From: Mycolicibacterium mucogenicum DSM 44124
GTDB lineage: Bacteria; Actinomycetota; Actinomycetes; Mycobacteriales; Mycobacteriaceae
Direction: 5' to 3'
NCBI RefSeq assembly: GCF_005670685.2
Contig: NZ_CP062008.1
Location: 3,162,001 to 3,226,000, forward strand
DNA: 64,000 bases
Shown: positions 1 through 64,000 of the stretch, one piece after another
Layout of the letters: every line of letters starts with the position of its first letter
Numbering within the stretch: the stretch's first letter is position 1
Notes under the pieces: generated by a model
The model's database searches: none
What the model was told of the DNA's origin: nothing
The model's input: the letters and a program-made list of their open reading frames with translations, nothing else
Translations under genes and position numbers: made by a program

Positions 1-13
1 CCGGGCCGGCCGC

Positions 14-1945
14 TCACCCGAAGGTGTAGTCCTCCGGGGCGACGGTCCGTGTCCAGGTCCAGTAGTCGACCAGACGCCACGGGCTGAGCGTGTAGATGTC
101 GCCGTCGGCGTTCTTGTAGAACGAGTGCCGGATGGACGGCTGCGACCACACCATGGTGCGCATCTCGGCCTGGCTGCGCTGCACCCAGTCGTCGAGCTTC
201 TCGGGCCGCGGTTCCATCCACCTCCCGTGTCCGGCCAGCAGCAGGTCCAAACATTCTGAGATGTAACGCATCTGGCATTCCGAGTGGAAGATCAGGCTGC
301 CACCACTGGCGAGGTTGGTGCCGGGACCGTACATGCAGAAGAAGTTCGGGAATCCCGGGACCGTGATACCGAGATACGCGGTGGGCCGTTCACCCCACTG
401 CTCGGCCAGCACGCGGCCGTCACGCCCCACGACGGTCATGGGCCACAACACCTTGCCGGCGTGAAAACCGGTGGCGTACACGATCACATCGGCCCGATGG
501 CGCTGCTCGTCGGCCGTCACGACGGCGTCGTGCTCGATGCGCGCGATGGGTGTGCGGATCAGTTCGACGTGGTCCTGTGTGAGGGTCTGGAGCCAACTTC
601 CGTTGTCCTGCAACGTGCGTTTTCCGGTGGCCGGGTAGTCCGGGATGACCTTGGCCAGCAGGTCCGGGTTGTCACCGATCTGGCCTTTGATCCACTCGGT
701 GAACATGATTCGGGTGACATCGTTGATCTCGCTCACCGCGCGTTGCTGATCGGGATAGTCCGGGTCGACGCGGGCCGCGGCCAGACCTTTGTCGCAGCCG
801 GGCCAGAACAGCAGGAAGCGGTACCAGCGGCCGTAGAACGGCAGGTGCCTCAGCGCCCACTTGACGCCGTCGCCGACCATGGCGTGGTAGTTGGGGTTGG
901 GGAACATCCATTGCGCGGTGCGCTGAAAGATGTTGAGCGAAGCGACTTTCCCGGCGATCGACGGCGCGATCTGGAAGCCGCTGGCGCCGGCGCCGACCAT
1001 CGCGACATGCTTGCCGGTGAGGTCGACGTCGTGATCCCACTGCGCCGAGTGGAATGCCGGGCCCGCGAAATCATCGCGTCCCGAGATGGCCGGCAGGTAA
1101 GGACGATTGAGTTGCCCGACGGCGCTGATGACGGCACGCGCCGACACCGTCTCCACCGTTCCGTCCGCGGTGCGGACAGTCACCTGCCATGTCGCGGTGG
1201 CCTCGTCCCACGTCGCGCCGGTGACCTCGGTCTCGAACCGGACGTGCGGGCGGATGCCGTACTTGTCCAGGATGCGTTCGAAATACGCCTGCAGTTCCGG
1301 TTGTTCGGCGAAGAACTGCGTCCAGTGGTCGCTGGGTTCGAAGCTGTAACAGTAGAAGTGATTTCCGACATCGACGCGGGCGCCGGGATAGCTGTTGTGC
1401 CACCAGGTGCCGCCGACCCCGGCAGCGCGTTCGATGATGGTGAACGGAATTCCCGCCTCTTTCAGTCGGATACCGGCGAGCAGTCCCGATTCGCCACAGC
1501 CGATGACGAGGACCGGAAAATCCGCGGCCGATTCGGCGTCACGTCCCGCCGCCCCGGCTCGGACATCCGTGCCGTCGAGCTCCATCTCCTCCAGCACCAT
1601 CGGCACGTACTCGTCGGGCACCGGTTCGCAGACCAGCCACTCCATCATCTCCTTGAGCAACTCCGCGCCAATCGGTTCCGGCTCGGGACAGCCGCGGTCA
1701 CGGTAGTCGGCGATCACCTGCAGAGCCAGGGTGCGTACCGCGGCTTTGTCGTCCTCGGACATGTAGCCCTGGACCTCGTTGAGGAACAGCCCGGCAGGGC
1801 GCAGGGCACCGCGGATCAGCTCCGGATCACCGGACATGTGCACCAGCGACAGCATCAGCGTCGGGATGCTGACGTCCAGCAGAGCACGGGCGATGTCCTC
1901 GTCGGAGGTCGTAAACGGTTGTCCTGCATGTGGGTTGCGCACCAC
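14..1945 (-). CDS. Flavin-containing (Baeyer-Villiger type) monooxygenase
   Basis: Predicted FAD- and NADPH-dependent monooxygenase of 643 residues that would insert oxygen into ketones or oxidise lipophilic substrates in the cytosol. An FAD-binding GCGESG motif lies near residues 149-154 and an NADP-binding GAGASG near 318-323. Between them FAGPAFHSAQW (about 293-303) fits the Baeyer-Villiger fingerprint FxGxxxHxxxW. The first ~140 residues are an extension without a recognisable motif, also seen in some long mycobacterial homologues. It starts with GTG at 1945; a second GTG follows directly. It is divergent from a cytochrome P450 with 78 bp between starts, so the two may share control and act on related substrates. 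Family assignment is firm; the substrate is unknown. Confidence 0.9.
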   Translation of the reverse strand: MVRNPHAGQPFTTSDEDIARALLDVSIPTLMLSLVHMSGDPELIRGALRPAGLFLNEVQGYMSEDDKAAVRTLALQVIADYRDRGCPEPEPIGAELLKEMMEWLVCEPVPDEYVPMVLEEMELDGTDVRAGAAGRDAESAADFPVLVIGCGESGLLAGIRLKEAGIPFTIIERAAGVGGTWWHNSYPGARVDVGNHFYCYSFEPSDHWTQFFAEQPELQAYFERILDKYGIRPHVRFETEVTGATWDEATATWQVTVRTADGTVETVSARAVISAVGQLNRPYLPAISGRDDFAGPAFHSAQWDHDVDLTGKHVAMVGAGASGFQIAPSIAGKVASLNIFQRTAQWMFPNPNYHAMVGDGVKWALRHLPFYGRWYRFLLFWPGCDKGLAAARVDPDYPDQQRAVSEINDVTRIMFTEWIKGQIGDNPDLLAKVIPDYPATGKRTLQDNGSWLQTLTQDHVELIRTPIARIEHDAVVTADEQRHRADVIVYATGFHAGKVLWPMTVVGRDGRVLAEQWGERPTAYLGITVPGFPNFFCMYGPGTNLASGGSLIFHSECQMRYISECLDLLLAGHGRWMEPRPEKLDDWVQRSQAEMRTMVWSQPSIRHSFYKNADGDIYTLSPWRLVDYWTWTRTVAPEDYTFG

Positions 1946-2023
1946 AAGGAACTATCACGTCCAACGGAATGTTCGCAGCCGATTCTCCCGCGGTGCGGTA
2001 CAGCCGGGCTTTACGCTCCGAAG

Positions 2024-3307
2024 ATGGCCATCGCGTTACTCGAGAACGGCGTACCCCCGGCGGACCTCGCACTGTCCGACATCGACCTCGGTTCGATCAA
2101 GTTCTGGGGCCGGCGCGATGCGATCCGGGACGGCGCGTTCGCCACGCTGCGGCGCGAGGCACCCATCGCCTTCCACGGCGAGCTGGCCCAGGAGGGGTTC
2201 GAAACGGGCCCCGGCCACTGGGCGTTGACGCGGTACGACGACGTGTTCTTCGCCAGCCGTCATCCGCACATCTTCAGCTCCGCCGACGGCATCACGATCC
2301 CTGAACAAACGCCGGAATTGGCCGAGTATTTCGGCTCGATGATCGTCATGGACGACCCGCGTCACACGCGACTGCGCAACATCGTGCGCAGTGCGTTCAC
2401 CCCGAAAGTGGTGGCGCGGACTGAGGCGTCGGTGCGCAACCGGGCCCGCGGCCTGGTCGAGTCCATGATCGAGCGGCACCCGGACGGGCACGGCGACATC
2501 GTGGCCGACCTGGCCGGTCCCCTGCCGCTGCAGATCATCTGCGACATGATGGGCATCCCGGAGCCGGATCACGAACGGATCTTCCACTGGACCAACATCA
2601 TTCTCGGGTTCGGCGATCCCGATCTGACCACCGATTACGAGGAGTTCTTCCGGTGCGCCATGGACATCGGTGCCTACGCCACCGCCCTGGCCGATGATCG
2701 GCGCAACAATCCCCACGACGACCTGACCACTGCCCTGGTGCAGGCCGAGGTCGACGGCGAACGACTGACCTCGAGCGAGGTGGCGTCGTTCTTCATCCTG
2801 CTGGTGGTCGCGGGGAACGAGACGACGCGCAACGCGATCAGCCACGGGGTGCTGACGCTGAGCCGGTTCCCCGACCAGCGGGACCAGTGGTGGGCCGACT
2901 ACGACGCGGTGGCGCCCACCGCCGTCGAGGAGATCATCCGCTGGGCCTCCCCCGTCGTCTACATGCGCCGGACCTTGACGCAGGACTTCGAGCTGAGCGG
3001 CGTGAAAATGCAAGCCGGGCAGAAGGTTACGCTGTGGTACGGCTCGGCCAACCGCGACGAGGCGAAATTCGACCGGCCCTGGCTGTTCGACGTGCACCGC
3101 AACCCCAATCCGCACCTGGGCTTCGGCGGCGGTGGCGCACACTTCTGTCTGGGTGCGAACCTGGCCCGCCGAGAGATCGCCGTGGCGTTCGAGGAGATTC
3201 ACCGCCGGGTGCCCGACCTGACGGCCACCGACGAGCCCGACCGGCTGTGGTCGCAGTTCATCCACGGCATCAAGCGCTTGCCGGTCAGCTGGACGCCGCC
3301 GCGCTGA
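2024..3307 (+). CDS. Cytochrome P450
   Basis: A 427-residue bacterial P450, a heme monooxygenase fed by ferredoxin and ferredoxin reductase. Visible landmarks are the I-helix oxygen-activation motif AGNETT (about 263-268), the K-helix ExxR in EEIIRW, and the heme loop FGGGGAHFCLG with the axial Cys at about 375. The sequence resembles the mycobacterial CYP124/125/142 group that hydroxylates steroid and branched-lipid side chains, but I cannot fix the subfamily. The reading frame is open far upstream, antisense to the monooxygenase; the ATG at 2024 gives a normal-length P450. No strong ribosome site precedes it. The divergent flavin monooxygenase suggests a shared oxidative pathway (inference). 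Confidence 0.92.
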   Translation: MAIALLENGVPPADLALSDIDLGSIKFWGRRDAIRDGAFATLRREAPIAFHGELAQEGFETGPGHWALTRYDDVFFASRHPHIFSSADGITIPEQTPELAEYFGSMIVMDDPRHTRLRNIVRSAFTPKVVARTEASVRNRARGLVESMIERHPDGHGDIVADLAGPLPLQIICDMMGIPEPDHERIFHWTNIILGFGDPDLTTDYEEFFRCAMDIGAYATALADDRRNNPHDDLTTALVQAEVDGERLTSSEVASFFILLVVAGNETTRNAISHGVLTLSRFPDQRDQWWADYDAVAPTAVEEIIRWASPVVYMRRTLTQDFELSGVKMQAGQKVTLWYGSANRDEAKFDRPWLFDVHRNPNPHLGFGGGGAHFCLGANLARREIAVAFEEIHRRVPDLTATDEPDRLWSQFIHGIKRLPVSWTPPR

Positions 3308-3311
3308 CCGG

Positions 3312-3695
3312 TTACTGGACGATCAGGACACCGACCATCCCGGGGTGATACACGCAGTAGTACGGATAGCGGCCCGGTGCCGTGGGTGCGGTGAAGGTGG
3401 CTTGCGCATTGCCGCCGACCTTGACGTCGAACTGTCCCTTCACCTTTGACGTCACGGTGTGCGCGACGTCGTCGCTGTTCACGACGGTGATCTTTGCGCC
3501 GGGCGGCACGGTCAGCGGGTCGCCGAAGTTGAGCGCCGTGATGGTGATGGCCGGCCCCTGCACCGGACCGGTCACCGGTACGGCGCTGGTTGTCGGGGTG
3601 CTGTTGGGTGCCGGGGCCGGAGCCGAACACGCGGCGGTCACTGCCGCGGCGAGGGCCGCTGCCACGAGCAGAGCCGGGATGCGCGTCGTCGTCAC
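3312..3695 (-). CDS. Cupredoxin-like lipoprotein
   Basis: A 127-residue exported blue-copper-type protein. It starts with GTG at 3695, overlapping the stop of the upstream hydrolase as GTGA, so it is probably translationally coupled. The N-terminus is a hydrophobic signal ending at Cys23 (TAAC, a weak lipobox), followed by a Pro/Thr/Ser linker. The C-terminal domain carries the type-1 copper ligands: His79, then Cys114, His117 and Met120 in CVYHPGM. Likely role: electron transfer or copper binding at the outer face of the membrane. Only 4 bp separate its stop from the P450 stop, in convergent orientation. The partner protein is unknown. The cupredoxin call is strong and the lipid anchor moderate. 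Confidence 0.82.
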   Translation of the reverse strand: MTTTRIPALLVAAALAAAVTAACSAPAPAPNSTPTTSAVPVTGPVQGPAITITALNFGDPLTVPPGAKITVVNSDDVAHTVTSKVKGQFDVKVGGNAQATFTAPTAPGRYPYYCVYHPGMVGVLIVQ

Positions 3696-4612
3696 GCCAG
3701 GTACCTCTGCAGCCAGGACTGCGTCTGGGTCCAGGCGTCGGCGGCCGCGGTAGGGTTGTACCGCTGGCCCGAGTCGTTGAAGAACGCATGATCGGCGTCG
3801 GGCTCGACGACGATCTGATGGACCATGCCGGCCTGCTCGAGCGCGGCTGCCGCGGCGTCCTTGCTCGCCGTCACGCGCGCGTCCTTGGCGCCGTAAAAGG
3901 CCAGCACCGCAGCCTGTTTCGAGCCGGCGAAGTCGTGCGGGTCGGGCAGCGGACCGTAGAACGGCAACGCCGCCGCCAGCCTCGGCTCGCCGGCGGCCAG
4001 GAGCTGCCACGTGAGCCCACCGCCGAAGCAGAATCCGAGCACCGCGAGATTCATGCCGGGCGCCCGCCGCTGCAGTTCGTCGAGCCCGGACCGCAGGTCG
4101 GCGATGAACTGGTCCGGCGGAATCTTGCCCAGCGCCGCGGTGGCCTCGGCCGGATCGGTGAAGGCCGCGGTGCCGCCCTGCGCCGACAGCAGGTCGATGC
4201 CCAGCGCCGAGTACCCGATACCGCCGAAGCGGCCGACGACCGACCGCACCCAATCGTTCAGGCCCTTGTTCTCGTGGATCACCAGGACGGCACCGCGCGG
4301 CTGGGCGGCCGCGGCCCAGGACCCCTGCAGCTTGCCGTCGGCCCAGGTGATCGGTTCGGGCTGGATTGCGTTCTCCATACCGGGCGGTGGGCCGGGCGCG
4401 ATCGACGGCTTGCCCGACGACGTGCTCGACGTGCTCGACGTGGTGGCCGCGGTGGGGCCTCGATTCTCACCGCATGCCGCGATCAGCGCACTGGCGGCCG
4501 CAGTGCCCACGCCCAGCAGCGCGAGCCTGCGCAGCGCCTCTCGACGGGACAGCAATCCGTCGACGTGGTCGGTGGCGATTTCCTCGGCGATGTACCGCTG
4601 CAAGGGGGTCAC
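3692..4612 (-). CDS. Secreted dienelactone hydrolase family lipoprotein
   Basis: An alpha/beta hydrolase of 306 residues in the dienelactone hydrolase family. The N-terminus has twin arginines (SRREALRR, residues 22-29), a hydrophobic stretch and LIAAC with Cys47, suggesting a Tat-exported lipoprotein. A low-complexity Ser/Thr linker follows to about residue 70. The catalytic triad is visible: Cys195 in GFCFGG, Asp244 in GAKDARV and His275 in DADHAF, with Glu114 in the conserved HENKG segment. The family hydrolyses cyclic ester (lactone) bonds. It is the first gene of a two-gene unit with the cupredoxin lipoprotein. Extracytoplasmic location is inferred from the signal; the natural substrate is unknown. 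Confidence 0.85.
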   Translation of the reverse strand: MTPLQRYIAEEIATDHVDGLLSRREALRRLALLGVGTAAASALIAACGENRGPTAATTSSTSSTSSGKPSIAPGPPPGMENAIQPEPITWADGKLQGSWAAAAQPRGAVLVIHENKGLNDWVRSVVGRFGGIGYSALGIDLLSAQGGTAAFTDPAEATAALGKIPPDQFIADLRSGLDELQRRAPGMNLAVLGFCFGGGLTWQLLAAGEPRLAAALPFYGPLPDPHDFAGSKQAAVLAFYGAKDARVTASKDAAAAALEQAGMVHQIVVEPDADHAFFNDSGQRYNPTAAADAWTQTQSWLQRYLA

Positions 4613-4682
4613 CCGAGCCAGTATCCGCCCTGATCCTGAGCGTCGTCACAAGGTTTCCCCAGGACGAGTAGACATTTTTTAG

Positions 4683-4696
4683 AAAGTGTTCACTTT
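4683..4696. promoter_or_regulatory. Perfect inverted repeat, possible operator
   Basis: AAAGTG-TT-CACTTT, six-base perfect arms with a 2-nt centre, ends 4 bp before the -35 element of the amidohydrolase promoter. The position suits a repressor or activator site. No family is assigned. Confidence 0.45.
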
Positions 4697-4700
4697 TTCA

Positions 4701-4737
4701 TTGACATGGGCCTGACCGGCACGCTTCTATAGTTAGG
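4701..4737 (+). promoter_or_regulatory. Sigma-A-type promoter giving a leaderless GTG transcript
   Basis: TTGACA at 4701-4706 and TTCTAT at 4725-4730 are 18 bp apart, which places the transcription start on the GTG at 4737. An alternative -10, TATAGT at 4728-4733, would start about 3 nt later. No Shine-Dalgarno sequence is present, consistent with leaderless initiation. Confidence 0.6.
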
Positions 4738-6536
4738 TGACCTCTGCAACGACGTTCGACACGATCATCGCGGGCGGCCGTTGGTTCGACGGAACCGGCG
4801 CGCCTTCCGCGGTCCGGGACATCGGAATCCGCGACGGACACGTCGTGGCGATCGGCGTGGACCTGGACGACACCGGATGCCCGAACGTCGTCGACGCCAC
4901 CGGCAAATGGGTGACGCCCGGCCTGTTGGACATCCACACGCACTACGACGTCGAGGTGCTGGCCGGCCCCGGCCTGGCCGAGTCGCTGCGGCACGGCGTG
5001 ACCACCGTGATGCTCGGTTCCTGCTCGCTGTCCACGGTGCACGTCGGCGGTGAGGACGCCGGTGACCTGTTCGGCCGGGTGGAGGCCATCCCGCGCGACC
5101 ACGTCATCACCGCCGTCGACGAGAACAAGACCTGGGACACCGCAGAGGGTTACGTCACCGCGCTCGAGGACCGGCCGCTCGGGCCGAACGTGGCCGCATT
5201 CATCGGCCACTCCGACATGCGCACCGCCGTCATGGGTCTGGACCGCGCCACCCGCAAGGACGTGCGTCCCACCCGCGGCGAGCAGGCCGAGATGGAGCAG
5301 ATGCTGGCGGCCGCGCTGCAGGCCGGATTCGTCGGAATGTCTTCGCAACAGCTGCTTTTCGACAAGATCGACGGCGACACCTGCCGGTCCCGCACCCTGC
5401 CGTCCACCTATGCCAAGGCGCGCGAGCTCCGCCGGCTCAAGACACAGCTGCGTCGCTCGGGCCGCATCCTGCAGTCGGGTCCGGACCTGCAGAACCCGCT
5501 CAACCTGGTGTCGCAGTTGGCCCAGTCGCTCGGCCTGTTCCGTGAGAACCTCAAGACCAGCCTGCTGTCGGCCGCCGACATCAAGGCCAACCCGTACGCC
5601 ATCACCATCATGGGTCCGGTCGCCCGGCTGGTGAACAAGCTCGGCGGCAACTTCCGGTGGCAGCACCTGCCGGTGCCGTTCGAGGTGTACGCCGACGGCA
5701 TCGATCTCGTGGTGTTCGAGGAATTCGGTTCGGGCGCAGCGGCTTTGCACCTGCGCGACGAGGTCGAGCGCAACGACCTGATGCGCAACGACGAGTATCG
5801 TCGCCAGTTCCGCAAGGACTACGAGAACAAGTTCGGCGTGCGCGTGTGGCACCGCGACTTCTTCGACGCCGAGATCGTCGGCTGCCCCGACGCATCCCTC
5901 GTCGGCAAGACGTTCGGTCAGGTCGGCGTCGACCGCGGGCTGCATCCGGTCGATGCCTTCCTCGATCTGGTGCTCGAATACGGCCGCGATGTCCGCTGGC
6001 GCACAACGATTTCCAACCACCGCCCCGAGGTGCTGAAGAAGCTGGCCCGCGACCCCGGCATCCAGCTCGGTTTCTCCGACGCCGGCGCGCACCTGCGGAA
6101 CATGGCGTTCTACAACATGGGCCTGCGCCTGCTGCGGCACGTGCGCGACGCCGAGCGCGCCGGTACGCCCTTCCTGACCGTCGAGCAAGCGGTGCACCGG
6201 CTCACCGGTGAACTCGCCGACTGGTACCGCCTGGACGCCGGCCATCTGCGCGTCGGCGACCGCGCCGACCTCGTCGTCATCGACCCCGAGCGGCTGGACG
6301 ATTCGCTCGACGCCTACGCCGAGGACCCCGTCGAGCAGTACGGCGGGCTGTCCCGCATGGTCAACCGCAACGACGCCACCGTCGCCGCGGTGTTCGTCGG
6401 CGGCCGGCAGGTCGTCCGCGACGGCGTGCCGACCGACCTGGTCGGCACCACCCGCACGGGCCGCTTCCTGCGGTTCGCCCGTCAGACCCCGGCTCTGCCT
6501 GTCGCCAAGGAAGGTGAGTTCGCCAGTGTCGGTTGA
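4737..6536 (+). CDS. Amidohydrolase, N-acyl-D-amino acid deacylase-like
   Basis: A 599-residue metal-dependent amidohydrolase. DIHTHYD near residue 65 is the metal-binding HxH of this superfamily, and DAGAHLRN near residue 449 supplies the late catalytic Asp and His region. Overall layout, with a beta-sandwich at both ends around a TIM barrel, matches the D-aminoacylase/amidohydrolase-3 group that removes acyl groups from D-amino acids or opens related amides. The GTG at 4737 is taken because a good promoter puts the transcript start on it. The downstream NTF2-like gene overlaps its 3' end by 11 bp, so the two form an operon. Mycobacterial paralogues are often near lipid-catabolism genes; the true substrate is unknown. 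Confidence 0.85.
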   Translation: MTSATTFDTIIAGGRWFDGTGAPSAVRDIGIRDGHVVAIGVDLDDTGCPNVVDATGKWVTPGLLDIHTHYDVEVLAGPGLAESLRHGVTTVMLGSCSLSTVHVGGEDAGDLFGRVEAIPRDHVITAVDENKTWDTAEGYVTALEDRPLGPNVAAFIGHSDMRTAVMGLDRATRKDVRPTRGEQAEMEQMLAAALQAGFVGMSSQQLLFDKIDGDTCRSRTLPSTYAKARELRRLKTQLRRSGRILQSGPDLQNPLNLVSQLAQSLGLFRENLKTSLLSAADIKANPYAITIMGPVARLVNKLGGNFRWQHLPVPFEVYADGIDLVVFEEFGSGAAALHLRDEVERNDLMRNDEYRRQFRKDYENKFGVRVWHRDFFDAEIVGCPDASLVGKTFGQVGVDRGLHPVDAFLDLVLEYGRDVRWRTTISNHRPEVLKKLARDPGIQLGFSDAGAHLRNMAFYNMGLRLLRHVRDAERAGTPFLTVEQAVHRLTGELADWYRLDAGHLRVGDRADLVVIDPERLDDSLDAYAEDPVEQYGGLSRMVNRNDATVAAVFVGGRQVVRDGVPTDLVGTTRTGRFLRFARQTPALPVAKEGEFASVG

Positions 6537-6969
6537 GGATACGGTCCACGGTCTGTGGCAGGCGCTGTCGGCGCGCGATTGGGAGCGGCTGAAGGATTTC
6601 GTGTCCGACGACTGCATCTACCTGGACATGCCGGTGGGGCCGGCCGCCGCCGCGCGCGGGCCCGAGGACATCGTCAAGCGGCTCAAGATCGGCCTGGAGC
6701 CGCTGGCCTCATATGAGAACTTCGACGGCCTGTTACTGACCAACGGCGCCGACGCCATGTACGAGCACCACGAGGAATGGCATTGGGAGACCGGGGAATC
6801 CGCGATCCTCAAGTTCGTCACCGTGCACCGCGTCGAGAACGGCAAGGTGACGCTGTGGAAGGACTACTGGGACATGGGTGCGCTGTCGAACTTCGCGCCG
6901 CCGTCCTGGCTGGAGAACTTCGCGACCGCCGACATGTCGTGGATCTTCGACGCGACGGGCCTGGTCTAA
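6526..6969 (+). CDS. NTF2-like (SnoaL / epoxide hydrolase fold) protein
   Basis: A 147-residue protein of the NTF2-like superfamily, related to limonene-1,2-epoxide hydrolase and SnoaL enzymes. It shows the typical opening helix (VHGLWQALSARDWERLKDF), then DDCIYLDMPVG, and a late strand segment VENGKVTLWKDYWDM. The GTG start at 6526 is preceded by AAGGAAGG and overlaps the amidohydrolase by 11 bp, so translation is probably coupled. It is a small cytosolic hydrolase, isomerase or binding protein working with the amidohydrolase (inference from the operon). It ends 7 bp from the convergent AhpD-like gene. Confidence 0.75.
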   Translation: MSVEDTVHGLWQALSARDWERLKDFVSDDCIYLDMPVGPAAAARGPEDIVKRLKIGLEPLASYENFDGLLLTNGADAMYEHHEEWHWETGESAILKFVTVHRVENGKVTLWKDYWDMGALSNFAPPSWLENFATADMSWIFDATGLV

Positions 6970-6976
6970 ACCCCTC

Positions 6977-7459
6977 TCAGAGGGTGATCTTGCAGGCCTG
7001 ACCGATGTCGAGGGTCCGCAGCATGCGGCCCATGCCGAGCCACATGGCGCACGACAGCGCCAGGTCGGTCAGCAGCTCGTCGCTGAAATGCTCTGCGGCA
7101 CGGGCCCAGAAGTCCTCGTCGTCGCGCAGCCCGGTGTGGTCGGAGGCGAACCGGTAGGCGAACTCGGCGGCGATGCGCTCCTGCTCGGAGTAGCCGGGCC
7201 AGGTCTGCCACACGCCGGCGTGGTTGTAGAGATCTTCGTCGACGCCCTCCGCCTCGGCCGCCGAATCGCGGGTATTCTGACACACCACGCACTCGTTGTC
7301 GAGGGCGATCACCACGCGGGCCAATTCGCGCACGCGCAGCGGCAGGCGGCCCTTGGTGTAGACGGCGTTGGTGAAACCCGCCATGGCCGTGCCGATGTCG
7401 GGTGACTTGACCACCCAGGCGGTTACGTCATCGTCGGTGAAATCTCCGATTCGGCTCAC
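6977..7459 (-). CDS. Carboxymuconolactone decarboxylase / AhpD-like protein
   Basis: A 160-residue all-helical protein of the CMD/AhpD family. The characteristic CxxC appears in NECVVCQNTRDSA, the position used for thiol-disulfide chemistry in AhpD-type members. I start it at the GTG 7459: TAGCGT at 7467-7472 on this strand sits 7 nt upstream, giving a leaderless start. A longer frame reaches a TTG at 7489, but that codon lies inside a KstR-like operator. Such proteins may act as peroxidase or lactone-processing partners in steroid and lipid catabolism. The operator is the best hint of pathway; function itself is unproven. Confidence 0.8.
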   Translation of the reverse strand: MSRIGDFTDDDVTAWVVKSPDIGTAMAGFTNAVYTKGRLPLRVRELARVVIALDNECVVCQNTRDSAAEAEGVDEDLYNHAGVWQTWPGYSEQERIAAEFAYRFASDHTGLRDDEDFWARAAEHFSDELLTDLALSCAMWLGMGRMLRTLDIGQACKITL

Positions 7460-7481
7460 TTTTCGCACGCTACGCCAAAAC

Positions 7482-7495
7482 TGAAACAAGTTCTA
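7482..7495 (-). promoter_or_regulatory. KstR-type operator
   Basis: The plus-strand sequence TGAAACAAGTTCTA fits TNNAACNNGTTNNA, the pattern described for the TetR-family cholesterol regulator KstR. It lies just upstream of the -10 box (7467-7472) of the AhpD-like gene, covering the -35 region, where repressor binding would block transcription. Confidence 0.65.
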
Positions 7496-7529
7496 GTTTT
7501 TTGGCGGACGAATTCAGCGCGAACGACAA

Positions 7530-7555
7530 CGGCCCCGCCCCGGAGGGCGAGGCCG
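7530..7555. terminator. GC-rich hairpin after bfr
   Basis: Ten-base arms GGCCCCGCCC and GGGCGAGGCC (one mismatch) around a CGGA loop lie 18 bp beyond the bfr stop. There is no T tract, as is common for mycobacterial terminators. Confidence 0.5.
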
Positions 7556-7572
7556 CGTCCGAGCGGGACCCG

Positions 7573-8052
7573 TTACGACGGCGGGCGCGACACGCACTGG
7601 GCCGCGTAGAGCTGCTCGCCGAGCTTGTCCATCAGCTCCAGCTGCGTTTCCAGATAGTCGATGTGGCCTTCCTCGTCGGCGAGGATGGCCTCGAAGATGT
7701 TGGCGCTCGTCGCGTCGCCCTTCTCGCGGCACATGATGATGCCCGGCTTCAGCCGGGTGACCACCTCGTACTCGATGGCCAGGTCGGCCTCGAACTGCTC
7801 GCGCAGGGTCTGCCCGACGCGCAGCGAGAACAACCGCTGGTAATTGGGCAGCCCGTCCAACAGCAGAATGCGGTCGGTGAGCGTCTCCGCGTGGCGCATT
7901 TCCTCGAACGACTCTTCACGGGTGTGCTTGGCCAATTCCGTGAAGCCCCAATTGTCCTGCATTTTCGAATGCAGGAAGTATTGGTTGATCGCGGTGAGTT
8001 CACTGGTCAATTGCTCGTTGAGCAGCTTGAGGATTTCGGGGTCGCCTTGCAT
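7573..8052 (-). CDS. bfr: Bacterioferritin
   Basis: A 159-residue four-helix bacterioferritin subunit that would assemble into a 24-mer iron-storage shell with heme at the two-fold interfaces. The N-terminal MQGDPEILKLLNEQL is diagnostic. Ferroxidase ligands are visible in helix segments with Glu18, EESFEEMRHAE (with the heme-ligand Met52) and ADEEGHIDYLE. The ATG at 8052 has a good AAAGGAG site 6 nt upstream. It is divergent from an operon ending in bfd, the ferredoxin that reduces stored iron for release. In mycobacteria bfrA is activated by iron-loaded IdeR; an IdeR-like box lies about 200 bp upstream but closer to the divergent operon. Confidence 0.95.
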   Translation of the reverse strand: MQGDPEILKLLNEQLTSELTAINQYFLHSKMQDNWGFTELAKHTREESFEEMRHAETLTDRILLLDGLPNYQRLFSLRVGQTLREQFEADLAIEYEVVTRLKPGIIMCREKGDATSANIFEAILADEEGHIDYLETQLELMDKLGEQLYAAQCVSRPPS

Positions 8053-8254
8053 TTCGGCTCCTTTAACACCATCGGGGCTGGGTCAAGTGTCACAGGCGCG
8101 GAACAACGACGCGCCGGTTCCCAACCTAGTCCAGCGCTACCTATAGGGCGACGGGATTGACCCTCGCGTTTCCCATCCGATTCGGGCCCGCATCCCAGGT
8201 ATCGAGATCCGGGACTCCGCCGCTGGCCAGCGGCTATGGACTGGCTGCCCTAAG

Positions 8255-8273
8255 TAAGGTTAGACTGCACTAA
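8255..8273. promoter_or_regulatory. IdeR-like iron box
   Basis: TAAGGTTAGACTGCACTAA matches the IdeR consensus TTAGGTTAGSCTAACCTAA at about 14-15 of 19 positions, strongest in the left half. It overlaps TAGACT (8261-8266), a possible -10 for the rightward operon with bfd, and lies about 54 bp before its start. Repression under iron-replete conditions would fit a Bfd used for iron release. The rest of 8053-8326 shows no gene. Confidence 0.5.
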
Positions 8274-8326
8274 CCCCCGCGACGTCCGTCGCGGTCCCCG
8301 GCGAACCCATGGAATGGCAGGACCCG

Positions 8327-8965
8327 ATGAGCGAGCAGCCGCTGCACTCGCTCATTCTTGCCGCCGATTATCGCGTCGACGATGTGGAATCGATGTGGGA
8401 GCGGCTGAAATCGCACCGCTCGATTCTCACCGAACTCTCCGCACACCACGTCGTGGTGTATTCGTCACTTTGGGAACCGGGACGGGTATTGGCCACCGTC
8501 GGCATCCGTAATGCGAATTCGGTTCGCGAAGTTCTGCGTTCGCCCGCGATATTCGAATTCTTCGACACCTCCGGCGTCGACGACATCCCCGCGGTCTTCG
8601 CCGGCGAAGTCGTCGAGAAGATCGATCTCGCCACGCCACCACCGGGCCAGCATTCCGTCGCGTCCGTCGTCGTCGGCGTCGTGACCGCGGTCGAGGACGT
8701 CCCCGCGTTGATGGACAAGGTGCACGACGCCGCCGCCCGGTTCCGGGACGCCGGCGTGTGCAAGGTCTGGGTGTACCGGGCCTTCGACGACGGCCACGAG
8801 GTACTGATCCTGCAACAGATCGAGAACGAGGCCGCCGCCCGCCGTTGGATCGATCACCCCGACGCCGCCGCCGAATGGATGTCGGCCGCCGGATTCGGCG
8901 TCTACCCAACCGTTTTCGTCGGAACCCTGGCCCACATCACGTCGATCGATGAGGCGGCCGACTGA
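8327..8965 (+). CDS. Conserved hypothetical protein next to bfr (Rv1874-like)
   Basis: A 212-residue protein without a confident enzymatic assignment. It appears to be two tandem alpha/beta halves, each with a strand-rich core and the phrase VHDAA or AEW(M)S-type helices, resembling dimeric ferredoxin-like barrel proteins fused head to tail (inference). The same gene neighbours bacterioferritin in M. tuberculosis (Rv1874 by synteny). I start at ATG 8327 because GCAGGACCC stands before it; ATG 8309 is an in-frame alternative without a ribosome site. Its stop overlaps the bfd start as TGATG, and an IdeR-like box lies upstream. A role in iron handling is likely from context only. Confidence 0.75.
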   Translation: MSEQPLHSLILAADYRVDDVESMWERLKSHRSILTELSAHHVVVYSSLWEPGRVLATVGIRNANSVREVLRSPAIFEFFDTSGVDDIPAVFAGEVVEKIDLATPPPGQHSVASVVVGVVTAVEDVPALMDKVHDAAARFRDAGVCKVWVYRAFDDGHEVLILQQIENEAAARRWIDHPDAAAEWMSAAGFGVYPTVFVGTLAHITSIDEAAD

Positions 8966-9153
8966 TGTTCGTCTGTCTGTGTACCGGGGTGACGAGCCAG
9001 GTCGTCACCGAACTCGTCGAGGGTGGCGCGACCACGTCGAAGCAGATCGCCGAGAAGTGCGGCGCCGGCCTGGACTGCGGCCGCTGCCGCCGCACCGTGC
9101 GGGCCATCATCGAAGCGGCCCGCACCGACTGCCCGGTCCACAAGGCGGGTTAG
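8965..9153 (+). CDS. bfd: Bacterioferritin-associated ferredoxin
   Basis: A 62-residue [2Fe-2S] protein of the BFD/NifU-middle-domain type. Cys4 and Cys6 in FVCLCTGV and the pair in GLDCGRCRR provide the four cluster ligands. Bfd docks on bacterioferritin and passes electrons through its heme so that ferric iron is released. The start overlaps the preceding stop (TGATG), so it is coupled to the upstream gene and shares the putative IdeR control. The layout, bfr leaving leftward and bfd rightward, lets storage and release be regulated oppositely (inference). It ends 2 bp before the convergent enoyl-CoA hydratase gene. Confidence 0.92.
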   Translation: MFVCLCTGVTSQVVTELVEGGATTSKQIAEKCGAGLDCGRCRRTVRAIIEAARTDCPVHKAG

Positions 9154-9155
9154 CG

Positions 9156-9926
9156 CTACCCCTTGCGCCCCACGAAGGCGGTCAGCGCGTCGGCGTTGGC
9201 GGCGCCGCCGAGCAACTCGGCGAACTGGCCCGACTCGCGCTGCGTCGCCGCGACGATCGCCTCACGGGTCGGTTCCACCATCGCGTGCTTGACGGCCATG
9301 AGGCTCGAAAGCGGCCGCGACGCAATGATTTCCGCATGACGACGGGCCTCGGGCAACAGGTCGTCGGGCGCACACACCCGCCACACCAGACCCATGCGCA
9401 GGGCTTCCTCGGCGCTCACCCATTCCGAGGACAGCAGCAGCCAGGCGGCGTTCTGCCGGCCCATCAACCGCGGCAACAGGTATGACGACGCCGCCTCCGA
9501 CGCCACGCCCAGGCTGGTGAAGGGGCATTTGAGCCGCGCCGTCGTCGACATGAACGCCAGATCGGCGTAGCCGAGGATCGTGGTGCCGATACCCAGGCCG
9601 ACCCCGTTCACTGCACAGATCAGCGGCTTCGGAAACGCCGTCAGCGCCTCGATCAGGCCGGGAAAGCCGTACTCCCCCATCTGATATTCAGGGTTGGTGA
9701 CCATCTCCTGCATTTCGACCAGGTCGTTGCCGGCGCTGAATGCCCGGCCGGCGCCGGTGAGCAGGACCACCGACACCTCCGGGTCGGCCGCGGCCTCCTT
9801 CAACGCGATCGTCGTCGCATCGTAGAGCGCCTCGCTGAACGCGTTGAGCGCGTCGGGCCGGTTGAGGGTCAGGGTCCGGACCCGGTTGGTGTCGTCGATC
9901 TCAACGAGCGCGGCGGGGTCGGTCAC
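9156..9926 (-). CDS. Enoyl-CoA hydratase/isomerase family protein
   Basis: A 256-residue crotonase-fold protein expected to act on an acyl-CoA. The oxyanion-hole segments are visible as AFSAGNDL (about 60-68) and NGVGLGIGTTIL (about 105-117). The usual first catalytic Glu region and the C-terminal SLMAVKHAMVEP helix are present. GTG start at 9926 overlaps the stop of the EthD-like gene as GTGA. It is the last gene of a three-gene operon (thioesterase, EthD-like, hydratase) headed by a KstR-like box, so steroid or branched-lipid acyl-CoA breakdown is a reasonable guess. Hydratase versus isomerase activity cannot be told apart here. Confidence 0.88.
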   Translation of the reverse strand: MTDPAALVEIDDTNRVRTLTLNRPDALNAFSEALYDATTIALKEAAADPEVSVVLLTGAGRAFSAGNDLVEMQEMVTNPEYQMGEYGFPGLIEALTAFPKPLICAVNGVGLGIGTTILGYADLAFMSTTARLKCPFTSLGVASEAASSYLLPRLMGRQNAAWLLLSSEWVSAEEALRMGLVWRVCAPDDLLPEARRHAEIIASRPLSSLMAVKHAMVEPTREAIVAATQRESGQFAELLGGAANADALTAFVGRKG

Positions 9927-10630
9927 AGGTTGTCTCCAAACGGGTTTCGCATGATGTAGCGGCTGGTGGGCACGGTGTCGATGTTGACGTTGGCGCCGAA
10001 GGCCGACGTGCTGGCGGCCATCTTGCCCGCGCGGTCGGCCAGGTCGGCATCGTCGGCGGCGCCGAAGAAGGCATGCAGGCTCGTGGTCGCCTCGATGGGG
10101 AACAGCTCCTCGACGATGGCGCCGAGCTGCGGGGCGTCGGGCGTCAGCGAACGCACCACCGCGTTCTGCGTGTAACCGAACGTGGACTGGGTGTCGATGG
10201 CCACCTGCGTGTGGTCGATGTGCCAGCGGCGGAACCACTCTCGCTCGTCCAGGCCATCGGGGCGGCGCAGCAACGCGACGTTGGCAAGGCCCGTGGTGCG
10301 CTCCCCGACGACGGTGGCCGGGCCGGCCATCGGGACCGACTCGGTGACCAGATATGCGGCCAGCAAGGCACATTCGGCTCGCAGCCGATCCAGCACCGCG
10401 GTCATCTGCGCGCCGTAGTACTGCTGCGTCCACACGCTGATCACCGCGACGACGGGCGGCTCGAGCGTCGTCAGCAGCATCAGCGAGTCCCGGACCGCGC
10501 CGTCCTTGACGTTGACCGCCAGTCCGGGCACCCCGAGCGCCAGCAGCTCCTCGGCGACCTCGGTACGCAGCCGCTCGCACCAGGCGTCATCGGCGGTGTC
10601 ACGCCGGAGCGTGACCATGACCTTCTCCAT
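9923..10630 (-). CDS. EthD-like dimeric alpha/beta-barrel protein
   Basis: A 235-residue protein made of two ferredoxin-like halves, with the EthD-type segment REWFRRWHIDHTQVA in the second half. EthD and stress-responsive A/B-barrel proteins act as small cofactorless enzymes or partners of oxygenases and dehydrogenases. A ribosome site GGGGAGA precedes ATG 10630, and 12 bp separate it from the upstream thioesterase stop. The operon context points to CoA-thioester catabolism. No catalytic mechanism can be inferred from sequence alone. Confidence 0.72.
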   Translation of the reverse strand: MEKVMVTLRRDTADDAWCERLRTEVAEELLALGVPGLAVNVKDGAVRDSLMLLTTLEPPVVAVISVWTQQYYGAQMTAVLDRLRAECALLAAYLVTESVPMAGPATVVGERTTGLANVALLRRPDGLDEREWFRRWHIDHTQVAIDTQSTFGYTQNAVVRSLTPDAPQLGAIVEELFPIEATTSLHAFFGAADDADLADRAGKMAASTSAFGANVNIDTVPTSRYIMRNPFGDNL

Positions 10631-10642
10631 CGAATCTCCCCG

Positions 10643-11251
10643 TCAGTCCCGCGCCCAGCGCGGCGTGATGAATACGCCCTCGGCCTCCACCGTGATGCCC
10701 TCGGCATCGGCGATGTGCCCGACGGCATAGGTCTTGATGCCCTCGGTCCGCACGATGCGGGCCTCGGTGTGCAGATCGCCGAGCCGCGTCATGCGCCGAT
10801 AGCGCATGGTGAGGGTGCCGGTGAGCCGCGGTTGTCCCGGCAGGCTCGCCCCCTCGCCGAGGACGTGGTCGAGGATCATCGCCGACACCCCGCCATGAAC
10901 GTGGCCCGGCGGGCCTTCGTACGCGGCGCCCAGATGGAAGTCGGCCGACACACTGCCGTCGGCAGCCCGGATGAGGACGACAGGCGGCGCGATCGGGTTT
11001 CGAACCCCGATCACCGCATTGCCCCAGGGCATTTCACTGCCCTGCGCGCCGAACCTGATGCCGAACGAACCCTCGAGCTGCTGCGCGCGGAGCTGGGCGG
11101 TGGCGGCGTCGATCTCGGCCTGCACGGCGGCGATGGCCGCGGCTCCGACCTCTGTCCGGATCGTGGCATCGATGAGCTCGCGTACGGACTGCGTGAGCGG
11201 TTCGTAGACGGCTCGCATCCGCGCCACCTCGTCGGCGCTCAGCTTCTGCAT
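10643..11251 (-). CDS. Hotdog-fold acyl-CoA thioesterase (PaaI/4HBT family)
   Basis: A 202-residue protein with a C-terminal hotdog domain. The signature PPGHVHGGVSAMILDHVLG (around residues 123-141) is the HGG motif of PaaI/THEM4-type acyl-CoA thioesterases, which hydrolyse acyl-CoA to acid and CoA. The first ~70 residues form a helical extension. The ATG at 11251 has a GAGGA site 5 nt upstream; GTG at 11266 is an in-frame alternative. It heads a three-gene operon with the EthD-like and hydratase genes. A perfect KstR-type palindrome ends 24 bp upstream, suggesting induction by sterol-derived CoA thioesters. Substrate unknown. Confidence 0.85.
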   Translation of the reverse strand: MQKLSADEVARMRAVYEPLTQSVRELIDATIRTEVGAAAIAAVQAEIDAATAQLRAQQLEGSFGIRFGAQGSEMPWGNAVIGVRNPIAPPVVLIRAADGSVSADFHLGAAYEGPPGHVHGGVSAMILDHVLGEGASLPGQPRLTGTLTMRYRRMTRLGDLHTEARIVRTEGIKTYAVGHIADAEGITVEAEGVFITPRWARD

Positions 11252-11274
11252 GGTGTCCTCGAGCACCCTTGAAC

Positions 11275-11288
11275 TAGAACACGTTCTA
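11275..11288 (-). promoter_or_regulatory. KstR-type operator
   Basis: TAGAACACGTTCTA is a perfect palindrome with six-base arms around AC and fits TNNAACNNGTTNNA exactly. It sits directly upstream of the thioesterase operon. Confidence 0.75.
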
Positions 11289-11783
11289 ATCAGGCTGTCG
11301 AGAGTGGGGTCCCATTGCCTGCGCGGCAACGGTTTTCGCCACGACGGCGGCGATTCCCGGCGGGCAGATCGCCGCCGCGGATCACTACGGCCGCAGCAAC
11401 CGCGAAACACAATTTCAGCAAATCCAATACGCGAACCCCGGGAACAGATTTACCGAGACCGGCGGTGCACCCCTCGACTCTCGCGACGCGGCGGCGCACC
11501 GCGCAGTACGGGTCCCCAAATTAACAGCTCAGCAACCCGGCCGAAACTCTTCTAGCAGCTAGATAGCCCGGGGCGGTATCACATCGCCGAATCGCCGCGA
11601 CGCACATTTGCCAAACATCCGCCCCTTGCGCCGGAATGCTGTACATCGTCACAGCCGCCGATTAGAGTCTCGACACAGGCGCCGCCGGTGTTCGCGTAGC
11701 AAATTTCGGTGGACAACGCGGCAATGCGATCCCGGATACTGCGGGCGAGCCGGCGGGATCCGGTTGTAAAGGAGTTCAGGACG
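11289..11783. other. Intergenic region between divergent genes
   Basis: About 495 bp without a convincing gene. Short frames here have poor codon use and no ribosome sites. A possible -10 box TAGAGT at 11663-11668 could start a transcript for the LuxR-type regulator with a leader of more than 100 nt. The only clear element near the regulator is AAAGGAG at 11768-11774. No strong hairpin or repeat was seen. Confidence 0.4.
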
Positions 11784-12464
11784 ATGCGGATCGATCCGTT
11801 CGCTGGCTATCAGGTTTCGCACGTGACCGTCGTCGACTCGTATGAAGTCGTCCATGCCGGCATCGCGGCCTGGCTCCGCGACGACCACGCGCTCTGCGCG
11901 ACCCCGACGTCCTACTACGTCGACACCGAGGAGTTCCTGCGACGTCACCCCGTTCCCGAAGACGACGCCCAGGTGGTCGTACTGGGACTGAGGGCGGACG
12001 AAGCGAACAGTCTCGCCGCCGTCCGCGACCTCACCAACCGCGGCTACCACGTCGTGGTGTACTCGCATCTCACCGACCGCGACGTCATCCGCACCGCGAT
12101 CGACTCGGGCGCCCGGACCTACCTGATGCAGACCGCAGGACGGGGGCACCTGCTCAAGGCCATCCGGGCCGCCGTCACCCCGTTCCCCTACGTGGGCCCG
12201 AACGTGGCAGCCGCTCTCGACGACCGGGACTTCTGCCTGCGCCCGGTACTGGCACCGCGGGAGCAGGAGGTACTGCTGGCGTGGTTCCGGACGGACAGCA
12301 AGGAACTCGTCGCCCAGCAGCTATTCCTGGCGCCCAGTACCGTGCGCACCCATCTGCAGCGCATCCGGGCCAAATACATCGCCGCCGGCCGCCCGGCCGG
12401 CACCAAAGCCGCGCTGGTCGCGCGCGCCATCCAGGATCGGATCATCAGTATCGACGATCTATGA
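11784..12464 (+). CDS. LuxR-type regulator with degenerate receiver domain
   Basis: A 226-residue DNA-binding regulator. Residues ~12-125 follow the receiver fold (VTVVDSYEVVHAGIAAWL), but the phospho-acceptor Asp position is Gly68 (VVVLGLR), and the conserved Lys is Gln116 (YLMQTAG); Ser94 is kept. Residues ~155-215 are a LuxR/FixJ helix-turn-helix: LAPREQEVLLAW, then SKELVAQQLFLAPSTVRTHLQRIRAKY. Start at ATG 11784 follows AAAGGAG; the frame is open further upstream but without such a site. It is probably an orphan, phosphorylation-independent regulator. No histidine kinase is nearby. Target genes are unknown. Confidence 0.85.
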   Translation: MRIDPFAGYQVSHVTVVDSYEVVHAGIAAWLRDDHALCATPTSYYVDTEEFLRRHPVPEDDAQVVVLGLRADEANSLAAVRDLTNRGYHVVVYSHLTDRDVIRTAIDSGARTYLMQTAGRGHLLKAIRAAVTPFPYVGPNVAAALDDRDFCLRPVLAPREQEVLLAWFRTDSKELVAQQLFLAPSTVRTHLQRIRAKYIAAGRPAGTKAALVARAIQDRIISIDDL

Positions 12465-12469
12465 CTCCG

Positions 12470-12475
12470 TAAACT
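12470..12475 (+). promoter_or_regulatory. -10 box for a leaderless transcript
   Basis: TAAACT ends 7 nt before the deaminase ATG at 12483, so transcription probably begins on or next to the start codon. No ribosome site is visible. Confidence 0.45.
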
Positions 12476-12482
12476 CCGTGCC

Positions 12483-12962
12483 ATGACCGTCACCGCCGAT
12501 GATCTGCGCCACCTGAACCGCTGCGTCGAGCTGGCCCGTGAGGCGCTGGAGGACGGCGACCAACCGTTCGGCTCGCTCCTGGTGGACGCCGACGGTGTCG
12601 TGGTCTTCGAAGACCGCAACCGGGTGTCCGGCGGAGACCAGACCCAGCACCCCGAATTCGCCATCGCCCGTTGGGCGGCAACCAATCTCGATCCCGCTCA
12701 GCGCGCCGCAGCGGTGACCTACACCTCCGGTGAACATTGCCCGATGTGCTCGGCCGCGCACGCCTGGGTGGGCCTGGGCCGCATCGTCTACGCGACGTCG
12801 TCGGCGCAACTGGTCGGCTGGCTCGGCGAGTGGGGCGCCGCGCCCGCCCCCGTTGCGGCGCTGCCCATCTCGGCCGTCGCGCCCGGCGTGCCGGTCGACG
12901 GCCCCGTCGCGGAACTCGCCGGCACCATGAAGGGGTTGTACGAAGCGTGCTTCCGGCCGTGA
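12483..12962 (+). CDS. Nucleoside/cytidine deaminase-fold protein
   Basis: A 159-residue zinc-dependent deaminase of the CDA/TadA/guanine-deaminase superfamily. The zinc and catalytic residues are HPEFA (His and the proton-shuttling Glu, about residues 59-63) and EHCPMCSAA (two Cys, about 83-88). Substrates in the family range from guanine and cytosine to modified purines; the HPE variant is common in nucleoside deaminases of this group. The ATG at 12483 follows a TAAACT -10 box by 7 nt, so it is likely leaderless. It is 18 bp behind the LuxR-type regulator but may have its own promoter. Substrate not assignable. Confidence 0.85.
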   Translation: MTVTADDLRHLNRCVELAREALEDGDQPFGSLLVDADGVVVFEDRNRVSGGDQTQHPEFAIARWAATNLDPAQRAAAVTYTSGEHCPMCSAAHAWVGLGRIVYATSSAQLVGWLGEWGAAPAPVAALPISAVAPGVPVDGPVAELAGTMKGLYEACFRP

Positions 12963-12997
12963 GCGCCGTTCCGAGTCTCAACTGTTAGCCAACTGCT

Positions 12998-13054
12998 ATG
13001 TCTCTCTTCGGCATCGGTCCGTGGAACCTCGGCGTCCTGGTGCTTCACTTGTAA
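12998..13054 (+). other. Possible 18-residue leader or micro-ORF
   Basis: ATG to TAA encodes 18 mostly hydrophobic residues (MSLFGIGPWNLGVLVLHL). It ends 3 nt before a strong intrinsic terminator. No good ribosome site stands before the ATG, so this may be chance. It could also be a tiny membrane peptide. Confidence 0.2.
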
Positions 13055-13057
13055 TCA

Positions 13058-13095
13058 CGGGAGCCTGCCGTTACCCCCGAGACGGCAGGCTCCCG
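13058..13095 (+). terminator. Strong intrinsic terminator
   Basis: A perfect 14-bp stem (CGGGAGCCTGCCGT with its complement) around a 10-nt loop, then GCTTTT. It ends the deaminase transcript and isolates the following membrane-protein gene. Confidence 0.85.
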
Positions 13096-13136
13096 CTTTT
13101 GGCGGCCACTCAGGATCACCACATACTGTCGTCGCC

Positions 13137-13793
13137 GTGAGCCAGGCACAGTCCATGAGACCGATCATCCGCGGCGTCCTGCTGGACATCGCTCCGCCAC
13201 TGATCGCGTACTACGGACTGCGGGCCGCGGGCGTCTCCGAATATGTGGCCCTGCTCACCGCCACGGTGTTGGCCGGCGGCAAGGTCGCCTACGACGCGAT
13301 CAGCGCTCGCCGTCTCGACCCGTTCGCGGGCTTTCTCATGCTCAACTTCGGGCTGAGCCTGGCCGTCGGCGTCAGCACGTCGGATCCGCGAATGCTGCTG
13401 GCGGGCAACACGTTGGTGGGCGGCCTCGGCGGCCTGATCTTCCTCGGCAGCTGCGTGGTCGGCACGCCGCTCACCCAGGTCGTGTCGGAGCGCGTTCAGA
13501 CCGGAGAACAGGACACCAGCCCGGCCGCGGTCGCCTACCGGCGGCGGGTGCACATTCTGCTCTCAGCGATGTGGGGCATCGGGTTGCTCCTCGGCAGCGC
13601 ACTCCATCTGGCGGTCATCTTCTCCATGTCGGTCGACGCTGCCAACGCCCTGACCTCGGTGTTGTCGCTCGCCACCACCGCCCTGCTGATGACGGCGACG
13701 TTCGTGGTCGGCAGGCGGGCCGCGGCCCGCTGGGAACAGCGCGGGCAACGCGAGCCGACGAGCGCGGAACAAATCGAGACCCCCAAAGGTTGA
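13137..13793 (+). CDS. Multi-pass membrane protein (VC0807-like)
   Basis: A 218-residue inner-membrane protein with about five or six hydrophobic segments, for example IAPPLIAYYGL, ALLTATVLAGG, FLMLNFGLSLAVGV, AVIFSMSVDAAN and LLMTATFVVG, and a charged C-terminal tail. The pattern is like the VC0807 family of unknown function. The GTG at 13137 is preceded by TACTGT 7 nt upstream and no ribosome site, suggesting a leaderless start; ATG 13155 is the alternative. The lon gene starts 29 bp after its stop with its own ribosome site. No function is proposed. Confidence 0.72.
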   Translation: MSQAQSMRPIIRGVLLDIAPPLIAYYGLRAAGVSEYVALLTATVLAGGKVAYDAISARRLDPFAGFLMLNFGLSLAVGVSTSDPRMLLAGNTLVGGLGGLIFLGSCVVGTPLTQVVSERVQTGEQDTSPAAVAYRRRVHILLSAMWGIGLLLGSALHLAVIFSMSVDAANALTSVLSLATTALLMTATFVVGRRAAARWEQRGQREPTSAEQIETPKG

Positions 13794-13822
13794 GCGCAGG
13801 AGATTCAACTTTGGAGGTACGG

Positions 13823-16177
13823 ATGTCTGACGCCACAACAGCGCCCATCGCTGTTCCCGTCCTGTTTGTCACCGAGCCGATCGTCCTGCCGGGCATGGTC
13901 GTGCCCATCGAACTCGATGAGGCCGCGCGTGCCGCGGTCGACGCGGCCCAAGCCGCCGCAGCCGCCGGCGAGGCCGGGAAGCTGCTCATCGCGCCCCGCC
14001 TCGACGACCGCTACCCCACCCACGGCGTCCTGGCGTCGATCGTCCAGGTCGGCCGCGTGCCCAGTGGCGGAACCGCCGCCGTCGTCCGCGGTGAGCGGCG
14101 CGCACACATCGGGTCCGGCACATCGGGCCCGGGCAGTGCGCTGTGGGTCCTGGTCGACGAGATCGCCGAGACCGAGACGACCGAGGAAACCCGCACCCTG
14201 GCAGCCGAATACAAGAAGCTGCTGCTGGCCATCCTGCAGCGCCGGGAGGCGTGGCAGATCGTCGACGCGGTCAACCAGATCAGTCAGCCGTCGGCGCTCG
14301 CCGACACCGCGGGCTACGCGTCCTACCTGACCGACGTGCAGAAGCGCGAGCTGCTGGAGACCTCAGATGTGAGTCGTCGCCTCCGCCGGCTGATCGAGTG
14401 GACGGGCGAGCACCTGGCCGAGGTCGAGGTGAACGACAAGATCGCCGAGGACGTCCGCGCCGGAATGGACAAGCGGCAGAAGGAATTCCTGCTGCGCCAG
14501 CAACTGGACGCCATCCGCAAGGAACTGGGCGAGCTGGACGGTAGCGCCGGGGCCGAGGAGCCCGCGGACTACCGGACCCGCATCGAGGCGGCCGATCTGC
14601 CCGAGAAGGTGCGGGAGGCGGCGCTGCGCGAGGTCGGCAAGCTGGAACGGTCCAGCGAGCAGACCCCCGAGGGCGGCTGGATCCGGACCTGGCTGGACAC
14701 CGTGCTGGAGCTCCCGTGGAACGAGCGCACCGAGGATTCGACGGATCTGAAGGCCGCCAGGGAGATCCTGGACGCCGATCACCACGGGCTGGACGACGTG
14801 AAGGATCGCATCGTCGAGTACCTGGCGGTGCGGGCCCGCCGCGCGCAGCGCGGTATGGCGGTCGTCGGCGGCCGCGGCTCCGGCGCCGTCATGGTGCTGG
14901 CCGGGCCTCCCGGCGTCGGTAAGACGTCGCTGGGCGAGTCGGTGGCACGTGCGCTGGGCCGCAAGTTCGTCCGCGTCGCCCTGGGCGGTGTGCGCGACGA
15001 GGCGGAGATCCGCGGACACCGGCGCACCTACGTCGGTGCGCTGCCGGGCCGCGTCGTGCGGGCCATCGGTGAGGCCGGTTCCATGAATCCGGTTGTGCTG
15101 CTCGACGAGATCGACAAGGTGGGCTCGGACTACCGCGGCGATCCGGCGGCGGCGCTGCTGGAGGTCCTGGACCCGGCGCAGAACCACACGTTCCGCGACC
15201 ACTACCTGGACCTGGATCTGGACCTGTCCGATGTGGTGTTCCTGGCGACGGCCAACGTCATCGAGAACATCCCCAGCGCCCTGCTGGACCGCATGGAACT
15301 GATCACGCTCGACGGCTACACCGAGGACGACAAGGTCGCCATCGCCCGGGACTACCTGCTGCCCCGGCAGGCCGAACGGGCGGCGTTGACCACCGATGAG
15401 GTGACGGTGACGGACGCGGCGCTGCGCAAGATCGCCGCGGACTACACCCGCGAACCGGGCATGCGGCAGTTCGAGCGACTGCTGGCGAAGGCGCTGCGAA
15501 AGGTGACCACCAAGCTGGCCACCGGCGTCGAGTCGGTCACCGTGGATGAGCCGGATCTGGTTGATTACCTGGGCCGTCCGCGGTTCATGCCGGAGTCCGC
15601 GGAGCGCACCGCGGTGCCGGGCGTGGCGACCGGACTGGCCGTCACGGGTATGGGCGGCGATGTGCTCTACATCGAGGCCGGATCCAACGACGGTGAACCG
15701 GGTCTGCAATTGACCGGTCAGCTGGGCGACGTGATGAAGGAGTCGGCGCAGATCGCGCTGTCGTACGTGCGGTCGCACGCGGCGGAGCTGGGCGTCGATC
15801 CGAAGGCGCTGGATCGCCGCATCCACGTCCACGTGCCCGCGGGCGCGGTGCCCAAGGACGGTCCGTCCGCGGGTGTGACGATGGTGACCGCGCTGGTCTC
15901 CATGGCCACCGGACGGCAGGTGCGTTCCGACGTCGGGATGACGGGCGAGGTCACGCTGAACGGGCGGGTGCTGCCCATCGGCGGGGTCAAGCAGAAGCTG
16001 ATGGCGGCTCAACGTGCCGGGCTGACAACGGTTTTCATCCCGTCACGCAACGAGCCGGATCTGGACGAGGTCCCGGCCGAGGTCCTGGACGCACTCGACG
16101 TGCGGCCCATGACCGACGTCGCCGACATCATCGCTCAGGCGCTGGAGCCGGCCGCTGAGGTCACGGCGGCGGCGTAA
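13823..16177 (+). CDS. lon: ATP-dependent protease Lon
   Basis: A 784-residue Lon serine protease that unfolds and degrades misfolded or regulatory proteins in the cytosol. In order it has the N-terminal substrate-binding domain (VLFVTEPIVLPGMVVPIELDE), a coiled middle region, the AAA+ module with Walker A GPPGVGKTS (about 361-369) and Walker B VVLLDEIDK, and the protease domain with catalytic Ser at about 682 in PKDGPSAG and Lys in GGVKQK about 723-725. ATG 13823 follows TTGGAGG. The frame is open upstream inside the preceding gene, but this start gives the normal family beginning. M. tuberculosis has no Lon, while M. smegmatis does. Confidence 0.97.
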   Translation: MSDATTAPIAVPVLFVTEPIVLPGMVVPIELDEAARAAVDAAQAAAAAGEAGKLLIAPRLDDRYPTHGVLASIVQVGRVPSGGTAAVVRGERRAHIGSGTSGPGSALWVLVDEIAETETTEETRTLAAEYKKLLLAILQRREAWQIVDAVNQISQPSALADTAGYASYLTDVQKRELLETSDVSRRLRRLIEWTGEHLAEVEVNDKIAEDVRAGMDKRQKEFLLRQQLDAIRKELGELDGSAGAEEPADYRTRIEAADLPEKVREAALREVGKLERSSEQTPEGGWIRTWLDTVLELPWNERTEDSTDLKAAREILDADHHGLDDVKDRIVEYLAVRARRAQRGMAVVGGRGSGAVMVLAGPPGVGKTSLGESVARALGRKFVRVALGGVRDEAEIRGHRRTYVGALPGRVVRAIGEAGSMNPVVLLDEIDKVGSDYRGDPAAALLEVLDPAQNHTFRDHYLDLDLDLSDVVFLATANVIENIPSALLDRMELITLDGYTEDDKVAIARDYLLPRQAERAALTTDEVTVTDAALRKIAADYTREPGMRQFERLLAKALRKVTTKLATGVESVTVDEPDLVDYLGRPRFMPESAERTAVPGVATGLAVTGMGGDVLYIEAGSNDGEPGLQLTGQLGDVMKESAQIALSYVRSHAAELGVDPKALDRRIHVHVPAGAVPKDGPSAGVTMVTALVSMATGRQVRSDVGMTGEVTLNGRVLPIGGVKQKLMAAQRAGLTTVFIPSRNEPDLDEVPAEVLDALDVRPMTDVADIIAQALEPAAEVTAAA

Positions 16178-16181
16178 CCCC

Positions 16182-16245
16182 AACGCGCAGGCCCAAATGT
16201 TCCTGTTCACCTCATGGTGGTGGGACGTTTGGGCCTGCTCGCGTT
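16182..16245. terminator. Long inverted repeat between convergent genes
   Basis: Arms from AACGCGCAGGCCCAAATGTTCC and from GGGACG to CGCGTT pair over about 20 bp with a 2-nt bulge and two G-U pairs around an 18-nt loop. It lies between lon and the convergent ABC gene and could stop transcription from both sides. Confidence 0.6.
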
Positions 16246-16292
16246 AGATGGGTACCGACCTGCTGCCGGTCCGCGTCGACCTGGACTGAGTC

Positions 16293-17309
16293 TCAGGCGA
16301 TGTCGGCCGACGGTGGTTCGTCGGCCAGGTGGATGGCGCGATGCTCGATGAGCTCGTGGATGCGGTCGGGCCCGAGCCGGGCCCGGAAATCCTTGACGGT
16401 GTAGCCGACGACCACGCCGTCGGTGAGGGCGCGCACCGTCGCGGTGCGCGGAATCCCGAACAGCGGCCCGATCTCGCCGAAGTACTCGCCGGGGCCGGCG
16501 GTGAACAGCAGCATCGTCTCGCCGTCGGGCATCTCGCGGGTGATCTCGAACCTGCCTTCCCGCACGACATAGATCAGGTCACCGATCGTCGTCTGCTCGA
16601 ACACCAGGTCTCCGGCTTCGAGCTCGAAGACCTCGGGCTCACGCTCGGTGCTCGCGACGGTCGGGACCAGCTCGACGACCCGGTCCGCCAGCGGCAGCAT
16701 GCGGCTGTCATGCGTGGCGACCACCACGACGCGGTCGTCGGCGAGTTCCCGGATGAGCCGCAGCACCTCTTCGACCTGGATGAAGTCCAGGTGCGCCGTG
16801 GGCTCGTCGGCCAGGATCAGCGGCGGGTCCAGCGCAATGGCCCGCGCCACCGCGACGCGCTGCTGCTGACCGCCCGACATGTCGCCGGGGCGGTGCGTCA
16901 TGCGGTGTGACAGACCGACTCGGTCGAGCAGTTCGGCGGCACGCTGCCGGGCCGCGCCGCGGCTCATGCCGGCGGCCCGCATCGGCACCATGACGTTCTC
17001 GGCGGCGGTGAGGCTGGGCACGAGGTTGAACGCCTGGAACACGATGCCGACGGTGTTGCGGCGGTAGTCGGTCAGCGCCTTGGGCCCGAGTGTGGTCACG
17101 TCGATACCGTCGAACAGGATCTGACCCGATGTCGGTTTGAGGATGCCGCCGATGCACGACAGCAACGTCGTCTTCCCACAACCGCTGGGCCCCAACAGGA
17201 TCGCGAGCGACCCCGCCGACAGCTCGAGCTGGAAATTGTCGATGGGCCGGATCTTGTCGGCGGACTTGCCGTATTCCACCACCAGGTCACGAATCTGTAA
17301 GTCGCTCAT
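16293..17309 (-). CDS. ABC transporter ATPase fused to a cyclic-nucleotide-binding-like domain (Rv0073-like)
   Basis: A 338-residue fusion. Residues ~1-220 are a MacB/LolD-type ABC ATPase: Walker A GPSGCGKTT, signature MSGGQQQR, Walker B ILADEPT, and THD with the switch His. Residues ~225-335 form a cNMP-binding-like beta barrel (FEQTTIGDLIYVVREGRFEI, then PGEYFGEIGPLFGIPRTATVRAL), which may sense a nucleotide or act as a structural regulator. It is separated by 3 bp from the FtsX-like permease encoded just before it. The pair matches M. tuberculosis Rv0073/Rv0072, named there as glutamine transport, but the permease type suggests lipoprotein, lipid or peptide export instead. Confidence 0.9.
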   Translation of the reverse strand: MSDLQIRDLVVEYGKSADKIRPIDNFQLELSAGSLAILLGPSGCGKTTLLSCIGGILKPTSGQILFDGIDVTTLGPKALTDYRRNTVGIVFQAFNLVPSLTAAENVMVPMRAAGMSRGAARQRAAELLDRVGLSHRMTHRPGDMSGGQQQRVAVARAIALDPPLILADEPTAHLDFIQVEEVLRLIRELADDRVVVVATHDSRMLPLADRVVELVPTVASTEREPEVFELEAGDLVFEQTTIGDLIYVVREGRFEITREMPDGETMLLFTAGPGEYFGEIGPLFGIPRTATVRALTDGVVVGYTVKDFRARLGPDRIHELIEHRAIHLADEPPSADIA

Positions 17310-17312
17310 GGT

Positions 17313-18362
17313 CTATGGCCCCCCGAATGCCATCGCTGGATCTATCGTCACCGCTCTGCGCATGCCCGCCAGACTGGCGATCAGCCCGATGGTGATGGCC
17401 ACCACCGGCAGCAGCAGGTAGGCCCCGGCCGGGACGTCCACCCGCATCGGAAACATCGGCCCGAGCACCATCGCCAGCAGCACACCGATCGCCGCGGAGC
17501 ACACGGCGATGAACACGGCCTGCAACGCCAGCCCGGCCATCATCGATTTCGTCTTCACCCCAACGGCTTTGAACACCGCGAAATCGCGGGTGCGCTCCAT
17601 GGCGGACATGTAGATGAACATGCCGATGATCGTCGCGGCCACCACCCACAGCAGGACGGCCATGATGCTGATGGCGTCCACCGCGACTTTCAACGGACGC
17701 ATCATGTCGTCGATGGCGCCGTGGCGGTCCACCAGCCGGTAGCCGTCGAGCGCCTTGGTGGGATTACCCCGGATGCCCACCGACGCGATGACGGGCTGTC
17801 CGCCGTACACCAGGCGCTGCGCGCCCACCGTCGTCAGGAACAGGTTGGGCTGCTGCGCCAGCACGGTGGAGTTGTTGACGATCCCCACCACCTGGAGCGT
17901 GTGCGAGGCGATGTGCATCTGATCGCCGATCTTGCGGCCCAGCGTCGACGACACCGCGATCTCGTCGGGTGTGGCGGGCGGGCGACCTTGCGACATCGCC
18001 GGCATGCCCGGCCCGGCAGTCGGGGCGCCGAACAGGTTCATGGTCCGCGGCGTCCCGTTGTCGAGTGCCGTCGTGCCCGCATAGACCACCGCGGCGGCGG
18101 CCTGCACGCCCGGAAGCTTTTGCGCGCGTTCGACTTCGGTCTGCGCGAACGGCGACGATCCCAGGAACGGCCCGGCCGCCCCGTTCTGGATCATGAAGTG
18201 GTCGATGCCCAGCGAATTGACGGTGTTGCTGGCCTCCACCCGGAATCCGTTGGCCAGCCCGGTGAGCACCAGCGTCATGGCGAAGACGAACGAAGTGCCG
18301 ACCACCGCGATGAGAAATCGGCGGCGCCGCCACTGCAGGTCCCGTAACGCCGCGATCAGCAC
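17313..18362 (-). CDS. FtsX/MacB-type ABC permease (Rv0072-like)
   Basis: A 349-residue membrane protein with the FtsX-like layout: one transmembrane segment near the N-terminus (FLIAVVGTSFVFAMTLVLTGL), a large extracytoplasmic domain of ~200 residues, then three C-terminal segments (AISIMAVLLWVVAATIIGMFIYM; ALQAVFIAVCSAAIGVLLAMVLGP; AYLLLPVVAITIGLIASLAGM). Such permeases drive extracellular mechanics rather than classical import. It works with the downstream ATPase carrying a cNMP-like domain. It starts with ATG 18362. Cargo unknown. Confidence 0.88.
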   Translation of the reverse strand: MLIAALRDLQWRRRRFLIAVVGTSFVFAMTLVLTGLANGFRVEASNTVNSLGIDHFMIQNGAAGPFLGSSPFAQTEVERAQKLPGVQAAAAVVYAGTTALDNGTPRTMNLFGAPTAGPGMPAMSQGRPPATPDEIAVSSTLGRKIGDQMHIASHTLQVVGIVNNSTVLAQQPNLFLTTVGAQRLVYGGQPVIASVGIRGNPTKALDGYRLVDRHGAIDDMMRPLKVAVDAISIMAVLLWVVAATIIGMFIYMSAMERTRDFAVFKAVGVKTKSMMAGLALQAVFIAVCSAAIGVLLAMVLGPMFPMRVDVPAGAYLLLPVVAITIGLIASLAGMRRAVTIDPAMAFGGP

Positions 18363-18441
18363 GTGTGGAATCTAACGTGTTCGCTGACCGTGCAGCGGCA
18401 AGATAGCCAAAGCCGACGGCTGATTGGTGCAGACTGACCAC

Positions 18442-18774
18442 ATGGCCTATGACGAGGATCTGGCCAACCGGATCCGTGAGCTGCTCGGCCCGGTCGGCGG
18501 CATCGAGGAAAAGCGGATGTTCGGCGGGCTGGCATTCCTGCTGAACGGCCACATGTCGGTGGCCGCGAGCCACGACCGTGGCCTGTTGGTCCGGGTTGCA
18601 CCCGACGATACTGAGAAGTTGCTGGGACGCCGGCACGTCGAGCTGATGGTGATGGGCGGCCGCGAGATGCGGGGTTGGCTGCGCGTGGCGCCCGATGGCC
18701 TGAAAACCAAACGCCAGCTGCAGGCCTGGGTCGACCGGGGCGTCGACTACGCAGGCACCCTGCCGCCCAAGTAG
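18442..18774 (+). CDS. TfoX N-terminal domain protein
   Basis: A 110-residue single-domain protein of the TfoX/Sxy N-terminal family, recognised by EEKRMFGGLAFLLNGHMSV and the later MRGWLRVAPDGLKT. In proteobacteria TfoX controls competence, but stand-alone actinobacterial members have no known role. I start it at ATG 18442; the frame extends 18 bp to a TTG. CAGACT 6 nt upstream could be a weak -10 for a leaderless transcript. It stands 79 bp from the divergent permease gene and 35 bp before the HhH-GPD gene. Confidence 0.82.
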   Translation: MAYDEDLANRIRELLGPVGGIEEKRMFGGLAFLLNGHMSVAASHDRGLLVRVAPDDTEKLLGRRHVELMVMGGREMRGWLRVAPDGLKTKRQLQAWVDRGVDYAGTLPPK

Positions 18775-18809
18775 CGTTTGCGCACCGCGCCGTTGGGTAT
18801 GCGGGGGTT

Positions 18810-19445
18810 ATGGCACGGGATCGACAGATCGTCGCGCGGTTGCTCGACGCAGCCGGTACCACGTATGCCGAAGAAGCCGGGATAACCCTCCGCGACAAGC
18901 CGATGCCCCTGTTCAAGCTGCTGTCGCTGTGCATGCTCGCGAGCAAGCCCATCGCCGCGGAAACCGCGGTCGCCGCCGCGCGAGAATTGTTCCGCGCCGG
19001 GCTCCGCACCCCCGCCGCGGTGCTCGACGCCGACCGCAGCCAGATGATCAGAGCGTTCGGACGCGCCGGCTACGCCAGATATGACGAGAGCTCGGCGACC
19101 CGGATGACCCGCATCGCGGCCCGGGTCAACGACGAGTACGGCGGCGACCTACGCAACCTGCGGATCAGGGCCCGCCACGACGTGAAAGCGGCAGGCAAGG
19201 CCCTGCAGGGTTTCGACGGTATCGGCCGCACGGGCGCCGACATCTTCCTGCGCGAGATCCAGGACGTCTGGACCTGGGCGCAACCATATTTCGACGATCG
19301 TGCGCTCGCCACGGCGAAGGACCTGGGCCTGCCGACCGATGCCCGGAAGCTCAGCAGCCTGGCCCCGAACCGCAACGCCCGGCTGGCGGCCGCGCTCGTG
19401 CGGGCGTCGCTCGACGACACCGTGCGCGAACGTATCGAAACGTAG
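18810..19445 (+). CDS. HhH-GPD superfamily base-excision repair-like protein
   Basis: A 211-residue helical protein with a helix-hairpin-helix segment, LQGFDGIGRTGADIFLREI (about 133-151), and a following conserved acidic site in PYFDDRAL. Proteins of this superfamily excise damaged bases. The Lys of endonuclease III-type bifunctional enzymes is absent (GRTGAD instead of GRKTAN), so if active it should be a monofunctional glycosylase. No iron-sulfur Cys cluster is present. ATG 18810 is chosen over upstream in-frame codons that overlap the TfoX gene. Substrate unknown. Confidence 0.78.
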   Translation: MARDRQIVARLLDAAGTTYAEEAGITLRDKPMPLFKLLSLCMLASKPIAAETAVAAARELFRAGLRTPAAVLDADRSQMIRAFGRAGYARYDESSATRMTRIAARVNDEYGGDLRNLRIRARHDVKAAGKALQGFDGIGRTGADIFLREIQDVWTWAQPYFDDRALATAKDLGLPTDARKLSSLAPNRNARLAAALVRASLDDTVRERIET

Positions 19446-19485
19446 CTCCACAAGCAGCAATTCAGATCGATGAAGGGAATCTCGA

Positions 19486-20718
19486 ATGGCCGGCTCACCC
19501 ACTTTTGTGATCATCGGCGGCGGGCTGGCGGGCGCCAAAGCCGCGGAAGCCCTGCGCAGCAAGGATTTTGACGGGCAGGTGGTGCTGTTCAGTGCCGAAG
19601 ACCGCCTACCCTACGAACGTCCCCCGCTGTCCAAGGAATTCATGGTCGGTAAGAAGACCGTCGAAGAATTCACCGTGCAGCCGAAGAGCTGGTACGCCGA
19701 GCACGACGTCGACCTGAAGCTCGGCACCGAGGTCACCACGCTGGATCGCACCGCGCACATGGTGGCGTTCAACGACGGCGATCACGAGCACTACGACAAG
19801 CTGTTGCTGGCCACCGGATCCCGCGCCCGCAAGCCTCCGATCCCGGGATCCGACGCCGACGGCGTGTACTACCTGCGGACCATCGACGACGCGACCGAAC
19901 TGTTGTCGCAACTCACCGAAGGCCGGCGGCTGGCGATCGTCGGAGCCGGCTGGATCGGCCTCGAGGTCGCGGCCAGCGCCCGTGGACTGGGCGCCGACGT
20001 CACGGTCGTGGAGACCGCGGCGCTACCGCTGCAGGCCTCCCTGGGCCGGGAAGCCGGTGAGGTGTTCGTCGGTCTGCACCGGGACCACGGCGTCGATCTC
20101 CGGTTGGGCACCACAGTCGACGAGATCACCACCGCTGACCACAAGGCGACGGGCCTGAGACTCGGCGACGGAGCCACCGTCGAGGCGGATGCGGTACTGA
20201 TCGCGGTGGGCGCCAAGCCGAATATCGAGTTCGCGGAACGCTCTGGACTGGTGATCGCCGACGGTGGCGTCGCTGTCGACGAATCCCTCAAGAGCAGCGA
20301 TGACGACATCTTCGCCGTCGGCGACATCGCGGCGGCCGAGCATCCGCTGTTCGGGGTTCCGATCCGTACCGAGCACTGGGCCAACGCCCTCAAGCAGCCG
20401 GCGGTGGCCGTGGACGGAATGCTCGGCACGGCAGCCACTTACGACGAATTGCCCTACTTCTTCACCGACCAGTTCGACCTCGGTATGGAATACGTCGGAT
20501 ACGCGCCGCAATATCAGATGGCCATCACGCGTGGCGATCTCGGCACGCGCGAGTTCACCATGTTCTGGCTCGACGGCGGACATCGCGTGCTGGCCGGCAT
20601 GAACGTCAACATCTGGGAAGGCCTCGACGACATCAAGAAGCTCATCCGGTCTCGGCGACCGGTCGACGTCAGAGCGCTCGCCGATCCGTCGGTTTCGTTG
20701 TCCACGTTGGCCGGATAG
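19486..20718 (+). CDS. FAD-dependent ferredoxin/rubredoxin reductase-type oxidoreductase (Rv1869c-like)
   Basis: A 410-residue flavoprotein with two Rossmann folds. FAD binding: VIIGGGLAGAKAAEALR near the N-terminus and DIFAVGDIA late. NAD(P)H binding: LAIVGAGWIGLEVAAS around residue 146. The layout is that of ferredoxin reductases that pass electrons from NADH to ferredoxins of P450 or dioxygenase systems. ATG 19486 is preceded by GAAGGGAATC. By synteny it corresponds to M. tuberculosis Rv1869c. It could supply the P450 at the left of the window, but no ferredoxin gene adjoins it, so the partner is unknown. Confidence 0.9.
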   Translation: MAGSPTFVIIGGGLAGAKAAEALRSKDFDGQVVLFSAEDRLPYERPPLSKEFMVGKKTVEEFTVQPKSWYAEHDVDLKLGTEVTTLDRTAHMVAFNDGDHEHYDKLLLATGSRARKPPIPGSDADGVYYLRTIDDATELLSQLTEGRRLAIVGAGWIGLEVAASARGLGADVTVVETAALPLQASLGREAGEVFVGLHRDHGVDLRLGTTVDEITTADHKATGLRLGDGATVEADAVLIAVGAKPNIEFAERSGLVIADGGVAVDESLKSSDDDIFAVGDIAAAEHPLFGVPIRTEHWANALKQPAVAVDGMLGTAATYDELPYFFTDQFDLGMEYVGYAPQYQMAITRGDLGTREFTMFWLDGGHRVLAGMNVNIWEGLDDIKKLIRSRRPVDVRALADPSVSLSTLAG

Positions 20719-20760
20719 CGCGTCGCCGTTTTTGTCGTACCCCTCTGCTTTGATGGTGTC

Positions 20761-22020
20761 ATGTCCAGCACCGCAACGGCTTTCGATGTCGAGCCGTCGC
20801 CGTGCGAGCGTATGGATGCGTTCTTCGCCGAGATCGGTGAGCTGACCGGGCAGCGCAATGCGATCGACGCGCGGCTGGTGGAGATCGCGGCCGAGATGGA
20901 CCGTGACGGGCTCTGGGGTGCCACCGGCGCCCGGTCGATGGTGTCGTTGATGGCGTGGAAAACCGGTGTGTCACCGCGTAATGCGGAAGTCATGGTGGCG
21001 GTGGCGCACCGGCTGGAGGAATTTCCACGCTGCGCTGAGGCGATGCGCGCGGGCCGGTTGTCGCTTGACCAGGTCGGGGTGGTGGCCGAACACGCGGCCG
21101 ACGGTTCTGACGAGCACTACGCCCAGTTCGCCGAAAGCGCCACCGTCACCCAGCTGCGCACGGCGGTGAAGCTCGAACCGCGCCCGGAGCCCGAGCCCGA
21201 TTCGAAGCCCGAACCCGAGCGGTCGATCTCCAAGACCAGCCACGACGACGGCTCGGTCACCTACAAAATCCGGCTGCCGAAACTGGAAGCGGCGAAGGTC
21301 GATGCCGCGCTGGCCTCTCACCAGGATGCGTTGGTCGCGGACTGGAAACGCGACCACGACGCCGAAGGAGCTGTGTCGGAGGTGGCTCCGCCGTTCCCGA
21401 ACGGTGTGGATGCGTTCATGAGCGTGGTCGAAGCCGGCTGGGACGCCGACGTGGAACGTCGCCCGCATGGGCAGCACACCACCGTCGTCGTGCACATGAA
21501 CCTCGAACAGCGCACGGCCGCACTGCATGTGGGGTCGGTGCTGACCGATGAGGAACGCCGACTGCTGTTGTGCGATGCCACCTGCGAGGTGTGGTTGGAG
21601 CGGCACGGTCAGCCGATCGGCGCCGGACGGTCGACGCGCACCATCAGCCGCCGCCTGCGCCGCGCGCTGGAGCATCGCGACCGCTGCTGCCGCGTCCCCG
21701 GGTGCGGAGCCACCCGCGGCTTGCACGCCCACCACATCATCCACTGGGAGAACGGCGGGGCAACCGAACTGCACAACCTGGTGCTGGTGTGCCCGTACCA
21801 CCACCGCTTGCACCACAGAGGCATCATCACCATCACCGGACCGGCCGACCGGCTGGTCGTCACCGAAGCCGCAGGCCGCCAACTCGACGGTGGATCCCTC
21901 GCGCGACCACCCACCACAGCCCGTCCGGATGTTCCGCCGTGCCCCGGACCCACCGGGGAGCGCGCTCAATGGTGGTGGTACCAACCCTTCGAACCACCAC
22001 CAATACCGTCGACCAACTAG
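20761..22020 (+). CDS. DUF222 / HNH nuclease-domain protein (13E12 family)
   Basis: A 419-residue protein of the mycobacterial 13E12 repeat family. Residues ~15-130 and onward match the DUF222 layout (ARSMVSLMAWKTGVSPRNA, AMRAGRLSLDQVGVVAEHA). The C-terminal HNH module has CRVPGC, then HAHHIIHWENGG and LVCPYHHRLHH, the zinc and metal ligands of the His-Me finger nuclease fold. These genes occur in many copies in mycobacterial genomes and may be relics of, or hosts to, mobile elements; no terminal repeats are seen here. A proline-rich linker (PRPEPEPDSKPEPE) divides the domains. Biological role unknown. Confidence 0.88.
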   Translation: MSSTATAFDVEPSPCERMDAFFAEIGELTGQRNAIDARLVEIAAEMDRDGLWGATGARSMVSLMAWKTGVSPRNAEVMVAVAHRLEEFPRCAEAMRAGRLSLDQVGVVAEHAADGSDEHYAQFAESATVTQLRTAVKLEPRPEPEPDSKPEPERSISKTSHDDGSVTYKIRLPKLEAAKVDAALASHQDALVADWKRDHDAEGAVSEVAPPFPNGVDAFMSVVEAGWDADVERRPHGQHTTVVVHMNLEQRTAALHVGSVLTDEERRLLLCDATCEVWLERHGQPIGAGRSTRTISRRLRRALEHRDRCCRVPGCGATRGLHAHHIIHWENGGATELHNLVLVCPYHHRLHHRGIITITGPADRLVVTEAAGRQLDGGSLARPPTTARPDVPPCPGPTGERAQWWWYQPFEPPPIPSTN

Positions 22021-22055
22021 ACGCACCCTCCGCGGCACCTAGCATCGGTAAATCG

Positions 22056-22622
22056 GTGAGGATCGAGACCTCACAAATGCCGGCGACGGAGCGTCTACTG
22101 GGTGTGAAAGACAAACCGCCATTCGAGACCGTGGTGCGCGACCACGGCCCCACGGTCTTTCGGGTGTGTTGCGCCGTCGTCGGTGAACACGACGCCGACG
22201 ACGCCTGGTCAGAGACGTTCCTGGCGGCCCTCAAGGCCTATCCCGATCTGCCGATCGACGCGAATTTCGAGGCATGGCTCGTGACCATCGCGCACCACAA
22301 GGCCATCGATATCACCAGAACCCGGACACGCCAGCCGATTCCCACCGACGTCGTACCCGAGCCGGCACGTCCCGGCGACGTCCGCGACTTCGACGATCTG
22401 GCGGCCGCCGTCGACGGGCTGCCACCCAAACAGAAGCACGCTGTGGCGTACCACTACCTCGCGGGCCTGCCCTACAACGAGATCGCCGAGATTCTCGGCG
22501 GCACCGCCGCGGCCGCACGCCGCGCCGCCAGCGACGGCATCGCCACGCTACGACGTACCTACCGCGGTGAACTTGTCGAGATCACCGCGCCGCTGCAGAC
22601 CGCAGGAGGGAGCCCGCAATGA
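22056..22622 (+). CDS. ECF-type RNA polymerase sigma factor
   Basis: A 188-residue group IV sigma factor. Region 2 spans FETVVRDHGPTVFRVCCAVVGEHDADDAW to FEAWLVTIAHHKAIDITRTR; region 4 is LPPKQKHAVAYHYLAGLPYNEIAEILGG with a recognition helix. The GTG at 22056 follows a TAGCAT box (22040-22045) by 10 nt; ATG 22077 is an alternative. Its stop overlaps the ogt start (ATGA), and three alkylation-repair-type genes follow in the same overlapping manner. It most likely drives this operon, replacing the AraC-type activator found in Ada systems. No anti-sigma gene is adjacent. Confidence 0.88.
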   Translation: MRIETSQMPATERLLGVKDKPPFETVVRDHGPTVFRVCCAVVGEHDADDAWSETFLAALKAYPDLPIDANFEAWLVTIAHHKAIDITRTRTRQPIPTDVVPEPARPGDVRDFDDLAAAVDGLPPKQKHAVAYHYLAGLPYNEIAEILGGTAAAARRAASDGIATLRRTYRGELVEITAPLQTAGGSPQ

Positions 22623-23233
22623 TCAACGGCGAAATCATCACCAACGACCTGACGCGCATCACCGACATCGGCCCGGACCGGCTCGGCGAACTGCACAATC
22701 GGCTGGCCGCCGCCGCCCAGCGCGACGGGGTGCTCGACGTCGCGTACCGCATCGTCGACAGTCCCGTCGGTCCGCTGCTGCTGGCGGCCACCGACCAGGG
22801 CCTGATCCGTGTCGCCTACGCCATCGAAGACCACGACGCCGTGCTGCAGCAGCTTGCCGACAAGGTGAGCCCGCGCATCCTGCGGGCCCCGGCCCGGCTC
22901 GACGCGGTCGCCCGTGAACTCGACGAGTACTTCACCCGGACCCGCCGAACCTTCGATGTACCGCTGGATTGGCGGCTGTCCGCCGGATTCCGCGCCGCGG
23001 TGCTGCATCACCTTCCGGAGATCGGCTACGGGCAGACGGCCAGCTATGCCACTGTCGCCGCGCTGGCCGGCAGCCCCAAGGCGGTCCGCGCTGTCGGCAC
23101 AGCATGCGCGAAAAACCCACTGCCCGTTGTAGTTCCGTGCCACCGGGTGGTTCGCAGCGACGGTGCGATGGGCGGCTACCTCGGTGGTCCGGAAGCCAAG
23201 CGTCTCCTGCTGGAGCTGGAGGCCGCAGCATGA
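22619..23233 (+). CDS. ogt: Methylated-DNA--protein-cysteine methyltransferase
   Basis: A 204-residue suicide repair protein that moves methyl groups from O6-alkylguanine to its own cysteine. The active site is VVPCHRV with Cys174, preceded by the helix-turn-helix-like segment GQTASYATVAALAG that inserts into the DNA minor groove. An N-terminal ribonuclease-like subdomain (DSPVGPLLLAATDQGLIRVAY) is present, with ~40 extra residues at the start. It overlaps the sigma factor upstream and the oxygenase downstream by 4 bp each. The gene is named for family; M. tuberculosis has a separate ogt elsewhere, so this may be a second copy. Confidence 0.93.
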   Translation: MINGEIITNDLTRITDIGPDRLGELHNRLAAAAQRDGVLDVAYRIVDSPVGPLLLAATDQGLIRVAYAIEDHDAVLQQLADKVSPRILRAPARLDAVARELDEYFTRTRRTFDVPLDWRLSAGFRAAVLHHLPEIGYGQTASYATVAALAGSPKAVRAVGTACAKNPLPVVVPCHRVVRSDGAMGGYLGGPEAKRLLLELEAAA

Positions 23234-23940
23234 GCGTCTGGCAGCAGCGCGTCGCCGCCACCGACTGGGGAGCCGTCCGCACCGAGCTCGAGACGGTCGG
23301 CGGCGCGCTGACCGGACCTCTCGTCACGGCTGCCGAGGCCGCCGAGCTGGCGGCGATCTACCCCGATACGAACCGATTCCGGTCGACCATCGACATGGCC
23401 CGCTACCGGTTCGGCGAAGGCCAGTACCGCTACTTCCACCGGCCCTACCCCGAGATCGTCACCGAGCTCAAGTACGCGCTGTACCCGCAGCTGCTGCCGA
23501 TCGCCCGGGACTGGTGGACGAGGCTGCGACGCGACCCGCCGTGGCCCGACAGTTTCGACGACTGGCTAGACACCTGCCACCGGGCCGGGCAGACGCGAAC
23601 CACCGCGCTGCTGCTCAAGTACGGCGCCGGCGGCTGGTGCGCCCTGCACCAGGATCTGTACGGGGACTTGGTCTTTCCGCTGCAGGTCGTCATCAACCTG
23701 ACGCGCCCGGAGGTCGACTACACCGGCGGCGAATTCCTGCTGTACGAGCAGCGGCCGCGCGCGCAGTCGCGCGGCTCGGCCATCTCCATCCCGTTCGGGC
23801 ACGGGCTGGTCATCACCACGCGCGAACGGCCGGTGGCATCGAAACGCGGGTGGGCCGTCGGCCCTGTGCGCCATGGCGTTTCGACCCTGCGCTCGGGAAA
23901 CCGGATGACGCTCGGCCTGATCTTCCACGACGCCGCATGA
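23230..23940 (+). CDS. 2-oxoglutarate/Fe(II) dioxygenase, probable repair oxygenase
   Basis: A 236-residue double-stranded beta-helix dioxygenase. Iron ligands are His140 and Asp142 in ALHQDLYG and His215 in VRHGVSTLRSGNRM; Arg225, ten residues on, can bind 2-oxoglutarate. The arrangement resembles AlkB-type oxygenases, which reverse alkyl lesions by oxidation, though overall similarity to AlkB itself looks low. It sits between ogt and the Ada-type zinc gene with 4-bp ATGA overlaps on both sides, which supports a DNA or RNA alkylation-repair role. Protein hydroxylase activity remains possible. Confidence 0.82.
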   Translation: MSVWQQRVAATDWGAVRTELETVGGALTGPLVTAAEAAELAAIYPDTNRFRSTIDMARYRFGEGQYRYFHRPYPEIVTELKYALYPQLLPIARDWWTRLRRDPPWPDSFDDWLDTCHRAGQTRTTALLLKYGAGGWCALHQDLYGDLVFPLQVVINLTRPEVDYTGGEFLLYEQRPRAQSRGSAISIPFGHGLVITTRERPVASKRGWAVGPVRHGVSTLRSGNRMTLGLIFHDAA

Positions 23941-24191
23941 CGACGTACACACTCGTCGATGCCGACGGCCGCCCCTATGCCAGCGCGACACCGGGGCGCT
24001 TGGGTGGCCATCGGGGTAACAAGCTGTACGGCAGGCTGGACTGCCCATCGGCGCTGCGCGCCATCGCCAAGGGCGGCTACGTGACCCATCGGGTGTTCTT
24101 CGCCGACGAAATCACTGCCACCGCTGCGGGATACCGCCCCTGCGCGGTGTGTCTGCCCGAGGGGTACCGGCAGTGGAAGGACGGGCACTGA
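23937..24191 (+). CDS. Stand-alone Ada-type zinc-binding domain
   Basis: An 84-residue protein that looks like the N-terminal domain of Ada, which takes methyl groups from DNA phosphotriesters on a zinc-bound Cys. YGRLDCPSAL (Cys36) and GYRPCAVCLPEGY (Cys69, Cys72) align with three of the four Ada zinc cysteines; the fourth is missing and His51 may substitute. It is the last gene of the sigma/ogt/oxygenase operon, overlapping by 4 bp. It may be a repair protein or an alkylation sensor for the sigma factor (inference). Confidence 0.75.
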   Translation: MTTYTLVDADGRPYASATPGRLGGHRGNKLYGRLDCPSALRAIAKGGYVTHRVFFADEITATAAGYRPCAVCLPEGYRQWKDGH

Positions 24192-24206
24192 TACGCGCCC
24201 GGGATG

Positions 24207-25679
24207 TCAATCGAGCCCGGCGGTGCCGTCCGGCTTGACGGTCACGGTGGCACCCGCGAGGTCCTCGCGGGTGCTGGCCTCGGCTTGCGACGCATCGGTG
24301 ATGACGGCCAGCGCCCGGCCGCCATCGGGTGTACGGACGGCGACGAAGACCTTCTCGGGCGTACCCTCGCGGGTCACCGGTGTGGTCCAGGACTCGACGG
24401 TGCCAGTACCGGACCAGTCGTCCTCGGCCACCACGGTCGGCTCGGCATCGACCTCGGATTGCACGTCTGCCCAACGGAATTCGTTTGCCGGTGGCTCGGT
24501 GCTGTAGACGCCGAAGCTGTGCTTGGTCAGGTAGCCACCGTTGGCGGTGATGAGCCCGATCTGGCCGGGATGGGCCACTAGGCGCTCGGCCATGGTGGCG
24601 ATCGAATGCGAGACGTAGTTGTTCCACGGCCCGCCGGCGAAGGTCAGGCCACCGGTCACCGTCAGCGGCCGCGCCGGATCATCGAGGGCCAGACCGAGCT
24701 CACGGGCGGCGACCTGCACTGCCGACGGGAAGCACGAGTACACGTCCACCGCATCGATGTCGTCGATGCCGAGCCCGGTGAGCTCCAGCACGCGGCGCCC
24801 GGCGATGCGAATGGACGGTGACCCCGAGAAACTGCCGCGTTCACCCAGCACGTACGGATCATGCGCATCGGTACCCGCATGTGGGAAAACCCAACGGTCC
24901 CTGGGAATCCGCAGTTCTTCGGCCTTGCCCACCGAGGTCAGGATCAGGGCGGCGCCCTGGTCGACCATGTTGTTGGAGTTCATCAGCTTGGTGTACGGCC
25001 AGCTGATCATCCGGTTGTCCGGACCGGGCTGCCAAATCTGCTCGGCAGGCACCGCCTCCCGGCTCCAGGCATGCGGATTGCCTTCTGCCACTTGACTGAA
25101 CCGCGCCCACAGCTCCCCGATCCGGCGGCGGTAGTCCTCGACGCCCTCCCCCGCCGCGATCCGCAACGCCTGCTCGAACATCGGGTACACATGCGACGGC
25201 GCCACCAAACCGATCCGCAGCTCGGCCGGCCCCACCATGTCCACGTCGGGGTCGCTGGGCGCCATCGGCACCGACTCGTCCTGCTCCGTTCCGGCCAGGC
25301 GCTCACCGCGCGCCTTCAACCGCGTCCGCGTCCGCCAGGTCTCGCCGCCGGCGATCAGCACCACGTCATTGCGGCCCTGCTGGATGTCCAGGCACGCCTG
25401 GTTCACCAACGACTGCGGCACGTTGCCACCGACCGGGGAGTAGCGGGTGACGGCGCCGGGCGCGCCGATGCGCTGCGCGAGCAACAGCCCGGGATCCCGG
25501 TACCGCAAGGAGAAGACGTTGACGATCCGGACCGCGTCGACCGCCTCGAGCACGCGCGCATCGGCCGCCTCCCGTGCCGCGGCCTCCATCAGGTCGACGG
25601 GCTCGCCACCCGGGTTCTCGTCGTACTGGTTGACCTGGCCATAGCCGACGAGCACCGGGGTTCGGGGATCAAGGGGCAC
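24207..25679 (-). CDS. Thiolase-like acetyl-CoA acetyltransferase (Rv1867-like)
   Basis: A 490-residue thiolase-fold protein. VNQACLDIQQGRNDVVLIAGGE (around residues 92-113) corresponds to the loop carrying the nucleophilic Cys of thiolases. The second half shows YSCFPSAVQVAARELGL and LTFAGGPWNNYVSHSI where canonical thiolases have NEAFA and the glycine-rich region, and the usual C-terminal CxG motif is replaced by TANGGYLTKH. A ~90-residue tail follows. It belongs with the SCP2/thiolase-like proteins of mycobacteria; by synteny it is Rv1867. Condensation or cleavage of acyl-CoA is plausible but the altered C-terminal site makes canonical thiolase activity uncertain. Confidence 0.8.
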   Translation of the reverse strand: MPLDPRTPVLVGYGQVNQYDENPGGEPVDLMEAAAREAADARVLEAVDAVRIVNVFSLRYRDPGLLLAQRIGAPGAVTRYSPVGGNVPQSLVNQACLDIQQGRNDVVLIAGGETWRTRTRLKARGERLAGTEQDESVPMAPSDPDVDMVGPAELRIGLVAPSHVYPMFEQALRIAAGEGVEDYRRRIGELWARFSQVAEGNPHAWSREAVPAEQIWQPGPDNRMISWPYTKLMNSNNMVDQGAALILTSVGKAEELRIPRDRWVFPHAGTDAHDPYVLGERGSFSGSPSIRIAGRRVLELTGLGIDDIDAVDVYSCFPSAVQVAARELGLALDDPARPLTVTGGLTFAGGPWNNYVSHSIATMAERLVAHPGQIGLITANGGYLTKHSFGVYSTEPPANEFRWADVQSEVDAEPTVVAEDDWSGTGTVESWTTPVTREGTPEKVFVAVRTPDGGRALAVITDASQAEASTREDLAGATVTVKPDGTAGLD

Positions 25680-25752
25680 TCCATCACGTTAGTGGGTCGT
25701 CGCCAACTGTTGTGACCTGGCCCTTTGGCGCCTGTCGGTACACTCGCCAGAG

Positions 25753-26511
25753 ATGATCGACGCCTCGGCAGCCGCCGCTGCACCATGCCTACCGACCGGC
25801 TCACCAGCCGTGCGGCACCCGCGCGTCTACATCGATGTGGCCGTGGTCGTGGCCGTCCTGGTCGCGACCAATCTGCTGGCCCACTTCACCACCCCCTGGG
25901 CGAACATCGTCGTCGTGCCCCTCGCCGCGCTCGGGCTGGTGGCTCTGGTCCGCAAAAGGGGCCTCGGGTGGACCGAACTCGGACTCGGCCGCGCGCACTG
26001 GCGGACCGGCATGCGCTACGCACTCGGTGCCATTCTGCTCGTCGGGTCGGTGATCGCCGTCGGTGTACTGCTGCCCTGGACCCGGCCGATGTTCCTCAAC
26101 AACCACTACGCGACCATCTCCGGCGCCCTGTTGGCGTCGATGATCGTCATCCCACTGCAGACCGTCATCCCCGAGGAACTGGCCTTCCGCGGCGTTCTGC
26201 ACGGCACGCTCGACCGGGCCTGGGGATTCCGCGGCGTCGCCGCCGCGGGCTCGCTGCTGTTCGGCCTCTGGCACATCGCCACCTCACTGGGCCTGACCAG
26301 CAGCAACGTCGGATTCACGCGCGTCCTCGGCGGCGGGGTGGCCGGCATGATCGCCGGCGTCGCCATGGCCGTCGTCGCCACCGCTGCCGCGGGATTCGTC
26401 TTCACCTGGCTGCGGCGCCGGTCCGGCAGCCTGCTCGCGCCGATCGCGCTGCACTGGTCACTCAACGGCATGGGTGCACTCGCCGCCGCCGCCGTCTGGC
26501 ACTTCACCTAG
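25753..26511 (+). CDS. CPBP family intramembrane metalloprotease
   Basis: A 252-residue membrane protein with about six to eight hydrophobic segments and the CPBP/Abi motifs: PEELAFRGVLHG (EExxxR, about 138-149), GLWHIATSLG with His, and ALHWSLNG near the C-terminus. These residues form the metal site of a Rce1-like protease; actinobacterial roles are unknown but include processing or immunity functions elsewhere. It is divergent from the thiolase-like gene with 73 bp between, and by position matches M. tuberculosis Rv1863c. ATG 25753 is used. Confidence 0.83.
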   Translation: MIDASAAAAAPCLPTGSPAVRHPRVYIDVAVVVAVLVATNLLAHFTTPWANIVVVPLAALGLVALVRKRGLGWTELGLGRAHWRTGMRYALGAILLVGSVIAVGVLLPWTRPMFLNNHYATISGALLASMIVIPLQTVIPEELAFRGVLHGTLDRAWGFRGVAAAGSLLFGLWHIATSLGLTSSNVGFTRVLGGGVAGMIAGVAMAVVATAAAGFVFTWLRRRSGSLLAPIALHWSLNGMGALAAAAVWHFT

Positions 26512-26624
26512 AAACCGCGCCGGCGGACTGGCCCCCTAACCGTCACCAGATCGCTGCATTTCAGACCTCGTTGCGGCTCGCCGAACGGGGCTAGCCTCGA
26601 GATGTATCAGTCAATCGAAAGGTC

Positions 26625-26903
26625 ATGACAATGATGCACATCGTCTGGTTGATTCTTCTCGGCCTCGTCGTCGGAGCCATCGCCCGGTTCGTCGTACCCG
26701 GGAAGGACGACATGGGGTGGATCCTCACGTGCGTGCTCGGCATCGCGGGTGGTTATGTCGGCGGCACGCTGAGCAGTGTCGTCTACGCGCCGCACAAGCT
26801 CGATTTCCGCCCGCCGATCGAGCACTCCTTCTGGGGCGCGCTGGTCGGCGCGGTGATCCTCGTCCTGCTCTACCGCTTCGTGAAGTCGAAGAGTTCTACG
26901 TAG
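26625..26903 (+). CDS. GlsB/YeaQ/YmgE family small membrane protein (Rv1861-like)
   Basis: A 92-residue protein with three hydrophobic segments (IVWLILLGLVVGAIARFVVPG; ILTCVLGIAGGYVGGTLSSV; FWGALVGAVILVLLYRFV), the transglycosylase-associated family layout with its conserved GxxxG spacing. It is an inner-membrane, stress-associated protein family of unknown mechanism. GAAAGG precedes ATG 26625, and a possible -10 TAGCCT lies about 30 bp upstream. It ends next to a strong bidirectional terminator that separates it from apa. Confidence 0.85.
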   Translation: MTMMHIVWLILLGLVVGAIARFVVPGKDDMGWILTCVLGIAGGYVGGTLSSVVYAPHKLDFRPPIEHSFWGALVGAVILVLLYRFVKSKSST

Positions 26904-26914
26904 AACTCACAGCG

Positions 26915-26962
26915 AAAAGAATCGAGGACCGCGCCCGGTTGGGCACGGTCCTCGATTCTTTT
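26915..26962. terminator. Bidirectional intrinsic terminator
   Basis: Perfect 17-bp arms (AAAAGAATCGAGGACCG and complement) with an inner GCCC-GGTT-GGGC hairpin. A-rich and T-rich ends on both sides suit termination in either direction, between the GlsB-like gene and apa. Confidence 0.92.
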
Positions 26963-26968
26963 GAGCAA

Positions 26969-27979
26969 CTATCCGGCGGGGGCCATCTCCGGCGGCGCGT
27001 TCGTCACCGGCACCGGAACGCCGACCATCGGGTGGGCCGGATCCGCAGGCTTGGGCGGAGCGTTCGGGTCGACCGGAGGCGGCGGCGGCGGGTTCCACGG
27101 GCGGATCGACTGGGCCAGCGTCACAGCGGCGGCCTTGTCGACCGGGTGGTTCCCCGAGCCCAGCCACACGACGAACCACCGCTGCGGGTTGCGCTGGCTG
27201 CGGATCGTGGCGTCCGGCGGCGGGTTGCCGACGACACCCGCCCAGATCTGGCCGTTGGGCTTACCGGTGTCGGTGAACTTGACCTCGTAGAACGACGCCG
27301 CACCCGGCAGGGACCCTGCCGTCAGCGCGGTGGTCTCCTGGCCGACGCGGGTGCCCGGGAAGGGCATGAAGAACTCACCCATGTCCGAGGCCAACCGGTT
27401 GGCGGCCTTGCCGTTGTCGGACTCGGCGCCGGCGAACAGCTTCAGGTCCAGACGACCCAGCAGCACGCTGGTGTCGCTCGGGGCCTGCTCCGAACCCGCG
27501 GCCGGGGCCTTGGTCAGCAGCGCCTGGCCGTACGAGAGCTGCGTGGCGTCGGCGATCTTCCAGCCTTGCGGCACGACGTAACTGAAGCCACCGGCGTCGT
27601 TGTTGACCCGGCCGGGCTCAGCCGGCGGCGCCGGAGCGGCTGCCGGAGCCGCACCCGCGGCGGTACCCGGCGCCGGCGCGCCGGGCGCTGCGGGCGCAGG
27701 CGGTGGTGGCGGTGCGTTGGGGTCGGCCGGCGGTGCGGCCGGGTCCGCCGCGGGAGGCGGCGGCACTTCGACCCCCGGGGCCGGAGCAGGCGCCGGTTCG
27801 CCGACCGGGGCGGGTGCCGGAGCAGGAGCCGGGGCGGGCGCAGGAGCTGGCGGCACCGGGTCGGCGTACGAGATCGCGCTCGGCAGCACGATGGCCACGG
27901 CCGCCGCACCTGCCACAGCAGCAGTCAGGGATTTCGGAAGGCGTTTGCGGGCACTTGTCCGCGCATCCGGGTGTCGCAT
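26969..27979 (-). CDS. apa: Alanine-proline-rich secreted antigen Apa (fibronectin-attachment protein)
   Basis: A 336-residue exported protein. A signal peptide (KSLTAAVAGAAAVAIVLPSAISYA, cleavage near residue 39) is followed by a long Ala/Pro/Gly repeat region to ~125, a globular core (FSYVVPQGWKIADATQLSYG ... FVVWLGSGNHPVDKAAA) and a Pro-rich tail. This is the layout of Apa/MPT32/FAP, an O-mannosylated mycobacterial adhesin; Thr residues for glycosylation are fewer here than in M. tuberculosis. By synteny it is Rv1860. TTGCGT and TATTTT upstream could be the promoter with only a short leader. It shares no operon with modC, which ends 156 bp upstream. Confidence 0.92.
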   Translation of the reverse strand: MRHPDARTSARKRLPKSLTAAVAGAAAVAIVLPSAISYADPVPPAPAPAPAPAPAPAPVGEPAPAPAPGVEVPPPPAADPAAPPADPNAPPPPPAPAAPGAPAPGTAAGAAPAAAPAPPAEPGRVNNDAGGFSYVVPQGWKIADATQLSYGQALLTKAPAAGSEQAPSDTSVLLGRLDLKLFAGAESDNGKAANRLASDMGEFFMPFPGTRVGQETTALTAGSLPGAASFYEVKFTDTGKPNGQIWAGVVGNPPPDATIRSQRNPQRWFVVWLGSGNHPVDKAAAVTLAQSIRPWNPPPPPPVDPNAPPKPADPAHPMVGVPVPVTNAPPEMAPAG

Positions 27980-28135
27980 GGGGACGAAAATACAGTGTTA
28001 CCGGCGTGACGCAAGTGCGAGTTGCGGCTAATTCCTCCGCGAGTCTGTTAGCTCGCGTGCGGCATCTGGACAGACCACGGCGAGATCACCCGGTTGCTGA
28101 GCCCCAATGCGGCCCCGGACGGGCCGGGCGTGCCG

Positions 28136-29224
28136 TCACGCCGGGCGAATCGCGACGTCCTGCGGATCGACGCCGAAGTACACCTGCTCCCCCGGAATCA
28201 GCCGCAGACCTGCCGCCACCTCCGCACTGATGTCGGCCGCCAGACCCCCGCCGCCGTCGTCGGCCGCCTCGGCACGCACCCGGATGACCGGGCCGCGGTG
28301 ATCCAGTTCCGCGACCCCGACGGCGACGACATTGACGTCCGCCGCGGGCAGCTCCCGGCCCACCGATACCGCCGCCGGAGCGAACACCGCGATCGCCGGA
28401 CCGCCCGGTGTCACGTCGGGCCCCCAGACACCGCGCCACGCCTGTCCCGCGGCCAGCACCGAACCGCCGTCGTCCCCCGCGCGCCCACTGACCAGATTCA
28501 CGCCCGCGAACCGCGCCCCGAACACCGTCCGCGGCGCGGTCAGCACATCGGCGACGGTGCCCGATTCGACGATGCGGCCGCCCTCGATGACCGCCACCCG
28601 ATCCGCGAGCGTGACGACGTCGAGAAGGTCGTGGCTGACCAGCACCGAACTGCGTCCGCCGGTGGCCAGGACGCCGCGCAGCAGCCGGCGCATCGCCGAC
28701 GCCGCCGTGACGTCCAGACCGGACAGCGGTTCGTCGAGCAGCAGCACGTCGGGTTCGGCGGCCAGTGCCCGGGCCAGCGCGACCCGCTGCGCCTGACCGC
28801 CCGACAAGTGCCCCGGCCGGCGATCGGCCAGTTCGGCGGCGCCGACCTCACCCAGCCAGCGGTCCGCCGTCCGCCGCGTCTCGGTGTGTGCGCCCCGGCG
28901 GTGGAGATGGCGGGCCTGTGGCCCGAAAGCCACGTTGCCGGCGACCGTCAGGTGGGGAAACAGCGCCGGGTCCTGCAGCAGCAGGCCGACCCGCCGGTTG
29001 TGCACCGCGATGTGCCGGCCCGATGCCGTGTCCGTCAATTCGCGTCCACCCACCGTGACGGTGCCCGCGTCGGGCCGCAGCAGGCCGGCGATCACGTGCA
29101 GCACACTGGATTTCCCCGCGCCGTTGGGCCCGACGACGGCCAGCACCTCGCCGGCGGCGACGTCGAACTCCACGTCGATGCCGCGACCTTCGACGACCGC
29201 GCGTACCGCGAGACCGCCCGTCAC
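28136..29224 (-). CDS. modC: Molybdate ABC transporter ATP-binding protein
   Basis: A 362-residue ATPase. Walker [10 protein letters not shown], the Q-loop [14 protein letters not shown], signature LSGGQAQR and Walker [12 protein letters not shown] are in the N-terminal ~235 residues. A C-terminal domain of ~110 residues ([14 protein letters not shown] and [15 protein letters not shown]) matches the molybdate-binding TOBE/Mop region of ModC. GTG 29224 overlaps the modB stop as GTGA. It is the last gene of modABC and energises uptake of molybdate for molybdopterin enzymes. Synteny: Rv1859. Confidence 0.95.
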
Positions 29225-30024
29225 GGTCTGGTCTCCGCTTCGAACGGCCCGCGACCGAACCGGGCGCCGCCCGTCACGAGCACCACGACGGCCGCGACCA
29301 CGACCAGAACCAGCGACAGCGCGACGGCGGCATCGGCGTCGGCCTCGCGCTGCAGATAGATCTCCAGCGGCAGCGTCCGCGTCACCCCCTCGCGGGAACC
29401 GGCGAACGTCAGCGTCGCGCCGAACTCGCCCAGCGACCGTGCGAACGCCAGCACCGAACCGGACACCAGGCCCGGGGCCAGCATCGGCAGGGTGACCCGG
29501 CGCCACACCGTGGTGGGCCGGGCCCCGAGCGTGGCCGCGACCGCCTCGTACTGCGATCCGGCCGTGCGGGCCGCGCCTTCCAGCGCGATAACCAGAAACG
29601 GCAGTGAGACGAACGTCTGCGCCAGCACGACCGCCGTCGTCGAGAAGGCGATGTGCACGCCTGCCGCGTCCAGGTACTTGCCGATCAGCCCGAGCCGGCC
29701 GAAGGCGTACAGCAGCGCGATACCGCCGACGACCGGCGGCAGTACCAACGGCAGCAGGATCAGCGGGCGGGTCCAGCGCACCACCCGGGAGCCGCTGCGC
29801 GCCAGGACCAGCGCCATCGGCACGCCCAGCATCACGCAGAGCACGGTGCTGGCCGCGGCGGTCTTGAGGCTCAGGACCAGCGCGGTCACCGACGAGTCGC
29901 TGGTGATCAGCTCCAGGAAGCGCGACCAGTCGACCTTCGCCGCGACCGCGATCAGGGGCAGGACGACGAACAACGCACCCAGTGCCGCAGGGACGTAGAT
30001 CCAGCGCGGCAGCCCGGGGTTCAA
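29221..30024 (-). CDS. modB: Molybdate ABC transporter permease
   Basis: A 267-residue inner-membrane permease with about six hydrophobic segments, beginning [21 protein letters not shown]. The cytoplasmic EAA-type loop, [24 protein letters not shown], is the ATPase docking site of importers. The gene overlaps modA by 4 bp upstream and modC by 4 bp downstream. Synteny: Rv1858. The C-terminal tail is short and charged. Confidence 0.95.
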
Positions 30025-30794
30025 GGCTGTGCGAACCCGAACTGCGCCAGGATCTGGCGTCCCGTGTCACTCGTGACCAGGTCGACGAACCGCTGGGCGG
30101 CCGACGCGTCGGCCGCCGACTTCAGCACCCCGATCGGGTAGATGTTCACCGCCGACGCCGCCTGCGGGAACTCGACCTTGGCGACCTTGTCGCCCGCCGA
30201 CTTGGCGTCGGTCTGATACACCACTCCGGCGTCGGCCTGGCCGCTGGTGACCTTGTTCAGCACGTCCGTCACCGACGTCTCCTCGCTGACCGGCCTGAGT
30301 TCGACGCCGACGATCTTCTCGACCTTGCGCGTCGCCGTCCCGCATGGCACCTGACGGGCACACACCACGACGTTCAGCCCGGGCCGTGCCAGATCACCGA
30401 AGTTGTTGACATGCTTGGGATTTCCCGGCGGGGTCACGATGACGAGCGTGTTGGAGGCGAAGTTCACCGGGGTGCCCGCGAGCAACCCGGCCTTGGCCGC
30501 CTTGGTCATGTTGTTGGCGTCGGCCGAGGCGAACACATCGGCCTTGGCGCCCTGCGTCAGCTGTTCGACCAACGACGACGAGCCCGCGAAGTTGAACTGC
30601 ACGTCCGCGCCCGGGTTCTCCTTCTTGTAGCGGTCGGCGAACGCGGTGAACGCCTGCTTCAGGGATGCCGCCGCGTACACGTTGATCACAGGACCCGACG
30701 GTTTCGAGCTCGAATCACACGCCGAGAGTGCACTCACGCCGCCGAGCAGGACCAACACCGCCACCGCGCGCATCAACTTGCGCATGAGCCACAT
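30021..30794 (-). CDS. modA: Molybdate-binding lipoprotein
   Basis: A 257-residue periplasmic-type binding protein anchored as a lipoprotein (signal with [12 protein letters not shown]). The core shows the ModA pattern: [27 protein letters not shown] with Ser ligands, [11 protein letters not shown] and [14 protein letters not shown] 30794 is preferred because TAGGGT ends 7 nt before it, giving a leaderless transcript; ATG 30815 further upstream gives a longer but less likely start. It heads the modABC operon. The divergent SDR gene lies 110 bp away. Synteny: Rv1857. Confidence 0.93.
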
Positions 30795-30801
30795 GCGCAA
30801 A

Positions 30802-30807
30802 ACCCTA
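30802..30807 (-). promoter_or_regulatory. -10 box of modABC (leaderless)
   Basis: TAGGGT on the minus strand is 7 nt from the modA ATG at 30794. No recognisable -35 or ModE-type palindrome was found. Confidence 0.5.
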
Positions 30808-30904
30808 GGGCCCATTCCTCCGCGTGGCGAGTTTCGTCAGCTAGCTACTGTCCAGTAACATGGCGGCAACCGCGTTCAGCGTTGCACACGAGGAGGCCCT
30901 GTTC

Positions 30905-31576
30905 ATGGACGTTCTGGTCACCGGAGGCGATACCGATCTCGGCCGCGTCATCGCCGCAGGATTCCGCGACGCCGGACACAACGTGACGATCGCCGGCGCC
31001 CGCCGCGACGAGCTCGAAGTAGCCGCCAAGGAACTCGAAGTCGAGTCGATCGTGCTGGACAACACCGACGGCGCCGCGCTGGAGCAGATGCGCGACAAGC
31101 TGCCGCAGCACCTCGACACCATCGTGAACGTCCCGGCACCCGTGTGGTCCGCCGGCGACCCGCGCACCTACACCCTGGCCGAGCGCGCCGCCGTGTGGCG
31201 CAACACGCTCGATTCGTCGCTGCTGTCGGCCGTGCTGACCGTCCAGATCCTCGGCGACCAGATGCGTTCGGGCGGTGCCATCGTCACCGTCGTCCCGGAA
31301 TGCCCCAAGGACGGCACTGCCGACGCGGCGATCAAGGCGGCCGTGTCGAACTGGACCGCCGGCCAGGCCGAGCACTTCGGCATCCGCGGCATCACGATCA
31401 ACGTGGTCGCCGCGGGCCGCGGCTCCGAAGCGGGCTACGACGGCGTCGAGACCAGCGGCGCAACCGTCGGATCCGAGCTGACCAAGCTCGCGCTCTTCCT
31501 CACCACGCCCGCGGCGCGCCACATCACCGGCGAGACGCTGCACGTGAGCGCCGGCGCGCTCGCGACCTTCGCCTGA
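30905..31576 (+). CDS. Short-chain dehydrogenase-like protein lacking the catalytic Tyr (Rv1856c-like)
   Basis: A 223-residue Rossmann-fold protein. The cofactor motif is VTGGDTDLGRVIA at the N-terminus. At the place of YxxxK the sequence is DAAIKAAV, so the Lys is kept but the Tyr is Asp. ATG 30905 has a strong GAGGAGG site 8 nt upstream and gives the length of the M. tuberculosis homologue; ATG 30860, 8 nt after a TACTGT box, would add 15 residues and may also be used. A binding or regulatory function, or unusual catalysis, is more likely than a normal dehydrogenase. Confidence 0.8.
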   Translation: MDVLVTGGDTDLGRVIAAGFRDAGHNVTIAGARRDELEVAAKELEVESIVLDNTDGAALEQMRDKLPQHLDTIVNVPAPVWSAGDPRTYTLAERAAVWRNTLDSSLLSAVLTVQILGDQMRSGGAIVTVVPECPKDGTADAAIKAAVSNWTAGQAEHFGIRGITINVVAAGRGSEAGYDGVETSGATVGSELTKLALFLTTPAARHITGETLHVSAGALATFA

Positions 31577-31663
31577 CCCATCACTTCATCGGCCAGTTTT
31601 ATTCCCGATTTGTGTCGGCTTCGCGTCCGGCGAAACACAGGACGCGGCAACGCGGTTGGTGAC

Positions 31664-31669
31664 TAGGGT
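31664..31669 (+). promoter_or_regulatory. -10 box for leaderless LLM oxidoreductase transcript
   Basis: TAGGGT is followed by exactly 6 nt and then the GTG start at 31676, so transcript and coding sequence should begin at the same base. No ribosome site is present. Confidence 0.7.
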
Positions 31670-31675
31670 CGAATC

Positions 31676-32605
31676 GTGACGATTCGACTCGGTCTTCAGA
31701 TCCCCAACTTCTCCTACGGCACGGGTGTCAGTGAGCTGTTCCCGACCGTCATCGCCCAGGCGCAGGAAGCCGAGGCCGCCGGCTTCGACTCCGTCTTCGT
31801 GATGGACCACTTCTATCAGCTGCCGATGCTCGGCACCCCCGACCAGCCGATGCTCGAGGCGTACACCGCACTCGGCGGCCTGGCCACCGCGACCCAGAAC
31901 GTTCAGCTGGGCACCATGGTCACGGGCAACACGTACCGCAACCCGACGTTGCTGGCCAAGGCCATCACCACGCTCGACGTGATCAGTCAGGGGCGCGCCA
32001 TCCTGGGCATCGGCACCGGCTGGTTCGAACTCGAGCACGATTCGCTGGGCTACGAGTTCGGGACGTTCACCGACCGGTTCAACAAGCTGCACGAGGCGCT
32101 CGAGATCATCCTGCCCATGCTCGCCGGGGAACGGCCCACCTTCGAGGGCAAGTACTACCGGACGCGTGAGGCGATGGCCGAGCCGCGTTTCCGCGACCAC
32201 ATCCCGCTGCTGATCGGCGGCAGCGGCGAGAAGAAAACCATTCCGCTCGCCGCCCGGCACTTCGACCACCTGAATCTGGTGTCGGGCTTCGACGAGGCGC
32301 CGCGCAAGGTGGCCGTGGTCCAGGAAGCGTGCGAGAAGATCGACCGCGACCCGGCGACCCTGGAAACCAGCATGCTCGTCACCGCCTTCGTCGACGACAA
32401 GGCGACGCCGGACCTGATCCCCGCGGAGATGACCCAGCGCATGGTCGCCGGCAGCGCCGAAAGCGTCGCCGAACAGCTCAAAGCCAAGGTGTTCGACGCG
32501 GGCATCGGCGGCGTGATCCTGAACATTCCGACCAGCGTGACCGGATACGTACCCGGCGTCATCTCGGCCCTCGGAGCAGCGCTGACCGCGGCCATCAACG
32601 CCTGA
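31676..32605 (+). CDS. LLM class F420-dependent oxidoreductase (Rv1855c-like)
   Basis: A 309-residue TIM-barrel flavin/F420 enzyme of the luciferase-like monooxygenase family. Typical segments are IRLGLQIPNFSYG at the start, EAAGFDSVFVMDHFY, LGTMVTGNTYRNPTLLAK, GRAILGIGTGWFELEH and HIPLLIGGSGEKKT. Mycobacterial members use deazaflavin F420 for hydride transfer; the substrate is not predictable. GTG 31676 is supported by an ideally spaced -10 box. It lies 99 bp before ndh in the same direction. Synteny: Rv1855c. Confidence 0.9.
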   Translation: MTIRLGLQIPNFSYGTGVSELFPTVIAQAQEAEAAGFDSVFVMDHFYQLPMLGTPDQPMLEAYTALGGLATATQNVQLGTMVTGNTYRNPTLLAKAITTLDVISQGRAILGIGTGWFELEHDSLGYEFGTFTDRFNKLHEALEIILPMLAGERPTFEGKYYRTREAMAEPRFRDHIPLLIGGSGEKKTIPLAARHFDHLNLVSGFDEAPRKVAVVQEACEKIDRDPATLETSMLVTAFVDDKATPDLIPAEMTQRMVAGSAESVAEQLKAKVFDAGIGGVILNIPTSVTGYVPGVISALGAALTAAINA

Positions 32606-32704
32606 CCCGGCTCGGTGGGGCATCTCACTGCATTGATCGATTCAGCTGCGACTAGCCTGTGTCTGTAAACAGTCTTGTAGTAGTACGTCGAGGAGCCCCT
32701 CAAC

Positions 32705-34108
32705 ATGGTCCACCCCGGAGCTACGGCATCGGATCGCCACAAGGTCGTCATCATCGGATCGGGCTTCGGTGGCCTGACCAGCGCCCAGGCGCTCAAGCAT
32801 GCTGATGTCGACATCAAGCTGATCGCCCGTACCACCCACCACCTGTTCCAGCCGCTGCTGTACCAGGTGGCGACGGGCATCATCTCCGAAGGTGAGATCG
32901 CCCCACCGACCCGGCTGATCCTGCGCAACCAGAAGAACGCCCAGGTGCTGCTCGGCGATGTGACGCACATCGACCTGGAGAACCAGACTGTCGACTCGAT
33001 CCTGCTGGGCCACACCTACAGCACGCCGTACGACAGCCTGATCATCGCCGCCGGCGCCGGTCAGTCCTACTTCGGCAACGACCACTTCGCCGAGTGGGCG
33101 CCCGGCATGAAGACCATCGACGATGCGCTCGAGCTGCGCGGCCGCATCCTCGGTGCGTTCGAGCAGGCCGAGCGCTCTAGCGACCCGGAGCGCCGCAAGA
33201 AGCTGCTGACGTTCGTGGTCGTCGGCGCCGGCCCGACGGGTGTCGAGATGGCCGGCCAGATCCAGGAGCTGTCGGACCAGACCCTCAAGGGCAGCTTCCG
33301 GCACATCGACCCGACCGAGGCCAAGGTCATCCTGCTCGACGCCGCGCCCGCGGTGCTGCCGCCCATGGGCGAGAAGCTGGGCCTCAAGGCCAAGAACCGG
33401 CTCGAGAAGATGGGCGTCGAGATTCAGCTCAACGCCATGGTGACCGACGTCGACCGCAACGGCATCACCGTCAAGGACAAGGACGGCACCATCCGGCGTA
33501 TCGAGTCGGCATGCAAGGTGTGGTCCGCCGGTGTGCAGGCCAGCCCGCTCGGCCGCGACCTGGCCAACCAGTCCGACACCGAGATCGACCGGGCCGGCCG
33601 CGTCAAGGTGAACCCTGACCTGTCGATCCCCGGCCACCCGAACGTGTTCGTCGTCGGCGACATGGCGTTCGTCGAGGGCGTCCCGGGTATGGCGCAGGGC
33701 GCGATCCAGGGCGGCAAGCACGTCGCCGCCATCCTGAAGAACGAGGCCAAGGCCCGCGCACACGGCACCAAACCCAAGCCGCGCGAACCGTTCTCGTACT
33801 TCGACAAGGGCTCGATGGCCACGGTGTCCAAGTGGAACGCCGTCGCCCAGATTCCGCTCGGCGACAAGGCCAAGCTCGAATTCGGCGGCTTCATCGCCTG
33901 GCTGGCCTGGCTGGGGCTGCACCTGATCTACCTGGTGGGCTTCAAGACCAAGATCGCCACGCTGCTGTCCTGGACGGTGACGTTCTTGAGCCGCCAGCGC
34001 GGTCAGCTGACCATCACCGAGCAGCAGGCCTACGCCCGCACCCGCATCGGCGAACTCGAGGAGATCGCGTCGTCGGTTCAGGCCACTCCAGACCCGGTGG
34101 CTTCCTGA
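32705..34108 (+). CDS. ndh: Type II NADH dehydrogenase
   Basis: A 467-residue single-subunit NADH:menaquinone oxidoreductase, the non-proton-pumping entry to the respiratory chain. FAD motif VVIIGSGFGGLTSAQAL is at the N-terminus and NADH motif VVVGAGPTGVEMAGQI near residue 166; VFVVGDMAFVEG binds FAD. The C-terminal segment GFIAWLAWLGLHLIYLVGFKTK provides membrane attachment, followed by a helical tail. CGAGGAG precedes ATG 32705; part of it can pair with CCCTC just before the ATG. The 99-bp upstream region has TAGCCT, CTGT-AA-ACAG and GTAGTAGTAC. Synteny: Rv1854c. Confidence 0.97.
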   Translation: MVHPGATASDRHKVVIIGSGFGGLTSAQALKHADVDIKLIARTTHHLFQPLLYQVATGIISEGEIAPPTRLILRNQKNAQVLLGDVTHIDLENQTVDSILLGHTYSTPYDSLIIAAGAGQSYFGNDHFAEWAPGMKTIDDALELRGRILGAFEQAERSSDPERRKKLLTFVVVGAGPTGVEMAGQIQELSDQTLKGSFRHIDPTEAKVILLDAAPAVLPPMGEKLGLKAKNRLEKMGVEIQLNAMVTDVDRNGITVKDKDGTIRRIESACKVWSAGVQASPLGRDLANQSDTEIDRAGRVKVNPDLSIPGHPNVFVVGDMAFVEGVPGMAQGAIQGGKHVAAILKNEAKARAHGTKPKPREPFSYFDKGSMATVSKWNAVAQIPLGDKAKLEFGGFIAWLAWLGLHLIYLVGFKTKIATLLSWTVTFLSRQRGQLTITEQQAYARTRIGELEEIASSVQATPDPVAS

Positions 34109-34109
34109 A

Positions 34110-34772
34110 CTAGAGCCTTGGTCCCTGCCAGGCCGACAGGCAACCCCTGTCGGCCAGGGCCATGACCACCTGATCTCGGCGTGATTCGTACCCATCTGCG
34201 GTACGGATCACGCCGAGATCGCTTTCGGGGTAAGAAAATTCGCTGACGTAGGCGCGCGGCGCGGCGATCTCGTCGTCGCTGACCGCACCGGCGCCGAGTT
34301 CGACGCGGTGCCGCACGACCGGCACCGTCTCGTGGTCGACGTGCAGCGACCCCTCCCAGAAGCCGTGCTGCTCGCCGGCACGCCCGACCTGCACCCGTTC
34401 GCGCAGCCGCACCCGGCCTGCCTCGGCGATCTGCAGCCGCGTCGTCGCCTGATGGCTGCTGCCGCCCGCGATGACGGTCGGCTCCGGATCCAGGTCGAGC
34501 TCCCCCGCCACTTCGAGCTCCCAGCTCGAGCGCGACTGCGTCGTCGTCGCACCGGGCAGCACCACCATCGCGGCCACGCTGCGCACCCGCAGCCGGGCAC
34601 CGGCCTCGACGATGACGCGCACGTCGATGGTGTCACCGCCCAGCGGTGTTGCGGCCGTGGACACGAGATGGACGGCGTCGGGAGCGGTGCGGCGCGCGGC
34701 CACACCGCCGACGCACTCGATGCGCGGCCCCCGGCCGGGGGTTGCGACGATCAGAACCTGGGTGTGCATCAC
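34110..34772 (-). CDS. ureD: Urease accessory protein UreD
   Basis: A 220-residue accessory protein that with UreF and UreG loads nickel into apo-urease. It is a beta-rich UreD/UreH-like protein: ATPLGGDTIDVRVIVEAGARLRVRSVAAMVVLPG followed by LDPEPTVIAGG is the family core. It is shorter than proteobacterial UreD, as usual in mycobacteria. The start is GTG 34772, directly after the ureG stop, or the next codon ATG 34769. It is the last gene of ureABCFGD and ends 1 bp from the convergent ndh stop. Synteny: Rv1853. Confidence 0.9.
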   Translation of the reverse strand: MMHTQVLIVATPGRGPRIECVGGVAARRTAPDAVHLVSTAATPLGGDTIDVRVIVEAGARLRVRSVAAMVVLPGATTTQSRSSWELEVAGELDLDPEPTVIAGGSSHQATTRLQIAEAGRVRLRERVQVGRAGEQHGFWEGSLHVDHETVPVVRHRVELGAGAVSDDEIAAPRAYVSEFSYPESDLGVIRTADGYESRRDQVVMALADRGCLSAWQGPRL

Positions 34773-35459
34773 TCAGGCGTTCGTCACCTCGGCGCCGGCG
34801 AGTTGTTCACGTACCCAGGCCTGCACCAGCGACGCGGCCGGATCCTCGGTGAGCGAGATCAGCACCGTCGGGCGGTCACCGCGCACCTTGCCGGCGTCGC
34901 GCCGCATGACATCGAGGTCGGCGCCGACCATGGGCGCCAGGTCGGTCTTGTTGACGACCAACAGATCCGAGTACGTGACGCCGGGCCCACCCTTGCGCGG
35001 CACCTTGTCGCCGCCGGCCACGTCGACGACGAAGATCTGTACGTCGACCAGGCCTGAGGAGAATGTCGCCGTCAGGTTGTCTCCCCCGGACTCGACCAGG
35101 ATGAGGTCGAGTTTGTCGTTGGACTCGATGAGGTCGTCGATGGCGTCGAGGTTCGCGGTGATGTCGTCGCGAATCGCGGTGTGCGGGCAGCCGCCGGTCT
35201 GCACCGCGGCGATCCGCTCGTCGGGCAGCACGGCGTGCCGGCGCAGGAAGTCGGCGTCCTCGGTGGTGTAGATGTCGTTGGTCAGGACGGCCAGCGACAG
35301 CTCGTCACGCAGCTGCCGGCACAACGCCGCCACCAGCGCCGTCTTACCGGAGCCGACGGGCCCGCCCACGCCGATGCGCAGCGGTTCACCGGGTTGCCGC
35401 TCGCGCTTGGGCCGGTCGTGGTGATGGTGCGGCTGACCGTCGATGAAGTGTGGTGGCAT
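34773..35459 (-). CDS. ureG: Urease accessory GTPase UreG
   Basis: A 228-residue GTPase that powers nickel insertion into urease. P-loop [17 protein letters not shown] (about 30-46), the metal-binding CPH in [24 protein letters not shown] and the NKTDL guanine-specificity motif are all present. The N-terminus is His-rich ([14 protein letters not shown]), a feature of UreG proteins that may store nickel. It ends directly at the ureD start; 15 bp separate it from ureF. Confidence 0.96.
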
Positions 35460-35474
35460 GGTGGACCTTTCGGT

Positions 35475-36110
35475 TCAGGAGGCGAACAGGGGGCGGTCGC
35501 GGCCGGCGTGTCGCTGGGCCAGGACGTCGAGCAGTGGATCGGACAGGTCCGCGATGCCTTTCGCTGCTTCGGCCGCGGTGGCGTCGCACAGCCCCGACAG
35601 CTCGAAGGTGAGCGCGGCGACGTCGGCCGGATCGAGTGCGAGCAGGCGTTGCGCTGCCGTCGCGGAGCCCGTCATGGTGGTGTAAACGACTGTGGCACAG
35701 GTCTGTTCGGGGTCGAGGCCACTGACGCGGCCCACCACGCCCGAGGCCACCGCGAGATGTGGCCGGGTACCCACGTTGCCCCAATCGGTGTCCGGCCAGA
35801 CTCGGCGCGCCAGCCGCACCAGCCCACGGCCCTGTGCCCGAGATGCCTGCCGGGCCGCGGGAGCCGGTGTGCGCGCGTCCGTTTCGCGGTCGGCCGCCAC
35901 CGGGTCGAGGCCGCTGTGGACCGCAGCGGCGATCGAGGCGGTGACGAGCCCCTGGGTCCGGATCCGCCGGCGCAGGTAGGCCCGCAGTGTCACCACGTTG
36001 GTCACCAGACCACTGGTGACCGCCTCCTCGACGCCGCCGGAGTGCACGTGCCCGCCGGTCGGCAACCGTGAATCCGCCAGTGCCAGCAGGGTGGCCAGGC
36101 CACTATCCAT
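35475..36110 (-). CDS. ureF: Urease accessory protein UreF
   Basis: A 211-residue all-helical accessory protein that forms the UreD-UreF-UreG complex on apo-urease. The opening LLALADSRLPTGGHVHSGGVEEAV is the family signature, and the end FELSGLCDATAAEAAKGIADLSDPLLDVLAQRHA is also conserved. The ATG at 36110 lies 18 bp after the ureC stop. That spacing results from a 19-bp tandem duplication; a second ATG in the other copy overlaps the ureC stop but reads only 8 codons. Confidence 0.93.
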   Translation of the reverse strand: MDSGLATLLALADSRLPTGGHVHSGGVEEAVTSGLVTNVVTLRAYLRRRIRTQGLVTASIAAAVHSGLDPVAADRETDARTPAPAARQASRAQGRGLVRLARRVWPDTDWGNVGTRPHLAVASGVVGRVSGLDPEQTCATVVYTTMTGSATAAQRLLALDPADVAALTFELSGLCDATAAEAAKGIADLSDPLLDVLAQRHAGRDRPLFAS

Positions 36111-36137
36111 CAGAACAGCCGCTGTCCATCAGAACAG
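36100..36137. repeat. 19-bp tandem duplication across the ureC/ureF junction
   Basis: Plus-strand copies at 36100-36118 and 36119-36137 match at 17 of 19 bases (CCACTATCCATCAGAACAG and CCGCTGTCCATCAGAACAG). The upstream copy (in transcription) carries the ureC stop overlapped by an ATG as TGATG. The downstream copy carries the real ureF start. The displaced ATG now opens an 8-codon ORF ending in TAG. Confidence 0.85.
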
Positions 36138-37901
36138 GAAGTATCTCTGCGCCATGGGCAACTCGGCGGCCGGCTGTTCCTGCCAGACCTCGCCGTCGAT
36201 GCGGACGGTGAACGTGTCAGGATCGACCCGGATGTCGGGCATCGCGTCGTTGAGCGGCAGATCCGCCTTGCCCCGGCCGCGGACGTTCTTGACCGGAACG
36301 AGCCTGCGCCGCAAGCCGAGTCGCGCCGCGAGGTCGTCCTCGATGGCGGTGGGCGAGACGAAATGCACCGCGAGGCCGGCTGCCACCGTCGGGTTGGCGC
36401 CGAACATCGGCCGCGGCAGGACGGGTTGCGGCGTCGGGATGGAAGCGTTGGCGTCGCCCATGGCCGCCCAGGCGATCGCGCCGCCCTTGAGCACGAGATG
36501 CGGGCGGACGCCGAAGAACGCCGGCTCCCAGAGCACCAGGTCGGCCAGCTTGCCGACCTCCACCGAGCCCAGCTCGTGGTCGATGCCGTGCGTCACCGCC
36601 GGGCAGATCGTGTACTTCGCCACGTAGCGGCGGACGCGGTTGTTGTCGTTGCCGCTCGCGCCGCCGGGGTCGCCTTCGAGCGGCCCGCGGCGCTTCTTCA
36701 TCACGTGCGCCGTCTGCCACGTCCGCATCACCACCTCGCCGATGCGGCCCATGGCCTGGCTGTCGCTGCCGATCATCGAGATGGCACCGATGTCGTGCAG
36801 CAGGTCCTCGGCGGCGATGGTGGACGGCCGAATCCGGCTCTCCGCGAACGCCAAATCCTCGGGCACGGCGGCGTTGAGGTGATGGCACACCATCAGCATG
36901 TCGAGGTGTTCGTCGAGGGTGTTGACGGTGTGCGGCCGCGTCGGGTTGGTCGAGCTGGGCATCACGTTCGGGTGGCTGGCCACCGTGATGATGTCGGGCG
37001 CGTGGCCGCCGCCGGCGCCCTCGGTGTGGTACGCGTGGATGGCCCGGCCGGCGATCGCGGCCAGGGTGTCCTCGACGAAACCCATCTCGTTGAGGGTGTC
37101 GGAGTGCAGGGCGACCTGCACGTCGGCCTCCTCGGCCACCCGCAGGCACGCGTCGATGGTGGCCGGTGTCGTGCCCCAGTCCTCGTGCAGCTTGAAACCG
37201 GCTGCGCCACCGCGCAATTGCTCCCACATGGAGTCGGGGTTGATGGTGTTGCCCTTGCCGAGCAACAGGATGTTCATCGGCCAGCCGTCGAGCGCCTGCA
37301 GCATGCGCCCGAGATGCCAGGCGCCGGGCGTGACGGTGGTGGCCTTGCTGCCCTCGGCCGGCCCGGTACCGCCACCGATCATGGTGGTGATGCCGCCGCC
37401 GATCGCCTCCTCCAGGAGCTGGGGACAGATGAAGTGCACGTGACAGTCGATGCCGCCCGCGGTGAGGATGCGGCCGTTGCCGGCGATGATCTCGGTGGAC
37501 GGCCCCACCACGAGGTCGGGGTGCACCCCGGACATGATGTCGGGGTTGCCGGCCTTGCCGATGGCGACGATGCGGCCGTCCCGAATCCCGATGTCGGCCT
37601 TGATGATTCCCCAGTAGTCGATGATGATCGCGCCGGTGATCACGGTGTCCGGCGCGCCGTCGGCCCGCGTCGTGCGCGCCTGGCCCATCGACTCGCGCAG
37701 CACCTTGCCGCCGCCAAAGACCGCCTCGTCGCCCGACAGGCCCGGACCGCCACTGAGGTCCTCGGTGATCTCGATCAGCAGATCGGTGTCCGCCAGGCGG
37801 ATCCGGTCACCCGTCGTCGGCCCGAAGAGCGCCGCATACCGGGAGCGGGAAAGGGAACTCATTCGTGCCGTCCGTTCTTCGCGCGAGCGCTCATCAGCCA
37901 T
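36129..37901 (-). CDS. ureC: Urease alpha subunit
   Basis: A 590-residue catalytic subunit that hydrolyses urea to ammonia and carbamate at a di-nickel centre. Ligands visible: HxH in [13 protein letters not shown], the carbamylated Lys at about 237 in [32 protein letters not shown], and the flap MVCHHLN with the mobile Cys and His. ATG 37901 has GGAAAG just upstream and overlaps the ureB stop by 8 bp. ATG 37862 would give the more usual N-terminus ([19 protein letters not shown]) and cannot be excluded. Confidence 0.96.
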
Positions 37902-38238
37902 CCAGCTTTCCGGGCGGGTTCAGCGACAGCCCGTACACCTCGCGGGTACCGCCCAACGGAACCAGGGCAACCCGCTGCGCCACGCCGGGTTCGAATCTGA
38001 TGGCGGTGCCCGCCGGCACGTCAAGGCGGTACCCGTGTGCGGCGGCGCGGTCGAACTCCAGCGCGGAATTGGCCTGCGGGAAATGCACGTGGCTGCCGAC
38101 CTGCACCGGCCGGTCACCGCCGTTGACCACGTCGAGCGTCAGCCGCTCGGCACCGGCATTGATGGCGATATCGCCCTCGCCGTAAAGGATTTCACCCGGG
38201 ATCAGCCCCGTTCCCTCGACGGTCGCGCGCTCGGACAT
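37894..38238 (-). CDS. ureB: Urease beta subunit
   Basis: A 114-residue structural subunit of urease. [18 protein letters not shown], then [41 protein letters not shown] are family hallmarks. It is encoded between ureA (9 bp upstream) and ureC (8-bp overlap), the standard order, and assembles with them as a trimer of UreABC units in the cytosol. ATG start at 38238. Confidence 0.96.
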
Positions 38239-38247
38239 CGTCGGGCC

Positions 38248-38550
38248 TCAGGCGATCGGGTAGTGGACGGTGACGAGTTTGGTGCCATCCGGGAAGGTGG
38301 CCTCGACCTGGACGTCGGACAGCATCTCCGGGACCCCCTCCATGACATCGTCGCGGCCGAGCACCTCGCGGCCGCTGACCATCAGCTCCGCGACGGTCCG
38401 CCCGTCGCGCGCGCCTTCCAACAGGTGATCGGTGATCACCGCGACCGCCTCGGGGTGATTGAGGCGCAACCCTCGGGCCTGCCGTCGGCGCGCCAGTTCG
38501 GCGGCGTACGAAATCAGCAGGCGTTCTTGCTCATGCGGCGTCAAACGCAT
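38248..38550 (-). CDS. ureA: Urease gamma subunit
   Basis: A 100-residue subunit beginning [24 protein letters not shown] at ATG 38550, the normal UreA start; the frame is open for six more codons to 38568 but that extension is not conserved. [40 protein letters not shown] is the typical second half. It is the first gene of the urease operon. No ribosome site is seen, so initiation may be near-leaderless. Confidence 0.96.
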
Positions 38551-38626
38551 AAGGGGCGATATTGCCACGGCACGCTGGGAATGGCATGTCGGGCGCTGGT
38601 TTTCGGCCCCTCACCGCACCGAGGGG

Positions 38627-39028
38627 TCAGCCCTCGAGGTTCTGCAGCCGCACCTGGCCCCGGGCCACCGGCCGGTCGTCCTCGTCGGTGATGGTGACCA
38701 GCCACAGCTGCTGCCGCCGGCCGCGGTGGATCGGCGTCGAGGTGGCGGTGACGGTTCCGCCCTTGAGCGCGCGCAGGAAGTCGGTGTTGTTGTTGACGCC
38801 GACGACGGTGCCGCCGCCGTGCTCGGCGAGCCAGACGTGCCCCGACACGCTGGCCAGGCCCTCGACGATGGCGCAGTAGACGCCACCGTGCACGATGCCC
38901 CACGGCTGCAGGATCTTGTCGGTGATGGTCAGCTGGGCGCGGCCGCCGTCCGGGGTGACCTCCAGGTAGGTCAGTCCGATTTCGTTGTCGAAGCCCTTGC
39001 CGAGGCCCTCGGGCACAGATGTCGTCAC
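38627..39028 (-). CDS. Hotdog-fold thioesterase (Rv1847-like)
   Basis: A 133-residue PaaI-type thioesterase with the motif PWGIVHGGVYCAIVEGLASVSG (about 43-64). Such proteins cleave aromatic or fatty acyl-CoA esters in the cytosol. The GTG at 39028 is chosen; the frame runs upstream to 39145 through a terminator-like hairpin, which makes longer starts unlikely. It points the same way as ureA with 76 bp between, so it could be co-transcribed with urease, although the functions look unrelated. Synteny: Rv1847. Confidence 0.85.
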   Translation of the reverse strand: MTTSVPEGLGKGFDNEIGLTYLEVTPDGGRAQLTITDKILQPWGIVHGGVYCAIVEGLASVSGHVWLAEHGGGTVVGVNNNTDFLRALKGGTVTATSTPIHRGRRQQLWLVTITDEDDRPVARGQVRLQNLEG

Positions 39029-39088
39029 GAATAGCTGTCTACACGAGCGCCCGGGGCGGCGGTCACCACACCCGTGTGGCACGAAAGC

Positions 39089-39124
39089 GAGCAGGCCCCG
39101 CACCGAATGGTGCGGGGCCTGCTC
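39089..39124 (-). terminator. Intrinsic terminator-like hairpin
   Basis: Perfect 16-bp arms (GAGCAGGCCCCGCACC and complement) around GAAT. It lies about 90 bp downstream of the iron-box-controlled gene and upstream of the thioesterase start. Confidence 0.8.
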
Positions 39125-39197
39125 TTCGAATGGACCGGGAATCACTGCAGCCCTCAGGATTCCGGCGCGGTCCGGTGGTCTCTCGACTCCTGAATAG

Positions 39198-39214
39198 TAG
39201 GCAAGGCTTGCCTA
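39198..39214. promoter_or_regulatory. Palindrome resembling a DtxR/IdeR box, downstream of gene
   Basis: TAGGCAAGGCTTGCCTA has perfect 8-bp arms around a central G and matches the IdeR consensus at about 14 of 19 positions when extended. It abuts the stop codon of the gene at 39216-39986 rather than a promoter. Confidence 0.4.
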
Positions 39215-39215
39215 A

Positions 39216-39986
39216 TTAGCAAGCCCTTGCCAGTTGCACCCGGTCAAGTCCGCGCACCGGCGCACCGAACCCGACAAGGGTGTCCAGCACCGCCTGCGCA
39301 CGACCCATACCGTCGGCCTCGCTCACCCCGGCCAGCAGCGGCACCTGCGTCGCGGTGCCGACCACCGACGCCCCGACGATGTGCCACATCGCCGGTACCG
39401 CGAGGATGCCGCCACTGACATCGAAGAGCTTCGCGAACAGCGGATTCAGCGCGCGATGGCAGCGATGCGCCAGCCAGGTCGCGAGCGCCTCCTCACCCGG
39501 GAAGGCGACGACACCCTCCCCGATCCGGCGGGTCGCCGGCACTCCCCGGCCGCCGAACACCGGATCCCCCGGCAGCACCCGCAACGTCGGGTCCGCGACG
39601 CCCACCCAGTCGATGCCACCCTCCGAGTCGACGTGGACCCACAGGTTCTCCAGGCCGGGGTCCCAGGCGCGGCCCTCCAGCACCAGCAGCGGCACGACGC
39701 GGCCGACGACGACGTGCGCCAGCATCGCGGCCACCTGCTGGGCGGCCACCGCCGCACTGCCAGTGTCGCCCATCGCGGTGTCGTACATCGCCTGCATGCG
39801 GTCGCCCGTCACGGCTTCGGCGAGCGGCCACCACCGGCGACGGGAGATGTCGTCCATCACCGCGACGCCGTAGACCCGGGGATCGCTGGGGCACAACTCG
39901 CGCAGCCGACGGCTCGACTCGTGCAGCGGGAGCATCCGGCGGATGTCCATCGTGGCGATCAGCGGGTCAATCACAGCGGAGGGCAT
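39216..39986 (-). CDS. Iron-regulated protein of unknown function (possible FhuF-like ferric reductase relative)
   Basis: A 256-residue cytosolic protein with no motif I can name with confidence. Size, a Trp/His-containing middle (ALATWLAHRCHRALNPLFAKL) and a C-terminal Cys (QLARAC) recall FhuF-type siderophore-iron reductases, but the C-terminal CCx10CxxC cluster motif of that family is not present. ATG 39986 has AAGGA 7 nt upstream. A good IdeR-like box overlaps its -10 TATAGT (40015-40020), so it should be iron-repressed. A role in siderophore or iron use is inferred from this alone. Confidence 0.7.
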   Translation of the reverse strand: MPSAVIDPLIATMDIRRMLPLHESSRRLRELCPSDPRVYGVAVMDDISRRRWWPLAEAVTGDRMQAMYDTAMGDTGSAAVAAQQVAAMLAHVVVGRVVPLLVLEGRAWDPGLENLWVHVDSEGGIDWVGVADPTLRVLPGDPVFGGRGVPATRRIGEGVVAFPGEEALATWLAHRCHRALNPLFAKLFDVSGGILAVPAMWHIVGASVVGTATQVPLLAGVSEADGMGRAQAVLDTLVGFGAPVRGLDRVQLARAC

Positions 39987-40001
39987 GAACACATCCTTAA
40001 G

Positions 40002-40020
40002 TTAGGTTAGCCTTACTATA
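40002..40020 (-). promoter_or_regulatory. IdeR-like iron box over a promoter
   Basis: TTAGGTTAGCCTTACTATA matches TTAGGTTAGSCTAACCTAA at about 15 of 19 positions, with the left half perfect. On the minus strand it contains TATAGT, a -10 box for the gene at 39216-39986, so binding of iron-loaded IdeR would block transcription. Confidence 0.72.
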
Positions 40021-40135
40021 GTGACGACCCGCGAGATGTAAACCGCTGTGACGGGACTCACAAGCAGCACAAAAACAGCCCTGACCGGGAACCCCGACGC
40101 GCCGTCGGGGCGTTGGGGAGAGCATCCGAAACGGA

Positions 40136-40163
40136 TACGACGCACGGTAGTAAATGCGTAGTA
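40136..40163 (+). promoter_or_regulatory. Probable BlaI operator
   Basis: TACGAC-5 nt-GTAGTA at 40136-40152 is close to the BlaI/MecI dyad TACTAC/GTAGTA, and another GTAGTA follows at 40158-40163. The site ends 35 bp before blaI and probably mediates autorepression. An 8-bp hairpin (CCCCGACG, 40092-40110) lies upstream. Confidence 0.55.
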
Positions 40164-40197
40164 CCCTGAGAAGACTGCGGAAAGAGTGAAATAGGAC

Positions 40198-40614
40198 ATG
40201 GCGAAATTGACGCGACTTGGCGAGCTGGAGCGCGAGGTGATGGACCACCTGTGGTCCTCCCGCGAGCCGCAAACCGTGCGTCAGGTGCATGAAGCACTCG
40301 CGACGCGCCGGGATCTGGCCTACACCACGATCATGACGGTGCTGCAGCGCCTGGCGAAGAAGAATCTGGTCGTCCAGCATCGTGACGACCGCGCGCACCG
40401 CTACGCACCGACCCACGGCCGCGACGAGCTGGTCGCCGGGCTCATGGTCGACGCCCTCGACCAGGCCGCAGACTCCGGCAGCCGCGTTGCGGCGCTGGTT
40501 CATTTCGTCGAACGCGTCGGCGTCGACGAGGCCGATGCGCTCCGGCGCGCCCTCGATGAGCTGGAAGCCAAGCACCGAATCCCACCGGCGACTGGCAATT
40601 CCGGCACCGACTGA
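40198..40614 (+). CDS. blaI: BlaI/MecI-family transcriptional repressor
   Basis: A 138-residue winged-helix repressor. LTRLGELEREVMDHLWSSREPQTVRQVHEAL and YTTIMTVLQRLAKKNLVVQHRDDRAHRYAPT form the DNA-binding half; the C-terminal helices dimerise. In mycobacteria BlaI (Rv1846c) represses its own locus, the M56 peptidase gene and some beta-lactam and respiratory genes, and is inactivated by cleavage. The gene is followed 14 bp later by the M56 peptidase. ATG 40198 has AGGAC upstream. Confidence 0.93.
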   Translation: MAKLTRLGELEREVMDHLWSSREPQTVRQVHEALATRRDLAYTTIMTVLQRLAKKNLVVQHRDDRAHRYAPTHGRDELVAGLMVDALDQAADSGSRVAALVHFVERVGVDEADALRRALDELEAKHRIPPATGNSGTD

Positions 40615-40628
40615 GAGACACTTAGCGC

Positions 40629-41585
40629 GTGTCCGCCCTGGCCTTCACTCTCGTCGCGCTACTGCTGGTCGGGCCGGTACCCGCCTTGCTGGCGCGCGCA
40701 TCGTGGCCACAGCGGGCCCCCCGGGCCGCGATCGTGTTGTGGCAGTCCGTCGCCATCGCCGCCGTACTGTCCGCCTTCAGCGCCGGTATCGCCGTCGCCA
40801 GCAGGCTTTTCGCGCCCGGCCCTGACGGTCGTCCCACGACCACCGCGACCAGCGAGATCAGCGTCCTGGGCTGGCCGTTGTGGATCACCCATGTCGCGGT
40901 CTTCGCGCTGACCCTCGTCGTCGGCGCCCGTCTGCTCATCGCCTTCGTCCAGGTCGCCATCGCGACACGACGCCGGCGCGCCCACCACCGGATGATCGTC
41001 GACCTGCTCGACTGTTCGCGCGACACCGCACCCGCACCCCAGGCCCGGCACCTCATCGGCCACGGCCTGCGCATCCTCGACGTCCAGCAGCCCCTCGCCT
41101 ACTGTCTGCCCGGCGTGCGCAGCCGCGTCGTCCTCAGCGAAGGTGCGCTCAAGCACCTCGACGACAGCGAGATCGCCGCCATCCTCAGCCACGAACACGC
41201 CCACCTGCGCGCCCGGCACGACCTGGTGCTCGAGATGTTCATCGCCGTACACGCCGCCTTCCCCCGCTTCGTCCGGAGCGCCAGCGCCCTCGACGCGGTC
41301 CGCTTCCTGATCGAACTGCTCGCCGACGACGCCGCCGTCCGGGCCACCGGCCCGACACCGCTGGCCCGCGCCCTCGTGGCCTGCGCGTCCGGCCGGGCAC
41401 CCAAGGGCGCCCTCGCCGCAGGCGGCCCGACGACCGTCCTGCGGGTGCAGCGCCTGGCCGGCGAACCCAACAGCTCCTGGGTGGCTGCGGGCGCGTACCT
41501 GGCCGCCGCCTCCGTCCTGGTCGTCCCGACCGTCGCAGTGGCTGTGCCCTGGCTCACTGAATTGCACCGGTTGTTCTTCTCGTAG
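40629..41585 (+). CDS. M56 family membrane metallopeptidase (BlaR1-like, Rv1845c)
   Basis: A 318-residue membrane zinc protease. Hydrophobic segments at the N-terminus (ALAFTLVALLLVGPVPALLA; AIVLWQSVAIAAVLSAFSAGIAVAS; ITHVAVFALTLVVGARLLIAF) and one at the C-terminus (AGAYLAAASVLVVPTVAVAVPW) surround a cytosolic domain with HEHAH at about 188-192, the zinc-binding HExxH. It lacks the C-terminal penicillin-binding sensor domain of staphylococcal BlaR1, as in M. tuberculosis. It is expected to cleave BlaI on an unknown cell-wall signal. GTG start at 40629. Confidence 0.9.
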   Translation: MSALAFTLVALLLVGPVPALLARASWPQRAPRAAIVLWQSVAIAAVLSAFSAGIAVASRLFAPGPDGRPTTTATSEISVLGWPLWITHVAVFALTLVVGARLLIAFVQVAIATRRRRAHHRMIVDLLDCSRDTAPAPQARHLIGHGLRILDVQQPLAYCLPGVRSRVVLSEGALKHLDDSEIAAILSHEHAHLRARHDLVLEMFIAVHAAFPRFVRSASALDAVRFLIELLADDAAVRATGPTPLARALVACASGRAPKGALAAGGPTTVLRVQRLAGEPNSSWVAAGAYLAAASVLVVPTVAVAVPWLTELHRLFFS

Positions 41586-41688
41586 ACTTTGCGACTGGCA
41601 GCATCAGCTTCCGTGGCGGATGACGCCGCACCGGCCCCGGCCGGTCCGAAATGCTTTGCGCCACAATCAAACAACGAAAGGGCCAGCC

Positions 41689-43155
41689 GTGAGCTCGTCG
41701 GGAAACCCGGAATCAACCACCGCTACCGCCCAGATCGGGGTCACCGGCCTGGCCGTCATGGGCTCCAATCTCGCCCGTAACTTCGCCCGCCACGGCTACA
41801 CCGTCGCGCTGCACAACCGCTCCGTCGCCAAGACCGACGCGCTGCTGGCCGAGCACGGCGCGGAGGGCAAGTTCGTCCGCAGCGAGACCATCGCCGAGTT
41901 CCTGGACGCGCTGGAGAAGCCGCGCCGCGTGATCATCATGGTCAAGGCCGGCGATCCGACCGACGCCGTCATCAACGAGCTCGCCGACGCCATGGAGCCC
42001 GGCGACATCATCATCGACGGTGGCAACGCGCTGTACACCGACACCATCCGCCGCGAGAAGGCGATCCGCGAGCGCGGCCTGCACTTCGTCGGCGCCGGCA
42101 TCTCCGGTGGCGAGGAGGGCGCCCTCAACGGCCCGTCGATCATGCCGGGCGGGCCCGCCGAGTCGTACGTCTCGCTCGGGCCGCTGCTCGAAGAGATCTC
42201 CGCACACGTCGACGGTGTGCCGTGCTGCACGCACATCGGGCCCGACGGCGCCGGCCACTTCGTCAAGATGGTGCACAACGGCATCGAGTACTCCGACATG
42301 CAGCTCATCGGCGAGGCCTACCAGTTGCTGCGCGACGGCCTCGGCATGGCAGCCGGCCAGATCGCCGACGTCTTCGCCGAATGGAACAAGGGCGACCTGG
42401 ACAGCTACCTGATCGAGATCACCGCCGAGGTGCTCAAGCAGGTCGACGCCAAGACCGGCAAGCCGCTGGTCGACGTCATCGTCGACGAGGCCGAGCAGAA
42501 GGGCACCGGCCGCTGGACCGTCAAGTCCGCGCTGGACCTCGGCATCCCCATCACCGGCATCGCCGAAGCCGTGTTCGCCCGCGCCCTGTCGGGCTCGGTG
42601 CCGCAGCGTCGCGCGACGGTCGGCCTGGCCTCGGGCCACCTCGGCGAAAAGCCCAGCGACGCCACGAAATTCATCGAGGACGTGCGGCAGGCGCTGTACG
42701 CCTCCAAGATCGTCGCGTACGCGCAGGGCTTCAACCAGATCGAGGCCGGCAGCGCCGAATACGGCTGGAACGTCAAGCCCGGCGACCTGGCCACCATCTG
42801 GCGCGGCGGCTGCATCATCCGCGCCAAGTTCCTGAACCGGATCAAGGAGGCGTTCGACGCCGAACCGGAGCTCGCCACCCTGCTGGCGGCGCCGTACTTC
42901 CGCAGCGCGGTCGAGTCGGGCATCGACAGCTGGCGCCGCGTCGTGGTGACCGCCACCGAGCTGGGCATCCCGGTCCCGGGCTTCGCGTCGTCACTGTCGT
43001 ACTACGACGCGCTGCGCACCGAACGGCTGCCCGCCGCGCTGACGCAGGGCCTGCGCGACTTCTTCGGCGCCCACACCTACGGCCGCACCGACGCCCCGGA
43101 GGGCAAGAAGTTCCACACCCTCTGGAGCGGTGACCGCACCGAGGTCGAGGCATAG
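41689..43155 (+). CDS. gnd1: 6-phosphogluconate dehydrogenase, decarboxylating
   Basis: A 488-residue pentose-phosphate enzyme that oxidises 6-phosphogluconate to ribulose-5-phosphate. IGVTGLAVMGSNLARNFARHG binds NADP; GGNALYTDTIRREK, SGGEEGALNGPSIMPGG and GHFVKMVHNGIEYSDMQ carry catalytic Lys and substrate ligands. GTG 41689 with GAAAGG upstream fits the family start after a short tail; the frame is open upstream to 41620. A perfect terminator follows the stop. Synteny: Rv1844c. Confidence 0.96.
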   Translation: MSSSGNPESTTATAQIGVTGLAVMGSNLARNFARHGYTVALHNRSVAKTDALLAEHGAEGKFVRSETIAEFLDALEKPRRVIIMVKAGDPTDAVINELADAMEPGDIIIDGGNALYTDTIRREKAIRERGLHFVGAGISGGEEGALNGPSIMPGGPAESYVSLGPLLEEISAHVDGVPCCTHIGPDGAGHFVKMVHNGIEYSDMQLIGEAYQLLRDGLGMAAGQIADVFAEWNKGDLDSYLIEITAEVLKQVDAKTGKPLVDVIVDEAEQKGTGRWTVKSALDLGIPITGIAEAVFARALSGSVPQRRATVGLASGHLGEKPSDATKFIEDVRQALYASKIVAYAQGFNQIEAGSAEYGWNVKPGDLATIWRGGCIIRAKFLNRIKEAFDAEPELATLLAAPYFRSAVESGIDSWRRVVVTATELGIPVPGFASSLSYYDALRTERLPAALTQGLRDFFGAHTYGRTDAPEGKKFHTLWSGDRTEVEA

Positions 43156-43173
43156 CTTCGCTCGGCACGCACG

Positions 43174-43206
43174 AAACTGCCCCTCTGCACCGCAGAGGGG
43201 CAGTTT
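43174..43206 (+). terminator. Intrinsic terminator after gnd1
   Basis: Perfect 15-bp arms (AAACTGCCCCTCTGC and complement) around ACC, ending in TTTTG. It isolates gnd1 from guaB1. Confidence 0.92.
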
Positions 43207-43238
43207 TGCGTCCACTCGGCATTGTCAGGCGCGGCCAT

Positions 43239-44699
<1,461 letters not shown>

Positions 44700-44796
44700 G
44701 CCGGTCCGAAAGGGCCGACCAGCTACCATTGCCGTACGGCCGGGGACGCAGCAGGCGTCGGACGGCCATCGATATCGATTCAGCGAAAGGCAGCAC

Positions 44797-44958
44797 GTGC
44801 CGCAGGCACCCGTTGGGGCGTTGACCGTCCCGAGCCAGACGGGAGCGTGTCAGGCCGATCAAGCGCTCCCGGAACTGGGCCTCGAGTCAATGGACGCCGA
44901 ACCTCCCAGTAGCGAGCCGGGCCGTCGGCCCGGCGCCCCGAGCGGTGGTGCACAGTGA
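44797..44958 (+). other. Possible 53-residue small ORF coupled to the CNNM gene
   Basis: GTG 44797 has GAAAGG 6 nt upstream and reads 53 codons to a TGA that overlaps the next gene's GTG (GTGA at 44955-44958). The product would be hydrophilic and Pro/Ala/Gly-rich with no known domain. Third-position GC is lower (about 70%) than in neighbouring genes, which speaks against a long-conserved gene. It could be a regulatory leader ORF. Confidence 0.35.
44916..44934 (+). other. Perfect hairpin just upstream of the CNNM start
   Basis: GCCGGGCC-GTC-GGCCCGGC, an 8-bp perfect stem, ends 20 nt before the GTG at 44955, inside the 255-bp guaB1-CNNM gap. It may affect translation start or stop transcription from guaB1. 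Confidence 0.45.
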
Positions 44959-46316
44959 CCACCGCGCTGACCATCGCGAGCCTGGCCGCGTTCATCCTGC
45001 TCACCCTCGGAACAGCGATCTTCGTCGCCGCCGAGTTCTCCCTGACGGCCCTCGAGCGCAGCACCGTCGAGGCCAACGCCCGCGACGGCGGCCGCCGCGA
45101 CCGCATCATCCGCACCGCGCACCGCAACCTGTCGTTCCAGCTCTCGGGTGCCCAGATCGGCATCTCGATCACCACGCTGATCACCGGTTATCTCGCCGAG
45201 CCCGTGGTGGCGCGACTGCTGCGCGGCCCGCTGCACGCCGTCGGCCTGCCGGACCGGTTCACCGACGGGGTGGCCCTGACGCTGGCGTTGCTCATAGCGA
45301 CGTCGGTCTCGATGGTGTTCGGCGAGCTGGTGCCCAAGAACCTCGCGGTGGCCAAGCCCGTGCCGACCGCGCGTGCCACGGTGCCACTGCAGTGGTTCTT
45401 CTCCCTGGTGTTCTCCCCCGTGATCAAGCTGACCAACGGCTGCGCCAACTGGGTGCTGCGCCGGCTCGGGGTCGAGCCCGCCGAGGAACTGCGCTCGGCG
45501 CGGTCCGCGCAGGAACTGCTGGCGCTCGTGCGCAACTCCGCAGAGAGCGGATCGCTGGACCCGCAGACGGCCGAATTGATCGACCGCTCACTGCAATTCG
45601 GCGGCCGCACCGCCGAGGAACTCATGACGCCGCGGTCCATGATCGAGTCGCTGGAGGTCACCGACACCGTCGCCGACCTCATCGAGACGGCCATCCGGAC
45701 CGGCTTCTCGCGCTTCCCGATCGTCGCCGGCGACCTCGACGAGACCGTCGGCATCGTGCACGTCAAACAGGTCTTCGCGATACCCGTCGAACTGCGGGCC
45801 GGCACCCGGCTGGCGCAGCTGGCGCGGCCCGTCCCGACGGTGCCGTCGACCCTGGACGGTGACGCGGTGATGACCCAGATCCGGGCCAACGGCGTCCAGA
45901 CCGCGCTCGTGGTCGACGAATACGGCGGCACCGCCGGCATGGTCACCGTCGAGGACCTCATCGAGGAGATCGTCGGCGACGTCCGCGACGAACACGACGA
46001 CGCCACCCCCGACGTCGTCGAGGTGCGCGACGGCTGGCTGGTGTCGGGTCTGATGCGGATCGACGAAGTGGACACCGAGACCCCGTTCCGTGCGCCCGAA
46101 GGCGATTACGAGACCATCGGCGGCCTGGTGCTCAAGGAGCTCGGCCACATCCCGGACGTCGGCGACACCGTCGTCCTCACCGAATTCGACCCGGACAACC
46201 CCGAACTGGACCCGGTGCACTGGAAGGCCACGGTGATCCGGATGGACGGCCGGCGCATCGACCAGCTCGAGCTGACGCAGCTGGACCCGCACGAGTCGGG
46301 AGCCGACCATGAATGA
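44955..46316 (+). CDS. CNNM/CorC-type transporter-associated protein with CBS pair (Rv1842c-like)
   Basis: A 453-residue membrane protein. Residues ~1-195 form the CNNM/DUF21 domain with four hydrophobic segments ([74 protein letters not shown]). Two CBS motifs follow ([21 protein letters not shown] and [29 protein letters not shown]), then a CorC/HlyC domain to ~435. Family members take part in magnesium or metal efflux and membrane stress. It starts the five-gene overlapping chain; GTG 44955 has no strong ribosome site. Synteny: Rv1842c. Confidence 0.9.
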
Positions 46317-47358
46317 CGTCCTCGGCATCCTGCTGACCATGGTGCTGCTGGGCGCCAACGCGTTCTTCGTCGGCGCCGAGTTCGCGCTCATCTCGGCGCG
46401 GCGCGACCGGTTGCAGGCGCTGGCCGAACAGGGCAAGCGCAGCGCCGTCACCGTGTTGCGGGCCGGTGAGCGGCTGTCGATGATGCTGGCCGGTGCCCAG
46501 CTCGGCATCACCATCTGCTCGATCCTGCTGGGCCGCGTCGGCGAGCCGGCCGTAGCGCACCTGCTCGAGGAGCCCTTCGACGCGCTCGGCGTCCCCGAGA
46601 CGGTGCTGCACACCGTGGCGTTCGCCGTCTCGCTGGCGATCGTGGTGACGGTGCACGTGCTCCTCGGCGAGATGGTGCCCAAGAACATCGCCATCGCCGG
46701 GCCCGAGAAGGCCGCCATGCTGCTGATCCCGCCGTACCTGGTGTACATGAGCATCGCCCGGCCGTTCGTCATCTTCTACAACTGGTGCGCCAACAGCACG
46801 CTGCGGCTGCTCGGGGTCGAGCCCAAGGACGAACTGGACGTCACGGTCTCGTCTGTCGAACTGTCCGAGATGCTGACGGAGTCCCTGTCGGAGGGGCTGC
46901 TCGACGCCGAGGAACACGTCCGGCTCAAGCGCGCGCTGGACATCCGCACCCGCACCGTCAAGGACGTCGCGATACCGCTGCAGGACATCCGCGCGGTGCC
47001 CATCGCCGCGCCCGGTACCGGCCCGACGGTCGGTGCGGTGGCCCAGGCGCTGCGCGAGACGGGCTACTCCCGGTTCCCGGTGACCGACGGGCACAGCGCC
47101 TACCTCGGCTACCTGCACATCAAGGACGTGCTGCCGTGCATGGACGACAACGACGCGGTCCTGGACCGGTCCATGGTGCGCCCGCTGCCCATGGTCGCCT
47201 CGACGCTGCCGGTGGCCGACGCGTTGTCGTGGCTGCGCCGCAACAACAGTCACCTGTCCCTGGTGACCACCGACGGCTACGTCACCGCGATGGTGGCGCT
47301 GGAAGACCTGGTCGAGGACCTCGTCGGCGTGGTGCGTGACGGTACCCACCGTGTCTGA
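46309..47358 (+). CDS. CNNM/CBS membrane protein (Rv1841c-like)
   Basis: A 349-residue second CNNM protein: DUF21 segments ([71 protein letters not shown]) and a CBS pair ([15 protein letters not shown] and [28 protein letters not shown]). Unlike its upstream neighbour it lacks the C-terminal CorC domain. ATG 46309 overlaps the preceding stop by 8 bp. Two adjacent CNNM proteins probably make a heteromeric complex (inference). Synteny: Rv1841c. Confidence 0.9.
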
Positions 47359-48253
47359 GACGGTGTGCGCGCCGCCGCGGGTCCTGAGCGAGGACGACTG
47401 GGCCCCGCGCGAACAGCGCTACCTGGACCGCGTCGACGCCTTCCTGACCCCGCATGAACGGCGGATGCGTGCCGGCGAGCCGCACCCGGTGTGGGACTTC
47501 CTGTTCACGTACTACAGCCTCAAACCCCGCCAGCTACGGCGCTGGCATCCGGGGTTCGGCCGGGCCCTGACCGGTCCCGACGCGATGCGGTTCGCCGACC
47601 GGACCGGGTACGGCCGGCGCGGCGACGCCGTGACGGTGACGCCCGAGTACCTCGCCGGCCGCCGCGAGACCGTCGCCTTCGTCGCCGAGCTGTTGGCTGC
47701 GACGGCGGCCCGTCCGGCACGGCTGAACTGTTTCGGCCTGCACGAATGGGCCATGGTCTACCGCGCTCCCGAGGTACGGCACGCCCAGGTGCCGCTGCGC
47801 CTCAGCCCCTCCGACACCGATGCCGTGGTCGAGTCGATGCCGCTGCGGTGCACGCATTTCGACGCTTTCCGGTTCTTCACCGAGGCGGCCGCACCGCGCA
47901 ACGGAGAAGCCCTCACCCGACACACCCAGTCGGCCACCGAGCAGCCGGGCTGTGTGCACGCAAATATGGACTTGTACAAATGGAGTTACAAGCTCGGACC
48001 TTTGCTGGAGTCGAATCTTTTGATGGATTGCCTTGACCTCGCGGCGGACGCACGCGTCCTCGACATGCAGGCCAGCCCGTACGACCTGAGCGACTACGGC
48101 ATCGAGCCGATCGCCATCGAGGACCCGTCGGGCCGCGCCGAGTATGTGCGCCGCCAGCAGGACATCGCCAATCTCGCTGTGCCGCTGCGGGACTCGCTGC
48201 TGTCGGCGTGCCGGGCGTTGCTCGCATCCGACGCCGACGGCGGCATGCTGTGA
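47336..48253 (+). CDS. Conserved actinobacterial protein of unknown function
   Basis: A 305-residue soluble protein. Databases sometimes label such proteins 3-methyladenine DNA glycosylase, but I see no HhH or other glycosylase motif. Conserved-looking stretches are HPVWDFLFTYYSLKPRQLRRWHPGFG, LNCFGLHEWAMVYRAPEVRH and CVHANMDLYKWSYKLGPLLESNLLMDCL, rich in His, Trp and Cys, which hint at metal or cofactor binding. GTG 47336 overlaps the CNNM gene by 23 bp; GTG 47351 is an alternative. Its stop overlaps the following lipoprotein start (GTGA). No function assigned. Confidence 0.75.
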   Translation: MTVPTVSETVCAPPRVLSEDDWAPREQRYLDRVDAFLTPHERRMRAGEPHPVWDFLFTYYSLKPRQLRRWHPGFGRALTGPDAMRFADRTGYGRRGDAVTVTPEYLAGRRETVAFVAELLAATAARPARLNCFGLHEWAMVYRAPEVRHAQVPLRLSPSDTDAVVESMPLRCTHFDAFRFFTEAAAPRNGEALTRHTQSATEQPGCVHANMDLYKWSYKLGPLLESNLLMDCLDLAADARVLDMQASPYDLSDYGIEPIAIEDPSGRAEYVRRQQDIANLAVPLRDSLLSACRALLASDADGGML

Positions 48254-49617
48254 CGGCCCGGACGGCGCTGCGGGTCGCCGCCGCGGCCCTGGCCGCCGTG
48301 CTGACCGTCGCCGGCTGCTCCGACGACTCGTCAGGGCGCAGTACGCAGCGCAGCGGTCAGGTGTTGCCGGGTGACTACAGCGGCGCCGGCCCCGGCACGC
48401 TCGTCGCCGCACAGCCGCTGACGACCGTCGACCCCGAACTGGCCGGGCTCACCGCGATCTCCGCACGCATCACCTACGTCTCCACGTCGGGCATCAACGA
48501 CAGCCACCCCAAGGTGACGGGCTCGGTGTTCCTGCCGAAGGGCAAACCGCCCGAGGGCGGCTGGCGCATCATCGCGCTGGCCAACCCGGGCAGCGGCATC
48601 AAGTCCGACTGCGCGCCGTCGTCGTCGCCGAGCCTGCTGGGCCTGCTGCCGACCGTGCGGCTCATGGTCGGCGCCGGCTATCTGGTGGCGATCACCGACT
48701 ATCAGGGCATCGGGCTCGACGAGACCTATCACCCGTACCTGGACTCCACGACCGAGGGCTTCAACCTCATCGACCTGGCGCGGGCGACGCGCAAACTGGT
48801 GTCTGCCGCGTCGACCAACTGGGTCGCCGTGGGCACCGGGCAGGGCGGACAGGCTGCCTGGGCGGCCGCCGAGCTCGCCACCGACTACGGCGGCGGGCTC
48901 CGTCCGCAGGGCGCGGTCGCACTGGCCCCGACCGCGGCGCTCGAGTGGCTGGCCGATGCCTCGGCGGGCGGGAACCTGAACCGCGACCAGCAGCTCATGC
49001 TGCAGCAGTACCTCGCGATCATGCCGCAGGCCTACCCCGGATTCCCCATCGAGGACTACCGTCGCGGCGCCGCCCGCGACCACTGGGACACCCTGTCGGC
49101 CTGCCGCGGCCCGGCGGTCGCCGACCGCAGCGGCGTGCTGGATTCGCTGGGCCCGAACGACCTCGGCCCGACGACGCCGGCCGCCGCCGACGCGTTGCGC
49201 GGTTACCTGCGCAAGGCGACGCTGCCGCAGGCACCCGCCGCGGCGCCGATGCTGATCACGCCGGGGCCGCCCGACGGCCTGGTGCCGCCGGAGCAGACCG
49301 CCGCCGCCGTCGAACGGGCCTGCGCCATGGGCGACGTCATCGACTACGTCCAGCTTGACGAAGCCGATGCGCTCGGCTGGATCACCGACCGGTTCAACGG
49401 GGTGCCCGCGCCGAACACGTGCCCCGGCGCCACCCCGACCTCCGCCACGCCGACGTCGACGGCCAGTTCGCGCTCGGATGAATCCGACACCGACCAGTCG
49501 GGCTCGGGCAGCGACGAGGTGACCCAGACCGCCGAACAGACCTCGGCCGAGACCGAGGCGCCGCATCACCAGCAGCCCGCGCCGCCGCCGCCGGCGGACC
49601 CCGGGGACGCCGAATGA
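48250..49617 (+). CDS. Secretory lipase-like lipoprotein without the nucleophilic Ser
   Basis: A 455-residue exported alpha/beta-hydrolase-fold protein of the secretory lipase family. Signal peptide and lipobox VAGC (Cys23). The nucleophile elbow reads GTGQGG at about 195-200, so the usual Ser of GxSxG is Gly197. Other parts of the fold are intact: TDYQGIGLDETYHPYLD, LITPGPPDGLVPPEQT and a late segment without an obvious catalytic His. The last ~50 residues are low-complexity Ser/Thr/Asp/Pro. It may be a binding or scaffold protein rather than a lipase. Overlaps neighbours on both sides by 4 bp. Confidence 0.82.
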   Translation: MTARTALRVAAAALAAVLTVAGCSDDSSGRSTQRSGQVLPGDYSGAGPGTLVAAQPLTTVDPELAGLTAISARITYVSTSGINDSHPKVTGSVFLPKGKPPEGGWRIIALANPGSGIKSDCAPSSSPSLLGLLPTVRLMVGAGYLVAITDYQGIGLDETYHPYLDSTTEGFNLIDLARATRKLVSAASTNWVAVGTGQGGQAAWAAAELATDYGGGLRPQGAVALAPTAALEWLADASAGGNLNRDQQLMLQQYLAIMPQAYPGFPIEDYRRGAARDHWDTLSACRGPAVADRSGVLDSLGPNDLGPTTPAAADALRGYLRKATLPQAPAAAPMLITPGPPDGLVPPEQTAAAVERACAMGDVIDYVQLDEADALGWITDRFNGVPAPNTCPGATPTSATPTSTASSRSDESDTDQSGSGSDEVTQTAEQTSAETEAPHHQQPAPPPPADPGDAE

Positions 49618-50969
49618 ACATCGGCCTGCTCGACGGCTGGCTCCCGACGCTGATCCAGGTGGTGACGGTGCTCGCGCTCGTCGTCGCCGTCGGGCGGCGG
49701 TCGCCGCGTTGGCTGCGGCTGTGGCTGCCGGTGGCCGTCGCGACCGGTGTCGTCCTGGCGCTGGCCTGCAGCTGGTTCATCTCTGATCAGGGCCTCGCGG
49801 GCGGGCCGGCCCCGACGTCCCTGTGGGTGTGGATCGTGCTGACCGGGGTGGCGCTCGTCGTCGCCGTCGCGGGGTGGCCGGGCCTGCACTGGTGGCGGCG
49901 GGCAGTGGCCGTGGCCGTGGTGCCGCTCTGCGCGGTCTGCGCAGGTCTGGCGGTGAACACGTGGACCGGCTACCTGCCGACCGTCGAGGCCCTGTGGCAG
50001 CGCGCCACCGGCGCCGAGTTGCGCGGCGAGACCGATCTCGCGACCGCACTGAACATGCGCCGCTCCGGCGAGCGCCCCGACCGCGGCGTCCTGGTGTCGG
50101 TGCAGATTCCCACCACCGCGTCGGGCTTCCGCGCGCGTCCGGAGCTGGTCTACCTGCCGCCCGCCTGGTTCGCCCACGATGCCCCACAGCTACCGGCGGT
50201 GGTCATGGTGGGCGGCGAGTTCGGGTGGCCCGCCGACTGGCCGACGGCCGGCGGCGCGCAGCGCACCGCCGACGATTTCGCGGCCGCCCACGGCGGCAAC
50301 GCGCCGATCCTGGTGTTCGTCGACACCAGCGGCCAGTTCTCCAACGACACCGAGTGCGTCAACGGGCCGCGCGGCATGGCCGCCGATCACCTCACCAAAG
50401 ATGTTGTGCCATTTGTCACTTCGACGTTCTCGGCCAGTCCCGACCCGTCGCGGTGGGGCATCGTCGGCTGGTCGGCCGGTGGCACGTGTGCAGTGATGAC
50501 GACCGTCATGCACCCCGAACTGTTCCAGACGTTCGTCGACATGGACGGCCAGGTCGGGCCCAACGCCGGTTCCGAACCGCAGACCATCGCGCGGCTCTTC
50601 GGCGGTGACGCCGCGGCATTCGCCCATTTCGATCCGGCGACGGTGGTCCGTAAGCACGGGCCGTACACCGGCGTCGCCGGCTGGTTCGCGGTGTCGGAGA
50701 ACGGGCCGGTGGTGTACCAACCGGCGCAGGCCGGCACGCCGACGAACGTGCAACCGCCGGACAACCCGGAGAGCCACACCGCCGTCGCGACCTACATGTG
50801 TGCGTTGGTCAGCGCCGCCGGTATCGAGTGCTCAGTGGTCCCGCACGGCGGTGACCACACGTTCCCCAGTGCCGCAGAGGTATTCGCCGCGGCCCTGCCA
50901 TGGCTGGCCGGACGGCTGCACACACCCGGCGTCCCGGCCATCGGTTTGCCCGGCGCGACACCGCACTGA
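49614..50969 (+). CDS. Membrane-anchored esterase D/antigen 85-like alpha/beta hydrolase
   Basis: A 451-residue protein with about four N-terminal hydrophobic segments (LIQVVTVLALVVAVG; LPVAVATGVVLALACSWF; WVWIVLTGVALVVAVAGW; AVAVAVVPLCAVCAGLAV) followed by an extracytoplasmic esterase domain. The nucleophile Ser287 is in GIVGWSAGG and a catalytic His is likely in HGGDHTFPSA near 415. Related to mycolyltransferase-like and FrsA/EstD esterases, so an envelope-lipid substrate is plausible. It overlaps the lipase-like gene by 4 bp (ATGA) and ends the chain. Confidence 0.83.
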   Translation: MNIGLLDGWLPTLIQVVTVLALVVAVGRRSPRWLRLWLPVAVATGVVLALACSWFISDQGLAGGPAPTSLWVWIVLTGVALVVAVAGWPGLHWWRRAVAVAVVPLCAVCAGLAVNTWTGYLPTVEALWQRATGAELRGETDLATALNMRRSGERPDRGVLVSVQIPTTASGFRARPELVYLPPAWFAHDAPQLPAVVMVGGEFGWPADWPTAGGAQRTADDFAAAHGGNAPILVFVDTSGQFSNDTECVNGPRGMAADHLTKDVVPFVTSTFSASPDPSRWGIVGWSAGGTCAVMTTVMHPELFQTFVDMDGQVGPNAGSEPQTIARLFGGDAAAFAHFDPATVVRKHGPYTGVAGWFAVSENGPVVYQPAQAGTPTNVQPPDNPESHTAVATYMCALVSAAGIECSVVPHGGDHTFPSAAEVFAAALPWLAGRLHTPGVPAIGLPGATPH

Positions 50970-51014
50970 CGGTGTGACCGGGTTCTCAATGGCCGACACG
51001 CCGGTGAGCTGCGG

Positions 51015-51031
51015 TTACCCACGGGTAAAGT
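51015..51031 (+). promoter_or_regulatory. Inverted repeat over the glcB -10 box
   Basis: TTACCC-AC-GGGTAA (51015-51028) is a perfect dyad and overlaps TAAAGT (51026-51031), a TANNNT -10 candidate about 40 bp before glcB. A regulator bound here would control glcB. Confidence 0.45.
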
Positions 51032-51070
51032 GGATGGTCGCCGCGTGGGCTGCTTAGGAGGAAGAAGAAA

Positions 51071-53284
51071 ATGACTGATCGTGTGACGGTGGGAAATCTG
51101 CGGGTGGCCCGCGTACTGCACGACTTCATCACCAACGAGGCTCTGCCCGGCACCGGGGTCGACCCGGACAGCTTCTGGGCCGGAGTGGACAAGGTCATCA
51201 CCGACCTGACCCCGAAGAACAAGGAGCTGCTGGCCCGCCGTGACGATCTGCAGGCGCAGATCGACAAGTGGCACCGCGCCCGCGTCATCGATCCCGTCGA
51301 CACCGACGAGTTCAAGACTTCGTACGAGGAGTTCCTCACCGAGATCGGCTACCTGCAGCCGGAGCCGGAAGAGTTCTGCATCCGCACGTCGGGCGTCGAC
51401 CCGGAGATCACCAGCACCGCGGGACCGCAGCTGGTGGTGCCGATCCTGAACGCCCGATTCGCGATCAACGCCGCCAACGCCCGCTGGGGCTCGCTGTACG
51501 ACGCGCTGTACGGCACCGACGTCATCTCCGACGAGGGTGGCGCCGAGGCCGGAAAGGGTGGCTACAACCAGGTGCGCGGCGACAAGGTGATCGCCTACGC
51601 CCGTAACTTCCTGGACCAGGCCGTCCCGCTGGCGACCGGCTCGTGGGCCGACATCACCGGCCTCAAGATCGACGACGAGCACCAGCTGCAGGCCGAACTC
51701 GGCGACGGGCTGTCGACCGGACTGGCCAGCCCCGAGGAATTCGTCGGCTACACCGGCAAGCTCGGTGACCCGGCCTGGTCAGTGCTGCTGGTCCACCATG
51801 GCCTGCACATCGAGATCCTGATCGACCCCGAGTCGCCGATCGGTTCGACCGACAAGGCCGGCATCAAGGACGTCGTGCTGGAGTCGGCGATCACCACGAT
51901 CATGGACTTCGAGGACTCGGTCGCGGCCGTCGACGCCGACGACAAGGTGCTGGGCTACCGCAACTGGCTGGGCCTGAACAAGGGTGACCTGTCCGAAGAG
52001 GTCAGCAAGGGCGGCAAGACCTTCACCCGCACCCTGAACCCCGACCGCGTCTTCACCACGCCGGACGGCGAGGGCGAACTGGTGCTGCCGGGCCGCAGCC
52101 TGCTGTTCGTCCGCAACGTCGGCCACCTGATGACCAACGATGCCATCGTGGACGCCGACGGCAACGAGATTCCCGAAGGCATCCAGGACGCGCTGTTCAC
52201 CGGTCTGATCGCCATCCACGGCCTGAAGTCGACGCCGGAGAACGGCGAGCTGACCAACAGCCGCACCGGTTCCATCTACATCGTGAAGCCCAAGATGCAC
52301 GGCCCCGAAGAGGTCGCGTTCACCTGCGAGCTCTTCAGCCGCGTCGAGGATGTGCTGGGCCTGCCCGCGGCCACCCTCAAGGTCGGCATCATGGACGAGG
52401 AGCGCCGCACCACGGTCAACCTCAACGCCTGTATCAAGGCCGCCGAGGACCGCGTCGTCTTCATCAATACCGGCTTCCTGGACCGCACCGGCGACGAGAT
52501 CCACACCTCGATGGAAGCCGGCCCGATGGTCCGCAAGGGCGCCATGAAGAGCCAGACCTGGATCAAGGCCTATGAGGACGCCAACGTCGACGCCGGTCTG
52601 GCCGACGGTCTGGCCGGCCGTGCACAGATCGGTAAGGGCATGTGGGCCATGACCGACCTGATGGCCGACATGGTCGAGCAGAAGATCGGTCAGCCCAAGG
52701 CCGGCGCCACCACGGCGTGGGTGCCCTCGCCCACCGGCGCGACGCTGCACGCCATGCACTACCACCAGGTGGACGTCCGCGAGGTGCAGGAAGAGCTGGC
52801 CGGCAAGAAGCGCACCACGCGCACGGAGCTGCTGACCATCCCGCTGGCCAAGGAACTGGCCTGGGCGCCCGAGGAAATCCACGAAGAGGTCGACAACAAC
52901 TGCCAGTCGATCCTCGGCTACGTGGTGCGCTGGATCGACCAGGGTGTCGGCTGCTCCAAGGTGCCGGACATCCACAACGTCGCCCTCATGGAGGACCGCG
53001 CCACGCTGCGCATCTCCAGCCAGCTGCTGGCCAACTGGCTGCGGCACGGCGTCATCACCGAGGATGACGTGAAGGCGAGCCTGCGCCGGATGGCCGCGGT
53101 GGTCGACGAGCAGAACGCCGGCGACCCGGCGTACCTGCCGATGGCGCCCGATCCGGAGGGCAGCATCGCCTTCCAGGCCGCGCAGGAGCTGATCCTCGAG
53201 GGCTGCAGCCAGCCCAACGGTTACACCGAGCCGATCCTGCATCGGCGCCGGCGGGAGTTCAAGGCCGCACACGCCGGTTCGTGA
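51071..53284 (+). CDS. glcB: Malate synthase G
   Basis: A 737-residue enzyme that condenses glyoxylate with acetyl-CoA to malate in the glyoxylate shunt. The length and segments such as [27 protein letters not shown] (with the metal-binding Glu and Asp), [44 protein letters not shown] and [11 protein letters not shown] are typical of the G isoform. A strong AGGAGGAAG site precedes ATG 51071. It permits growth on fatty acids and two-carbon compounds and matches the lipid-catabolic content of the window. Synteny: Rv1837c. Confidence 0.97.
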
Positions 53285-53318
53285 ACGGTCAACTCCCCCA
53301 TCATCGTTGATTAAAATT

Positions 53319-53352
53319 CGGCGGGCCCGCGTCACTCGACACGGGTCCGCCG
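53319..53352 (+). terminator. Hairpin after glcB
   Basis: Fourteen-base arms (CGGCGGGCCCGCGT / ACACGGGTCCGCCG) pair with two G-U wobbles around CACTCG, without a T run. Confidence 0.65.
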
Positions 53353-53382
53353 ATTGCACGCCGACACCAGGAGCAGACACCA

Positions 53383-55488
53383 ATGGGTAGGCACAGAGCT
53401 CCCGACGACGACGAATCGAACGCCGACGAGTCACGCGACGACGCGATCTCTGACTACGACGCGTTGTCGCCGGACATCCCGGAGGCCGACGACACCGCGA
53501 CCAGCGCTCTGGGATTCCGGGTGCCGGACGACTGGGCCGAGATGCACGGGATGCCTGCTGCAGAAACCCCGCGTGCTGCCACCCCACCCCCCGCCACACC
53601 GCCGGCCGACAACGGCGACCGGTACGACACCGACGAGCCCGACTACGGCGACACCGACTATTCGGACCAGCCCGACCTCACCGCCGACAGCATCACCCAG
53701 GCGTTCCCGTCCGTCCCGCGCCGGGCCTCGGTCCGCTCGCACGGCGGCGACTGGGAGGGCGGCGAATGGACCGGTAGCCACCGGGCCATCCAGACCAAGC
53801 GGCGCGGCGTCAGCGTCGGCGTGATCGCCGCGCTCGTCACCGTCGTGGTCGTCGTCGCCGCGGTGATCCTCTGGCGGTTCTTCGGCAGCGTGCTGTCCGA
53901 CCGCAGCCGGGAGGCCTCGGCGCGGTGCGTGTCCGGCTCGGTCAGCGTGCCCGTGCTGGCCGACCCGTCGATCTCCGACCAGCTCAATTCGCTGGCCGGC
54001 AAGTACAGCCAGACCGCCGCACCCATCGGCGACAAGTGCGTCAAGGTCGAGGTCAAGGCGAGCGACCCGACCACCGTCGTCGACGGTGTGGTGAACAAGT
54101 GGCCGTCGAACCTGGGCCCGCGGCCCGCGTTGTGGGTTCCGGCCAGCTCGGTGTCGGCGGCCCGGCTGGTGGCCGGCGCCGGTGAGCAGGCCGTCAGCGG
54201 TGAAGCCAAGTCGCTGGCGACCTCGCCGGTGCTGCTGGCTGTCCGGCCGCAGCTCAAAGATGCTCTGGCCCAGCAGAATTGGGGCACGCTGCCCGCGCTG
54301 CAGACGAATCCGACGGCGCTGGACGGCCTGAGCCTGCCGGGCTGGGGTTCGCTGCGGCTGGCCGTACCGACCGTCGACAACAGTGACGCGGCCTATCTGG
54401 CGGCCGAAGCTGTCGCCTCCGCCGCGGCCAACGGCGGGCCGGTCAACGCCGGCGCCGGTGCCGTGCATCGGTTGACGGCCGCGCAGCCCAAGCTCGCCGA
54501 CCCCAAGGCCTCGACGGCGCTGGACGCGCTGATCTCCGCGAGCGACCCGGCCACGGCGCCGGTACACGCCGTCGTCACCACCGAACAGCAGCTCTATCAG
54601 CGGTCGGAACACACCGACAATGCCAAGGGCAAGCTGGCGGCCTGGCTACCGCCCGGCGCACCGGCGGTCGCCGACTACCCCGCGGTGCTGCTCGGCGGCG
54701 AGGGCCTGTCGCACGAGGAGGTGACCGCAGCGAGCGAGTTCGAACGCTTCCTGCGCAAGCCCGAACAGCTCGCCGAGCTGTCCAAGGCCGGCTTCCGCGT
54801 CAGCGGCGGCAATCCCCCGAAGAACGACGTGGTGAACCTGGGCTCCCTGCCCGACGCCCTCGCGGTCGGCGACACGGGCACGCGCGCCACGCTGGCGAAC
54901 GCCGTCGGTGGCACGTCGAAGAGCGGCGTTGTGACCATCTTGCTGGACCAGTCGATGCCGAGCAGCGACGGCGCCAAGACCCGGCTGGGCAACGTGACCA
55001 CCGCGTTGATGGACCGGCTCAAGGCGATGTCGCCGAACAGTTCGGTGGGTCTGTGGACGTTCGACGGCGTCTCGGGGCGCAGCGAGATTCCGGCGGCGCC
55101 GCTGAGCGAGCAGGCGCACGCGACGCAGCTGATCTCGAACCTGAACAACCAGAGCTCGTCGGGCGGCGGTCACGTCTCGTTCACGACGCTGCGCATGCTC
55201 TACGGCGACGCGATGTCGAAGTATGTCGACGGCCAGGCGAATTCGATCCTGCTGATCACGTCCGGCCCGCACACCGACCAGTCACTGGACGGCCAGGGCC
55301 TGCAGGACTACATCAAGTCGGCGTTCGATCCGGCCCGCCCGGTGGCGCTCAACGTCATCGACATCGGGTCGGACTCGGACAGCTCGACGTGGCAGGCCGT
55401 CGCGCAGCTCACCGGCGGCACGTTCACCGGCATGCCCACCTCGGCGGCGCCTGAGCTGGTCAACGCCGTCGCCGCGGCCCTGCCCTAA
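53383..55488 (+). CDS. Membrane protein with extracytoplasmic VWA-like domain (Rv1836c-like)
   Basis: A 701-residue protein. A hydrophilic, acidic and Pro-rich cytosolic N-terminus of ~145 residues is followed by one membrane span (VGVIAALVTVVVVVAAVILWRFFG) and a large extracytoplasmic part. The latter first resembles substrate-binding proteins (SVSVPVLADPSISDQLNSLAGKYSQ) and ends in a von Willebrand A-like domain (VTILLDQSMPSSDGAKTRL with an incomplete DxSxS metal motif, LLITSGPHTDQS). The gene follows glcB in M. tuberculosis too. Its role is unknown; cell-envelope assembly is a guess. Confidence 0.85.
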   Translation: MGRHRAPDDDESNADESRDDAISDYDALSPDIPEADDTATSALGFRVPDDWAEMHGMPAAETPRAATPPPATPPADNGDRYDTDEPDYGDTDYSDQPDLTADSITQAFPSVPRRASVRSHGGDWEGGEWTGSHRAIQTKRRGVSVGVIAALVTVVVVVAAVILWRFFGSVLSDRSREASARCVSGSVSVPVLADPSISDQLNSLAGKYSQTAAPIGDKCVKVEVKASDPTTVVDGVVNKWPSNLGPRPALWVPASSVSAARLVAGAGEQAVSGEAKSLATSPVLLAVRPQLKDALAQQNWGTLPALQTNPTALDGLSLPGWGSLRLAVPTVDNSDAAYLAAEAVASAAANGGPVNAGAGAVHRLTAAQPKLADPKASTALDALISASDPATAPVHAVVTTEQQLYQRSEHTDNAKGKLAAWLPPGAPAVADYPAVLLGGEGLSHEEVTAASEFERFLRKPEQLAELSKAGFRVSGGNPPKNDVVNLGSLPDALAVGDTGTRATLANAVGGTSKSGVVTILLDQSMPSSDGAKTRLGNVTTALMDRLKAMSPNSSVGLWTFDGVSGRSEIPAAPLSEQAHATQLISNLNNQSSSGGGHVSFTTLRMLYGDAMSKYVDGQANSILLITSGPHTDQSLDGQGLQDYIKSAFDPARPVALNVIDIGSDSDSSTWQAVAQLTGGTFTGMPTSAAPELVNAVAAALP

Positions 55489-55540
55489 ATAGCCCCTCGC
55501 GAGCGTGCGTGTTTGCGCGCGACACGCCGCGGCAGATGTA

Positions 55541-55581
55541 CAAAAACGTCCCGCTCAGAAGCTCTGAGCGGGACGTTTTTG
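55541..55581. terminator. Bidirectional intrinsic terminator
   Basis: Perfect 19-bp arms (CAAAAACGTCCCGCTCAGA and complement) around AGC, flanked by A and T runs. It sits between the convergent VWA-protein gene and gcvB. Confidence 0.95.
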
Positions 55582-55588
55582 CACGGAC

Positions 55589-58459
<2,871 letters not shown>

Positions 58460-58520
58460 GACGGCCTCTCCAGACGTTCAGGCTCGGGGCAGGCTTGCCA
58501 CGGAACCGCTAGGGGTTCCT

Positions 58521-58710
58521 CCCCCTCTGTCGTCGGTGCCTGAGAGATTCGGCCCGACGATGGTCGGCCTTTCCCCATGGGCGGGCGAGTCGCAGCTCGC
58601 CGCTTTCCAGAGGCATCGGGCTCCGGCGCGGTCCGGGGGCCTGAGAGGTTGATGGAGAGGTATTGCTCCTTCGGCGTCCATGGCTGGCGGCCACAGAACT
58701 CTCCCGCGTC
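58521..58710 (-). promoter_or_regulatory. Tandem glycine riboswitch of gcvB
   Basis: On the minus strand two aptamers occur in series. The first begins GCGGGAGAG near 58700, has the core GCCGAAGGAGCAA (58663-58675) and closes with CTCTCAGG (about 58640). The second runs from about 58625 with GGAAAGC and GGGGAAAGGCC and closes with CTCTCAGG near 58540, then GACAGAGGGGG. This architecture matches cooperative glycine riboswitches that switch on glycine cleavage. TAGACT at 58728-58733 is a fitting -10 box upstream. The switch ends about 60 nt before gcvB. Confidence 0.88.
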
Positions 58711-58767
58711 GGGACGATGCGCGCGCCAGTCTACCGGTCGGTCACATAAGCCCGCGAATAGACAGCA

Positions 58768-58801
58768 AACGGCCCCTTCTCGCCGGGGAGAAGGGGCCGT
58801 T
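58768..58801 (-). terminator. Intrinsic terminator after the MerR gene
   Basis: Perfect 14-bp arms (AACGGCCCCTTCTC and complement) around GCCGGG. It ends the MerR-gene transcript before the gcvB promoter. Confidence 0.88.
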
Positions 58802-58824
58802 GCTCGTGCTTTGGGTGGCGGGAC

Positions 58825-59451
58825 TCAGCCGATCTTGCGGTCGCGCTGCTTGCGACGCGACGCGAGCTCGTCCTCGGGTGCGGCGATGGATTCGCCGCCG
58901 TCGGCGCGTTCGCCCGGGAAGTCGGCGATGGCGCCGGTCAGCTCACGCATGGCGCCGGAGACCGCGATGCCGAATACGCCCTGACCGCCCTGCAGCAGGT
59001 CGACGACCTCTTCGGCGGACGTGCACTCGTACACCGTGGTGCCGTCCGAGAAGAGCGTGATGTTGGCCAGGTCGTGAACGCCGCGCTGGCGCAGGTGGTC
59101 GACCGCGACGCGGATGTTGTGCAGCGAGATGCCGGTGTCGAGCAGTCGCTTGACGATCTTGAGGACCAGGATGTCCTTGAACGAGTACAGGCGCTGGCTG
59201 CCGGAGCCGGCGGCGCCGCGGATCGACGGGACGACCAGCGAGGTGCGGGCCCAGTAGTCGAGCTGGCGGTAGGTGATGCCGGCGATCTGGCAGGCGCTGG
59301 GCCCGCGGTAGCCGACCAGTTCGTCGGGAACAGACTCATCAGGGAACAGGCCTGCCTGCACCGGCACGGGGGCCGGTGTCGGGGCGGCCTGCTCAGGCGC
59401 GCCGTTGGTCGTCAGGTCCAACTGCTCTTGACGTGGCGTCTCGTCGCCCAC
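58825..59451 (-). CDS. MerR-family regulator (Rv1830-like)
   Basis: A 208-residue regulator. Residues ~46-115 form the MerR winged helix (GYRGPSACQIAGITYRQLDYWARTSLVVPSIRGAAGSGSQRLYSFKDILVLKIVKRLLDTG). A Pro-rich N-terminus precedes it and a C-terminal effector domain follows (NITLFSDGTTVYECTSAEEVVDLL). Orthologues in mycobacteria affect growth and are located between BFN and gcvB genes. GTG 59451 with AGAGGA about 10 nt upstream is the start. It stands alone as a transcript, with terminators on both sides. Confidence 0.88.
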   Translation of the reverse strand: MGDETPRQEQLDLTTNGAPEQAAPTPAPVPVQAGLFPDESVPDELVGYRGPSACQIAGITYRQLDYWARTSLVVPSIRGAAGSGSQRLYSFKDILVLKIVKRLLDTGISLHNIRVAVDHLRQRGVHDLANITLFSDGTTVYECTSAEEVVDLLQGGQGVFGIAVSGAMRELTGAIADFPGERADGGESIAAPEDELASRRKQRDRKIG

Positions 59452-59593
59452 TGCCTGATCCTCTCGCCGATCGAACTAACCCTGCCTGGCGGCCACTGCT
59501 GCTCGGCGGGCATGTCCGCTGCTCGAATGTGTCGAGCATACGCTTCCCGCCGGGCCACTTCAGCCTGTCACCAGAACGAGGAAAGTATGTGGC

Positions 59594-59612
59594 GCGGATT
59601 CGGCGAATCCGC
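59594..59612 (-). terminator. Perfect hairpin downstream of the BFN gene
   Basis: GCGGATTC-GGC-GAATCCGC, 8-bp perfect stem, about 76 bp beyond the stop of the BFN gene. It may be its terminator or an operator in the 236-bp gap upstream of the MerR gene. Confidence 0.4.
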
Positions 59613-59687
59613 AAACGGCGCACCGAGTGTCGACACGCGCTGACCTAACTGAGATGCATCCGTAACAAGGGACAGCGCAACTCCGGC

Positions 59688-60182
59688 CTAAGTCGCCTTG
59701 AAATCGTCCGGAGAAATGCTGTCAAGGAACTCCTTGAACTTCTCGACCTCGTCCTCGCGCACGGGGCCGGACGACTCCTCGTCACCCTCGTCCGGGATCA
59801 GCAGACCGGCTTCGGCGAGTACCGCTTCCTCGACGTAGATCGGTACGCCCACCCGCAGCGCGATGGCCACCGAGTCCGACGGCCGCGCCGACACCGTGAT
59901 GTCGCGGTCGAACACCAGGTCGGCGTAGAAGGTGCCTTCCTGCAGGTCCACGATGCGCACCTCGCGCAGCGAATGACCAAGTGCGGCAATCAGATCCTTG
60001 ATCAGGTCGTGCGTCAGGGGACGAGCCGGTGAGACGCCCTGCTGCTCGAGCGCGATGGCGGCCGCTTCGGACTGCCCGATCCAGATCGGCAGGTAGCGGT
60101 CACCGTCGGATTCGCGCAGCAAGAGCACGGGTTGGTTCTGCGGCTGTTCCACCCGAATGCCGACCACACGAACCTCGCCCAT
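59688..60182 (-). CDS. Bifunctional nuclease (BFN/DUF151) domain protein (Rv1829-like)
   Basis: A 164-residue protein with the BFN domain over most of its length: VVGIRVEQPQNQPVLLLRESDGDRYLPIWIGQSEAAAIALEQQGVSP and RPSDSVAIALRVGVPIYVEEAVL. The family has been linked to nuclease activity in plants and is conserved in all actinobacteria next to MerR regulators. The C-terminal tail is acidic. GGAGGG precedes ATG 60182. Function in mycobacteria unproven. Confidence 0.88.
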   Translation of the reverse strand: MGEVRVVGIRVEQPQNQPVLLLRESDGDRYLPIWIGQSEAAAIALEQQGVSPARPLTHDLIKDLIAALGHSLREVRIVDLQEGTFYADLVFDRDITVSARPSDSVAIALRVGVPIYVEEAVLAEAGLLIPDEGDEESSGPVREDEVEKFKEFLDSISPDDFKAT

Positions 60183-60234
60183 CTGCGTCTGCCCTCCGCA
60201 ATCCGTGTGCCATCAACGAATTCGAGTCTAGTCC

Positions 60235-60969
60235 TCAGCGATCGAGAACGTCGCGCACGGCAGACTTGATCAGCGACGTGTGCAGCGTGATGGCGAGCGC
60301 CGCGACCTCGCGGGCCAGTTCGTCGGCCCGGTCCCGGGCCCCGGCGTTGCCGGCTTTACCGATGGGGCCGGCGATCTGGGCGATCAGGTCCGACTGCCGG
60401 TCGGCGGCGGACCGGAAGGCCCGCAGGTGCCGCGGTTCGACACCGTATTCGCCCAGCGCATGGGCACATTGTGCGATGACCACGGCATGTTCGTCGAAGA
60501 ACCCTGCCGGGCCGGGAATGATCACGCCGCTCTTGACCAGCGCGGCCAGCAGCTCCGGCTTGATGCCGGAGCGCTGCAGCAGGTCCTCGCGGCTGAGCCG
60601 GACCTGGGCGGGCGCGACGTCAGCCGGGACACCGGCCTGGTCGCTGTCCGGATCCGGAACCAATTTCGGTACGCCGTAAGCGGATCCGTTCGACGGCAGC
60701 GCGCCGTCGGGCTGGGCGTCCAGCTGGGCCTTGATGACCTTGAGCGGCAGGTACTGATCCCGCTGCGCGGACAGGATGAACCGCAGCCGCGCGCAGTCAT
60801 AGGCCGTAAAACGACGGTAGCCCGACCCAGTGCGTTCGGGCGTGACCAGACCCTGTTCCTCCAGGAACCGGATCTTGGAGATGGTCACATCCGGGAAGTC
60901 TGGCCGGAGCAGATCGAACACCGCTCCGATCGACATCCCGGCCACTGCACTGCGGTCGGGCTGCGTCAT
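60235..60969 (-). CDS. ftsR: MerR-family cell-division regulator FtsR (Rv1828-like)
   Basis: A 244-residue regulator. The MerR wing ([54 protein letters not shown]) lies at residues ~14-68. A middle linker and a C-terminal helical domain ([74 protein letters not shown]) follow. The orthologue in Corynebacterium (FtsR) activates ftsZ. It is 15 bp downstream of garA on the same strand, thus likely one transcript with it. Confidence 0.9.
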
Positions 60970-60984
60970 GGACTGACCGCCGGT

Positions 60985-61461
60985 CTAACCAGCCGAGCTG
61001 TCGTCGGTCTTGGGGCCGGTCAGGAACACGAGGCGGAACTTGCCGATCTGGACCTCGTCACCGTTGGCCAGCACCGCCGAGTCGACGGGCTCGCGGTTGA
61101 CGTAGGTGCCGTTGAGGCTGCCGACGTCGACCACCTGGAACTCACCGGACTCGAGCCGGAACTCGGCGTGGCGACGGCTCACCGTCACATCGTCGAGGAA
61201 GATGTCGCTGTCGGGATGACGGCCCGCCGAGGTGCTCGGCTGATCCAGCAGGAATCGCGAGCCGGCATTCGGCCCGCGCTTGACCACCAGGAGGGCCGAG
61301 CCCACCGGCAGTCCTTCAACTCCGGAGACGGCACTGGTGCCGCTCGTCGAAGCCGGGGCGTCGAGCTCATTGAGGAAGTCCGCCCGGAAGACCGATGTGG
61401 TCTCCACTGTTGCCTCCTCGGAGCCGAAATCGGTCCCCGAACCGCTGTCGTTATCCGTCAC
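60985..61461 (-). CDS. garA: FHA-domain metabolic regulator GarA
   Basis: A 158-residue forkhead-associated protein that inhibits 2-oxoglutarate dehydrogenase and NAD-glutamate dehydrogenase and stimulates glutamate synthase. The phospho-switch EVTTS-like segment is VETTSVFRADF with Thr21 and Thr22, targets of PknG and PknB. The FHA domain spans ~55-145 (SAGRHPDSDIFLDD, SRRHAEF, GSLNGTYVN). GTG 61461 is the start. Its neighbours gcvH and gcvB tie amino-acid nitrogen and one-carbon flow to this regulator. Synteny: Rv1827. Confidence 0.97.
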   Translation of the reverse strand: MTDNDSGSGTDFGSEEATVETTSVFRADFLNELDAPASTSGTSAVSGVEGLPVGSALLVVKRGPNAGSRFLLDQPSTSAGRHPDSDIFLDDVTVSRRHAEFRLESGEFQVVDVGSLNGTYVNREPVDSAVLANGDEVQIGKFRLVFLTGPKTDDSSAG

Positions 61462-61662
61462 GCGCTGCTCCTCTACTGGCTGCTGTGGCGCTCTTTTGCA
61501 CGACCAGCCGGCAGGTGCTGCCAGCAGTCATCGAATGTCGCATACGTCTCACTATTGACCGTACCGCGCGGCGCGGGCCAGTGTGCCCGCCACCACCGGA
61601 TCCGCCGAGCCGACTTTGGTGTCGCCACGGCCGAACCGGACCGCAGCACCCTAACAAAAGGG

Positions 61663-62058
61663 TTACTCGTCCAGGGTCGCCCGGTAGCCGTCCGCGTCCA
61701 GCAGACCGGCGAGCTGGCTGTCCAGTTCGGCCGCGTCGGCCTGCAGTTCGATGAGCCAGCCGGCGTCGTACGGATCGGAGTTGACCAGGTCGGGCGAGCC
61801 TTCCAGATCACCATTGACCGCAACGATTTTCGCGGCGATCGGGGCGTACAGCTCCGACGTCGTCTTGGGCGATTCGACCTCACCGAACACGTCGCCGGCG
61901 GCGACGGTGGTGCCGACCTCGGGCAGATCGACGTAGACGACGTCGCCCAGCGCGCCCTGCGCGAAATCGGTGATCCCGACGCGTACGGTGCCCTCGCCGG
62001 TGCGGCGCACCCATTCGTGCTCGGTGGTGTACAGCAGATCGGCTGGCGTTTCGCTCAC
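61663..62058 (-). CDS. gcvH: Glycine cleavage system H protein
   Basis: A 131-residue lipoyl carrier that shuttles the aminomethyl group between P-, T- and L-proteins. The lipoylated Lys is Lys65 in VFGEVESPKTTSEL; YTTEHEWVRRTGEGTVRVGITDFAQGALGDVVYVDLP is the canonical start. It precedes garA by 201 bp. ATG 62058 is used. Synteny: Rv1826. Confidence 0.97.
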   Translation of the reverse strand: MSETPADLLYTTEHEWVRRTGEGTVRVGITDFAQGALGDVVYVDLPEVGTTVAAGDVFGEVESPKTTSELYAPIAAKIVAVNGDLEGSPDLVNSDPYDAGWLIELQADAAELDSQLAGLLDADGYRATLDE

Positions 62059-62117
62059 GACGCTCCTTGAGTGTTGGTGGGGTACATACGATACGGCTCG
62101 ACGATCAGGCCCGGCGT

Positions 62118-62903
62118 CTACTTGACGGGCTGAGCGTATTGGCGCGGTTTCGGTTGCCGCAAGGCACTCACGTCGATCGTGTCGGCCTGTTGCACGGTCA
62201 TTGTGCCGCCAACCCGTTTCACACTGTCCATCGCCCCGCCCGGGATGTTCATCGCGGCCGCCAGCGTCGGCGGATCCCCAATGGCGAGAATGGAATAGGG
62301 CGGGTTCATGGTCACGTTGTCGACGACCAGCGCGCCCGCGGTGCCGGTCACCCAGGTGTCGACACCGACCCGTACCGCGGTCTGCTGGTCACCGCGTCCC
62401 GACCGGATCTCCATGGCCTCGGCGCCGGCGGCGCGCAACTCGTTGATGACATCGAGCAGGGTCTCGGGCGACACGCCGGGTGCGACGTCCTCGATGGTGA
62501 TGGTGACGCCCGGGCCGGTGGCCGCGACGGTGCCGATCAGGATCGACAGGGCGCGCAGGCGCGCCTGCGCGTTCTCGATGGCGGCCTGGTCGCTGTTGCC
62601 CGACGCCTGCAACGACGACAGCGTCTTCTGCAGGTCGGCCACCTCGGTGTTGAGAGACGCCTCGCGCTGTTGCAGCGAGTCGAGCAGCACCAGCAGGTCG
62701 GCGGGCCGCGCGGTGTCGAGGGCGTCACCGGATTCGGTCTGGCGCACCTGCGTCGCGATGGCCACCCCGAGCAGCACACAGAGCAGTACCGCCAGCGCGC
62801 CGAACATCAACTGCGACCGGGTGCGCGGCAGCCGGGCCGGGACGCCGTCGGGCAGCTCGTGCCGGCCGTGGTGTTCTTCCTCGTGCTGTTCGTCGTCAGC
62901 CAT
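62118..62903 (-). CDS. DUF881 membrane protein (Rv1825-like)
   Basis: A 261-residue protein with one span (LMFGALAVLLCVLLGVAIATQV, about 31-52), a coiled-coil region (LDSLQQREASLNTEVADLQKTLSSLQ) and the DUF881 domain (TGPGVTITIEDVAPGVSPETLLDVINELRAAGAEAMEIRS). The acidic, His-rich first 20 residues are cytosolic. Found with Sbp and another DUF881 protein throughout actinobacteria and, as YlxW/X, in firmicutes near division genes. Role unknown; division-related is inferred. Confidence 0.88.
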   Translation of the reverse strand: MADDEQHEEEHHGRHELPDGVPARLPRTRSQLMFGALAVLLCVLLGVAIATQVRQTESGDALDTARPADLLVLLDSLQQREASLNTEVADLQKTLSSLQASGNSDQAAIENAQARLRALSILIGTVAATGPGVTITIEDVAPGVSPETLLDVINELRAAGAEAMEIRSGRGDQQTAVRVGVDTWVTGTAGALVVDNVTMNPPYSILAIGDPPTLAAAMNIPGGAMDSVKRVGGTMTVQQADTIDVSALRQPKPRQYAQPVK

Positions 62904-62912
62904 GGTGCACCG

Positions 62913-63245
62913 TCACGCCCCGAACAACCTTCGGCGCAGCGCCGCCGCGTTGCCGAAGATCCGGATACCGAGCACGACGATGATCGCGGTGGACAGCTGC
63001 GTGCCCACGCCCAGCTGGTCGCCCACGTAGACGATCACGGCCGCGACCAGGACGTTGAAAACGAACGAGATCACGAAGACCTTCGCATCGAAGATGCGTT
63101 CCAGGTAGGCCCGCAGCCCCCCGAACACCGCGTCCAGCGCCGCCACCACGGCGATCGGCAGATACGGCTGGACCGCTTCGGGCACGCTGGGGTGGAAGAT
63201 CAACCCCACCACGATGCCGACCACCAGTGCCGCGATCCCGATCAT
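62913..63245 (-). CDS. sbp: Small basic protein (DUF1290)
   Basis: A 110-residue integral membrane protein with three hydrophobic segments (MIGIAALVVGIVVGLIF; YLPIAVVAALDAVFGGLRAYLE; VISFVFNVLVAAVIVYVGDQLG) and a basic C-terminal RIFGNAAALRRRLFGA, the Sbp/YlxX signature. ATG 63245 gives the usual N-terminus; the frame is open to ATG 63290, overlapping the upstream gene. It lies 9 bp from the DUF881 gene on each side and forms an operon with both. Synteny: Rv1824. Confidence 0.9.
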   Translation of the reverse strand: MIGIAALVVGIVVGLIFHPSVPEAVQPYLPIAVVAALDAVFGGLRAYLERIFDAKVFVISFVFNVLVAAVIVYVGDQLGVGTQLSTAIIVVLGIRIFGNAAALRRRLFGA

Positions 63246-63255
63246 GAAGCCCTGC

Positions 63256-64000
63256 TCACTTTGGTCCAATCTCCTTGGCGAAGTTGACATCTCGTACCGA
63301 CGCGGCCGACACCGTCAGCCGGTCGCGGGTCTGGACGCTGATTCCCACGCCGTACGACTGGGCGAGCAGCATCAGCCGCTGCATGGCAGGGGTCTGCTCG
63401 AACACCTCCTGCATGGCGTGCGGCGGCCCGATGGCGACGACGACGTACGGGCTGGCCACCGGCTGGTTGTCGACGAGGATGCCACCGCCGGCCTGCCGCA
63501 TGGTCACGTTCGGCCCGATCCGCACGCCGCCGACGGAGACCGCCTCGGCACCGGCCGCCCACAACGAGTTGACGGCCAGCTGCAGGTCGCGGTCCAGGAT
63601 GATCTGCGGGCTGCCGGCAACGCGCTGCTTCGACACATCGGACAGGTTCGGGCTCGGCGGCGGCTCGGTGACGGTGACGGTGAGGCCGGGGCCGGTCACC
63701 GCGGTCACGCCCGCGCCGAACTCGGCCTGCTCGAGGGCGGCCAGCAGCTCACGGCCTTTCTCGTCGCCGGCCAGCCGGCTGCGGCGCGCGGCCTCCACCT
63801 GGCCCGCGAGGGCGTCGCGGGTGGCGGTGCTGTCGCGGGTCCGCTCTTCGGCGGTGCGCGCGTTGGCCGACAGGACATGCTGGGTCTGGTCGTTGGCCGG
63901 GGCCATCGACACCGCGTGCTGTGCCGCCGTCACGAACACCACCGACACCGCGGCGACGCCGACCAGCAGCCAGGCGCCGTCGACGAACCGCCGGGAGCCG
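63256..64000 (-). CDS. DUF881 membrane protein, 5' end cut by window edge (Rv1823-like)
   Basis: At least 247 residues are in the window and the frame is still open at position 64000, so the start lies outside. Near the edge a membrane span is visible (WLLVGVAAVSVVFVTAA), then a coiled-coil-like stretch (ARTAEERTRDSTATRDALAGQVEAAR) and a DUF881 domain (VTGPGLTVTVTEPPPSP ... LQLAVNSLWAAGAEAVSVGGVRIGPNVTMRQAGGGILVDNQPVASPYVVVAIGPPHAMQEVF). It is the first gene seen of the DUF881-sbp-DUF881 unit. Start codons inside the span, such as GTG 63948, are too late. Confidence 0.87.
   Translation of the reverse strand, partial: GSRRFVDGAWLLVGVAAVSVVFVTAAQHAVSMAPANDQTQHVLSANARTAEERTRDSTATRDALAGQVEAARRSRLAGDEKGRELLAALEQAEFGAGVTAVTGPGLTVTVTEPPPSPNLSDVSKQRVAGSPQIILDRDLQLAVNSLWAAGAEAVSVGGVRIGPNVTMRQAGGGILVDNQPVASPYVVVAIGPPHAMQEVFEQTPAMQRLMLLAQSYGVGISVQTRDRLTVSAASVRDVNFAKEIGPK

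Follow-up and report, generated by a model that had tools for sequence, protein, structure and literature searches.

A candidate alkylation-repair operon of an ECF sigma factor in Mycolicibacterium mucogenicum, with an N-terminally extended Ogt as putative switch

A four-gene operon lies in the window, a stretch of 64,000 nucleotides (G000:C1:3162001-3226000) from the 6.1 Mb genome of Mycolicibacterium mucogenicum, a member of the Mycobacteriaceae. Comparison with related sequences points, with moderate confidence, to an autoregulated alkylation-repair operon in which methylation of the O6-alkylguanine-DNA alkyltransferase Ogt2 would be the most likely switch of an ECF sigma factor. The core of the system is the sigma factor together with an N-terminally extended Ogt. 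Enzymes of the Ogt type repair alkylated bases by a suicide reaction. In the proposed mechanism, the sigma factor would read the promoter YCTCACR-N16-CGTYTWC before its own gene, from which the sigma factor, Ogt2, a PF09859 oxygenase, and a small zinc protein would be made. Cys174 of Ogt2 would take a methyl group from damaged DNA, and this may alter its effect on the sigma factor, either by release or by activation. The freed or activated sigma factor would then amplify the operon, and newly made, unmethylated Ogt2 could shut it off. Alkylation as the signal and Ogt2 as its receiver are suggested by the precedent of Cada2, and induction by alkylating agents is assumed from the gene content.

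The operon spans positions 22104-24191, entirely on the + strand, and its features are collected in Table 1. As the preliminary description of this DNA had stated, the four genes follow one another with ATGA overlaps (22619, 23230, and 23937). The sigma protein scores above the cut-offs of PF04542, PF08281, and PF04545, and has the small size and the regions 2 and 4 of an ECF factor. Its start had earlier been placed at 22056 and is moved here to the GTG codon at 22104, because 22056 and the ATG at 22077 lie before or inside the promoter. The absence of an adjacent anti-sigma gene holds in the window, where the sigma gene adjoins a DUF222-HNH gene and Ogt according to Pfam. Ogt2 carries both Ogt domains and the PCHR motif of an alkyltransferase, with the acceptor Cys174 (23138-23140) invariant in 25 aligned sequences. 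The earlier reading of the third gene as a 2OG-Fe(II) oxygenase with an HxD...H motif and a following Arg is likewise borne out by a PF09859 match of 249 bits (cut-off 26.2) and, in 57 aligned sequences, by invariant H140, H215, and R225 and at least 90% conservation of D142. Its closest named relatives among the matches listed come from Mycolicibacterium sp. and M. llatzerense (94-96% identity). The DUF222-HNH gene (20761-22020) immediately precedes the operon and is read in the same direction. It was considered as a part of the system and rejected; it is probably a local feature, since a relative stands near only 3 of the 147 sigma loci compared.

Table 1. Features of the operon, in positions of the window
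Feature	Position	Strand	Basis
ECF sigma factor	22104..22622	+	172 aa, GTG start; Pfam Sigma70_r2/r4; alignment
Ogt2, O6-alkylguanine-DNA alkyltransferase with N-terminal extension	22619..23233	+	Pfam PF01035/PF02870
Ogt2 N-terminal extension, ~38 aa	22619..22732	+	Profile; L..L..RL...A pattern
PF09859 2OG-Fe(II) oxygenase	23230..23940	+	Pfam, 249 bits; H140, D142, H215, R225
Stand-alone Ada N-domain-like zinc protein	23937..24191	+	Gly32 for acceptor Cys; C36, C69, C72 present
ECF-type promoter CCTCACA-N16-CGTCTAC	22069..22098	+	-35 at 22069-22075, -10 at 22092-22098; motif discovery

The sigma factor was found in 122 of 251 Mycobacteriaceae genomes (profile search, E 1e-30) and in 63 of 396 Actinomycetota genomes (E 1e-25). 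Within the family it is commoner than the oxygenase, as PF09859 occurs in 70 of the 251 sampled genomes. The genomes are related, so that these counts are not independent events. The set of 147 sigma loci is composed of the window, 7 named loci, 36 oxygenase-linked loci, 80 unlinked loci, and 23 loci of other families; the last were taken from 57 phylum matches outside the own genus, and six unlinked sigma-positive genomes of the family (G003, G093, G150, G226, G231, and G248) were left out.

Ogt lies directly downstream of the sigma gene at 144 of the 147 loci, with a 4-base overlap at 126 of these 144. The three exceptions are a contig end (L186), a degenerate copy (L095) whose genome also has an intact sigma-Ogt pair (L267), and a genome (G049, L256) whose extended Ogt gene lies away from the sigma gene and starts 5 nt after a copy of the same promoter. 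A strong Ogt2 profile match is present in 117 of the 122 sigma-positive genomes versus 2 of the 129 sigma-negative ones; five weak matches (G004, G053, G114, G169, and G231) were set aside, and with them the counts become 118/122 and 6/129. In two of the five sigma-positive genomes without a strong match, G055 and G209, the Ogt beside the sigma gene is broken into two parts (L269 and L270). The acceptor Cys in its CHR context is retained in all 144 sigma-linked Ogt2 proteins, one of which (L185) reads ACHR for PCHR. The N-terminal extension is a further mark of these proteins: its profile, built from Ogt2 itself, gives at least 26.9 bits in 144/144 of them, whereas among 71 upstream Ogt copies only 6 attain 10 bits (maximum 18.8), and the canonical Ogt of the own genome scores 5.6. 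Residues L25, R28, L29, and A33 of the extension are nearly invariant.

The related sigma loci share a conserved ECF-type promoter. An unsupervised dyad search returned it as the dominant motif: a single exact dyad occurred in 52 of the 117 non-redundant regions upstream, whereas no dyad exceeded 14 regions in five shuffled controls. A matrix was then built from 72 sites, trained exclusively on the regions upstream of sigma and ogt1 genes, and used in scans with variable spacing in which each base of deviation from the standard spacing cost 2 bits. A site was found at 145 of the 147 loci, all 145 scoring above the maximum of 882 mononucleotide shuffles; the scan found none at L196 and L095. 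The spacing is the same in 159 of 161 sites under this penalty. Narrower scans scored fewer loci, namely 102/147 with a fixed spacer and 117/147 with too short a region, having missed promoters that overlap the called sigma N-terminus or lie directly before the sigma gene. In the window the operon promoter has the top score (30.4, the next best being 12.8), and the single perfect match in the whole 6.1 Mb genome stands before the operon. A wider regulon based on one-mismatch matches in the own genome was rejected, since the reversed control gave 13 matches and the motif itself 9, including the perfect one. In 64 of the 107 sites close to a sigma gene, an in-frame start codon first appears 5 nt behind the -10 element; because of this position transcripts would start at or beside that codon, and the sigma mRNA is probably leaderless. 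The most diverged sigma group (L269-L281, excluding L273, L275, and the sigma-proximal stretch of L279) has CGACT as its -10 element, and promoter and sigma factor therefore diverge together.

The promoter and the pairing also bear on a simpler scheme, in which the sigma factor acts as an unregulated feed-forward amplifier, the switch lies in another regulator or in sigma abundance or stability, and Ogt2 is the main output enzyme only. The sigma gene has no adjoining anti-sigma, and transcriptional control and proteolysis are among the modes given for such ECF factors in the accessible part of PMC8999054. Furthermore, mean-field DCA on 143 sigma-Ogt2 pairs (Neff 73) yielded no coevolution signal above 12 within-clade permutations, and the linkage of Ogt2 may persist simply through its role as the main repair enzyme. 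Such a loop, however, would be self-igniting if nothing held it, because the top 25 upstream dyads resemble shifted forms of one sigma promoter. In addition, sigma factor and Ogt2 co-occur almost always, while only 62 of the 122 sigma-positive genomes have the oxygenase and 30 the zinc protein. On balance, we regard the unregulated amplifier as rather unlikely.

Oxygenase genes that are not led by a sigma gene provide an independent test of the promoter, because the matrix had learned from sigma and ogt1 upstream regions alone. In sigma-positive genomes a site precedes the oxygenase at 26 of 28 such loci, versus 0 of 8 in sigma-negative genomes. Twenty of the 26 sites lie within about 120 bases, and the scores range from 15.0 to 33.3. 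The two loci at which no site was found are L089, despite a sigma gene elsewhere in its genome, and L124, where the contig ends just upstream of the oxygenase gene. Among the loci of this test, L095 has a degenerate sigma copy upstream. At L097 and L098, the sigma-Ogt2 pair is divergent from an Ogt-oxygenase unit that has a promoter site of its own. A further 30 named loci (29 not labelled mycobacteria), assigned to neither the sigma-positive nor the sigma-negative group and counted in neither the 28 nor the 8, had no site in the 1.5 kb ahead of the oxygenase; three weak ones lie farther away.

The same dependence is seen genome-wide, with perfect promoter matches in 103 of 122 sigma-positive genomes (155 sites) versus 28 of 129 sigma-negative ones (32 sites); the reversed pattern gave 34 and 37 sites, respectively. 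Many of the 19 sigma-positive genomes with no perfect match belong to the diverged group g4. The zinc gene has its own promoter site at L128, and in G075 and G028 (L332 and L320) an additional, unlinked canonical Ogt stands behind the same promoter. Collectively, good comparative evidence points to a putative autoregulated regulon of the ECF sigma factor, and the earlier idea of a self-contained operon under its own sigma factor agrees with the single perfect match in the genome and with the sites in trans.

Other sites were judged separately. In two genomes, G001 (L337, L346, and L348) and G032 (L329 and L347), DUF222-like genes have a perfect promoter 5 nt before a GTG codon; Pfam confirms DUF222 for L346 and L329, and the proteins are presumably 13E12-like, to go by their resemblance. 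These genes, from one genus, look as if recruited to the alkylation regulon. Sites before nuoD or a small membrane protein (L344, L342, L333, L328, and L345) were not counted as targets, those before nuoD being likely conserved coding sequence, and no convincing gene was found behind the sites at L325 and L327. Finally, two further Ogt-domain genes exist in the genome, one in a canonical operon with an AdaA-AlkA fusion (C1:1388685-1390711) and the other, the third, at 4127333. This ada operon was rejected as a member of the regulon, the best scores being 2.8 there and -0.8 at the third Ogt gene.

The oxygenase accompanies the sigma-Ogt core in many genomes. In 69 further Mycobacteriaceae loci and 37 named loci, the arrangement of sigma factor, Ogt, and oxygenase recurs across several genera; the zinc gene may be present or absent, and a second Ogt frequently precedes the sigma gene. 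The families are thus linked in other actinobacteria far beyond chance, as a check proposed in the preliminary description had anticipated. The oxygenase looks broken, by an internal stop or as a fragment, in the sigma-bearing relatives L092, L133, and L137. The structural model of the protein (pLDDT 97) has a prolyl-4-hydroxylase-like fold, its closest solved folds being prolyl-4-hydroxylases, among them one in complex with EF-Tu. No hit to PF13532 (AlkB family) was obtained at E 0.001, and AlkB is absent among the 50 best fold matches listed, which does not exclude AlkB likeness. Ten PF09859 neighbour genes at eight loci comprise one of the AlkB family, three LysR/EAL regulators, and six with no Pfam match; the AlkB-family gene lies 9 bases after the PF09859 gene in a Pedobacter MAG (L046).

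With the fold nearest to prolyl-4-hydroxylases, the EF-Tu complex, and only one AlkB-family gene among these ten neighbours, the operon might instead answer another stress, such as nitrosative stress or damage to proteins, and the oxygenase might have a protein substrate. Such a role is improbable in view of the nearly invariant partner, an Ogt that repairs alkylated bases, and of the additional canonical Ogt behind the same promoter in two genomes. In the alkylation reading preferred here, the oxygenase would have a putative role in repair of, or protection against, alkyl damage, the oxidative dealkylation proposed earlier being a candidate activity.

The fourth gene had been described as encoding a stand-alone Ada-type zinc protein, and this stands as far as the fold is concerned: the protein has the Ada N-domain fold and matches the Ada zinc domain, PF02805, weakly (26.2 bits against a cut-off of 23). 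The methyl-acceptor Cys (Cys38 of E. coli Ada), however, is replaced by Gly32 (24030-24032), and of the four-Cys zinc site C36, C69, and C72 remain. Gly32 is invariant in 33 aligned zinc-protein sequences, an alignment that left out 10 of 43 Ada-like rows, including the acceptor-bearing L045 and L066. In all 43 rows the acceptor position is Gly in 41, the exceptions being L045 and L066 (Ada-type protein). L045, an Acidobacteria contig (41-1663), encodes a fragment of sigma region 4, a fusion of Ogt with an Ada-type domain, and a PF09859 oxygenase. Its Ada-type domain keeps the acceptor Cys, and the acceptor is therefore not lost everywhere in such loci. A genome-wide profile search found the zinc protein in 30 of the 122 sigma-positive genomes and did not find it in 92; the oxygenase is present in 31 of 32 genomes with the zinc protein.

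The missing acceptor Cys deprives the phosphotriester methyl acceptance formerly ascribed to this protein of its support. The zinc protein had also been proposed as the sensor, which would bind alkylated DNA and free or recruit the sigma factor. It has the fold of the Ada regulatory domain, it is co-transcribed with the sigma factor here, and in L045 Ogt is fused to an Ada-type domain with the acceptor Cys. However, Gly stands for the acceptor Cys in all 33 aligned members, and the absence of the protein from the profile matches in three quarters of the sigma-positive genomes differs from the extended Ogt, found in 117 of 122. A function as sensor or Ada-type phosphotriester acceptor is therefore unlikely, because Gly replaces the acceptor Cys, and the sensor scheme as a whole is the most improbable of the alternatives weighed. 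The Cys38-to-Gly form of Ada is constitutively active. The zinc protein could be locked in a comparable form and may serve as a DNA-binding partner of the oxygenase.

To our knowledge, the regulator itself is the methyl acceptor in the adaptive responses of Ada, AdaA, and Cada2. The present operon resembles E. coli Ada and the mycobacterial AdaA-AlkA and Ogt operon in its Ada-type N-domain fold, its Ogt, and its alkylation-repair genes, but it has neither an AraC-type domain nor an acceptor Cys in the N-domain. The earlier view that the sigma factor takes the place of the AraC part of Ada does not hold, as the canonical operon coexists in the same genome, where it has no sigma promoter. In M. 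tuberculosis treated with MNNG, only alkA and ogt changed, according to the accessible part of PMC5057432. The precedent is Cada2 of Caulobacter, in which, as far as the available text of PMC10957082 describes it, the methylated PCHR Cys of the Ogt domain is the activating switch, the C267A variant being dead and C267G constitutive. The likeness extends to the PCHR Cys of the Ogt domain as candidate switch, to autoregulation, and to a regulon with a 2OG-Fe(II) dioxygenase. In that account (PMC10957082), however, Cada2 is a single polypeptide that includes DNA-binding domains of its own, whereas the present system divides putative sensor and output between two proteins, with a sigma factor as the output. 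The single-chain combination of B-box, RLHD, and Ogt domain typical of Cada2 is not found in Ogt2, which consists of the Ogt domains and ~38 aa.

As to the family of the sigma factor, group ECF122 goes back to a classification that is presumably that of Casas-Pastor 2021. In the accessible part of PMC8999054, ECF122 appears as an ECF group with no anti-sigma, with 6-O-methylguanine DNA methyltransferases nearby, with an actinobacterial representative (Cellulomonas, WP_057211282.1), and with its mechanism listed as unknown. The adjacent Ogt at nearly all sigma loci (144/147) and the lack of an anti-sigma among the window neighbours match this description, and judged by it only, the sigma factor is apparently an ECF122 member. 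The pairing of sigma factor and Ogt was thus already catalogued, apparently as ECF122, which corrects the earlier remark that no described system of this layout was known; the promoter, autoregulation, the trans regulon, the oxygenase, and the zinc protein are added by the present analysis. ECF41 is similar in its promoter (TGTCACA-n16-CGTC) and in that the neighbouring genes are the sole targets there, but it has a fused C-terminal regulatory domain, an extension not present in our sigma factor (PMC3426412, as far as accessible). The literature searched, whose coverage leaves out most subscription papers, gave no description of the promoter, the regulon, or the acceptor-less zinc protein.

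A more complete scheme can be offered tentatively, as possible rather than probable: a split adaptive response, in which the suicide enzyme Ogt2 doubles as a methylation-operated regulator of the sigma factor and the acceptor-less zinc protein brings the oxygenase to DNA. Each repair event would then both fix the DNA and spend one Ogt2 molecule that holds the sigma factor in check. Unlike in Ada, AdaA, and Cada2, the output is a sigma factor and the proposed acceptor a separate enzyme. If this is true, ECF122-type sigma factors would gain a signal, a promoter, and a regulon, and the restraint of an ECF sigma factor with no anti-sigma would become tractable with two proteins and one promoter.
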